In this document: one piece after another, positions 1-64,000 of the stretch
How the letters are laid out: the number at the start of each line of letters is the position of its first letter
How positions within the stretch are numbered: the first letter of the stretch is position 1
Origin: Protonemura montana
Lineage: Eukaryota; Arthropoda; Insecta; Plecoptera; Nemouridae
Direction: 5' to 3'
DNA length: 64,000 bases
Assembly: GCA_947568835.1 (NCBI GenBank)
Contig: OX387604.1
Location: forward strand, 11,127,076-11,191,075
The notes under the pieces: generated by a model
What the model saw: the letters and a program-made list of their open reading frames with translations, nothing else
Told to the model about the DNA's origin: nothing
Database searches by the model: none
Program-made: the position numbers and the translations under genes

Positions 1-5
1 TACAG

Positions 6-3000
6 GGATGGAATGATGTTGGTTTTCATGGCTCAAACCAAATCCCTACGCCTAATATTGACGCTTTGGCTTATGATGGAATAATATTAAACAACTATTA
101 TGTAGCTCCCATTTGCACACCCAGCCGCAGCGCGCTAATGACTGGAAAATACCCAATACATACAGGTCGGTTGAACGATTATGTTTCTACACGTTTCTCA
201 CTTAAACAGGTGTTTTCTTTGAATTATTTTGGAAAGCCACACAAGCTCTGGGAATCACGAGAACAAGGGCTGGGTATCTGTGGGGTATGGGGTATTGGCC
301 GTGCCCCTTTGTAACATTTGATTGATTGTGTTGTTTACCTACCGGCGCGTCAGCAACTCTGCTATTTACGCCGTTTTTGATTAGAAGAGACAATTGAAAG
401 TCTTCTGACAGGATTTTTTAATTTTTTTTATATAAATTATTGTATGTTAAAATAACTTGTAGAAACAGATCTAAGAAGATTATTTTAATTGATTTTGACA
501 CAAGATTTTTGGATTGAAGTTTGCTTGGTGATTTTCACTCACTAGTCTACTAAAAGCTAAAATATTTTGGCTTTATTAAATTAAGGGTTGAACTCCCCTT
601 TCTCTTCAAGAGTTGTCAGATTTTAAAACACTACTGGAACATATTTCAGAAGAATTTTACCCTCTTTCCTCCTGTTATGTTTTTTATTAGTAGGTATATA
701 CTATTGTTGTGAGCATTTTCCATGAACTGCAAGAAAATAGCAACACATCTATATTGCTATCAATTATGGCAATGTTTACGAGTTTAATGTTGTACATTTT
801 AAAACAGGAATGCAGCACACAGTCTTATTTGGAGCGGAACCACGAGGCCTCCCCCTCAACGAGAAGCTTTTGCCGGAACATTTAAAAGAACTGGGCTACG
901 CAACACACATTGTTGGCAAATGGCATTTGGGGAGCTACAAACTTGAGTACACACCAATGAGACGGGGCTTTGACTCTCATCTCGGATATTGGACCGGTCA
1001 TCACGACTATTTTGACCACACTGCAATGGAAACGGTAATTTCCTGGAATCGTGTATTTTGTTTTGGGATCGAGGTTCGGCAGGTTGAGATAGAAAAGGGA
1101 AAAAATAAGAAAAACGTATGCAGTATTTCTGTGCTTGAATAATAGTTGAGCCACACTATGGTATCTATACAGAGTATTAAATGAAAATCAAGAAAATCCC
1201 ATCCCAATCAGGCACTACATAGTCAAACTGAAATTTATCTCTGGGTTTCCATGCAAAACATTTTTTGGGCACTTGCTGGCTTTTTTCTTGTACTATTTTA
1301 ATTTTCAAGGTTTTTAGGTCACGAGAAAAAGACCTCATGAATATAAATCACTGGAGTAGCTGAATGTTAACAAGACATCTTAGTCCCATTTAAAAATCTT
1401 TGTTATAGAAATTCTGGGGCCTAGACATGAGACGTGGGTTTGAAACTGCTTGGGACCTACACGGACAGTACTCGACAGACATATTTACGAAACAAGCCGA
1501 ATATCTGATTCTTTCACACAACTCGACTGTTCCAATGTTCCTCTACATTGCCCATGCCGCTGTCCACTCGGGCAATCCTTACAACCCCCTTCCTGTGCCT
1601 GATAGTGAAGTACAAAAGGTTAAAAACATCGAAAACTTTAACCGAAGAAAGTATGCTGGTAAATATTACGTGCTTAGAGTAATTTTGGTATTTTTTTGTT
1701 GCATGTGGCTTCAGAAAATTTAAGTCATTACACACGTCTAATTTCAGCTATGGTAAAGATGCTAGATGATTCAGTAGGAAAAGTTGTGCGAGCATTAAGT
1801 TTGGCAAAAATGTTGCAAGACACAATCATTGTGTTCACTACGGACAATGGTGGTCCAGCCGATGGATTCAACCAAAATGCAGCATCTAATTGGCCGCTTC
1901 GAGGGGTAAGGAAACCATATATTCTTGCCTTAATTACGATGCTGTCTTACTGATAATTCGTATCGATACTCAGCCAAATGAAGACATTTTATTTAGGTAA
2001 AGAACACACTTTGGGAGGGAGGCGTTCGTGGTGTAGGTCTCATTTGGGGCAAAACGTTAGAATCGACCCGCCGTGTGTCTGACCAACTTTTTCACATCAC
2101 CGATTGGCTGCCAACACTCTATTCAGCTGCTGGAGGCAAATCAGAGTATGTCAAATGCTAAAACCACTTTGTTCTTAGTATTTCCAACTGTTTTTAAATC
2201 TGACATCTGGTGCAAGTAGCTAATTGGAGTAATTCTTGTTCATTTTCAGAACTTTAGCTCACATAGATGGATTTGATGGATGGGCAGCTCTTTCTTATAA
2301 TCTCAAGCCAAACCGTACCCAAGTATTACATAACATTGATGACATATATGGAAATTCAGCATTAACGATAGGAGAATGGAAAATAGTAAAAGGCTCTACT
2401 TATAATGGAACGTGGGATGGTTGGTATGGCCCATCTGGAATGAATGAGTCGTTAGCATACAACTTTGACAATATTGCATCATCTATGGCTTCAAATGCAA
2501 TACATTACAAATCTGATGGTAGGTTTATATTAACTGGTGTTTAAATTTTAAGTGCACAAAATGCATTGAATATTCTATAGTGGAGACTAGGTATTTTTAT
2601 TATTTGACCCTTTTTAGGTCCTACTGTTTCGGAAATGATAACAATGAGGAAAAGTTCTCGCATCGAGTGCACGACCAGTACGGCTGATACAACTCTACTC
2701 AATGGGAGTGTAAAATGTGATCCCTTCAATGCAACCTGCCTGTTTAATATTAAAGCTGATCCCTGTGAAATGCATAATTTAGCTCATAAGTGAGTACTTA
2801 CTGTTTTATATATTTTTGAGAAATTTGAAGCGTTTTTGCAAGACAGCAGGTCTTCAGTAAATTGTTTCTTTCAGATATCGTGAAATTGTAGCCCGTTTGG
2901 AAGATGAGCTTGCTAATTTGAACAAGACTGCTGTACCTCCAGGCAATTTGGATGTGGATCCCAGAGGAAATCCAGACCTTTGGGGACACACATGGACGCA

Positions 3001-3040
3001 TTTTGGTGACTATTCTGTTACCACCAATAACGTCAATTAA
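6..3040 (+). CDS. ARSB: Arylsulfatase B-like sulfatase, 5' end outside window
   Basis: Type I sulfatase, probably lysosomal or secreted, hydrolysing sulfate esters (ARSB acts on N-acetylgalactosamine 4-sulfate of dermatan/chondroitin sulfate). Eight in-window exons with agreeing phases: 6-165, 808-1034, 1409-1658, 1748-1905, 1997-2145, 2250-2518, 2618-2789, 2875-3040, giving 516 codons and a stop. The first begins [10 protein letters not shown], the motif that follows the metal-binding DD in sulfatases; that DD and the signal peptide lie upstream of the window. Exon 1 carries [11 protein letters not shown], the C-x-P-S-R site whose Cys becomes formylglycine. Exon 2 has VGKWHLG, exon 4 TTDNGG (metal ligands) and NWPLRG, exon 5 LWEGGVRG, all in ARSB order. 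The C terminus ends in the ARSB-like [11 protein letters not shown] region. The ARSB/I/J subgroup is clear; exact orthology and substrate are inferred. Confidence 0.93.
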
Positions 3041-3416
3041 ATATTTAAATGTCAGGAACAGTGCAAATTCAGAGTCATCCATGTATATGAAATCATGTTT
3101 TTTTTGGCTACTTTAAAAATAATAAAAATACAAAAAGGGAAAGTACTTTCTGGAAGATTTAGTATTCTTAGGGGAGCCAATCCTCCTTCCTATACCCACA
3201 AACCCACCACTACCCATGTGCATTTCTAACGAAGAGAAATGATCCTGTAGATTATCTAGTTAAAATTATACTACAAAATTTATTGCATTAACAAAATTGC
3301 TCAATCTTTCTCCACATATAAAATACTGTGCCTACACTAATAGTTAAAAATGTTTATGTAGGCATCCAAACTATGATAAAGCAAACTAAATAACTTAAGG
3401 TGCTTCATAAACTATT
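3041..3416. other. Convergent 3' UTRs with facing poly(A) signals
   Basis: This spacer separates the sulfatase stop from the stop of the minus-strand Pvf-like gene. AATAAA at 3121-3126 on the plus strand lies about 80 bp after the sulfatase stop. AATAAA on the minus strand (TTTATT at 3279-3284) lies about 135 bp after the Pvf-like stop. The two transcripts therefore converge and may end within about 150 bp of each other. No other feature seen. Confidence 0.6.
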
Positions 3417-5346
3417 TTAAGTATTGTTTCTGTCCATGTGGAAATCTCCGTCGCCATAACCATCTTCATCCAGCAAATTTTCTGCTGATTCACAACTAAA
3501 ACAATCGCATAAAAAATCACCATTTAAGATTGCATCTTTCCCGAGTCTCAATCAATGTTATGAAATTCAAAATTTATTTTCAGTAAAAGCCAGTGGCAAG
3601 AATAGGAATCTTTATTTTGACTGTTAGATTGTAATCGGAATTTTTATTTGGGCGATAGTAATAGATATTTATAGCAATAGTCAGAAAACGACTAAGAAGT
3701 GCTTGAAATATTTCTTGAATTTTGAGAGAATTTCTGTTACTCCCAAGGGGTCAGAATCAAAGAGAAACAATATTGTTTTTGGAATCAGATTCAGAATTTT
3801 AGTTTTTTGTGAATTCTCTTTGGCATCAAAGTATTTATTTGTTACTGTTAAACAAACCAAATTGCAATATCTCAATCTTTTATGTAAATATTGTTTTGGT
3901 ATATACCTGCATGACTCTTTGTTCCATTTTTTACCAGTTGTACACATATTTGGCTTTTGGTGGCACACACACCTACACTCATTGGGGTCCCAAAGCATTA
4001 CCTTAGTGCATTTCTGGATTTGTGCGCATACGCACATACATTTATCCTTCATGAACGTCTGGAAACATCCCAATTAGTAAGTTAGGTATTAAAAATCCAT
4101 TTCCATTCTTATTCTAATTCTCTTACTTTTTTCTCATATGCTTTTCCCAGCCTTACCTGCATTTCACTGCAGTCTTCTTCCATTGTCAAGCAACCAGGTC
4201 TACATTTGGTATGTTCCATTATTTCAACAACTACAGCAAACATTACCTTTGCATCGAGAAGGTCCATTCTTAGTACCTGAAAGAGTAGAGTACATTAAGT
4301 TCTGCAACAGCTTACCACAAATTTCCTTTCAGTATCAGCTGCCACTATCACAACTACTACTACTACTGTATTTTATCATCATCTGTACGGCTGATCACCA
4401 AAAAGTAATTTGACGACCAAAAGGCTAACATTTAAACGTTCCTTTATCATTAAAAAAAATCAAGATGCGTGAAGTTGCAGTTCAACAAAATGGTGAATTT
4501 TAGTATTCACCACAACACTTACAGTGTACTGTTTCGGTATTGAATTTGTGGCCAAGCATGTCTTTTTTCCCATCACTCCTCCGTCACATCGTTTCACCAT
4601 CACTTTTGAGGGATAGTACTGAAATAAAAGGTGATTCCATTAGGTGAATTACTTGTATAGAGAAAAAAAACTGAAATGAGGAATTACTGAGCTTCTGAGT
4701 AGAAAATAGTGAATTGAGCAAATGCACTTATTATTTAATGTTGACAACTCGTTATATGGCTTATTACTTGGATTATTTGTTCAACACCCACAGTACCATG
4801 ATAATAATCTCCTGAATATTTACCAAAGTGTTTGCCGAAGCTGCAACAACTTCTACCAAAGTGTCTCGAGTGGCACACATACTTTTTGATGCGCTCTGCT
4901 CAAAGGCGGTTTTGTGCACCTTGTAGTTGTAAATTGCTGAAATTAGATGTTTTTATAAGAAAAAATTTTACATTCACCCTCTGAGATTGCAATTTAATCA
5001 CAAATAATACATTCATCGCTTCAACGTAATACATTTTTTATTTTCCATTTACAATTTGATTAAAGCGGATGAAAAATGTACCTGTTTCCAAAACCTTTGT
5101 TTCTGGTAGGTTGGTTCTACAGCTTATAGGACGTGAAGATCCAGCCATGGCCTGAGAAATTAATTTAAAATTAATGAAAAATAACTTGATTTTAATAATT
5201 ATTGCACACACTTATTATTACTGAAATAAATATTCTTAAATAATTAAAAAATATGTTACTGCATATAATCAAGAACGATGTTACATTACCCAAACATGTA
5301 TTTTCACAGTGATGCACAAAATTAATAACGTATATAGAAAACTCAT
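3417..5346 (-). CDS. Pvf: PDGF/VEGF-related secreted growth factor (Pvf-like), complete
   Basis: Secreted ligand predicted to bind a PDGF/VEGF-receptor-type tyrosine kinase (Pvr in insects). Seven exons, all phases agreeing: 5346-5290, 5151-5082, 4936-4824, 4618-4523, 4276-4157, 4058-3907, 3495-3417; 228 aa. Exon 1 is a signal peptide (MSFLYTLLILCITVKIHVW). The PDGF/VEGF core spans about residues 60-148: SMCATRDTLVEV (C63), VMVKRCDGG (C91), KKTC (C101), VVVEIMEHTKCRPGC (C137, C141). The tail has BR3/VEGF-C-like repeats of C-x-C-x-C type: CMCVC 159-163, WDPNECRCVC 175-184, WNKESCSC 197-204, then an acidic end. Odd points: the PxC cysteine is Lys85 and the GCC motif reads GGV, so the usual inter-chain cysteines and one knot pair are missing. 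Family is clear from order, spacing and tail; which Pvf paralogue is not. It was not visible as one ORF; plus-strand ORFs at 3703-4077 are its antisense. Confidence 0.87.
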
Positions 5347-5422
5347 GATGTCAGACAGAGTATAACTTTGGTCAGTTACTGATGGCTAGACTTAAACTTG
5401 GTGCTTTGATTCCAGCTCCGCA

Positions 5423-5430
5423 TATTTATA
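5423..5430 (-). promoter_or_regulatory. TATA box, candidate for the Pvf-like gene
   Basis: The minus strand reads TATAAATA here, 77 bp upstream of the Pvf-like ATG. A TCAGT initiator-like pentamer lies downstream at 5378-5382, rather far (about 45 bp) for a canonical pair. The site is 213 bp beyond the 3' end of the neighbouring transporter gene on the same strand. Position and sequence are suggestive only. Confidence 0.4.
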
Positions 5431-5642
5431 CTTGAGAAACAGGAAAAGACTTGCCGTAACACAAACTGACCACAAACCTGATGCAACATGCTATCAGTAT
5501 ACCTCACAGGATGTGACTTTATCTGCACAGTGCTGGAAATCCCCTTTACGACTCAAAATTTATTTTGTGATTATAAGGAACATTTCATTTCTTCATTTCC
5601 ATTAGCATTTACATGGTTACCAAATGTTCAACTAAATACAGT

Positions 5643-8600
5643 TTAAGTAGTACACAAGCAACTATTAATTTTTTTAATTATTGGTTGAAAGAGCCATGCA
5701 ATTCCAGGCAGGGCCTGGATCACTGTCAGAATGATGAAGCAGAACTGTAGGCCACCTGGACTGGCCAAGATAAAATCTGAAGAAAATTGGACATGACAAT
5801 TAATGGTAATATCACTAAATATCACATATCACTTAATTTAAACATCCCACAGTGATGGTGTTATGTTTTTTAATTAAACTTTTCTTACACTTACAAAGCA
5901 AAATTGTCGATATGAGGATGAGACTGCCAGAGAGACTGCCCAATATAGTTGCAACATTTGCCAAATTCCATGGCCCCAAAGTTTCATCAATCAGAGTGGG
6001 TGCAGTATTGACTGCGATGCCGTGCCCTATTCCAAAAACAGCGCAGCCTAATGTCACCGAGTCCCTGGAATCTGCCCCGGACAGCACTGGAAGTAAAGAA
6101 AATGATCAAAAACCAATTGAGAAAAGTAAGATTAATCACATATGCAGATAATGATGATGCATCCCAATCCAGAAGATTCCTATTAACCCAACGAGTAACG
6201 TCCCAAAATATTTTATTTTGGTCAGTAATTCTTCACTTCCTGTAAGAAGGTGGAAAACAAGACAAATCCAGTATAAATTTAGATCTGATCACCCGAATTC
6301 GGTAAGATTGTGCAGTATGATAATGATAAACTCACAGTAAAGCCCAATGGCAGCCAGGAAACAGCCCACTGATGAGAGGTATCGTCGCTTAATGGGTGCA
6401 ATACTGTTGAACCATGGTGTTAACACAAGTAAGCACAACCAAGAAAATCCAGCAACTGACACACCAAATGACGCAGCTTCCAACGAACAGTTTGGCACTC
6501 TCATGAGTGACAACTGGGGAATCAGTGCCGCAAATAAGAAGGGGCACAATTTCAATGATGACATTAGAAAAAGAACAGGCCAAAAGTATGGTGTTTTCAG
6601 TGCAGTTACTAGAGAATCAAAATATTTCTTGGAGCTTTTATTGTAAATGCAACATAAATTGGTTTTTTCCTTGGATTTTTGCTGAAAACAGCAATCATTT
6701 AATTTGATACTCTCCGATTGGTTATGTTGAGGAAGGGAACTAGATAACGGCACTGTTTTAGAAGAGTGATTTTCTTTGTCTTTCTGGCTGTTAGCACACC
6801 CCATGCCAGAAGAAACCTCTTGTTTTGTTTGTGGGCTAGGCTCACTTGTTTCAAGAAGTATTTCTTTGAAACATTTTGCATCAGAATTTAGTTCAATAGT
6901 TTGTAACTTTTCTTCCTCTGTAAAAATGTCATTTTCAATTTCTTCCGAATCATCTTTGAGGTGGTGCTCTTCAAGAGATTTTTGCTCCTTCAGTAGTGTC
7001 TTCAATTCTGTGCAGAGGACACTTGATTTTTGATCATGATCATCTAGTCGTAATGAAAAGTCGTGTCCGCCACTACTGTGAGTTGCTGTATCAAGTATTC
7101 GGTTTGCACCTTCCCTTCTGATTATTTGATTTTCAATGTCTACGACACAAGTAAATTGATTGATACTTATGTGGTCCTCAGTTTGATCATCAATTTCTTC
7201 ATTCTCTTCTAAAATTTTAGGCATCACCTCGATAATGGGAGGCTGTTTCCGTCTACTAGTTGGGCTTTTAAAGCTTTCCACTTTCCCGTTGCTTCCAGAA
7301 TCGTCTCTTGGGCTAGAATGCAAATCATCTCTGCATGGATTTCTCCAGTTACGTGTTTGAGGCATTGACAGGCAGTTATTGCTGTGAGACGATAAAAATA
7401 TTATGAATTTAAATGCTGATGAGCTTTCAAATGATTTCTCGGTGCCCATTAAACTCAACGGATTCCGAACATGAAAATTTCCTCCTTGTGGTACTTATTA
7501 TGAGAAACAAATAAATGTATGGAATTTGTCAAAGACACCCTAAAGTGAAATTAATTATTTTAGAAGCATACCTCCATTGGTCTCGGTTGTTAATCAGGAT
7601 ATATGATCTCGGTATTCTCTGATGTCTTGCTTTAAGATTGGCTCTGACAACAGGCGCAGGAAACAGCAAAGCAACTCCAATTAGTCCTTGCATTGCAATT
7701 CCTGCTATCAAGATCGAACCTCCTTTGTATCCATAAACTGCCAGGAGGGCACAAGACGCTAGTGGCATCGACGAACTACCGAGAGCCTTTCCAACGTTGT
7801 TGAATGTCATGACCAGCCCGTGCCGTACAGGGTAGTGGCATCTCAACAGCTCTTCCGTCTGAGCCAAAACCAGGCTGGTTCCCAGCCCTTTCACACATGT
7901 TTATTTTAAATGTTGTAGACATTATTAGAAATTCTTGTAATATACACACTATGGGGGACTTATATTGCAAAAATATATTAGTATATAAATAAACTGTGTT
8001 TTGTGTGAGCTTGTGTGTGTGTCTGTTTTATATAAACTGTACTGAATTTAAAACATTTGTTCCTGTTTACTGTTTAGCTTCGAGGGGATTCTTTTTGCAG
8101 TGGATTGAAATAAGAGAAAACTTACCTGTTACTATTCCATACCCCAAAACTTGTAAAAAAATATTTTTAATTGTACAGTTGCAGGCAATTCCCCCCACAG
8201 CAATGAGGACTCCAATGCCTGTCAGCACTCTACTATATGTTTGCTTGGTAGAAACTGATTTTCTACACCATGGATCTGAAATGAAGTCAGATATTATTTT
8301 TTTTTAATAATTATTAATATTGTGCAAGTTTGTTATGCCTTGAGTACCTGAAGAAATAACTTTTGATTTGTATTATATAAAGATCATTTTTAAATGTTTT
8401 ATGTATGACGTTTATTTAATTCTCATGAAATGTGTAGATACCTGCAAATGCCCAACATGTGATATAGGCAGAGGATATCAGTAAACTCTTCCTATCCGAA
8501 TAAAAATCACCTTCTCCAGAAAAAGCAAAAATTGTTCCATAGGAATATCCAATACTTGCAACTGTCAACTGCAAAGAATGGTTTATTTAAATAATCTAGA

Positions 8601-8813
8601 CCATCAGTCACGGAAGAAAGAGTTTCAGGTTTCCATTTTATTTTAAAATCTTACTTGTATTAAAAAGGCACCTGCAAGTTCCCTCCAAGTGGCAGTTATC
8701 TCCCCTTCCTCACTGAATGACAGACTTTTGCTATCATCATCGTCATCTGCACTATCGTTTACCCGTGGCTTCCTATTTTCAATAATTATGTGTTTCTTCC
8801 GTGTACACTTCAT
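5643..8813 (-). CDS. SLC16/monocarboxylate-transporter-like MFS carrier
   Basis: Predicted 12-TM proton-linked monocarboxylate-type transporter of the plasma membrane. Exons: 8813-8655, 8568-8442, 8275-8126, 7887-7572, 7453-6336, 6086-5895, 5776-5643; 731 aa, phases agreeing. Exon 4 carries the SLC16-like TM4-TM6 block: GLGTSLVLAQTEELL, HYPVRHGLVMTFNNVGKALG (the YFxKRR-LAxG region), then YGYKGGSILIAG. A roughly 265-residue polar acidic loop follows between TM6 and TM7, then TM7-8 (TPYFWPVLFLMSSLKLC, GVSVAGFSWLCLLVL) and later TMs to FIILTVIQALPGIAWLF. Odd points: TM1 (TATWRELAGAFLIQ) lacks the usual DGGWGW signature, and the N terminus has an acidic DDDDDSKS run. The acceptors of exons 4 and 5 are weak; a better pyrimidine tract near 7490 would be out of frame, so the exon 4/5 junction is the least certain part. 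Substrate not predictable. Confidence 0.8.
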
Positions 8814-9428
8814 TTTGCAAGATCAAAGTCAGAACGATATATCACTACCGTCACTTCCAACTAAAACGATCTCATTATAAAACAATTCGCACATTTCTAT
8901 AGCGAAACTGTTACTTAGACCTCGGAAATTATTGTTTGATGTCCAATCAGTATTTGGTCTCATGTTGTTCAACTTTATCTGCAGAATTATCAAAATATTA
9001 TTTTGAACCAGATAGATAAATACCCCAACTGAACTTCACTTTCAGCAAACAAAATATGCGGCAGTCACAACATACCAGAAAAGAGGATGTATTTTACAAT
9101 TTACATCCTGTATTGCTGTAGTAGTGATGGCCGTTGTGGTCCAGTCTCTGGATTTCGATTGGAAGAATGTGTCACGAATGGTTTGGGGTTTACTCGTTTT
9201 AAGACGGTGGAAGGTACTATTTCACTATATTATTTTTTATCTGAGATTAAATCTTATCCATGACTCGACTTCTTATCAGTAAAGATATGGTTGTATCCAT
9301 TCACGGATATTGTTAAGTTAAGTATGTGTAATTTCCAGCTAGCGCAATGCTCGCTAATTGCAATTATAAGTCGATGCATGTAGGTGCAACGATGTCGAAT
9401 CACTGGTGTAGTGCGAGCGAGGGGTGAA

Positions 9429-9445
9429 GGGGGGGGGGGGGGGGG
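9429..9445. repeat. Poly(G) tract
   Basis: Uninterrupted run of 17 G, following a purine-rich stretch (GAGGGGTGAA). Simple repeat; likely length-polymorphic and prone to sequencing error. Confidence 0.9.
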
Positions 9446-10185
9446 TGTAGAAATAATCTCAGAGGAGCCATGTATAGGTACTTATGTTACATGAATCACT
9501 GTGTTTACATCAGACCCTGTGGATGACACCGGCCTTTGGCGTTGATGAATGCAGATGTGACAGAAATATTATGAGCCTCTAGAATAAAGGAAGAATCATG
9601 TGCCAGCCCTTAGACTATAACTTCTCGCAAAGTGAACTAATTGGACCACAACCTTAACGATACCTTCCGAATAATTGTTTTTACAAATAATGTCTCCACT
9701 CTACGATATACATCGTTGCTGAAGGGTTGGGTGGGTGAAGTTCTTCTAGTTTGAAGGTAAATTGTGTGTGACGGTCAGTCGGTCACCCATTCAAAATCTG
9801 TCAAGATACCTTATTGCTTAAATGCAATGTTCTTACGAAAACTGATGTTTTTACACACTGATTGCTTAATATCCATACTCAAATTCTGTTGATAGCTGGC
9901 TATTTTTAATCGAACCCAAGAATTTTTAAAGAAAATCATCCTTAAGTCATGCCTGTCACAATAAATCGAAAAATGTGTGTCTGAAAAATTTATCAAAGCT
10001 ACGTATTTAAGCAGTCTTAATGTCTCACAAAACAAGACATTCGGTTCGAGCGTGGAATTATACCGTCAACAACTCGCACAATAATGTTCGAGATATGTTT
10101 GTTTACCCTACAAGTCGATTTTCTCAGGCCATATCGAGAAAATCCTCGAAATATAACCATGATTGCTTTCCTATTCGCTCTGGTG

Positions 10186-11241
10186 CAGTGATGTATTCGT
10201 ACAATTTTTAATGGGGGTACGCAAAAATGACCCATTTTTTCTGAAGACCCAAGGCGAATGCACTGAAAGAGTGGGAAATAGGGGTTTCGGGCGCAGCTCC
10301 AAGTGAATTTTTATTCTAAGGTTTCTTTTGGAGTCAATCTACGAGTTTACGATGAAATTGGGCTTGGAATGACATGGTCAGAAATGCATTTTTCATTACG
10401 TAATAATTTTGAGAAATTAAAATTAATGCCGCCCTCTCATGTCTTCACCTTCCCACATTGTTGCAGTCTTGAAATTTGGTGGGGATTCGGGAATTTGGTA
10501 AAAGAAAGTCAATCATTTTAATCGAAGACTGGTTTTAATTTTTGTTGAAACTATCCATAGATACGCGCGTACTTTCGCGTTGAGGAGATTTCATCAGTTT
10601 CCACAGTGACTATTTTTCATCGAGCTCCTTGCTGCTGCGTGATGCGACGTTGGTGGTGTCTTCAACTTCCCCCAAACCAAATTTTGGTTTTTTAGGAGGA
10701 GCAAGGCCCCAAAGGGAACGCAAATCCACTTGCTTCCTCTTCTGCATCTTGAATTGAACTAACACGTCCAGTGTGGCTCGTATGTGGCATTTTGGTTATT
10801 ATTTGTATTTTTGTCTTTCCTGTGAATTCTTATTATTTGAAGCGGGCTTGCTTCTGAGAGCTTGCACCGCCATGCGACGCCGCGAAAGCGGCTACCGACT
10901 TCCCTAAGATAACAGTCGTATGGTGCTAACTAACCCCTTTGTTGCGAGTCGCGACGCCGACGTAGTTCCAGCCTACCTACGCTTAGTACGTTCGCATACA
11001 GTGGCATTCTTGGTAGGTTTATTTTTAAGTAAGTGGATTATTAGGAATGAAACCCTTAACTGGGATATTTTCGTCTTGAAAATAAAGAAGTGCACGATAT
11101 TTCGAATAATCATAATTTAATACTGGGGTCCCGTGCGCTCACCTGCGTTCCCTATAAAATTCAAAGTGGGGGTATGGCCAAAAATAAAATTAATAGTGGG
11201 TGGACTGCGTTCACCCGCGTGTATTGACCAATACATCACTG
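10186..11241. mobile_element. Non-autonomous hAT-type DNA transposon with 8-bp TSD
   Basis: The 1,056-bp element begins CAGTGATGTATT and ends AATACATCACTG, a perfect 12-bp terminal inverted repeat with hAT-style CAGTG termini. It is flanked on both sides by CTCTGGTG (10178-10185 and 11242-11249), a perfect 8-bp target-site duplication, which is diagnostic of hAT insertion. There is no long ORF or transposase, so it depends on an autonomous relative. Subterminal segments are GC-richer with repeated ACTGCGTTCACC/GCGCTCACCTGCG-like pieces near the right end. The intact TSD suggests fairly recent insertion. Confidence 0.9.
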
Positions 11242-11859
11242 CTCTGGTGCACAAGAAATGAAGTATGAAAGTAAATTTACCAAATAATTGCTTAATAAAA
11301 AACACACGTATCAGAAATTTAAACATTTAATCTCCATAGTGCATTTTGTATTTTTGATCAATCTACCGACAATTACATTTTGATATCAGTGGAGTTGCTC
11401 GTTTAAGTCCCTACTTGACTTTTTGGTAAAAGTAAATAGTAAAATATTTGGTTAACAGGATATCTCAATGAGTCATGCCAACTCGAATCTCTTGATTGTT
11501 AAAGAAGGGGTCTTTATTCATTAAATTTTAAAATGTCTCATTGGAATTGTCTTTTAGCATGTGCGACCATGATGCGAAGGTTTTGGCAAATTAGAAGTCG
11601 GAAATCTTGAAAGGCTGAAGACATCAAATTCAAATTTCGTTCAAATACCCGCAATTTGAAACATATTAACAACCCACAAATAGGGTTGCATTTATCTCAT
11701 CAGCTGACGTGCGAGATTGTGATTGGTTTATTCTCAGGCTAATTCTCCTAGCCGGTCTCAGACGCAGCCACCATCTTGTCCTTTGCTGTTTTTTGTCATT
11801 CCCCATTTGTTGTGTGTTGCTTCTTTGAAGTTTCCCAGCGGTTTAATTATTTACGTACG

Positions 11860-14800
11860 ATGGACGTACAGGACAATTTGTTTTTTCGCAAGAGCGACCT
11901 ACAACGGTCTTCAGTATTGCAACAACTGTTGCGTGACGATGATTCTTTTAATGAATCGAAGATGAGCCTGCCCGCACAACTCGGTAAATTTGGATTTAAT
12001 TGACTGGTGCTGACTTTTACCAGCAGTACAAATACATCAAGTAATTAAACATGCAGTTATTAAATTAACGTACGACATTTCAAATCAGTAAACGCGTATG
12101 TACTTTAGTGGAACTTTCCGACTCGATAGCAAGATATGGTAGCTCTTGATGGATTTCAAGCGATTTTGTCTGGAAATTTTGTTGTCCTACGGTCGGCCAT
12201 TACTCGGTCACACGGTTACCCTGTTTTTTTTTCAGAGATAATATCCAAAAAGAACGACACCTTAGCATACATTAAAGCTCGGGAGGCAGCTGGGTTTGAT
12301 CTTCTGCCCCTATTTGAGCTCAACAAGGAAAAAGAGCAACCAAAATATTGCCTAGGACTCAACGATATCTTGGCGAAGAAATGGGATAAATATCAGCAAG
12401 TTTATCGAATATCCATTGAGGAACCTGTCATGCCGAATGCAAAGTAAGCAAATTTAGGCTGAACAATTATTTGTCACAATTAGCTGTGAGTTCCGAAGGT
12501 TGCTGAATAATAGCTTGCATTACACCAACATACAGTATTTCTTGATTTTCTGCAGCAGACCATAAGCATAGTTGATGGTTGATTGATCGTGGGGTTTAAC
12601 GACGCACTGTCTTGACAATGGGCCCTGCGGTACTGGCATAATTGCGTCGGGGAATGGGTAGATGATGCGCACCGAAACTAACCTAGCAAGGAGGAAGGGA
12701 AACCCGATGTCGATACGTAGTCTACTCCTGTTGACAGCACCAAGGGGCCCTTTGACTTAAGATGGATGTCCCCTCACTATTCAAGCAGAGATTCTCCACG
12801 CGGCCAGAATTTTGGGGTCTAAAATTGTTCGAAAATATCTTTGAAAAACAGAGTGTAGAGTGTATCATGGTCCATGGTTTAGATTTTGATATTTTCAAAA
12901 ACGTAGACTGAGTGAGGTTTTGAAAAAGAGCTAAAATGCACAGATTTTAAGGCTTAGTTAAATGACTCCAAAGATTCAATCAACAAATTAAACAGTAGCA
13001 ACCATGACCACAGTCTTTCCATATGCACTGTTTTTTTCACAGATTTTTTCAAGTAAATTTCGATCCCTAAGAATCCCGCGTAGGGGTTCATACAATACAT
13101 GTTTGGTAGACGCCGGGCTGCTAATTGTCAACACGAACGTAATCGCTGTCTCGAGTCTTACAAGTATAAAAGAAAGCACGTGCAATGGAAACCCCCCGAT
13201 TTCGACCATAAAAAAACTATTCAAAAAACTTCCAAATCCAATAACTTGCCTATCTGACGTCCGAAAACTTTGATGGAACTATGCAAATTAATTGTTAAAA
13301 GTCGTAAAATCACCTGCTGAATGAAGAAAGTAGGTGAATCAGCGTTTGCAAGCCCAGACTCTTTGGCAAGAAACAAATAATTTAAACCATGCAATGCTGA
13401 TTAGCTTATCAACATTCAGATAATTATATTAACTACTGTGCAGACGCTTAACGTCCCCTCCGAATGACGGTACTACACGAACAACAGGATTCCTCCACAA
13501 ATCCATGCTGTCGAAAGGTTGATAAGCTAGGCGAGTGAAGTTGTACTTACTTTCATGCCTTTAACCTCTCTCCTGAACAGAACTAGCCTCTTGAATCCAT
13601 CCAATTCCTGTCCTGTCAATTCCTTAGCTTCGCTGATCTCACGGGAATCGGTAGCACCCCAAACCGTTCGGTCTGCAGCTGGTGAATGATTATTAACACC
13701 ACAGCAGAAATGTATCTCACTCCGGATATTATTTTTACTCTCTGCCCTTAAAATTCCTAAAATTCCTTCCATCCGCTCCCTTCCTTAGAAAAATGAATAT
13801 GTGCCCTTCTGCCATCGACCAATACTTTGATTGTATATCAGAGATTTTCACGGTTTATATTTTTAAATGATGAATCAATGATAAGGCATAGCTCAGTTTC
13901 ATAAAAGATACTGATGTTATGTTGGAAATAATGAAAAAAATATTATCAATTTGTTGGTTTTTATCGGTGTCTTCAAAGATTACAGGAACCCAATTATAAG
14001 TGTTGTAAATCTTTGGCTTTCTCGTGTTCAAAGTAGTTACCCTACCTTCAGTGGTGTAGTCGAGGGTATACGCGGGTATACGCCGTATACCCAAAAAACT
14101 TTTTGACACCGAGCGTATGCCCTAAAAAAATATACAGGGTATACGCCCAATAAATACTCTTTGCAAAACTTTAAAATGCGTTTTGCAACGACAATTCTTA
14201 ATCTCCCTACAACCTACACTATAAAAACTCCAAAAGCAAAGTTTATTCCGAAAAGTGGGTAGTCCGTGTATTGTAGCGGATCGTATGATCTGGATGGGTA
14301 TGCAATGGTTTTTCCAAGCAGTCAACGTACTCATTCAAACCACCCGAGGAAAGCGCGATTGCAGCTACCCCAACACCAAGTAGTAGTTTTAGTGTTGATA
14401 TGAATGAACTATAACTAGTGAATAGACTAAAGGTAAAGAATTAGAAACACCCCCCCCCCCCCCCCCCCCCCCCCACCCCCCACCCCCCACCCCCCCACCC
14501 AGTACCTAACCTAGTGATGACCACGGCATTTGGAACTCACAGCCTGATAACCCAGCGTATACCCCAAAAAAAATGTAGGACTTCACCACTGCCTACCTTA
14601 TCCTTGGATTTTCACGATTGTAACGAAAAATGACTTCATTGTATGGCCGATGGACGGTGGCATTATTCCCACACAAATCTGTGCCGTTTGAAAGGGTGCC
14701 GTTGTCAAGCTGGGCAGCTTAAAGCAGTTGTACCTTCTTGTACTAACTTCAACCCCATAAAAACTGAACAAACTTGATTTTTATTTCTCATGGCTTCTTA

Positions 14801-15207
14801 TTCTGGAGATATTGGAGGGCTCCAATCTTCTCTACATCAATTCCAAATCGTCTAATATTAATTGAAATCAGACCGAAAAAAAACCACCAGCTAACAGAGA
14901 AGCCTGGCGATTGTTAGTTATTCTTTGTACAACAAGAAAGTATTTTTTTCAGGTGGTTAGTAGAGGCGATAGGAATACTGTTTAGCCACACTATAATATA
15001 TTTTACCTTTTTTTCAGGGATGTTCGTTTTGATTGTCAGAAGGTTATCTCTCCTGGTTGCAAGGACCAATCATGTGGAATGCAAATGGGAGATGGACCCA
15101 AATTGGATGAAACTGGTCCGGTTCCCATAGCTGCAGATACGCTCCATCGCTACCGAGCTAAGCTAGCCAGCATCAAGGCGAAGCGTGCTAAGAACCCCTT
15201 CAAGTGA
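11860..15207 (+). CDS. Unrecognised 173-aa conserved-looking protein, 3 exons
   Basis: I do not recognise this protein. Exons 11860-11983, 12236-12443 and 15018-15207 join with matching phases (1, then 2) to a 173-aa product starting MDVQDNLFFRKSDLQRSS and ending KAKRAKNPFK. No signal peptide or membrane segment is seen. Features: a charged N-terminal half (LRDDDSFNESK), a middle block with AREAAGFDLLPLFELNKEKE and LAKKWDKYQQVYRISIEE, a four-Cys segment (FDCQ, PGCKDQSCGMQ) and a basic C-terminal tail (HRYRAKLASIKAKRAK). Correct phases, good splice sites and non-repetitive composition argue it is real. The frame is open upstream of 11860 to 11776, but that stretch (FCHSPFVVCCFFEV) looks like UTR. 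Intron 2 (12444-15017) holds a SINE-like piece and a hAT MITE. Confidence 0.72.
12570..12735 (+). repeat. Possible SINE-type interspersed repeat in intron 2
   Basis: The stretch reads GATTGATCGTGGGGTTTAAC at 12581-12600, then ACGCACTG and later ATTGCGTCGGGG. CGACGCA (around 12600) and TGCGTCG (around 12647) can pair over about 45 bp. From memory this pattern (GATTGAT, TGGGGTTTAACG, then a complementary TGCGTCG) resembles conserved core domains of metazoan SINEs. I see no clear tRNA head or tail, so it may be a fragment. The family is not established. Confidence 0.3.
14049..14591. mobile_element. hAT MITE with 8-bp TSD in intron 2
   Basis: A 543-bp element bounded by CAGTGGTGTAGTCGAGGGTA on the left and GGACTTCACCACTG on the right (inverted CAGTGGTG-A/T-AGTC termini), followed inward by the complementary GGGTATACGC / GCGTATACCC. 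It is flanked by CCTACCTT at 14041-14048 and 14592-14599, a perfect 8-bp target duplication. GGTATACGC/GTATACCC motifs repeat several times in the left subterminal region, as expected for transposase binding repeats. No coding capacity. A long poly(C) tract lies inside at 14450-14500. Confidence 0.92.
14450..14500. repeat. Poly(C) tract with A interruptions
   Basis: About 25 consecutive C followed by a C5-7/A pattern (CCCCCACCCCCCAC). It lies inside the hAT MITE. Low-complexity, probably unstable in length; antisense it is a G-quadruplex-forming sequence. Confidence 0.9.
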
Positions 15208-16713
15208 TCTCTATGAACTCATGTTTTATTTTCGGCGAAAAATCTAAATTCATGTGATAATTCATAACTTATGTTGGGTCCAATTAACTGATATTATTCC
15301 TGCCATTAAAGTTAGTATGCCAAAGAATAATGATCTGCATTCTTTATTGCATTTATTTTCAATATTTCAGAATTGCATAGTTCAATCAATAATTAAATAC
15401 AGTGTTCGATTAAAAATAATTTTCCAATTATACGTGCTAGTAGAACAAAGGGTGACATTGCTTCCTTTTATTCCTTCCATAAGCTATTTTGCGAATGTCA
15501 TATTATAGTCATAATAAATCATGTTGGTGCTATTGACTCATGCAAATTTTTTAGATCAAAGGGCCCAGGGATAGCATACAGCACGGGGTATGGCTAGCAC
15601 CTTGCGAGGGTCTGACTGTAGTGGCTGTGCCCTGGGAGCTTGGTTGGCTCATGGGTCCGCTCGCCGCTGCCGCACAAGTCTTACCAGTCATAGGGGTTGG
15701 GGTGGGGGATGTATCTAGTAGAATTGTGTACTTTGGTGAAATGTGCAGGTGGATGGATCGCAACAACATCTGATAACGGCTCTTGATAGTATACATTAAG
15801 GTAAGTGCACGAAATACTCAATTGTATCCCTTATTTTCCAATATATAATTGTAAAGTTCTTGAAAATGGCTACGTAATCAGAATTTCATCAATATTGATA
15901 TAATCTTGTGCACTGGAAAGTAGGCGTAACTTTAGCAGCAAGATGTCATCAAAAACGTTGTTATGTCGATAGGATAAATCACTAACCAGCTATACGCTCT
16001 ACATCTACTAAACTTTTTAATTTAATCGAAGTTCCTATTTATTGTATATATCTGTGTATATTTTTTGAATGGTGCGAATTGCAAGCTCTGCAAGGTGTCT
16101 GTATATTGCCTTTGGCCCCAGACTAGGCTATGGATTTTTCCCACCCTATCCTACCCTACATTGGAGGGGTTAACCTACTTTTGGTTCAAGTATTTCCCTG
16201 AAAGTGTGAAGCATAAATGTGCTCTTCCTTCCTTCCTTCCACATATTTTTTTGAAGATAATTCCTGTACCAATCTACCCAATTACCAATAGGGTAATTAT
16301 ATTTGACTAGGTATGGACTTGCGACCTACCCCATTCTTCGAAATCTTAAAAACCATTTAACAACCTCTCTTCATTTTAGCTATGAGCTCTGATGGTTCAC
16401 TTTTGCATGATGAAGATTGACTGGCTGTTCGTTAGGCTATCAGAGAATGGAAATCTTTACAGTAGCGAAGAAGCGGTTTGAAGTACGCTATTTATTTCAC
16501 GTTACATTCTTAATGTATCCAAATTTACATGAGTTCTATTACCTACCACTGATGCAAATGATTTGTCTTTGAGAACTTAAAGTACCTACCTACCTACCAC
16601 TTTCAGAAACAGATTTTTCCAGTGCCCCTACAATTTTATTTTCAATAGTAGACAACACGTAATTATCTCCTTTTCTGTTTTAGGTGAAAAACTGCTGTTT
16701 AAAACAAGTTGAC
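15208..16713. other. Intergenic spacer before RNF207
   Basis: This holds the 3' UTR of the 173-aa-protein gene (AATAAA-like TAATAAATC near 15510-15520) and the upstream region of RNF207. A GC-richer segment at about 15555-15725 is not repeated elsewhere in the window. A TTCC microsatellite lies around 16224-16241. The RNF207 start exon is preceded by CTGTTTTAG at 16675-16683, a plausible acceptor, so at least one 5' UTR exon probably lies in this spacer; I cannot place it. Confidence 0.5.
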
Positions 16714-19700
16714 ATGATGCCAGGTGGCAGCTACCATCCTCCACAGCCAGAATCCGCCATGAAGCCTAGTAATCAGGGAGATGGTGGTGGTGCTACTCAA
16801 CTCCGCAACCCTCTCATGTGTTTCATGTGCGACGACTATTACTTAGAGCCATGTCTGCTCTCATGCTTTCACAGTTTCTGTGCCAGATGTTTGCGAGGTA
16901 GAGAGATCGATGGAAAGATTCCATGTCCCCTTTGTGGGTAAGTTTTATTTTTTCATTAACTTTATTTATTAAAAATGAGATAGATCCTTGATATATTGCT
17001 TAGTTACATACAATAATTTTGCAACCAATAATACTTTTTGCTATGACTACAAAAATATTGCTCATAAGGAGAACATATTAAAGCAATTTTATTTGTCTAT
17101 GTATTGTTAATTACATTCTACTTGCCATTAAAAAATATAGATGAGCATAGCATCAGTTTACATCGCTGTTTATTGTTGCAGCCTAGAGACTGTTCTGAAA
17201 GAAGGGGCAAGGCTACCTCCTCCTGACTTCTTGATGCGGCAGCTTATAGTGCTAGCGAACGCAGAGAACCCACCATGTGCTAACTGTGATAAACGGGACA
17301 AGACAGCAATGTATTTCTGTTCAACATGTGGTATGTATTAATAATAAATCTATTAAATGTTAAGTATTTGAGATGCAATGCAATGCGATGCAATGCTTGG
17401 ATTGGATAGGCACTTATAGATTTCATGTATGGTTTTATGCAGGGGTTAAGGGCTAAAAAATAAAATTGCCACGTAACACTCTAAGCGTTTTAGCTTATTT
17501 TTATTATAAGAGATGGTCAAATTTTTTTCGATTTAGTTGGATATTTTTTTATATTTATTTTTATATTTAGTCTCCTGGATATTGACAGTGCCAGGGGTTA
17601 TATTTTATTCTATTGGTTTGTGTTTAGTGGAAAATGATTTAACTTCAAAATCACTGAATTACCACTTGCTCATTGCCTTGGAGCTACCTAAAAATGCCCT
17701 TTTTTGCAAAAAGCAAGTTGAAACTTATTCATCGATCCTATGCATGAAAATTTCTGTGCTTAATTCCAACGCTGACTGTTAAATTTGTTTCTGCCATATT
17801 GAATTGATCAAAAATGCTTTTTTTTGTTATTATTATTCTTTATATATAATTTATAATTTATTTAAGTTTTTTGATGTCTTTCTTTTTAGATGGTGTCTGT
17901 TGACGTCCATGTTTCACAGTGAAATGCATGATGATGATTTTCATGGGTACCTATCTATTATTTTATTTTATTAAGATATGTTTTTATTTTATATTTTATA
18001 AATGCTAAATCTCCAAGAATTCAAGCGTTTTATTTCCAATTAAAACTAACTGATTTTTTTATACAACCTCTAGTACCGTTAGTAGGCATCTTTAAATGAC
18101 ATAAGTGCAAAATAATTTATTTTCCCTAACATTCATTTTATTTCTTTTAGGCCAGTCACTCTGTAAGGGTTGCCGAGATAACACTCACAGTGCCAAGATG
18201 TTTTCCACTCACGATGTCGTTCATGTGTCCAAGTGTTCCAAGGAAGTTCACCGAAGAGTAACGGCATTTTATTTTAATTGCCTGATTAATGGAATCCACA
18301 TATTCCATTAAACAAACCATGTTTTTAACTGCCATCAATTATTTCAGTGTGCTGTCCATGGAGAACAGTATATCATGTTCTCGACCTCCCAAAAGACGAT
18401 GCTGTGTGTGAATTGCTTCCGAGATACGCCAGCTGACGCTAGACTTCACTGCGTTGACATTGACACTGCATACACGCAGGACTCGAAGAAGCTTGACCGT
18501 GCTGTTGGAGTGAGTTCAGCTTACATATGCTTACTTGTTATTCTTCCATCTTGAGGTATTTTAAATAGTTACCTCGAGGCAGTTATTCGAGGTGATTCCC
18601 TCGAATAAAGCTGCAACTCCAACTGCAATGACACCACAATGATAGACCCCTACAATAATGTTTTCGTATTACTATGTACTTTCTATAATGTTTTCCTTTC
18701 TGGTTATTAAAGATAAAGGTTATGACTTTGCCTGGGTGGAAAATGCTCTGCATTTAAATCATCTCCGTGGGTATTGTTTTTTTCATGAATATATATATAT
18801 TTTTTTTTACTTGGCAAAATTGATTATGGATAGTCAATAGGTTAACATATTAACTTGATGTTATGCTTGATTTCTGCACCTAGCCTCCGATACCTAATCT
18901 TTCAAGTGAAACTTCTTTAGTTTTTAACCAGAACTCACTTTTATGAACGTTGTATGCATCTAATGAGGCTACCTATCAACTTTTTAAAGGATCGGGATTA
19001 TACCAGCCATTGCGCTATTCTGACGTTTTTGTTGGTCAACAACCATCCGCATGATATTGCCGGAGACTTTAAAATAAATGTTGTTTCATATTTTCCAGTC
19101 TGTACGAGAACTTCAAGGCTCTGTTCGAGATGGGTTACTTCTCTTTAAGTCACTGCTCGATGAGCTGCGGAGGAATATGGATCTAGAGAAACTTACCATA
19201 AACAACTTTTGTCAAGGAATGCAAGAAGCCATTGCAAAAACTCATTCAAGCATGATAATGGAAGTCCAACGGTAAGCTACCAACTAACAAGCCTCCCATA
19301 ATTTGCTTCGTTTAATGTTGCAAGCGTAAATAATTCGAGACAAGGTATGGCTTTTGACCGTTTCAATTTTCAGACAATTTGAGACGAAGGAGCGACAATT
19401 CCGTAATCAAGTAATGAGCCTGGGCACAGTGTTGCCTCTGTTACAACTTCACTTAAACCTGTGTTCGTCGTTTCTGTCCTCGGCCGACAAATATCAATTT
19501 CTTGACATGGTTTATCCGATGATGGACAGGCTAGCAGCTGTCTCACAACTTAGCCATCCTATACGGTAAGTCTCTTTACATCCCTTTATTTCCACTTGTA
19601 TTAGAATGTATTTATATTGTCTCATTCCACTTGTAATTTTATTATGATTCAGGCCAGTGCAATCAAGCCAGATCCGAACAAATTACCGAAACGAGTTTTC

Positions 19701-22700
19701 TCATGCCCTTGAGCCATGGGTTGGGGGAGGTTCGGCTGCCCAACAGCCACCCCCTCTGGCCGCAAATACCAGTGACATTCCAATGGCACATCAACCATCC
19801 CATCATCAACCATCTCGACGGCAACAATCCCAGCTCCGAGCCAAAGCACTTGAAGGAGAGGGTCCTTTCTCCAATCACTGCCGTAGTTTTGATACCCAAC
19901 TGAAGGTAATGAATATACACGTAGAAAATTAAGTTCAGTTAATATCGTAGTCAATTGCATGGCAACAAAAATATAGAAACAGCAATGTATTTTTTTTTGT
20001 CGTCATTCAGGAACTGGGGCAGCAACTTTTCTCTGTGAAAGAACGCCTAAGCGAACTGCACAGGGACGTGAGACGTGCTCATACTCCGCCGTTAAGCACT
20101 CGCCACGAGTTCATCACACGGGAGTGTGGACAATTGGAGGAACAGTTAGAATGCCATCAAATCGAACTGGAACGACTCAAGAACATTTTCGATACTCTAT
20201 GGGAAGAACAGTTGTGCCGAATTCATGTCGAGCAAGAAATATTCCAATCTCAGGTACCAACACCACTTAAAAAATATTTTTGTGCCTTATATATTTTCCA
20301 CTCTTGCAATATTTATTGACTTTGTTTGCTAGTGCACTGTGTGACAAATTATTGTATGACACTGGTCTAAAACTGTCCTCACACTCTCATCATTCTAAAT
20401 CATATTCTTCTCATTCACATTCCAAACTCACCGTAACTCAACTTGTACCACAGATGAATGACATACTGACTTTGCGCTCGGAAGTAAAGCACCTGAGCGT
20501 CGTGGCTCACCAGCTCGAGCCATATGTGAAGTCTTTGAGCGGTGGGACTAGTGGAGGAGGGAGTGGAGGGCGTGACTCCAACCCTCGAGATCAGTCGCAG
20601 GCTCAGTCCCAAGCTGAGACGAGGGAGCCAACACCCTCTGGGGATATTGTCTCGCAACATCAGCTACAAACGTTGCTCGATCACCTTGCGTTCCTCCAAC
20701 TGGATACTCAACATGCCAAGTAGGTTTCATTAAGAACATGTGAGTCGAGACATAATATTCCAAATAAGAGCTTGGCTTTTGGTTTTCAATGTTATAAGTT
20801 AATCTATTTTTGATTAGTGTTCCATTGTTTTTTTTAATTTTAGATGGTTGGGTCTTAAACTTAAAAGATGATTTTTTTCTATTATGCTATTTTTTGTATG
20901 TAGAATTGATTAGGTTGCTTAAGTTACGAATGCTATTTAGTTTATCGTCTTACTTTCAGCTATAGAATGGAAGGAGGCCAGAAGGGTGAATGCAGAATGC
21001 ACCCAAGCCAGCTTACATCTCCATCTTCAGACAATGTCGTCTACATGAAAGGTGTGAACCTGCTTGGCGTACTTACTTAATTCCTCCACTTTAAGGTCCA
21101 AACACCAATTTAAAGTGTTTAGTAATTAAGCAGTTTTTGAAGAGTGGTTTTTGTTCACATACCATTTTTAATACAAAGCTAATTATCTTAAGCTTTGATT
21201 TGTATTTTGCGCAGTGGAGAGCAAAGAAGCTCCAGTGCGAGACACGGGTAGCAGAGGAAGATCTCCTCATTCGATGACAAACATCATCGATAGCGTTTAT
21301 GCGGCTTCTGGCTCACGAGGTTCGCAGCAACAGGACCCAAAGAAAGGAGTTCTTAGTCATCTCATTGAGAAGGTATCAAAATATTTTTTTAAATATTTAA
21401 TTAATGTTAAAATAAGTTGTATTTATCTGCAATTTTTCATTACAAAGCATAGTTGGAAAGCAAGCTGAGAGTTTTTCTTATTTGGCCCTGCTTGCCCAGC
21501 CAAACAAAAAAATGTGTAAGATGTGTATACAAATTTTTCTTCACCTAGTTTATGTGTAGGTATCTAATTATATTATTTTGATTTGTTAAAGGTGCGCACG
21601 AAAGAAGACCGCAAGAAGTCTCCTGTTCGTGAGGAGTTGAGGTGTGCAAGGGCAGGCGGGAAAGGAGACACAACAGCTAGTGGTCATCGTTCAAAAACTC
21701 CTCCCTGCGCAGCTCTGCAACCTTCTGAAGATGCCAAGCCCCTGGCCTCCTCAATGAAAGGCTCTTCAGCAGCAAGAGCTGGTACAAATCTTCTGAAATC
21801 ACTTCATTCAATTTGCACAAACAATACAAATCTTAGATGAAATCTTATTTAAATTGCAAACGCTTGCAATGCGCGGGTCATTTCATTATTATGAACTCTA
21901 TAACTGTCTCAAAAATTGACACCCAAACGAGAACTCGAAACCCGATAACCCGCGATAGGTGGAGATCAGGGTTCGAGTCCCCGTTTGGGCATCAATTTTT
22001 GCAGGGGGGTGTGGTCAGGGCATGTGGGGCATGTGCCGCATCACTTCATTCAATTTGCACAAACAATACAAATCTTAGATGAAATCTTATTTAAATTGCA
22101 AACGCTTGCAATGCGCGGGTCATTTCATTATTATGAACTCTATAACTGTCTCAAAAATTGACACCCAAACGAGGACTCGAAACCCGATAACCCGCGATAG
22201 GTGGAGATCAGGGTTCGAGTCCCCGTTTGGGCATCAATTTTTGCAGGGGGGTGTGGTCAGGGCATGTGGGGCATGTGCCGCATGCCCTGAGAAAATCATC
22301 AAGTGGGTTATTTTTATGTTTTTCTATCATTTATGATAATTATTTACAAATTTGGCGGGGAAAAAAGAATCGGATCGTTGTTTTCAGTTTTTACATTGTT
22401 AAAAGCGCGCTTCCAGCAGGTCGGTCTTATGGCGCTATGTATGGTGACGCTGGGTGAGCGGAGAGGAGGAGGATACTTCCTTCTCACTCGCTCTCGCTCT
22501 TCTAGCTCTAGCGTCGCGGCATCATAAGCTCTGGCCCAGTAGTTTTTAGCTCTCTAGCGGCCAGCACGCATGTGTCGGCAGCAGTGTTCTGTGAGATGAT
22601 TCAAATAGCTTCCCGCTCTTACTTACATTTCTTCTGGCGCCACGAGGTAGCTTGCCGCAGGCAGTCAGTCATCGGCCGGCGCTGTTTTGGGTAGGATCGC

Positions 22701-25140
22701 GTGGGTGACACTAACATTGCCCTGCAGCATCCATAGATATATTATTATATTATTATATTATATATTTTATTATTTATTATATATTTTTTTTATATTGTAA
22801 ATAGTGTACCCTCTGCGTTCACAGCTGCCGTGTGTGAGGTGACAGATAAGGTGATGTAATTAAATTGAGTAATTCAAGTAATTTGAAAGGGTCAGACGCC
22901 CATTCCAAAGCCTCCAATAATGGGGCCACAACCAATTGATTATACTAAGAAACTTTGAGCTCTGAATTTCCGTTGCTACGCTACGAATTCGATGGTGAAA
23001 TGAACCCGCTGCATACCTGCTGCGATTTAAGCAATTTCAGTTCCTAAGAAAAGATCTTTTTGCCAGCCTTTTCGTGGCGTAGCAACGAAAATTCAGAGCT
23101 CAAAGTTGAAATAAAATTGAGATTTCCGTTGCTACGCTACGACTTCGACGGTAAAATTAACAGAATGCATTGTTGTCGAAAAAGATTGAAATTTTTTCCA
23201 ACTCTTTTTCCCCTGGAGCTTTCGGTAATTTTCAACATTTGACCTGCAAAACCCGATCAAATTGCCGTGAAAATGTGACAGCGCAACGTGAACCCAAAAG
23301 ACAAACCGATCTAGCCCAAACGCGCGCGTTTTCGACCAAATTTTTAGAGCAATGAGACAGCCCAGATACCCAGTTACAAACTATTTCGTAGCTTGGCAAC
23401 GGATGAAGGCTTTTATGTAAGGTTAATATTATTTAGTATATATATTTTTTTTTTTTTAAAGAGCATACCTAAGTTCTAGCCCCACCACACGCCACTAAAT
23501 TTTTGAGACGGTTATAGTGTTCATAATAATAAAATATAAATCTTTAACCTTGTATTTATTTTCTTGTTTGTCGAAACCCTCAACACCACAAAACTGATAA
23601 GAGTCATATAAAGCAGCTTTTTGGATTTGCCTGATTTCGTTCCAGCTAAGGCAGAGGCGGCCCGATATGGAGCTGGATCTGGGCGAGAAAGCTCTTCGAA
23701 AGTTGCGTCGCTATACCATTCGATCAGCGGAAAAGTGTTGTGCTCGCGAGACAACACTTCCGAAGATACTGGAGGTTCGCACTTGCCGCCTCCCCCACCT
23801 CCGGCCAGCATGAGCCAGCGGGCATCTCAAGTTGGCTGTGTAGACGTTAGAGAGAGGCTGGAAACACATCTAAAAGACAAATTAGCCACCTCTAAACACA
23901 GGAAGAGACAAAATTCGATGGGTGACCAAGTGGAAGTTACCAGCCCAGGAGAAGGTGAGATATGAAACAAATGTTGGTCTGTAGTGTGGCAGAAGGCTGG
24001 ATATGCATGAGAGGAAGTGGGTATTGAAGTAGTTACTGAACTTAAAGAGAGAAGGTAAGTGATGGTGGTAAGCCGGAATAGTATTTTGTTTGGTTAATGA
24101 TTTGACTGTTGCCTTTGTCACATGTCGTGTTTTGTCACTTGTCTTCCTACAAGTGTCGAAGGCAACAGCCTAAACTTTGACCAAATAAAATACTATCACA
24201 GCTTACCACCATCGCTTCGCTTCTCTCGGTAAGTTCTACTTCAATTTCCCCTCCCTTCTCACCCATATGTAACGCGTGTTTGCTCCGGGTTGCTTCTGTT
24301 ATACTAGTTACTCAACTTCTTGTCAATAAATCTTCATTTAATAACACTGTGAATTATCTCAGTTATTGGGTTAGACGTGTGTATAGATATGAAATTTACC
24401 AAGCTCATGAGGCTGGGTGGCTTGTTACAGGGGGTACTCGACAAGCAGTGAAAGCGCTGATTCACCGAGAGCAGGGAAACACTGCGGCAAGCACACCCAC
24501 ATCTCCTCAGAGGAGACGAACTCACGGCGATCTCATCCGAATGTATCCAGCATCGGACACTGAGGACAGCGTGTTTTACTCGGAAGAAGCAGGGCACCAT
24601 CATTCTCAGCGAGGATATACTAACGAGAAAAGTAAACGCATAGTGAATGTTTTATTGTTTTAGCATGCAAATCTAAATTGATATAATTTTTTTAAATTTT
24701 GGATCTCATCAGGTATGTCCGATAAAGCAAGGAAGCAAAGTTCTTGCGAAAGTTTGACCTTGAGCACGGTCTCGGTCAACAGTCGCCGGAGTTCGATTGA
24801 CCTTGGGCTGGGAGACCGAAAGACATTTGTTGTTGTCATAGGGACAAAAAATGCTAAGGCTCGTCTCATGCAGAAGCAGAGGTCTTGGGAGACTTTCCCG
24901 CCTAAAAGGCGTGACGAAGGTTATCGTGATCCCGACTCGTTTCGTGGTGGGTTTGACATGAGAGGAACTTCTGAACCAGGGGAGAGCATGGGCCTCCGAA
25001 TGGATGGACTCAAGAAGGCTGATAGTTTTGAAGGACACGAAGAAGCCGTTCGGACCCTGGTTGCCGCCGTTCAAGAGACTCGAAGCCAGATACAACATCA
25101 ACAGAGGAAGCAAAGTCAATCCAAGCCTTCAGGAAATTAG
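16714..25140 (+). CDS. RNF207: RNF207-type RING/B-box protein
   Basis: Predicted E3 ubiquitin ligase; vertebrate RNF207 regulates cardiac hERG channel and repolarisation. Fifteen coding exons with agreeing phases: 16714-16937, 17182-17330, 18151-18257, 18348-18509, 19099-19271, 19374-19565, 19653-19905, 20011-20253, 20454-20719, 20960-21051, 21215-21372, 21592-21781, 23646-23954, 24431-24631, 24713-25140; 1,048 aa. RING at residues 36-74 (MCFMCDDYYLEPCLLSCFHSFCARCLRGR, here split: CFMC, CFHSFCARCLRG, CPLC). Zinc-binding B-boxes at about 107-145 and 161-196 (CAVHGEQ, LCVNCFRD). A helical region follows with the family-specific LPLLQLHLNLCSSFLS and RNEFSHALEP. Start: first ATG in the exon, just inside an acceptor at 16683. 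Unlike the ~634-aa human protein, it carries some 400 extra C-terminal residues, Ser/Arg/Gln-rich. A spliceable intron (donor near 25146, acceptor near 25243) may lie in the 3' UTR. Introns 12 and 13 carry mobile DNA. Confidence 0.93.
21798..22281 (+). repeat. Two nearly identical 242-bp tandem copies with a tRNA-like hairpin
   Basis: Copy 1 is 21798-22039, copy 2 is 22040-22281; I see one substitution (AGAACTCG versus AGGACTCG). Each copy contains GGGTTCGAGTCCCCGTTTGG, a near-perfect RNA polymerase III B box as in tRNA T-arms. About 45 bp upstream is its near-complement (CACCCAAACGAGGACTCGAA), so each copy can fold into a hairpin with ~28-bp arms. The array starts 16 bp after RNF207 exon 12 ends and includes the left end of the TIR element at 22128-23531. 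High identity means a recent duplication (or assembly artefact). Confidence 0.85.
22128..23531. mobile_element. Non-autonomous DNA transposon with ~30-bp inverted ends in RNF207 intron 12
   Basis: Left end TTATTATGAACTCTATAACT (22128) continuing GTCTCAAAAATT. The right end at about 23500-23531 is AATTTTTGAGACGGTTATAG followed by TGTTCATAATAA. The reverse complement of the right end matches the left at all but about two positions. A further copy of the left end lies at about 21886 in the first tandem unit. Inside are two copies of TTTCCGTTGCTACGCTACGA (around 22968 and 23124), one inverted copy (GTGGCGTAGCAACGAAAATT, about 23075) and an AT-rich stretch at 22737-22800. No transposase ORF. The target duplication cannot be fixed because the ends abut TTA/TAA-rich DNA; superfamily undetermined. 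Confidence 0.65.
24001..24268. repeat. Long imperfect inverted repeat (hairpin) in RNF207 intron 13
   Basis: The left arm (from about 24001) and right arm (to about 24268) are reverse complements with scattered mismatches. Matching pairs include TTGAAGTAG/CTACTTCAA, GATGGTGGTAAGC/GCTTACCACCATC, AATAGTATTTTGTTTGG/CCAAATAAAATACTATC and CTGTTGCCTTTG/CGAAGGCAACAG. The loop is at about 24125-24150. Arms are roughly 120 bp. It may be a foldback MITE; no clear target duplication seen. If transcribed in the RNF207 pre-mRNA it forms a long stem. Confidence 0.8.
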
Positions 25141-27766
25141 TACAAGTGAGCTTACCACTTATACATTATCTTTGATTTAACTTATAACTGAATAAGTTCA
25201 ACTTGAATATATAGTAATGCTATTTGTGTGTTTTTTTATTGCAGTCAGGATACAAGACAACACCATGTTTGGCAAATGAATTATTGCAATGTGTTGGAAC
25301 AGTTAAATGCGGTAGATTTGGAGGCCTATTCCAATGACTATAATTACTAGGACTTGAGGTATTTGCAAGTGAACATCCTTGCAGCTTGTTGCTCAATTTT
25401 TAAAGTAAAGAGTATTAACTAGCTGTAGAATATCCAGATTAATTAAATATAATGCCAAAATTATTACAAATATTCCATAAATAAACAGAAGTAGTAAACA
25501 GACCTACTCAAAATTCTTTAAAGTTCACTGCCATAAGGATCCAATGTTTTAAACTAATAATAAAACGTATATGAAATTATTGTTATACATGATATTATAC
25601 ACACATAAAATCTTGCATATTATAACCCCCTACACTAGAAAAAAATGTAAAAAATTTGTCGTAGCCCATTTATGGTTATCTAAATATTGTGAACCGAAAA
25701 AATATTTAATATTTACAGTAAAACTACCAACTCTAGTAAGCAAAGGGTGAATAAAAATGCAATGATTATAGCAGATAGAATCATGTTATGAATAGAATAA
25801 GATATTGAATCCTATCTCATGTAAATAATATAATTGCTGCCCTTCTGCAGAAAGTCATGTGTAGTAGAGTTGCATATTATTATAGTCTTGTAGAGGTAGG
25901 TAGATATGCTTGTTGATAGCGCGATGATCCATTAGATAAAAAAAATACAAACTAGTCGGTATTCAGTAAAAAATCTTGATTTCAGAGGATATATTACAGG
26001 GAGCTATACTTAAAAGCACTAAGCAATTTCTATTCCGTTAACCATTATATTTGTCATGCCATAGTGTATTGAGGAAGCCTAATATCAAGCCTATCATACC
26101 TAAGTAATTGATCAAAATATTATTTATGAGGGACTGACCATCTTTTGATATCTGTTTTGGAGAAATTATCTTAAAATTCTATCTTTCCTGATTAAGACGT
26201 AGCTATAATGTGATGTGCCAGTAATATGTACATAAATGAAACAATTTATGTCTGTATGTATGTATAGTGTTTCACTCAAAATATTCACTGCCATCCATGC
26301 GGCCTTAAAGAACATTTATTGAGGAGATGCAACTTCTTTGACCCGTGTAATTGTTTGCTCAAAACAGTATTTGAATGTGTACAAAGTAAGCCCGTAATGT
26401 TTTCTTACATCATGCAAATGTGGGCAACTTTGAAAATGTATTACCTACTTACATTTAAATATAGGTGGACATTTGGAAAGGGATATTATAATAATATACT
26501 GGCTCGTAGGGGAGAAATAACAGTAGAAACAATAAATTTTGCAATTTATTGACAAATTAATTTCCAGCAAATGTATATCTGTGTGCAAGTGCAGTTTTTG
26601 CATTTAACCAGATAACCAGACATTGTATTTGCCGATCATCCATGCCCTAGGCATTCTGTTGAGTTGCTAATACATTGTTCACATACAGATGTTTATTGTT
26701 ACATTTTCTCACAGTATGTATTATTAGAAAAAAAAAAAATCATAAAAATTATTATTAACGGATGCATTGTAAGTAATAATAATACACTATTTTGCTTTTG
26801 TTCCGAGTATTGTCAAAGTATAGTAGCAACTGTGGACCTGTTCAAAAATGATTGTAATAAATGTGTTGCAATATTATCGAGTTGAATAGATGAACAGACA
26901 AAACAAACAATTCAAATATATAGAAATGTTACTTTAAGTAGGCCTCTTTGCCGAAAAAAAAAAAAAAAAAAAAAAATGCAGGTACATTGCATTAATATAT
27001 TTTATTTTTCTCTCAGGTAGCAAAATGTACATTTTTTTGCTATTTTCTACCTGCAGGTAGTTTACAAATATTCCTTCCTCAAAACCTGGAAATCAGCCAA
27101 ACTCTATCTTATCTAGCATTAAAAAAGAAAAAATCTGATTCATATTGTCAATATATTTATTTATTTCTCTGGGTTAAATTGCTGAGTACTCACACATACA
27201 TACCACATACAAGACCTATGAGGGAAGAATATTTGCAATTTGCAGAATCATCGCATAGATTTAAGTGATACGTAATGTTAAACTGAAGTTGTTGTTTACC
27301 AATAAGAAAAACATAAGATGAATATTATACAAACAACACAAATTGACTGTCATATAATTAATAAAATCAGTTAAAACAAACCATACTTTCGTTACTTCTA
27401 GAAGCACAAGAATGAGGAAAGTTAACTTAAAAAATTAAAGAGGGACCTTCGTTTAGTAATTGCTTGTGTCAATAGTGTCATCATGCATACCTAGAAGTTC
27501 CAATGCTTGCTCAAATAATTTTTTCCTTAACGTGTTAAAATATATTTAAAAAAATTCAAATTTTCAGAAGGATTGTTGTATCTTTGTTTTACATGGTCGA
27601 ACCTGCATTGGAATTCAATTTAATGGTCGAAAAAATCTAGATTCCAGGGATTATTTTTTAAAGATTTAATTGGACAGGGAGGTGTTTCCGATTATTTGTG
27701 ATTACTGATTGCAAGTACTGATTATTGCGATGCAAGGCTACGATAGTAGCGGCTCAATCAATATCA

Positions 27767-27774
27767 TGACGTCA
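27767..27774. promoter_or_regulatory. CRE palindrome TGACGTCA
   Basis: A perfect consensus cAMP-response element (CREB/ATF site), 117 bp upstream of a TATA box and about 440 bp upstream of the calsyntenin ATG. Followed by GC-rich CACGCAGACTGCGCAGGTG. Functional use is inferred from position only. Confidence 0.45.
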
Positions 27775-27890
27775 CGCAGACTGCGCAGGTGTGGAAGTGT
27801 TCCATAGATTTTCTCAGTGAATGTTCTCATCTGACAAGGTGTTTTTAATTCTTGTTTTCATAGTACGTTCTCTTTGCCGCTAGAATGCAG

Positions 27891-27897
27891 TATAAAA
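27891..27897 (+). promoter_or_regulatory. TATA box, candidate calsyntenin promoter
   Basis: GCAGTATAAAAGACTT is a good TATA context. A start site about 30 bp downstream would fall near 27922 (AACGTCCGAGAGTCAACGG) and give a 5' UTR near 290 nt. It lies between the CRE and the ATG at 28212. Confidence 0.5.
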
Positions 27898-28211
27898 GAC
27901 TTCTGCGCACGCTTGAAACGTCCGAGAGTCAACGGAAAGACCACGGAAATTACCGAAGCGTGCTGAAATTTCTGCCATCTCTTGATAACAGTAAAGTACT
28001 AACAGCAAGGCGCTGTGGTGCATCTTGGGGGTGTCAATATCTTCCATTAACAGCAGAGTAATTTTTCCTGTATCCGGGGATATCTCTAAGCAAAGAAGGC
28101 TGATATCTTTGTCTAATATTGAATGCCGCCTGCAACGCTCTGTTATTGACATTTACGGATCGTTCGTGGACCAGTTCGTGAATATCTAAAGTGTTAAAAC
28201 ACCGCCATCAA

Positions 28212-31200
28212 ATGATTTTGAAGTTATATTTCACTGCAGCATTCCTCGGATTTGCTGCGTCCACTGCAAGTGTCACGATAGAGCCGAAGACAGATGGAGG
28301 TAATCTTATCTTTATTAATACGAGGATATGAAATGATGATAGAGGAACAATGCCATATTCATTCCTAAAACATGGATTGCACTAAACTCAAGTGTCTCCT
28401 TGGCTTTTTGTATTTACATTCATTCTTTCACACTTAATACGGTTCCTTTGCATGGCCTTCCATTTTTGTATGTAGGTTGCCCATTTTAAGTTCAAACACG
28501 CCAGCTATTGCGAGGAAGAGGGAGTGAAAAAAGTCTCAAGATGAGCGGCTTAACTAGGGCATATGAAAGTTAGGAACTAAATAAGGTGATCAGCCCAATT
28601 TGATCTCCTTCCTTCATTAACTTCTGCAAGGGCTGACGTAAGACAGGTGTTCATGCAGTAACTAGGCTGGATGGATTGTGTTGTGTCTATGGAATGAATG
28701 GAGGCATGTTCTGCTCAAGGTTCACTGAGGATAAACGGAGTATGCTATGTCAATGTGACAAATTACCAAAGTATGGAAAACCTTCGGCGTAGGAACCTGT
28801 AAACTTAATACAATTTTATCCCTTGCTAGCATCAACCTAGCAATAGTATTGACCTACATTCTACAATAGCTGAAACTACCTACCCACTGCTAAGCATGTG
28901 GATTACTTATTGGGATTAATGCCAATATGAACAGTAGAAAAGCCTCTGTAACATTTTATCTTCCCTGGCCATTCTCCTAAAAATTAGTTAGAAATGAAAT
29001 TTATTTATATAGGTACTGTTTACACGGTACTGTTTAAAAGGGCTTACTTTGCCAGGTAAGCTCAAAATGACAGATGCCCTAGGTATCTGTAGGTGACAGC
29101 TGATTTTGAAACAGGCTTGCAGCTGCAGAATGTTACTTTCCTCATTCAATCAATTTTATCTTAATTGAGTTGTCTTGGATCAAAATCACCTATCTTCAAC
29201 TTAAATTCTTGAATGATTTTGTTTAAATTTTAAAAATAGTGATGCTAGTTAAAAGAGTCGGTCCTTAGATGCCTAGGGAATTGGAACACTTTAACTATAG
29301 CACCTGGGTTGACCCATAGCAGGGCCTTATTTGAGGCAACAGCTATGTGTTATTTGTGATTAATTTTGTTGGAATTGGCCCATTTTCAATCTAGGAAACT
29401 TAAACTGTCAAATGTAGATAATTATAACTTGCTAATAATCACATGCTGACTGCAGGTACTCGTAGATAACTTAAAGATCTGTTTTAGACCTTGATATGTT
29501 CCTTATTTCTGTAACCAGATATTAACATCTCAGTTCCATCTTCTACCTACCAGTTTTCTTCTTCTAAGAAGTGTGTGTTATCTTCGTTCAATGAAAGGGT
29601 GCCCTTGTCAAATTCTGGCAACAGGTTTCATTTATGAAATAATAGTCAAGCAAATGAAATTGCCAGAATATTTGATGTTAAATAAACCAGTACCTACTAA
29701 ATGGGCATCTTCGTCATCTTCGTCATTAAGAAATGTTGCCACATTAATTTATTTTAAATGGAATGCTAGTTTTTCGGGCTGGGTTTTTAGATGTTACTAG
29801 TTTCTTCATACTTTTAAGTCAACAATTTTTCAAACCCATGTGCTCGAATTATGCATTGGATCACAACCCAGTCTTGTTCACATAAAAATTATGTATGGTT
29901 CAAAAGTTTTTGGTAAGAAATTTAAAGTCTAATTCTTGGTTGTTTTGGTTTTTTTTCTGTTATATACTTGCTGTAAAATACATGCCTTGGAAACTCTTTG
30001 AAGTTTTAACACATTTTAATGATTCTGATAGCTCAGACGTATATTTAGCCAACTATCCTACAAAGATTGGAGACAATCTTTCTGAACGTTAATATGCCAA
30101 GTGAATTCATGTATTCTAAACAAGTTTTTTCCTACTGACTGACTTTCTTGAGACAAATAACATTCCCTGAAAAATAAGCCTCCGTTTGTGGTTAAGGTTA
30201 GCCTCGCTGTGTATCAATGTTTATACTAGGCTATACACTAGACTATCTTTACTTGAACTATACTAGGAAAGTTTATTTCAATTAAAGCAAAGTATACCAT
30301 ACCAAAGCTTACTAAGTTATGCAACATTAGAATGCATAACTTTGGAATGCATTCATTTCCTTTCCATAAAATGAGTTTATACCATTATCACTTGATAACT
30401 TGTAACTAAATGGTGATATTATGATTATCCTACAGTTCCTCGATTTGACTTGGTGAGCCTGGACTCCGGTTATCACGGCTTGGTTAAGGAAAACGAAACG
30501 TTGGTGGAAGTAACACCCAAAATCCGTGCCATTGGGGCAGACATTTGCAGCTTCAGAATTGTCAACAAACATCATGGCGAAGTGCCATTCCAGGTGATTA
30601 ACGATTATTAAGCAAATGGCATGTCATGTAGTTTTAGGGATTTACCAAAATGATAAAGCAGTTTCCCTGTCGGTGCGGTCTTGTCTGAGCAAATCGACCA
30701 AATAAACAGTTAATTTAGTCATGTTCTTTAGCGTGTCGTGTCTGTTACTATGACAGCATAACCCTGTTCTTGTTATACCTAGGAACCTGCTTTGGCCTTT
30801 AGTCATGCCTTGTACTCATTCACATTTTCTACGCATCCTTTTCTGGTTAGACAGTTTTACAAGTCCTGAGTGTACCTAGCTTTAGGTATACATCTTCACA
30901 TTAGTTTAACCTGCTCTCATAATATATTTAGAGCGTGTTATATATATTGTGTTGCTTTTCTGCTTCCTTGCTAGAGAAAATATGAACTGTACAATATCAG
31001 TATTCTTTTAATTGGGTTCTGTTTGGGCTGGAATACTCCTGGTTGATTTTGTTTGCCATTAATTCCAAATTCTTATTTTCAGATTGTTTTGAGAAAGGCT
31101 GGCGAGGCTGAACTTCATGCCCGCAAAGCTCTAAATTGTGAGAAGCGAAAGAATTACAAGTTTGACATCGCTGCAGTCAGTTGCAGTGGAAAAGTCTCTG

Positions 31201-34200
31201 ACAAGTAAGTTCCTTTATTGAGACTTCAGGGTTTCTAGAATTGAGATGTTGGAATGCAAATTGTTGTAAGCAGCTAATTCTATCATTCTAAATACATAAC
31301 CAGGTAATATACATAAACAGAAAGTTTAAAGTTCTCAAAAATTTTTGAATCTGGGCTCTGGAATAAACTCAAGTTTTTTTGCATGGTCACCACCTATTAT
31401 CTATTGAATTTAAATTTCTGTTGCAGTGCCACTGTTCATATTACCGTTGTCGACATCAACGAATATGCTCCTATGTTCCTCGAGCCTTCTTACGTCTGCC
31501 AAGTTGATGAGGGCCGTCTTTACGAAGAGATTGTTCGAATCGAAGCTACAGATAGAGATTGCACCCCTAAATTTGGGGATGTTTGCAAGTATGAGATCCT
31601 CACCAGTGATCAACCATTCACCGTTGATAATGAAGGTACTAATGACACTGCATTTGAATATGCCATCCAGCAAAGGAATCTATTTTACCTTTGCCAATCA
31701 CAATAGGGTCATTCCATGTCAATTCAACAAAATTTTTTGGAAAATTGACCGTCACCTCTTAGAAATCAACCAAACTTGGTAGGATGATGACGACATCATT
31801 TCTCTTGTTGACATATTTTTTTGTTTGCCTCTGAGTCAAATGGTTCGCCCGGTACGGCCCCGAAACGGCGGGACGACACTGAATTTTGGGGTACACGCGT
31901 CTTTTTTCTTTTTCAAATTGCGTCGGCTGTAGATAAGATAGATTAATGAAAAAAACAAATTATGAAAGGTATTGAAATGTTGTTTCATAAAACATAAATT
32001 TCGTTTAAAAAAAAGTAAAAAATCCCCCCCTTCTCCCTTTTGATTTTTTCTACCCCTATTATCTTTTTAAGTACTATTTTGATTTTCTTGCAAAAAATTT
32101 ATTTGATAGCTATAAGTATAAACTCCATTTTCTGAAAGTTTCAGAGTGGGACAGCGAGGGAATTTTGAGATAAAAATTAAAAAGTATCGCCGTGTGAAAA
32201 AAATCGCTGGTTTTTACATGTGTTTACGTGTATATGGGAAAGTTCATACAAAATCAACACATCATTAAACCTGACCTACTTTTATGTGAAATAAAAGTAT
32301 GCTTAGGCATAAAGTAGACTTAGAACAGACTTTCACTTTTTTTTTCAAAATTTTGTCTCGCATCGTTCATGCGCAGTAGCAGTCCAAACTTGAGCACTTT
32401 TCAGTGTTTTGATTCGCCTTCCAAGACGTTTGGGCTTCTAGCTAACGACCCGTTAATGATAACGAAAAAATAAAAACACCGATAGAAAGGTCGAATTGAA
32501 AAAAAAACTTCAATTATAAAAACTACCCATAATGTACAAACATCCCCTAAATTGAGAAGAAAAAAGATTTACCCTACTTTTAACTTGACGAAAATTTAAC
32601 GAAACATCACCAAAGAACTGGTTAAGCTTATCTGAAAGACATTTCAATACCTTTCATAATTTGTTTTTTTCATTAATCTATCTGAACTACAGCCGACGCA
32701 ATTTGTGAAAGAAAAAAGACGCGTGTACCCCAAAATTCAATGCCGTCCCGCCGTTTCGGGGCCGTACCGGGCGAACCATTTGACTCAGAGGCAAACAAAA
32801 AAATATGTCAACAAGAGAAATGATGTCGTCATCATCCTACCAAGTTTGGTCGATTTCTGAGAGGTGACGGTTTTTTGGTCGGTTGATTTGACATGGAATG
32901 ACCCAATAGCAAATCAACCAGACCACCAACCCCCCCCTTCCCCCTAAAAATAACTGTCAGCTGGATTTTCGGCTTGGATAGCTTGTGATAAACGGTCTGC
33001 GTTCTGTTTACAGGTGCCATTCGGAACACTGAGCCTCTTGACTACGAGCGCTCGCACAACCACATCTTATCAGTGGTGGCCTACGATTGCGGAATGAAGC
33101 CATCTGCCCCAGTCATGGTTACAATCAAAGTCAACCGAATCTGCCGATTGGGATGGAAGGGTACGTTTCTTAAGAAAAAGTAGAAATTTTGGTGTAAATT
33201 ATGTAAAGATCTACTATTTGTTAGTTATTTATGTAAAATATTTAACAAATACATATCTAATAATTTTGCGACAATTTTGGTTATGACAATGAGTGTGTTT
33301 TAACAGGAATCCCGGAGCGCATTGACTACGCACCAGATACGGGCCGCGAGGAACTCTTCCCCGACGCAGAACTAGAACTGTGCGACGTGCCCTGCATCGT
33401 TCAATCGATCGAAACAAAGCTGAGCTTGACAACTTCTCACATTGGCAAGGGATGCGATCGTGATACTTACTCGGTGCAGAGCCAGCGGAAGCTGTGTGGT
33501 AAGTTCTACACTTCTCTCTGTTGTGGAAGGAGAATACACAAGTAGATTAGAGAATATTTGTGACAGAACAAAAAACAAACACAAATAGCCAAGCTAGCTT
33601 TATCATTTTGGCTGCATTATTTGTGATTATATAATGACGTGAGTGACGAAGGAAATAGTGATAGTGCTAAACGTGAAAACATCTTTGTGTTGTGCTCAGG
33701 AGCCTCAATGGAAAGCGTGGACCTTTTGCCAAGTCCGGGTGCTGGCTCGGAGTGGACAAAGAGCCTGCCCACCGATGAAGGCCGCGAGTCCGATCAGATC
33801 TTCGAGTTTGATGGCACAAGTTCTGCTGTAGCTATTCCCTCCGACGTGCTCGATCATGGTCTGGCTTCAACTTTCACCATTGCGACGTGGATGAAGCACA
33901 AAGACCAGCCTGATCAGGAGAAGCATGTCAAGGAGCACATTCTGTGCGCTGCCGATGACCACAGTAAGGGCCACCTGAGTTTTTCTGGTTTTTAACTCCT
34001 TTTTAAGTAAATTCTTAGAGTTGAGTCCTTAAGTTATTGCATTAATAAGAAATTGAGTAAACCTATTATTTGGAAAAGCTTGAAGAGGAACCAAATCAGA
34101 TGGATATTAGTCAACTTGGATTCTTAGAGCTTGAATGTCTTTTTTGTTGACTTCACCCAAGATCATTTGCCCGTTCTCATTAGAAATGAACCGACACCAC

Positions 34201-37200
34201 TACGCTTTCTTCGTTCGAAACTGCCGCCTGATACTCTTGCTGCGACGAGACTTCTCAGAAGGAGACTTGAACATCTTCAGACCCGCAGAATGGAGATGGA
34301 AGTTACCGCAGGTATGTCCCTGCTAAAGGGAAAACTATCTAATGGCAGCTTAACTGCTAAACCCATTGATTAACTTAAATTTGATTGCTTTTATTGGGTA
34401 GTCATTTCACGATCTGTGTCTTCTAGGTGTGTGATAACGACTGGCATCACTACGCGGTGAATGTGAAATTCCCCGAAGTCACGCTTTTTGTCGACGGGCA
34501 AGCATTCAAAGTGGAGAAGAAGAACCCTGAGGTGATCGATGACTGGCCACTGCACCCGACCAAGGGCATCAATACAACTCTTACTGTCGGAGCGTGCTGG
34601 CAAGGTAATTTATTAGAAACGAGTTAATTTTCTTAATCTTGATGGTGTAAACTATGCGAGTCAGTGATGTTCATTTTGGTAATAATTTCAGGATCAGATA
34701 ACAAAATGAAGCATCACTTCCGTGGCTACTTGGCTGGTTTGTCGGTTCTGCTGGACAAGACCGAGAAAGCCGAGGTGCTGACCTGCCTGCACAAGTGCAA
34801 GGAGAGCCTTGAAGTGCCGGCAATGGAGTTGCTCGAGCCGGGAATGGAGCTGCTAACTAACAGCGGTAAGTTTATGCCACCTTACTTGTTTTTCTGCTTA
34901 CACAAGTTCTGTAACATTACACAATTTAATTGCTAACGCACTAAATTTGGTCGATCAATGCTTGTTTGTGTAGATTTGACTGAGCTGAGCATTGAAGGTG
35001 ACAACCAGACAAACCTGGTGATTTTGGTTCGCAAGGTTGGCTATACTAACAGTCGACAGTTCCCAACGCCAGGCCGCAGAAACCTTCACCTTTCCACTAC
35101 AGTGAAGTGAGTAGAAATTTGCTGCCAGTTGACTTCTATATACTTTAATTTTTATTGGACTTATTTTTATTTATACACTAACATTGTCTCAGTGGCTTTA
35201 ACCCTGCTGTAGTAGTACTACCTCAGCGCTTAGTAAGCCATTTTGTTATATATTTTGCCGAAATGGAACAGCATTGTTTACTATTTGCTTTTCATTTGTA
35301 TCCAGCTGCGAAGAAGGCAGCCAAGCTGTTAAGGTACCCAGTGTGGAAAGCTACGTGATGGTTCTGCAGCCTCAACAACCAAGCATAGAGATGAACGGCA
35401 CGGAGAACATCGCACGGGAATATGAGGACTTCCGTCTGGGTGTCAGAGTTTTCACAGATGTGCACATCACAGAAGGCCAAGTCAAGGCTGGCCAGAAGAC
35501 ATGGAAACATGGTGAGGTTTGCTTAAAAATGGCACTTTGCTAAAATTAAATTATCATTTATGCTAGAATGGCAAAGGGTTTTAAAGCCTTGTGACAAAAT
35601 AACATTTCTTAACATGGATTGAATCTTAAGAATTTGTTAATCAAGAATCTAGCTGGATAAGTTAAGACAGTGAGATTATGTCTTTATAGTTTGAGGTGGA
35701 ATTTTTAATTCTGTACTTGGGCAAATAAAACTAAGTTTGCAATTGCCTGTTGCAATTAAAAGGAGCACTAGAACAAATGGCCGCTGAATTTGCATTGTTT
35801 TTTAGGCGAATCGATGAGCATGATCGAAAAACAACTGGACGCTTGCACTGTAAGCGTGTACCCGCCTCTGAATCCAGACCACGAGACTGTCACCCTTCCC
35901 GAAAACATGCTCACACAGCTAGGAATTGTTGCCAAGGTCAACAAAGATGGCGTCGTGCTCTCGGGAGCAGACATGATTTACAACTATGAACAGGTGATTA
36001 TCACTCATATTTGGAGTCTGTTGATTTTCTTGCCATGTCAATGCACTCTATGACTACATAGGACTTGAACTCTTCGTGCCTTGAACCGGTCTGTTTAGGC
36101 AAGTAAGCAGAAGCAATCAAGAATTAGCTGGTCAATTGCATTTTCAGAAATTATGAGTGCGATTGCTGATGGTTAAGATTGCTAAAAAAGCATTCTTGGA
36201 ACAAATGCTTGTACCTTTTGAGCTGACCTACTTTGAACTAGCTTGACAAGTCATTCTAATATATATTTCTTTTTACCCAGGTTCTGCGTCAAATTCTGTA
36301 TACAAACAAGAAGCCTGCATACTACCTGAACCGTGTATTTAAACTTACATGCTCGGAACTAAATGGCCGCTTTTTGAGCAACGAATATGTGCAGACAGTA
36401 AGTGTGGCAGTCAGTTCTTATCCAGTTCCACCAAAAGTATTATTTAACGTCACACTCCTTACTAAATTTACTTTTCTAGCTGACGGTAATCCACCCTCGT
36501 GTAGTGATGCCAGCTAAAACGGTGGCCAAGCCGAGTCAAACTGCCTCCGCGAGTGGCGACAAGTCGGCGGCAATGGAAGCAACACAGGCTCAGGCACCAA
36601 TTCAGGCGCACGCTCACGTTGACAAGCATCACGCCGACCTGAGACCGCCACAAATGATCTCCGACGTTTATCTCGCTTCCAACAGTGCCCAAGATATCGT
36701 CACGGGTGGAAGTAAGTTTCCACTCTTGCCTGTAACGTCAGTTAAGCAAGATTGCGCTGTAGTTAGTACTATCCTTGTATGAGTTATTGCATAAGGATGT
36801 AGTTCCAAGCCAGTTACACTAAAAAATAGTTACAACCCAGTTAAATTAATAAGGAAAATTAAGTGAGTTAACAAACATCATTTATGTGTATGTAGTGTAG
36901 GAAGAGAATACAAACTTGGATAGGTCGCAGGTAGTTTTAATCGTAAGTTAGTCAGTACCCACTCACTGCAAGTTTAGAGTAACCAATGTTAACTAAATAC
37001 AGATAATTTTATGTTAAAATGGCTAGTTTACGGTTGTAAGGTGTCGGCATATGTCTATTAAAAATACAATTAAATTCATGATGTATGATCTTTTAAATTC
37101 CTTTTCATAAATGTATCGTTTATCATACGATCCGCTGATCAACCTCTGACAAACGCAGCAGTAGTCGGCACTAATGTTGTAATTTCTCTCCCCAGGCAAC

Positions 37201-37791
37201 GCAGTGACGATTATCATCGTTGTATGCGTCGGCTTCTTGCTGTTCATGATGGTACTCGGCGTGATCCGAATTCGAGCAGCCCACCACAGGCAAACTCAAG
37301 AAGAGATGACAGACACTGAAATGGCGTGGGATGACAGTGCTCTCACCATCACAGTTAACCCTATGGAGGTAATTTTAAGCAGACACTTCTGAATTTGCTT
37401 CTTGACAGAAGGCACAAAATACATAATAGGGCAGCGGTACAGGTCGAACAGAGTACAGCCGAGAAAATTCCCCGATGAACAAAACCCAGATCCTAATAAT
37501 GAAACTAGGTATCGCACTAACCAGGAACCGACCTCGGTATCCAGGTACCCCAAGTTAGTACTTATAGTCGGTAAGGGATCTGATTCCATGTTCTGCAATT
37601 TGCAGCAGGTGGACGGAGGTGGTCCAGGCAGCGTTGACAACAACGGAGCTCCCCAGCGACAGCGAGACAATGATGACTCGTCGGATGATGGCTCCAGCTG
37701 TGACGACCTCGACGACTCCTCTGACGATGAAGAAGAGGAAGTCACTAAAGTGAAAGATCTTGAATGGGATAACTCCACACTGGCCATCTAA
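28212..37791 (+). CDS. Cals: Calsyntenin, type I neuronal cadherin-family protein
   Basis: Type I membrane protein; calsyntenins act at synapses and link vesicles to kinesin-1. Seventeen exons, all phases agreeing: 28212-28299, 30436-30593, 31083-31204, 31427-31635, 33014-33160, 33307-33498, 33700-33963, 34184-34311, 34427-34604, 34692-34865, 34974-35106, 35306-35511, 35806-35993, 36281-36397, 36480-36711, 37196-37368, 37606-37791; 964 aa, close to human CLSTN1. Signal peptide about 1-20; two cadherin repeats (ITVVDINEYAPMF, VVAYDCG); then SHIGKGCDRDTYS, an LG/LamG-type domain with FDGTSSAVAIP and DWHHYAVNVKFPEVTLFVDG, then NSRQFPTPG; TM about 849-871 (IIIVVCVGFLLFMMVLGVI). The cytoplasmic tail keeps both W-acidic kinesin-light-chain motifs: MAWDDSALTITVNPME (888-903) and LEWDNSTL (955-962), separated by an acidic DDSSDDEEEE stretch. 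Confidence 0.97.
31707..32903. mobile_element. DNA transposon with ~270-bp terminal inverted repeats in calsyntenin intron 4
   Basis: The ends are GGTCATTCCATGTCAA and TTGACATGGAATGACC; the inverted arms run about 31707-31985 and 32635-32903 and match at roughly nine positions in ten (for example GGTTCGCCCGGTACGGCCCC in both). CAATAG flanks both sides (31701-31706 and 32904-32909), a candidate 6-bp target duplication; a shorter AATA reading with GGGTC ends is also possible. The ~650-bp middle is AT-rich without an ORF, so non-autonomous. The right end of another element at about 62028-62044 (TTTGATGTGGAATGACC) has a related terminus. Superfamily undetermined. Confidence 0.85.
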
Positions 37792-40700
37792 CTTTCGAAG
37801 TAAATAGTTACGGTATGTCTTAAGTTTGCTATACCTATTGATTTTTATTTCCCTAAGGATGGAACTTTGATTATCTCCTAATTAGGTGTAGGTGTTAAGG
37901 TTTACTAGGCCTTGTTTCAAAAAACAAGATCAAAGGTACAAGGTAAAAGATTATAAATGGCTTTTACCATTTTAAGTTTGATTCAACGTTTCATGAAGGT
38001 TGTACATAAAACTGATAATAAGTCCAGGTATCATGAGCACAGAAAATTAATTAGTCGTTGCAATGTTGAATATCCTTGATTTGTGTTCAATTATTTGCAG
38101 CCCAATGCAGCCCTTGAGCACGTCAATACTCGTTTCTCTTGATCTTCAAACGAAGATGACAAGTTATTTGAGATTAGTTTGCTGTGACAGTCAAGCCACC
38201 TAAAGCCTAGGGTTTTCCACACAGCTTTTAGCTACTTGGTCAATTTTGGCTGGAATTTTAATTTATCGTAGAATGTCTCTGTTAAGGAGCTTGGCTTCAA
38301 AGAAAGACTAGCCTTGGTCACCAAACTCTGACTAACACTGTCCTGGTTTGGTCAGGCTCGCCAGATGAGAGCTGCTACCTTCAGTCATGACCATCGAGCG
38401 GCTGGCGTCGGCATTTTGCAGCGACAAGATCCCACACCACTGCACTTTGCACCGCAAGTCGGCTGGAAATATTGTGTGCCGGCAGTTCCACTACTACTTT
38501 ACTTTCCAGTTGAAACTTGCATTATTTCTTCACAAGTATCGTGACACTATGCATATTTAAATTTTCTGAAAGAAAACTTCCTGACGTACCTATATACCTG
38601 CATAATTTTTTAGTAAACTTGACGTTGGCCATTGGCACTTGCCATACCTATAGGGACATTAACGAGAATATGATTTTGATAGAATAAAAAGCCACCATAC
38701 TTCCCAGGTCGACTTTGATCGCAGCTAATTAACAGATGACTGTTAGCTTATTTGATTACAGTTACTAGATTCTTATTTACATGGTAACAATATCCCTTTT
38801 TGTACTTAATTTTTTGATATGAAAATTTGCACTAAAAGTGCAAGTAAGGTTTACATTACTATAATTACCGCACTTTTATCGGAAGGGAACGCTTCCTTGT
38901 GCAACATGAATCTCTACCAATATTAATTCACAAACAAGGAAAATGTTTTCGAGCAGGGTGCTGTAGGATACGAAAGTGGTTCAGTCAGAAGCATTTAGAA
39001 GTGGACCTGTTCTCGAAAGTGGAGCTATGATCAGTTCTGCCCTACTTACGAAAGAGGTGCAAGAGTGAACATTCGTACATCCAAAAGTTGACGTCCGTCG
39101 TAATTAGAAACTAAATTCATGGGCAGCTCGAAGCGACTACTATGATGCAGATGCAATTCGGTCGTTTGTTTTGATGTGTCACCAGACACGAAGGTTCAAC
39201 AGGCTGCTTTTAGAAATGGTGTGCAGGATAATAACTATTCTATTTCAATACCAATCAAAATCATGCATTTTTTTACCATCACTATTATTATGATTATATT
39301 GTTATAATTAAATTTATAAGTATTATTATGTTTATTGCAGTACCTGTCATTTTAGGGGGGAAGCAAGCCTAGATCTGCTTATCACGATATGCAAAAACAA
39401 CCCCACCATCTTTCATCAAGTCACTGCCATCGTGTACTTTATCGAACATGAACATATGGTTGCTGGTAAAAAAACGGACATATTTTATTGAACCACTAGT
39501 GTTTGAGTTGTGTAAAACTAAAGGTGTTTTCATGATTTCTTTTTGCTTTAAAATTGAACCATTCTGGTCCTGGAATGGATTAATAGAGAACAGTTAATTT
39601 CTGTTGAGTCGTATGTCCGTCCTTAGCCGATTCAAATACCATCTTTGAAGGCATAAGACCTAGGAGAGGGTTCAGCCAGAGTCGTGTCAACTTGAATGGC
39701 TACGGCTGAAATCCTTACCATGGGGTACCTAGTATAATATTTTATAATTGCGGTCTAGTTCACCTTAAACATTTGATTGGATTACAATTTTTAATCTATA
39801 TTTACATGTTTATTTAATATTTCGCACAAATGTTGCCAAAAGAATGAAAAATGTGTACAATATGATATTGGTTTTTCTTGTGCCATAAAGCCTCAAAAAT
39901 GATTGATTTGAATTTAACATACTATTCCTACATTATTAAAATGATCATAAATACTTTGTTGCAAAGTGCAAATTTTAATTTTTCTTGCTTTATTATTACT
40001 TACTAAAATTTAGTTAACTGCAAGAGTAATTAGAGTACCTACATACCTACCTACCTACTTAATATTAAATATATCTATGCATATGATTGGTTTCTTAGTT
40101 TGCTTTATTTTATGGTGTATTATATTGTGATGGATCAATAACTTTACAAGTATTATATGGTATGCCAAGGCACGGATTAATAATGCATATCACATCACTA
40201 TTCAATCAAATGACATACTTGTTTAATTACTTTCTTAAGCAATATGGTACCTTATAAGAGGAGTCTAATCCAGTAAGTGTAAAAAAGTCTTGATTTATTG
40301 ATTTTTGGCAACTTGGTGAAATAATCTATTAACTCCTGGCATAAATATTATAATGTATGTTGTTGTGATAACTTCTGACATGCTTCTATGTCCAGAGAGA
40401 ATAGAAGCTACCAAATAATCAAGAGAATATATTATTGTAATGTTAGCTGATATTTCAAAACATGTACTTAATTATTATGAGCTTTTTTTAACAATAAGTA
40501 TTTTTGAATATTACGCTAATTATTTGTTTGAATAAAAATATAATATGTAACTTGGCCACAGAGTAAGAGTAACACACTTGTAATGTGTATGCATTAAACA
40601 ATGGTAGCTTAAGTATGAAATAAAAGTAACTTAGTAAATAGCTGTAGGCTTAGAAAATACTGCATTTGTTAACAACATGATTTGATTTCTTTGAAACAAA

Positions 40701-43000
40701 CCAATTGGCAGCCACGTGGTAAAAGGGGAAAGCCAAAACCGAACAGCCAGGCTAGCTTGAAGTGAAGTTCAAATAATATTGTGTATATTATCTGTGGCTT
40801 TACTGATGGCAGGTATGATTGACCATTTTCTCCGACCAAAGTCTGTGGAATCGGTATGATTTTGGCTAGAAGACAACTACTGTTGTGTCGAGTCTCTTAA
40901 AATGAAGTTGTATAATCCCTACCCCTTTTTACCATTCACTGATGATATTGTGTATTCTGTCCTTCAATTGATCACCATAAGTTTTGCACTCTGGAAACTT
41001 GCGCATTTATTAAGAAAAAAATAAAAAATATATGTTCTTCAAAATTTTAATATTTCGCTCTAGTGAATACTTGTGTGAACACCTTTTTGAAAAAATATTT
41101 TAATATTTTCTTAGAAAAGAACTAACAAGGGGGCAGCTGCGGTAGCTACTAATAGCTTGGAATGCTACACAGCTTCAGCACTTGCTAAATACACGTTAAA
41201 AGATTCAAATAAACACTAAAGACATTCATAGAAAATACCTAATATTGTAATAATAATATATTGTATACATCTTGCTACGTACGTGTGTACCTACGTATTT
41301 CAACTTTCTAGTTGAATCCACATTCCAATATCAATTAGTTCAGTGTACCTACTATTCTCTTACATGTTTTCTCAATGAAATGTTTTGTTATGGTGATTTT
41401 ATTGGTTGCATCCTTTTTCATTTAACCAATTAATCCATTTTTGCTTTGAAATAGGTAAATAAATCTGGAGTGAAATATCACAATTTTCCTGTTGCATTTA
41501 ATTTTCTTTTCCCTGTATGCACTTATCACTCTTCAAAAGGATTTCTGAAATTTATTCCCATGAAAATAAGGATTAATTGGCGTAATATTATATTTTATTA
41601 TAAAAGGGAAAAATAACCACCCAGTCAGTGCCACCCAGTATAACTACCAGCTGAAAAGTGTACAAGTCGAAATTCGGTTGATGTGTATCAAAAGTGTTAG
41701 CGAGAATTTTATTGGCGTCATTTCAACTATTGTGAAAGAAATGTTTGATTTATGAAGTATAATTAAACATATAAGAATTATTTTTTTTAATTATGTGAAT
41801 ATCAAATAAAATTTAATGTTTTGCGTGTTGGGGGGAGGGGGATTGAGAAACAGAAAAATGCATGGGTGTAGGAGATTTCAGTAGTGCTTTTATTTGCATT
41901 ACTGACCTGGAAGCTGTGTTGCAATAGATTAAAATAATTACAGTTTTGTAATTGTCATTTTTAATAAAATGTAATAGTTAATTATAATGGCACAAGTAAT
42001 TTGTACAGTTTCAGTGGTTACCACAATACCGAAATATTAAGTGTTGTGTACCTACCTTCTTGTTCTGGAACAAAGTGTACCTACAAAAATGATGTTTTTT
42101 GAATAAAAACCTACACCCAAGATGTGTCCATTTTCTTTCTCTCTGTATTTTAATGTACATAGAAGAGTGAACGTTACTGGCAAGCATATCAGCAAGAGCA
42201 ATGAATGGTTCCATCCAAAGATACACTATTATATGATCTTTGGTCCCATCTTCATGTTTTAAGGCAGAATACGGTAGAATTCAAAATTACTTTCAAAATG
42301 TTTCTCGTGGAGCGGGAAAAACTATGGTGCACTTTCCTCAACAGATGGAGCATCTGTCGGCAGCTTTGGCCGTTTTGTCGGGCGTTTGATCGTTGCGGAT
42401 AGCGCGACGGCGGCACAGCACAAAGGTCCGGCCCCTTCTACCCCCGCCCCACCCGGCAAGCTCAAGGGGCCAAGCTCTGAGTTGGGTATCGGGAGTGAAC
42501 ACCGGTTCGAGCCGAGCAGAGGTTGTCGCGTGCACAACGCGCGACTTTCCTATGCTAAGATCGGCATCCGTGCTTGTGTTTTTATTATTTTTCGGCACTA
42601 CATTCACTTTTTAACATTCGATTGTATTGATCTAACGAGTGTTTAATTGTTGCTGCATATTATATATACCACATAATAATCGATCTAGGAATACATCTAA
42701 ATAGGAAACTATTTTATTGAACTGATAATTTTTGGCGCTTGTTTCCGATTCAAAGGCAGACAAATTCTGCATCCTGCTTTCTTTTTACCCTGTTTGCTGG
42801 GAAAGTGAAGTTTTCCCGTAGAGTGCGATTAAAAAAGATAGTGACAATAAAATAACGTGTAGGAGGAAGTGTTTGATATCAATGATAGATAATTGAAGAA
42901 GTTGGAATTGAATTTCGAACTAAACCGGAACGAGATTGAATCTCTTCTGTTCCTACTATTTAAATATCTCAGATAATAAATAATTTGAGTACCGTTCAAG
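37792..43000. other. Intergenic spacer: calsyntenin 3' UTR to bestrophin
   Basis: A 5.2-kb AT-rich stretch without a supported gene. A donor-like TTACG/GTATGT near 37814 and an acceptor TTTGCAG at about 38100 could be a 3' UTR intron of calsyntenin. Several AATAAA signals (for example near 40531 and 41205) could end long 3' UTR forms. Simple repeats include CTACCTACCTACC near 40040 and a purine-rich GGGGGGAGGGGGATTG near 41830. A GC-rich segment at 42350-42545 is listed separately. Confidence 0.5.
42350..42545. other. GC-rich islet with tRNA-type B box
   Basis: A locally GC-rich block in AT-rich DNA, open in several frames on both strands, which is why short ORFs cluster here. It contains CACCGGTTCGAGCCGAG (about 42499-42515), close to the Pol III B-box consensus, and TAGCGCGACGGCGG about 95 bp upstream, a poor A-box match. 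It could be a SINE-like insertion or a CpG-rich promoter/5' UTR segment for bestrophin (ATG 43001). I cannot decide between them. Confidence 0.35.
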
Positions 43001-55179
<12,179 letters not shown>

Positions 55180-56757
55180 ATTTCGTGCCTTTTTCAAGAA
55201 TTTTATGAGAATTTTATATTTTTGAACACATTCAATTTCTGCTTCAAATATGTGTTTTATGCAGTTCAAGTTGAAGGAAATAATTGATTTATGAAAATGA
55301 CTTGGAAGTTTTATCTATTGTTGAAAGTTGTTTCTGATTTTGTACATTCAGACTCACATTTAGATATCAGAGATAAACTAACTAATGCAATCAATGTGCA
55401 TCAATAATAAGAATAATTACCTAATTGATAAGTTATGAATCAGTATTTACTATTTTTATATGATCATAATAATAATTTTGAAGATGGGAGGCCGGCACAG
55501 TAGCGATAGCAAAGCAAAATGAAAAACAGGGTTTGATCAGTTGCACATTCACCATTAGCTGTACAATAGTGCAGCTAAATTTAACTCGGCTATTTTTGCA
55601 GTAACAAAACAATAATGATATTAATATCCGCAACTAGAATAAATTAGCATTAAGTAGTTAGTTGTGCATGAATTAGATATTGCTACAGGTACTTATACGT
55701 GCTATTTGCTTGTTATTATGAAAGTTAGGAGGTATGCAGGATCATACTTCTAGAGCGCTCAATTGGATGTGCGCTTAAAGTATATTTTAAAAGGTTGAGA
55801 GCATCAAGGTGCTGAAATTTGACTGGCTCAACATGTATATTTGGTTGTCTGAAGGTGGAGACTGTTTGTAAGATTTGTTATTTGTTAGAACAAGATGTTG
55901 GAAAGGACCGACAATAGTATTATTTTACAAAATCGGTTTGCTTTGTGACGATTCAAGTTAAGGTGAGCAGTTATTCTTGCAATACAAGCATCAGACAATT
56001 ATTTTTTTAAAACATTTGCTTAAATTCTTTCTTTGCCTACATTATATTTTGTATACAATAAGCAAGTGTGTCACAGGATAAATAAATGCAATTGCTTTGA
56101 TTCCATGATTTGCCTAGATATATGTAGGAAACCTTTGTTTTTGTCCTGATATCCAAGGATGTGATAATGTAGTCTAAAAAGCAACTATTGCAGCTATTTT
56201 TCCTGTGTATTTGCTTTTACCCTACGGGTCAAATTCATCAACTAATACTCTTAAAAGTCTTTTAAAGCTTTACTCCATAGTTTCCAGTTGCCAACAAGGA
56301 CTGAAGCAAGGATTTTCAAATAATACTGGCTTGTTGGTGTTTAATTTATGATGTTGACTGTGCTTTGGAACCATCTAATCATGTTTATTTCTTTATTTCA
56401 GAGTTTTAAGTGTGTGCAGATATGAATTAAATGTGTTTTTTTATTCTGATAGATAAATTGTACAAGGATGAAATCCTTAATATTAGCACCTTCCCCATTT
56501 TCACCAACCCTTTTTTATTCACTTAAGGTTATTTGTATGACAATTCACAATTTTTCTTTCAAAATAATGTAAAGTAATGTTTATATAAGTAAGCATTTAT
56601 GTTGTCATGCCTTTGACTCGTGCTTCATCACAAGGTGAAAAAAACACACTACTAATTATTATTACCATTGTAAGATTCACAGCATGATAAAATAAAAAAT
56701 ATAAACATTCTAATACTTGACCTGATGTATTATTGGCTAATTTAAAATACTACACGT
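55180..56757. other. Convergent spacer: bestrophin and sulfotransferase 3' UTRs
   Basis: Tail-to-tail spacer between bestrophin (+) and the sulfotransferase (-). It is AT-rich, with AATAAA near 56088 and AAATAAAAAATA near 56690 on the plus strand. TTTATT motifs provide minus-strand signals only weakly; none is close to the sulfotransferase stop. No gene or repeat seen. Confidence 0.55.
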
Positions 56758-58333
56758 TCATCTTTCAGCATAGTCTAAATAATTTTCGATACCATAACCA
56801 AATAACTCAAAATCAAGCTTATACTTGTCATATAATTTCCTAACTTCCTCTTTAGACAACTGAGAGAAATATCGTTTTGCTATTTCAGACGCTTGATACA
56901 CTGCAGTCTTATGTGTCCATATTGGTTTTATCAGTTCGTCTAATCCCATAGATTTTATAACATAATTTTGATCTCTGTTTAATGTTTCTACTTGAGCAAT
57001 AACATCATAATTGAGTAAACATGGGGTGCAAAATAGATAATAAGGTATCCAATGGTCATCAGCATTATGCACTAAATCTGTGTCCAGTAAATAATTCACA
57101 AATTCTTTGAAAGTTGGTTCACTCCCTTCGGGCTTGGGTAAATTTGGATCGTATACTACTTGTTTGGGCTTGAGAACGTTTGTTAAATTTCCCTGGTATA
57201 GCTGATTTCTGTACTTGGCGACAATTTTGCGTCCGTACTTTTGGTAGAAGTGCTTTGTCCCGTGTTTCCATCCCAGACGTTTATTTTCAAGTTTGTCTCG
57301 GTAAGCTGACAATAGTCTGGCAAAAGGGTGGCGAACGACCAAAAGCTTCAATGAGTCGTGAAATGCCTAAAATAAAATGCAATCATGATTATTTTTTTCA
57401 TGAAATTTGAAAAAAAAAATTAATGAGGTTTGTGAACCGAAGTAGTAAAAAATTACAATTGCCTCCAGTTCCGATCACAGGTGTCAGCAGATACATCATT
57501 AGATCGCTACATCCTTATTTTTCTGCTGAATTTAGTTACCTTATCTACCAGCCAGCTTACCCTATTATGGTTTTATAATATTTAAAATAGTGTACCTCTT
57601 CTGCGTCAGCTGCATCCAGCTCGGCATAAATGGTCCTAGCTACTTCGCTCAGCTGTTTATCATAATTTTCCAGGTCTTCCTTCTTGTATCCACTTAGTAG
57701 GAGGAAATTTGTCAACCAAGTTGTTGAACCAGCCTTATAAATTGGACACCAGGACAATTTATGGACCCTAGAAAATTTGAAACAAAAAAGGATCGTAATT
57801 GATTAATTGGTCGAGCGAGAAAATTCGTTTGCTCCAATTTTCTGTTCTGATATAAATTTTACTTTAAACACAGTCATTTTTAGCGTAAGACTGAGATGCT
57901 GAGATTAAGAGTCACCTACCTGTCAATGTAAAACACTCCGTATTGCGGTGTGGGTGGATGCTTGATTGTTGGCTTGCTTGCCGAGTGCTTGTACAGTCCT
58001 AAATTGTATTTGTAGCAAATTGATTGTACCCTCTGGAGTCTTCCAGCATTGTCAGATTCGGCTCGACTCTGCAAAAAAAATCACGATCAATAATGGGAAA
58101 CTTCAAATCAAGACGGGTTGGATTGGAATATGGATAAACAAATTGTTTGAATTTACCAGCGAAAGTGAATCACCATTGTCGACATCTCGGATCGCTGTCT
58201 TGATATTTAAAATAGAACTCGTTTCGATTTTTCTTTGATCCAGCATTGAGATCGCGGTGTGGAGATATAACAGGAGTCCCAAAAGGACCAAAGTCCCGAA
58301 TGCAATAAAACGAACATACCGAGTTTGGCTCAT
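56758..58333 (-). CDS. Carbohydrate sulfotransferase (CHST8-14 / Sulfotransfer_2 type)
   Basis: Predicted Golgi type II membrane enzyme transferring sulfate from PAPS to glycan or chondroitin/dermatan hydroxyls. Exons 58333-58157, 58068-57920, 57767-57596, 57366-56758; phases agree; 368 aa, similar to CHST11 (352). A short cytosolic MSQTRYVR precedes the anchor FIAFGTLVLLGLLLYL (about 9-24). The 5'-PAPS-binding site is PIYKAGSTTW (117-126) and the 3'-phosphate site RHPFARLLSAYRDK (178-191), both canonical for this family. The C-terminal part (DDHWIPYYLFCTPCLLNYDVI, QLSKEEVRKLYDKYKLDFELFGY) matches the family ending. The start is the ATG that gives the anchor. Exact acceptor glycan unknown. 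Confidence 0.93.
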
Positions 58334-59292
58334 GAAGGTTTAGTTTCACATTAAAATACGCAACTATTATTACACTCTCTAATGAATTGACTAGTTGTAT
58401 GTCTACCGGTGCTCTTTTCTAACATATTCTAATTCACTGTTACTACGATGGTAAAGTGTGATCGACTGAAGGTGTGCGTCGCTCTGAGTGCTGTAATCTT
58501 ATCTTTAAGTGACGTTTCGGTCCAGCGTAATAACAATACCTACAGCCCACTCTCGATGCCATGGCACGGTTAACAGGCTCACCTTGAATAAGGTGAGTGA
58601 CTCTTACACTGGCACCCATCCACCTATGAAGAGCATAAGGCCACCTCAGATAGACTGAGGAACCATTTAATATCGACGAAACTGTAAATAATTGTCAAAG
58701 AACAAAGACTGAAACTTAAAGCCAATATTTTGCCCAGTTAAGCGTTAGATATTTGATGAATTTGTGCTCTCATCCTCTGAAGTCCAAACTAAGTGTGAGC
58801 ATTTCTCGAAGAACCCCATTTTGCGCCATGCAACCTGATGTAAGACCGGAGTCGGCCTTTTGCCATATATAGAAATCGTATTTTTGTTGTAATTTTGTAA
58901 TTTCGCATAAATTCAAACTTTAGTGTCTGTGGTAGTAGAAATATCGACCAAGAGGTCCTTAGAGATAAAGATAGTCCAACTCCAATGTCACCTGCCCTTG
59001 TTATAGTTGCTGCAGTCCACTCTTAAATGTGTCAATCCGGTAACACCACTGTAGTACAAAATGTCGAAAAAGTCTAGAAATACACCCAAAAATCGTCATA
59101 ACAATAAAAAAAGCTGCAGACACATCTGTAAGCTATTCCAAAACAAAAATATTTTGTAAATATTTTGTTTTTTTAGCACGTTTCGTTCGGAACAAGTTAC
59201 GTCTATGGACAGAGGTAGCACCTAAGATATAGCACTTGCCAGCATGAAAGCCCAATTATTGAGTTCCCACGAGTCCATCGCATGATTCTTGT

Positions 59293-59560
59293 ACCTCCTT
59301 AAATTTTTCACAGAAGGTAAATCTTAATTTTTGGCCCAGCCCTGGACAAATAAAAGTTAATATTTACAAAAATTTGATTTTAATTTATTTCCACGAAAAT
59401 GAAGGTGGGTTACCTCCTTGAATTTTTAACAGAAGATAAAGAACATGACAAGCTATCGATCCGCGATAGTCTTTAATTTTTGGACCAGCCCTGAACAAAA
59501 AAAGGAAACATTTACAAAAAGTTGGTTTTTATTTATTTTCGTCCTTGAATTTTTCACTGA
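59293..59560. repeat. Imperfect ~120-bp tandem repeat
   Basis: Three starts of a common unit are visible: TACCTCCTTAAATTTTTCAC (59294), TACCTCCTTGAATTTTTAAC (59412) and CGTCCTTGAATTTTTCACTG (about 59539). Between starts the sequence repeats CAGAAG, TTAATTTTTGGCCCAGCCCT / TTAATTTTTGGACCAGCCCT and ATTTACAAAAA. Spacing is about 118 and 126 bp; the third unit is incomplete. Confidence 0.75.
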
Positions 59561-60063
59561 AGATAGAGTACAGAAGATAGATAGAAGATATATGTACAAA
59601 GATTTTTTTCGAGTTTTATATTTTCATTTACTCATAGTAAATATTTATTATAAAATACTCATATCCATTATAATATCCATTAATATCACAATATCCAATA
59701 TATCCAACATACGATCCAACAGATGGCGCTGGGGGTCACGTTGAGACTTAACGCGACTTCATGTTTGGTGAAAAATTTACAAATAAGACAACATGGAGGA
59801 CCTATGATCAGGAAACGGAGTTCGCTGCAATGCTGTGGGTTTTAATGCTTGCATCATCGCGCTAGATCTTGCTAGATCTTTTCGTGCTAGATCTTGCCCC
59901 TGCTACTATTCTCCTCCTATCCTTCCTGTCCTCCTTCCTGTCTCTTTCCTGTCTTCCTGTACTCCTGTCCTTCTATCTCGGTGTTGTTAATGGAATTTTC
60001 TAATCGCTTGATAGCGATCAGATATTTGGCCATACAAATTATTACGAAGAAAAAAAAACGAAA

Positions 60064-60134
60064 GACGGTGGGAAGTGAACGCGGGCCTTACCGTACTGCA
60101 ACCGCGGGTACCTTAACCGCTCGACCTCGGCAGC
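60064..60134 (-). repeat. tRNA-like (Leu/Ser-type D-arm) fragment or SINE head
   Basis: Read on the minus strand it is GCTGCCGAGGTCGAGCGGTT, then AAGGTACCCGCGG and GCGTTCACTTCCC. The first part matches the A-box/D-arm of Leu/Ser-type tRNAs and the last resembles a T-arm/B box (GGTTCGAATCC) with changes. The 71-bp length is tRNA-like, but the cloverleaf is imperfect, so a tRNA pseudogene or SINE head is likelier than an active gene. Confidence 0.45.
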
Positions 60135-60941
60135 AAATGAACATGTTGGAAGTTTTTGTAAATATATTGTAAATATACATTTCTAAACTATGAAGAAGAG
60201 AAGCATGTAGGTCATTAGGAGAGATATTGGTTACTATAAGTCTCCGGACTCCAGCTACCACGGGTAGATACGTGATTTCATATTCGAATAGTAAGAAGCT
60301 TCTGTCGTCAAGTGGGTGCGATCTAGATCGTTAGATATTTAGACATTGCCGAAGCAGCATCTATACCGTTGTGCCACGCAAACGACCGTGCACAGAAGAT
60401 TACGATAGCATATTTGAGTTTCATATCTAAAAACCCAACTTTCTGGGGTGAGAACAAGCGGATAGCAAGTACCCTCTGTTTAGTCCGTGTTATTATCATC
60501 CAATCCCACACCAGACCAACATCAATACCAAGCACCACCGCCCCAAACCAAGCACTTGGCCAATCCAAAACATGGGCTTTAATTATTTGCCACGATCTTT
60601 CGCGAAAAGCAAGCATCAGAGCCCAACTGGAAGAACATCAGCCGAACTCCGAAGCCGGGTCTCCAGGATCGTTTTGTGTAACTGATATGGACGAACACGC
60701 AGTCGCGTTAAGAAGCACTGAGACCAACACTCTGTTGAATATCAAATGTACTTGATGTACTACGCCTAAAAAAAACGTGCAAAAGTGTATGCTCACAATT
60801 CAGTGTCTAAAACGATGTCTGAATCGCAGCCTTTAACCGCACGACCACGTGGACATCTAATTTCTTCGGTATTTCTGCCGGATATAAGTCTCCTGTCTTC
60901 ATCAACCATGTGTGGATGTTGAACAGAAAAAAAGACTGCAT

Positions 60942-60995
60942 CGGTTCGAACCAGGTAGCGATGAACTAGCGACAGTCCCACTATGACACGCAGAC
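60942..60995 (-). repeat. tRNA-derived SINE head with A and B boxes
   Basis: On the minus strand an A-box-like TGTCATAGTGGG (60977-60988) is followed about 36 bp later by GGTTCGAACCG, a near-consensus B box (60942-60952). Spacing fits an internal Pol III promoter. Downstream on the minus strand lies another partial A-box-like GTGGTCGTGCGGTTAAAGG at about 60829-60849, suggesting a dimeric or nested arrangement. Confidence 0.45.
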
Positions 60996-61025
60996 GCCGA
61001 CGGCCATACTTTTTAAATCATATTT

Positions 61026-61049
61026 GATATCCCAGTCTACTGGGATATC
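61026..61049. repeat. Perfect 10-bp-stem hairpin
   Basis: GATATCCCAG, loop TCTA, CTGGGATATC: ten perfect pairs with a 4-nt loop. Not followed by a T run. It lies between tRNA-like fragments and may be part of one of them. Confidence 0.8.
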
Positions 61050-61179
61050 GTATCAGGGAGATGTTTACTACGGGTTGGAATCGCAGTCTTTTGAACCAAG
61101 CACCACAACTTTGACACTGGCCCCCGCCACCTAAAAAAAAGTCGTAAAGTAAATATTAAACGCTGACTCCACCCGGAAT

Positions 61180-61250
61180 TAAACACAATCATATAAATCT
61201 AGCTCTAGCTACGACGCAGGATCGTTACCTTTCGACCACTCCGCCCTGTG
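61180..61250 (-). repeat. tRNA-like fragment with A box
   Basis: The minus strand reads GGGCGGAGTGGTCGAAAGGT (A-box/D-arm type; core at 61236-61246) and, about 60 bp on, a weak B-box-like TGTTTAATTCCGGG. Probably the head of another degraded SINE of the cluster. Confidence 0.35.
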
Positions 61251-61399
61251 ATATACAAGTGGTTTAGCTTATATAAGTATTCTGTAAAAGAAATAGTTAA
61301 ATAAAAAATTTCCGACTACTTCTTCACCATCCCATCAATGTAGTCCCCTGGGTCACAAAATTTAGTGGCGCAGGAAGCTGAACTGCATATCTCTCGTAA

Positions 61400-62048
61400 C
61401 GTAGACCCAGATCATCTAACAGAGCTACATTAGCTAATCATAGAAGGAGAACTTTTCCTAAAAATTTCAGCTTTTTGTTTTAATATATCATCAAAAGTCG
61501 GTAAGTCGGATTGTATAAATCGGATACATTGAAATAGCATGAAAATTGTATGTTAAGCACGGATAACGGGTTTTTCTCAAATACGTGAAGATTGCCAAAT
61601 AAACAATTTTTCACCAGCTAAAATATATTCATGGAAATGTTCTCCTGAAAGTTTCAGCTCGTTATTTGAATATATATGATAGTAAATACGCATGGATAGT
61701 GTAAATTGTGCGTAAAAACCATACATTTTTAACACATGGGCGAAAGACATTCTTTTTCCTCATAAACCTGCCAAGAACCAAAAATGAAATTTTTCACGAG
61801 CAATTTTACATTCAAGAAAATCTCTTTCTGAAAGTTTAAGGTAATTATTTGATCATAGAGCGTAGTTGTACGCTTGCAAAGAGTCAAGTGTCTAAAAATG
61901 CCTAACTTTGGAAGGTCATATCTCCCACACGGCCTAAAATTGTCAAAAACACTTTGCTGGGTAACAAACGCTGAAATTTTGAAAATAATCTGAGAAGTGA
62001 AGGTGAAACAAATTTTCTAAGAGTGCTGGTTTGATGTGGAATGACCTT
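61400..62048. mobile_element. Degraded element with ~182-bp internal repeats and GGTCATTCCA-type end
   Basis: Three related segments lie at about 61462, 61643 and 61827, each with CTGAAAGTTTCAGCTCGTTA (or near variant), then an AT-rich ATTTGAATATAT-like stretch, about 182 bp apart. The right end TTTGATGTGGAATGACC (62028-62044) resembles the terminus of the calsyntenin-intron element. No matching left terminus found, so truncated or diverged. Confidence 0.45.
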
Positions 62049-62319
62049 TAAACATGTTTACATAAAATGGTTCAATTTATTTCGTTGTCGGCACTCCCGA
62101 ATAGTCTTTGCAAAGAGACTGAATACGATAAAAAATAACGAATGTTGCAAAGTAACGTAACTATTTCATCCAAGTTACTTCCCAATGACTATATTTTTTC
62201 TTACATACATCACAATTTGTGACTAGTTTCATGAAAGTTTCAAGTGCGAACTGTTCATAAAATTTTTAAACACTGCCACCTAGCTCGGCGCACGCGACAG
62301 CATGCGAACTAATAAAATG

Positions 62320-62530
62320 CTTCCCCTTCCCCTTCCTTTTCCCTTCCCTCTTTCCTTCATTTCCACACAATACCTCACCCAACACCTGCCGATCCCCTTT
62401 TCATCGAAATTCTTCCATTTCTTTTCCCCATCCTGCAGTTATGTATCCTTGTGACTTTTAGGAAAATAAAAAAATATATATTTTACATGAATGTTAAATG
62501 GGCTGCTAAAAAAAAAAAAAAAAAAAAAAA
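62320..62530 (+). repeat. Pyrimidine-rich segment ending in poly(A): candidate retrotransposed 3' end
   Basis: A CTTCC-rich stretch (62320-62365) is followed by unique-looking DNA, AAAATAAAA at about 62463, and a 23-A run at 62508-62530. AATAAA 45 bp before poly(A) is the layout of a retrotransposed transcript or LINE/SINE 3' end. No target duplication or coding remnant recognised. Confidence 0.3.
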
Positions 62531-62808
62531 ACCTTCAAATACCACGCATATCCACACCTTTATGTGAGAAATTTCATGTTATAGAAGAAATAACGGGTTC
62601 ATTTACTGCATCGTAACAATGATTTAGAAAACTTTAAGATTGCTGTAGCGATCATTACCGATCAATGATAAATGAGCTTTTCATAAACTTAATGACAATT
62701 TTGTGTATTTAATCGATTGTTAACAACCGTGAGGTCATTGTCTTCTTTTCTGGTTCTGCCTAGTAAGCAGGTTGGCAGGTAGAGTAGGTGGCTGCTGGCC
62801 GACCCCCG

Positions 62809-62834
62809 CGACGCCGACGCCGACGCCGACGCCG
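62809..62834. repeat. GACGCC hexanucleotide microsatellite
   Basis: About four units of GACGCC in tandem (CGACGCCGACGCCGACGCCG...), 407 bp upstream of the TOGARAM start codon, in an otherwise AT-rich upstream region. A small CpG-rich spot that could be part of the promoter region. Confidence 0.85.
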
Positions 62835-63240
62835 CGGCTGCCCTCTTGGTTTTGTGAGGCCAGGTCAGACGTGACTTAGTAGGTCGACGACGGGCTGTAT
62901 AGAGGGGTCTCCACATTTTCACTCTCTAAACAAACAAAAAGCGAAATACTTTTCTTATATAAACAACAGTCGAATAGTACGGGCATAGGGTTAAAATTTG
63001 AGTGTCGACATTAAAAAATGTACGTGGGAAAAAACTGAATAATAATCTATGTGTGACGCAGTCTTGAAAGTTATCTGGAATGCGCTCTAAATGTTTCGTT
63101 GTGTCACCAATTTGGTGCCAAAAGAAGGGTAGACGTTGCGACTCTAAACTCTCTGCGAAAATCAGTGGCGGAGGGTCATAATTTCATATCACTTGTGTGT
63201 CTACGTCGTAAATAACCTGGAGAACTAGAAGTGCGTAGAC

Positions 63241-64000
63241 ATGGATGGATTAAAAACTATTCGACCAACAGGCAGTGCCGATCCCACAAGTTTTGAAATG
63301 AAAAGGACGCCAAAGGAATCGACCATTTCTCAACGGCCAAGCAGTTCCGGCAAGCTTCTTCAGCTGACACCTCTTTGGGAGCACGTGATCAAATATCAAC
63401 GGCTGCCCCCAGATCTCCATCTGGAGGCATTGTTTGAAGAGTTGGGTACGAGACTACGCGATCTAGAATGGGAGGTAACGCAACATGCAGTCCGATTTTT
63501 GGTCGATCTAATACCTGTCGTTGGCGATGTTCTGGACTCATTCATGTTACCAAATATTTTAAATGACCTAATCAACAATTTGGGACACAGTGCCCCAGCA
63601 GTAAGGAAAGGTGCTTTAGATGCGCTACGAACTTATCTGCGCTACTCTCATGAGCCTGAGATGGTTTTAAGTGCGATCATAACCAAGGGATTGGACACGC
63701 AGGCGGGCCCAAAGTCGCTTCAAAGCAATGTCGCAATTGGAGTAATTCTTTCGTCACCTTCTCTTATATTTCCGCTAATCAAATCGAAGTCCGAAACTTC
63801 AGTTACTCAAGATGTACTCGTTCAGCTCGTAAGTGCATTATCAAAGAAATTAGTCCAAGTAACTTATCAAGAAGCTGCGTTAAAAGCATTGGTAAACATT
63901 AGAGATATGGTCGGAGAATCAAAATTTGATCGATTTTTGGAAGGATTTCACACCGAATGTAAAAAAGATTTTGATCTTCTGTGTAATGTCTATGAAGTTG
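63241..64000 (+). CDS. TOGARAM1: TOGARAM/crescerin-type TOG-HEAT protein, N-terminal part
   Basis: TOG-array proteins of axonemal microtubules (TOGARAM1/2, FAM179, crescerin) bind tubulin and set cilium length and structure. The first exon is open from the ATG to the window end (253 codons), starting MDGLKTIRPTGSADPTSFEM. After a polar ~45-residue lead come helical HEAT-type pairs: YQRLPPDLHLEALFEELGTR, EVTQHAVRFLVDLIPVVGDV, NNLGHSAPAVRKGALDALRT, MVLSAIITKGLD, VLVQLVSALSKKLVQVTYQE and AALKALVNIRDMVGESKFDR. APAVRKGALDALRTYLRYS aligns with NPALRKDALQILHICLKRS of human TOGARAM1 TOG1. The gene runs beyond the window. TOGARAM1 versus TOGARAM2 cannot be settled here. Confidence 0.82.
   Translation, partial: MDGLKTIRPTGSADPTSFEMKRTPKESTISQRPSSSGKLLQLTPLWEHVIKYQRLPPDLHLEALFEELGTRLRDLEWEVTQHAVRFLVDLIPVVGDVLDSFMLPNILNDLINNLGHSAPAVRKGALDALRTYLRYSHEPEMVLSAIITKGLDTQAGPKSLQSNVAIGVILSSPSLIFPLIKSKSETSVTQDVLVQLVSALSKKLVQVTYQEAALKALVNIRDMVGESKFDRFLEGFHTECKKDFDLLCNVYEV

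Follow-up and report, generated by a model that had tools for sequence, protein, structure and literature searches.

Textbooks define the PDGF/VEGF family by an eight-cysteine signature, whose members are joined in VEGF by the intra-chain bonds 26-68, 57-102, and 61-104 and by the inter-chain bond 51-60. Departures from this scheme have been described. Among protostome PVFs, absence of the inter-chain cysteines is called "the rule", and non-covalent dimers are also stated for VEGF-C (passages of PMC10328876). Like the Protonemura montana gene described here, Drosophila PVF-2 and C. elegans PVF-1 have the PDGF/VEGF core, followed in PVF-2 by a BR3P tail, and lack one or both inter-chain cysteines; in contrast to this gene, those passages, which allow a comparison by description only, do not speak of a lost knot disulfide in either of them (PMC10328876). 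For VEGF-A, the mutants 1mkk (C61A, C104A) and 1mkg (C57A, C102A) are reported to have a wild-type-like structure without the knot loop, their folding capacity being reduced while their stability is not (PMC2759523, in a passage on Muller et al.), and the structural differences seen in VEGF-A disulfide mutants are said to be confined to loops or to the monomer arrangement (passage of PMC3328748). Finally, chordate IL-17 is described as a natural knot fold with two of the three knot disulfides, the third pair being jointly replaced by two serines (passages of PMC4517768 and PMC8353272).

A seven-exon Pvf-type gene

The window, i.e., the whole stretch of 64,000 nucleotides that was analysed, lies on contig C16 of the genome and carries on its minus strand, from 5346 to 3417, a genuine Pvf-type gene with an intact spliced frame (Table 1). 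As had been proposed from the letters of the window, seven short exons join in phase, yielding 687 nt that encode 228 aa and a stop codon, and the splice sites are canonical in 12 cases out of 12 (GT at six of six donors, AG at six of six acceptors). Cleavage of the likely signal peptide would take place after A22, at an AxA site (A20-M21-A22) judged by eye rather than with a predictor. The protein has 18 cysteines, at residues 11, 30, 63, 91, 101, 137, 141, 148, 159, 161, 163, 169, 180, 182, 184, 191, 202, and 204, the first of which sits inside the likely signal peptide; the secreted chain would thus hold 17, an odd number, so that at least one of them should be free, inter-chain, or lost with the N-terminus.

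Three other genes or exons were noted in the window: a sulfatase gene on the plus strand that converges on the growth-factor gene (741-1142 on to about 3040; one exon scores 35.3 bits with PF00884), a Bestrophin exon (51555-51962, plus strand; 173 bits with PF01062), and a Sulfotransfer_2 exon (56761-57366, minus strand; 132 bits with PF03567).

Table 1. Parts of the Pvf-type gene (window positions) and location of its nearest paralogue (positions on contig C4).
Feature	Position	Strand	Remarks
Exon 1	5290..5346	-	Start codon; hydrophobic stretch of the likely signal peptide, residues 1-19; donor GTAATG
Exon 2	5082..5151	-	N-terminal extension with C30; acceptor ...TTTCTCAG; donor GTACAT, phase 1 out
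Exon 3	4824..4936	-	PDGF/VEGF core begins; C63 (= VEGF C26), CATRDTLVEV
Exon 4	4523..4618	-	P-S-K85 (PxC lost); C91 (= C57); D-G-G94-V95 (C60/C61 lost); C101 (= C68)
Exon 5	4157..4276	-	Final core strands; HTK-C137 (= C102); P139 (= C104 lost); C141; C148
Exon 6	3907..4058	-	Remainder of BR3P repeat 1, whole of repeat 2, most of repeat 3
Exon 7	3417..3495	-	Completes repeat 3 (C204; Glu205 stands in for the motif's last cysteine); acidic tail; stop codon
AATAAA (candidate poly(A) signal)	3279..3284	-	About 130 bases past the stop codon; by eye
Paralogue on contig C4	about 10370400-10372340	-	Pvf2/VEGF-C-like, eight cysteines

Family membership and kinship within the genome

When given alone, the core (residues 57-149, 93 aa) matches the PDGF/VEGF profile PF00341 with 33.1 bits (E 6.9e-8), above the curated Pfam cut-off of 27, over profile positions 1-81 of 82 and beginning at C63. 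A search of Pfam with the whole 228-aa protein at E<=1 returned CXCXC only (PF03128, 21.9 bits versus a cut-off of 15, in 2 stretches), PF00341 being absent. With a custom HMM made from six related cores, those of three paralogues in the genome plus three from vertebrate chains (one vertebrate residue being mistyped), the core scored 32.4 bits and the whole protein 29.0 bits; the score of the core was reached by none of the 4999 cysteine-keeping shuffles listed of 5000 made (best, 13.3), nor by any of 5000 free shuffles (best, 12.2). The core is followed by BR3P repeats, C148-x10-C159-x-C161-x-C163, C169-x10-C180-x-C182-x-C184, and C191-x10-C202-x-C204, and together with the score of the core above the PF00341 cut-off they bear out the VEGF-C-like layout that the sequence-only reading had assigned to the protein. 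No VEGF entry of the PDB was matched by phmmer with the whole protein; the matches to three human ARID4A-domain entries (E 0.03-0.17) were put down to chance in view of the much stronger Pfam and HMM results.

A PF00341 search of the genome (258 Mb, 34 contigs) found three other genes, on contigs C4, C11, and C16, and missed the window gene, in which three exons share the domain. The cores of these paralogues score 57.1, 34.0, and 39.7 bits, respectively; the window core, with four of the eight signature cysteines, thus scores about as high as the contig-C11 core, which has seven. The nearest of them is the paralogue on contig C4, to which the spliced protein aligns by BLASTP with 30% over 142 aa (E 7e-16, in a subject set of three sequences); in the same set, the contig-C11 paralogue was reached at E 0.5 only and the contig-C16 paralogue was not matched at E<=10. 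At the exon level, tblastn brings the window protein weakly onto the tail of the contig-C4 paralogue (E 0.013), and tblastn of the genome with the latter protein at E<=10 returned itself and the contig-C16 paralogue, without the window gene, so that the kinship of the two rests on the spliced comparison. Their cores and BR3P tails align and both have an extra cysteine after C102/C104 (CACQC in the paralogue). They also share, as judged by eye, the position and phase of the intron that follows exon 4 (C68+11, phase 0), and in both of them the last x10 cysteine is followed by a phase-2 donor. In contrast to the window gene, the contig-C4 paralogue has the full set of eight signature cysteines (PTC, RCGGCC, CAC), its core is without the additional intron that separates exons 3 and 4, and its pre-tail intron lies about six codons earlier.

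The two remaining paralogues have features of their own. The contig-C11 gene (4068767-4069270, L017) has its whole core in one exon, with no BR3P tail in frame, and misses C51 (SPRMTVLHRC) while keeping CC, which is preceded by three additional residues (CDRTTGCC); its C60 would therefore be without the usual partner, and it provides an example that single cysteine losses occur. The contig-C16 gene (14736363-14738583, L018-L019), about 3.6 Mb from the window gene, is Pvf1-like and has eight signature cysteines with a three-residue insertion before CC (RCGNDTACC). Further exons with CXCXC barely above the cut-off (16-17 bits, E 4-9) are located at C12:7354650, C11:14174390, C12:3381995, and C16:25172582. 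Two other collections were searched, both of them non-insect and hence uninformative on orthologues: in the viral contigs a single locus matched weakly (L022, 30% across residues 41-96, with E relative to one candidate) and was taken as chance, and the genomic contigs gave 14 pattern matches and no relative. As a separate observation, a six-unit TTAGG pattern matches the genome 6912 times in forward and 6102 times in reverse orientation, overlaps counted, as would suit an insect or some other arthropod. On contig C1 these telomere-type arrays occur at many internal places and not just at the contig ends (e.g., 916562-916626, 1101522-1101646, and 11637666-11638095).

Signature cysteines kept and lost

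In the custom-HMM alignment (hmm 9-85), C91 corresponds to VEGF C57, C101 to C68, and C137 to C102, while K85 stands at C51, G94/V95 at C60/C61, and P139 at C104, as seen in the profile/protein pairs PtcvelkRC/PSKVMVKRC, kRCggCCkgegesC/KRCDGGVMGK-KTC, and HteCaC/HTKCRP. This alignment begins after C63, whose equivalence with C26 rests on the start of the PF00341 alignment. With the N-terminus untrimmed, MAFFT put C30 in the first cysteine column, and with the N-terminus trimmed it aligned C63 there; C30 was rejected as the first cysteine of the knot, given that the PF00341 match opens with C63 and that C63 heads a CxxRxTLVEV motif, which we take to resemble the VEGF one. The protein thus has four of the six cystine-knot cysteines, with Val95 in place of C61 and Pro139 in place of C104, and neither of the two inter-chain ones, C51 and C60 being Lys85 and Gly94, a lack that is not decisive for membership since these are often missing in protostome members. 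The codons at the lost sites, AAA, GGA, GTG, and CCT, are 3, 2, 3, and 2 bases away from the nearest Cys codon.

Taken together, the two profiles uphold what had been read by eye, i.e., that C26, C57, C68, and C102 are kept and that C51/C60 and C61/C104 are jointly absent. Given the bond pattern of VEGF, the missing set amounts to one knot pair plus the inter-chain pair. However, random loss of four cysteines from eight would remove two whole pairs in 6 cases out of 70 (0.086, by simple arithmetic), so that the pairwise pattern alone is weak evidence of selection, and loss in pairs is only suggested. The absence of the inter-chain pair, which the same reading had stressed, is largely accounted for by the passages cited above, according to which it is common in protostome PVFs (PMC10328876). 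The absence of the ring pair is not: in a limited search of the open-licence literature, covering titles, abstract starts, and passages, no natural PVF without C61-C104 was described. Inter-chain loss is thus already known; what appears to be new, within that limited search, is a natural PDGF/VEGF member that lacks the ring pair.

A possible two-disulfide dimer and its alternatives

As judged from the cysteines that remain, the protein would probably fold and form pairs in the absence of a true cystine knot. Together with the literature on protostome PVFs, VEGF-A mutants, and chordate IL-17, this leads us to infer a two-disulfide, non-covalent dimer working via a Pvr-type receptor. According to this most likely explanation, which taken as a whole we regard as somewhat better than an even bet, the window gene is a fourth PDGF/VEGF-related factor (Pvf) of the genome, with a VEGF-C/Pvf2 layout. 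The factor would be secreted, and each chain would hold two core disulfides, C63-C101 and C91-C137 (VEGF 26-68 and 57-102), with no closed cystine-knot ring, Val95 and Pro139 filling the space of the C61-C104 disulfide. Two such chains would lie side by side via a hydrophobic interface, without inter-chain disulfides, and the dimer would bind and cross-link a Pvr-type receptor tyrosine kinase, while the BR3P tail, like that of VEGF-C, may serve as a module for retention or processing.

This explanation draws on the intact frame, the score of the core and the shuffles, the homology and the introns shared with the contig-C4 paralogue, and the precedents of VEGF-A C61A/C104A and IL-17. On the other side stand the whole-protein search without a PF00341 report, the tblastn search that misses the window gene, and the odd cysteine count of the secreted chain. 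The VEGF-A precedent also goes only part of the way. Among the structure entries 1mkk, 1mkg, and 1mjv, the first and the last, 1mjv being presumably the C51A/C60A mutant, each do without one of the two disulfides that are missing here; however, these proteins are laboratory-made, with Ala at one pair each, whereas the window gene is natural and has Val/Pro and Lys/Gly at both pairs. The Muller mutants fold less well and were made for a single pair each, so that the double loss goes beyond them. That a natural PDGF/VEGF ligand does without the knot, having given up the inter-chain and the ring bonds together for a two-disulfide non-covalent dimer, therefore seems to us an evenly balanced proposition. 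We give equal odds for and against regarding it as an independent parallel to chordate IL-17, where the cytokine family and the receptors are different and Ser/Ser takes the place of the pair, and as a naturally occurring equivalent of the VEGF mutants that were engineered to lack the knot.

It is unlikely, by comparison, that the protein is expressed and forms no receptor-activating dimer, damping Pvr signalling instead as a monomer or as the heterodimer partner of an eight-cysteine paralogue. The absence of both inter-chain cysteines and the existence of three paralogues in the genome would suit such a role, but the sequence bears no sign of antagonism and non-covalent dimers are known in the family (passages of PMC10328876). 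A monomeric form as such is possible, with nothing pointing to it, given how common inter-chain loss is in protostome PVFs and given the non-covalent dimers of VEGF-C (same passages, PMC10328876).

Relaxed constraint, i.e., a pseudogene in the making whose cysteines were lost as nothing holds them, is rather improbable as well. It is true that four of the eight hallmark residues have disappeared, as has the last BR3P cysteine, but the seven exons are all open with every splice site canonical, the BR3P spacing is exact, and the core scores like that of the paralogue with seven of the eight cysteines.

The sequence-only reading had also raised a rearranged knot using C141/C148; one form of it would be a ring C91-C137 / C101-C141, or a similar one, threaded by another cysteine. 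C141 lies four residues past C137, and C30 could be an additional partner. However, in the alignment with the contig-C4 paralogue, whose stretch HTKCACQCIIKEKDCGPMQKYVPGECRCEC is set against HTKCRPGCLTMEEDCSEMQTFMKDKCMCVC, the counterpart of C141 is the third cysteine of CACQC, present there beside all eight signature cysteines, while C148, as the first cysteine of BR3P repeat 1, lines up with the equivalent repeat. Having counterparts in an intact paralogue, the two are ordinary tail cysteines of the subfamily and not substitutes for the lost pair. Moreover, C91 and C101 are the sole cysteines between residues 64 and 136, so that the C-x-G-x-C side of a ring is gone. We thus hold this rearrangement to be very unlikely.

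Hardly credible, finally, is a wrong gene model at exons 4 or 5, with a true transcript that carries the missing cysteines, because retained motif residues lie in these same exons (P-S-K-V-x-V-K-R-C, E-H-T-K-C) and a motif scan in six frames of 3000-6000 found no alternative exon with PxC-x3-6-RC, C-x2-6-CC, or HTxCxC, its one match, CKGNVCC at 4253, being off-frame over exon 5 and running into a stop at about 4226.

A ring-less, non-covalent Pvf dimer would have consequences for how the family is recognized and understood. Searches based on cysteines miss such ligands, as illustrated by the Pfam model, which overlooked the window gene in the genome search as well as in the search with the complete protein. 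If true, the reading would provide an evolutionary test of the laboratory result obtained with VEGF-A, that the knot is of greater help to folding than to stability, and would reveal how much decay of the signature is compatible with a retained fold and function.
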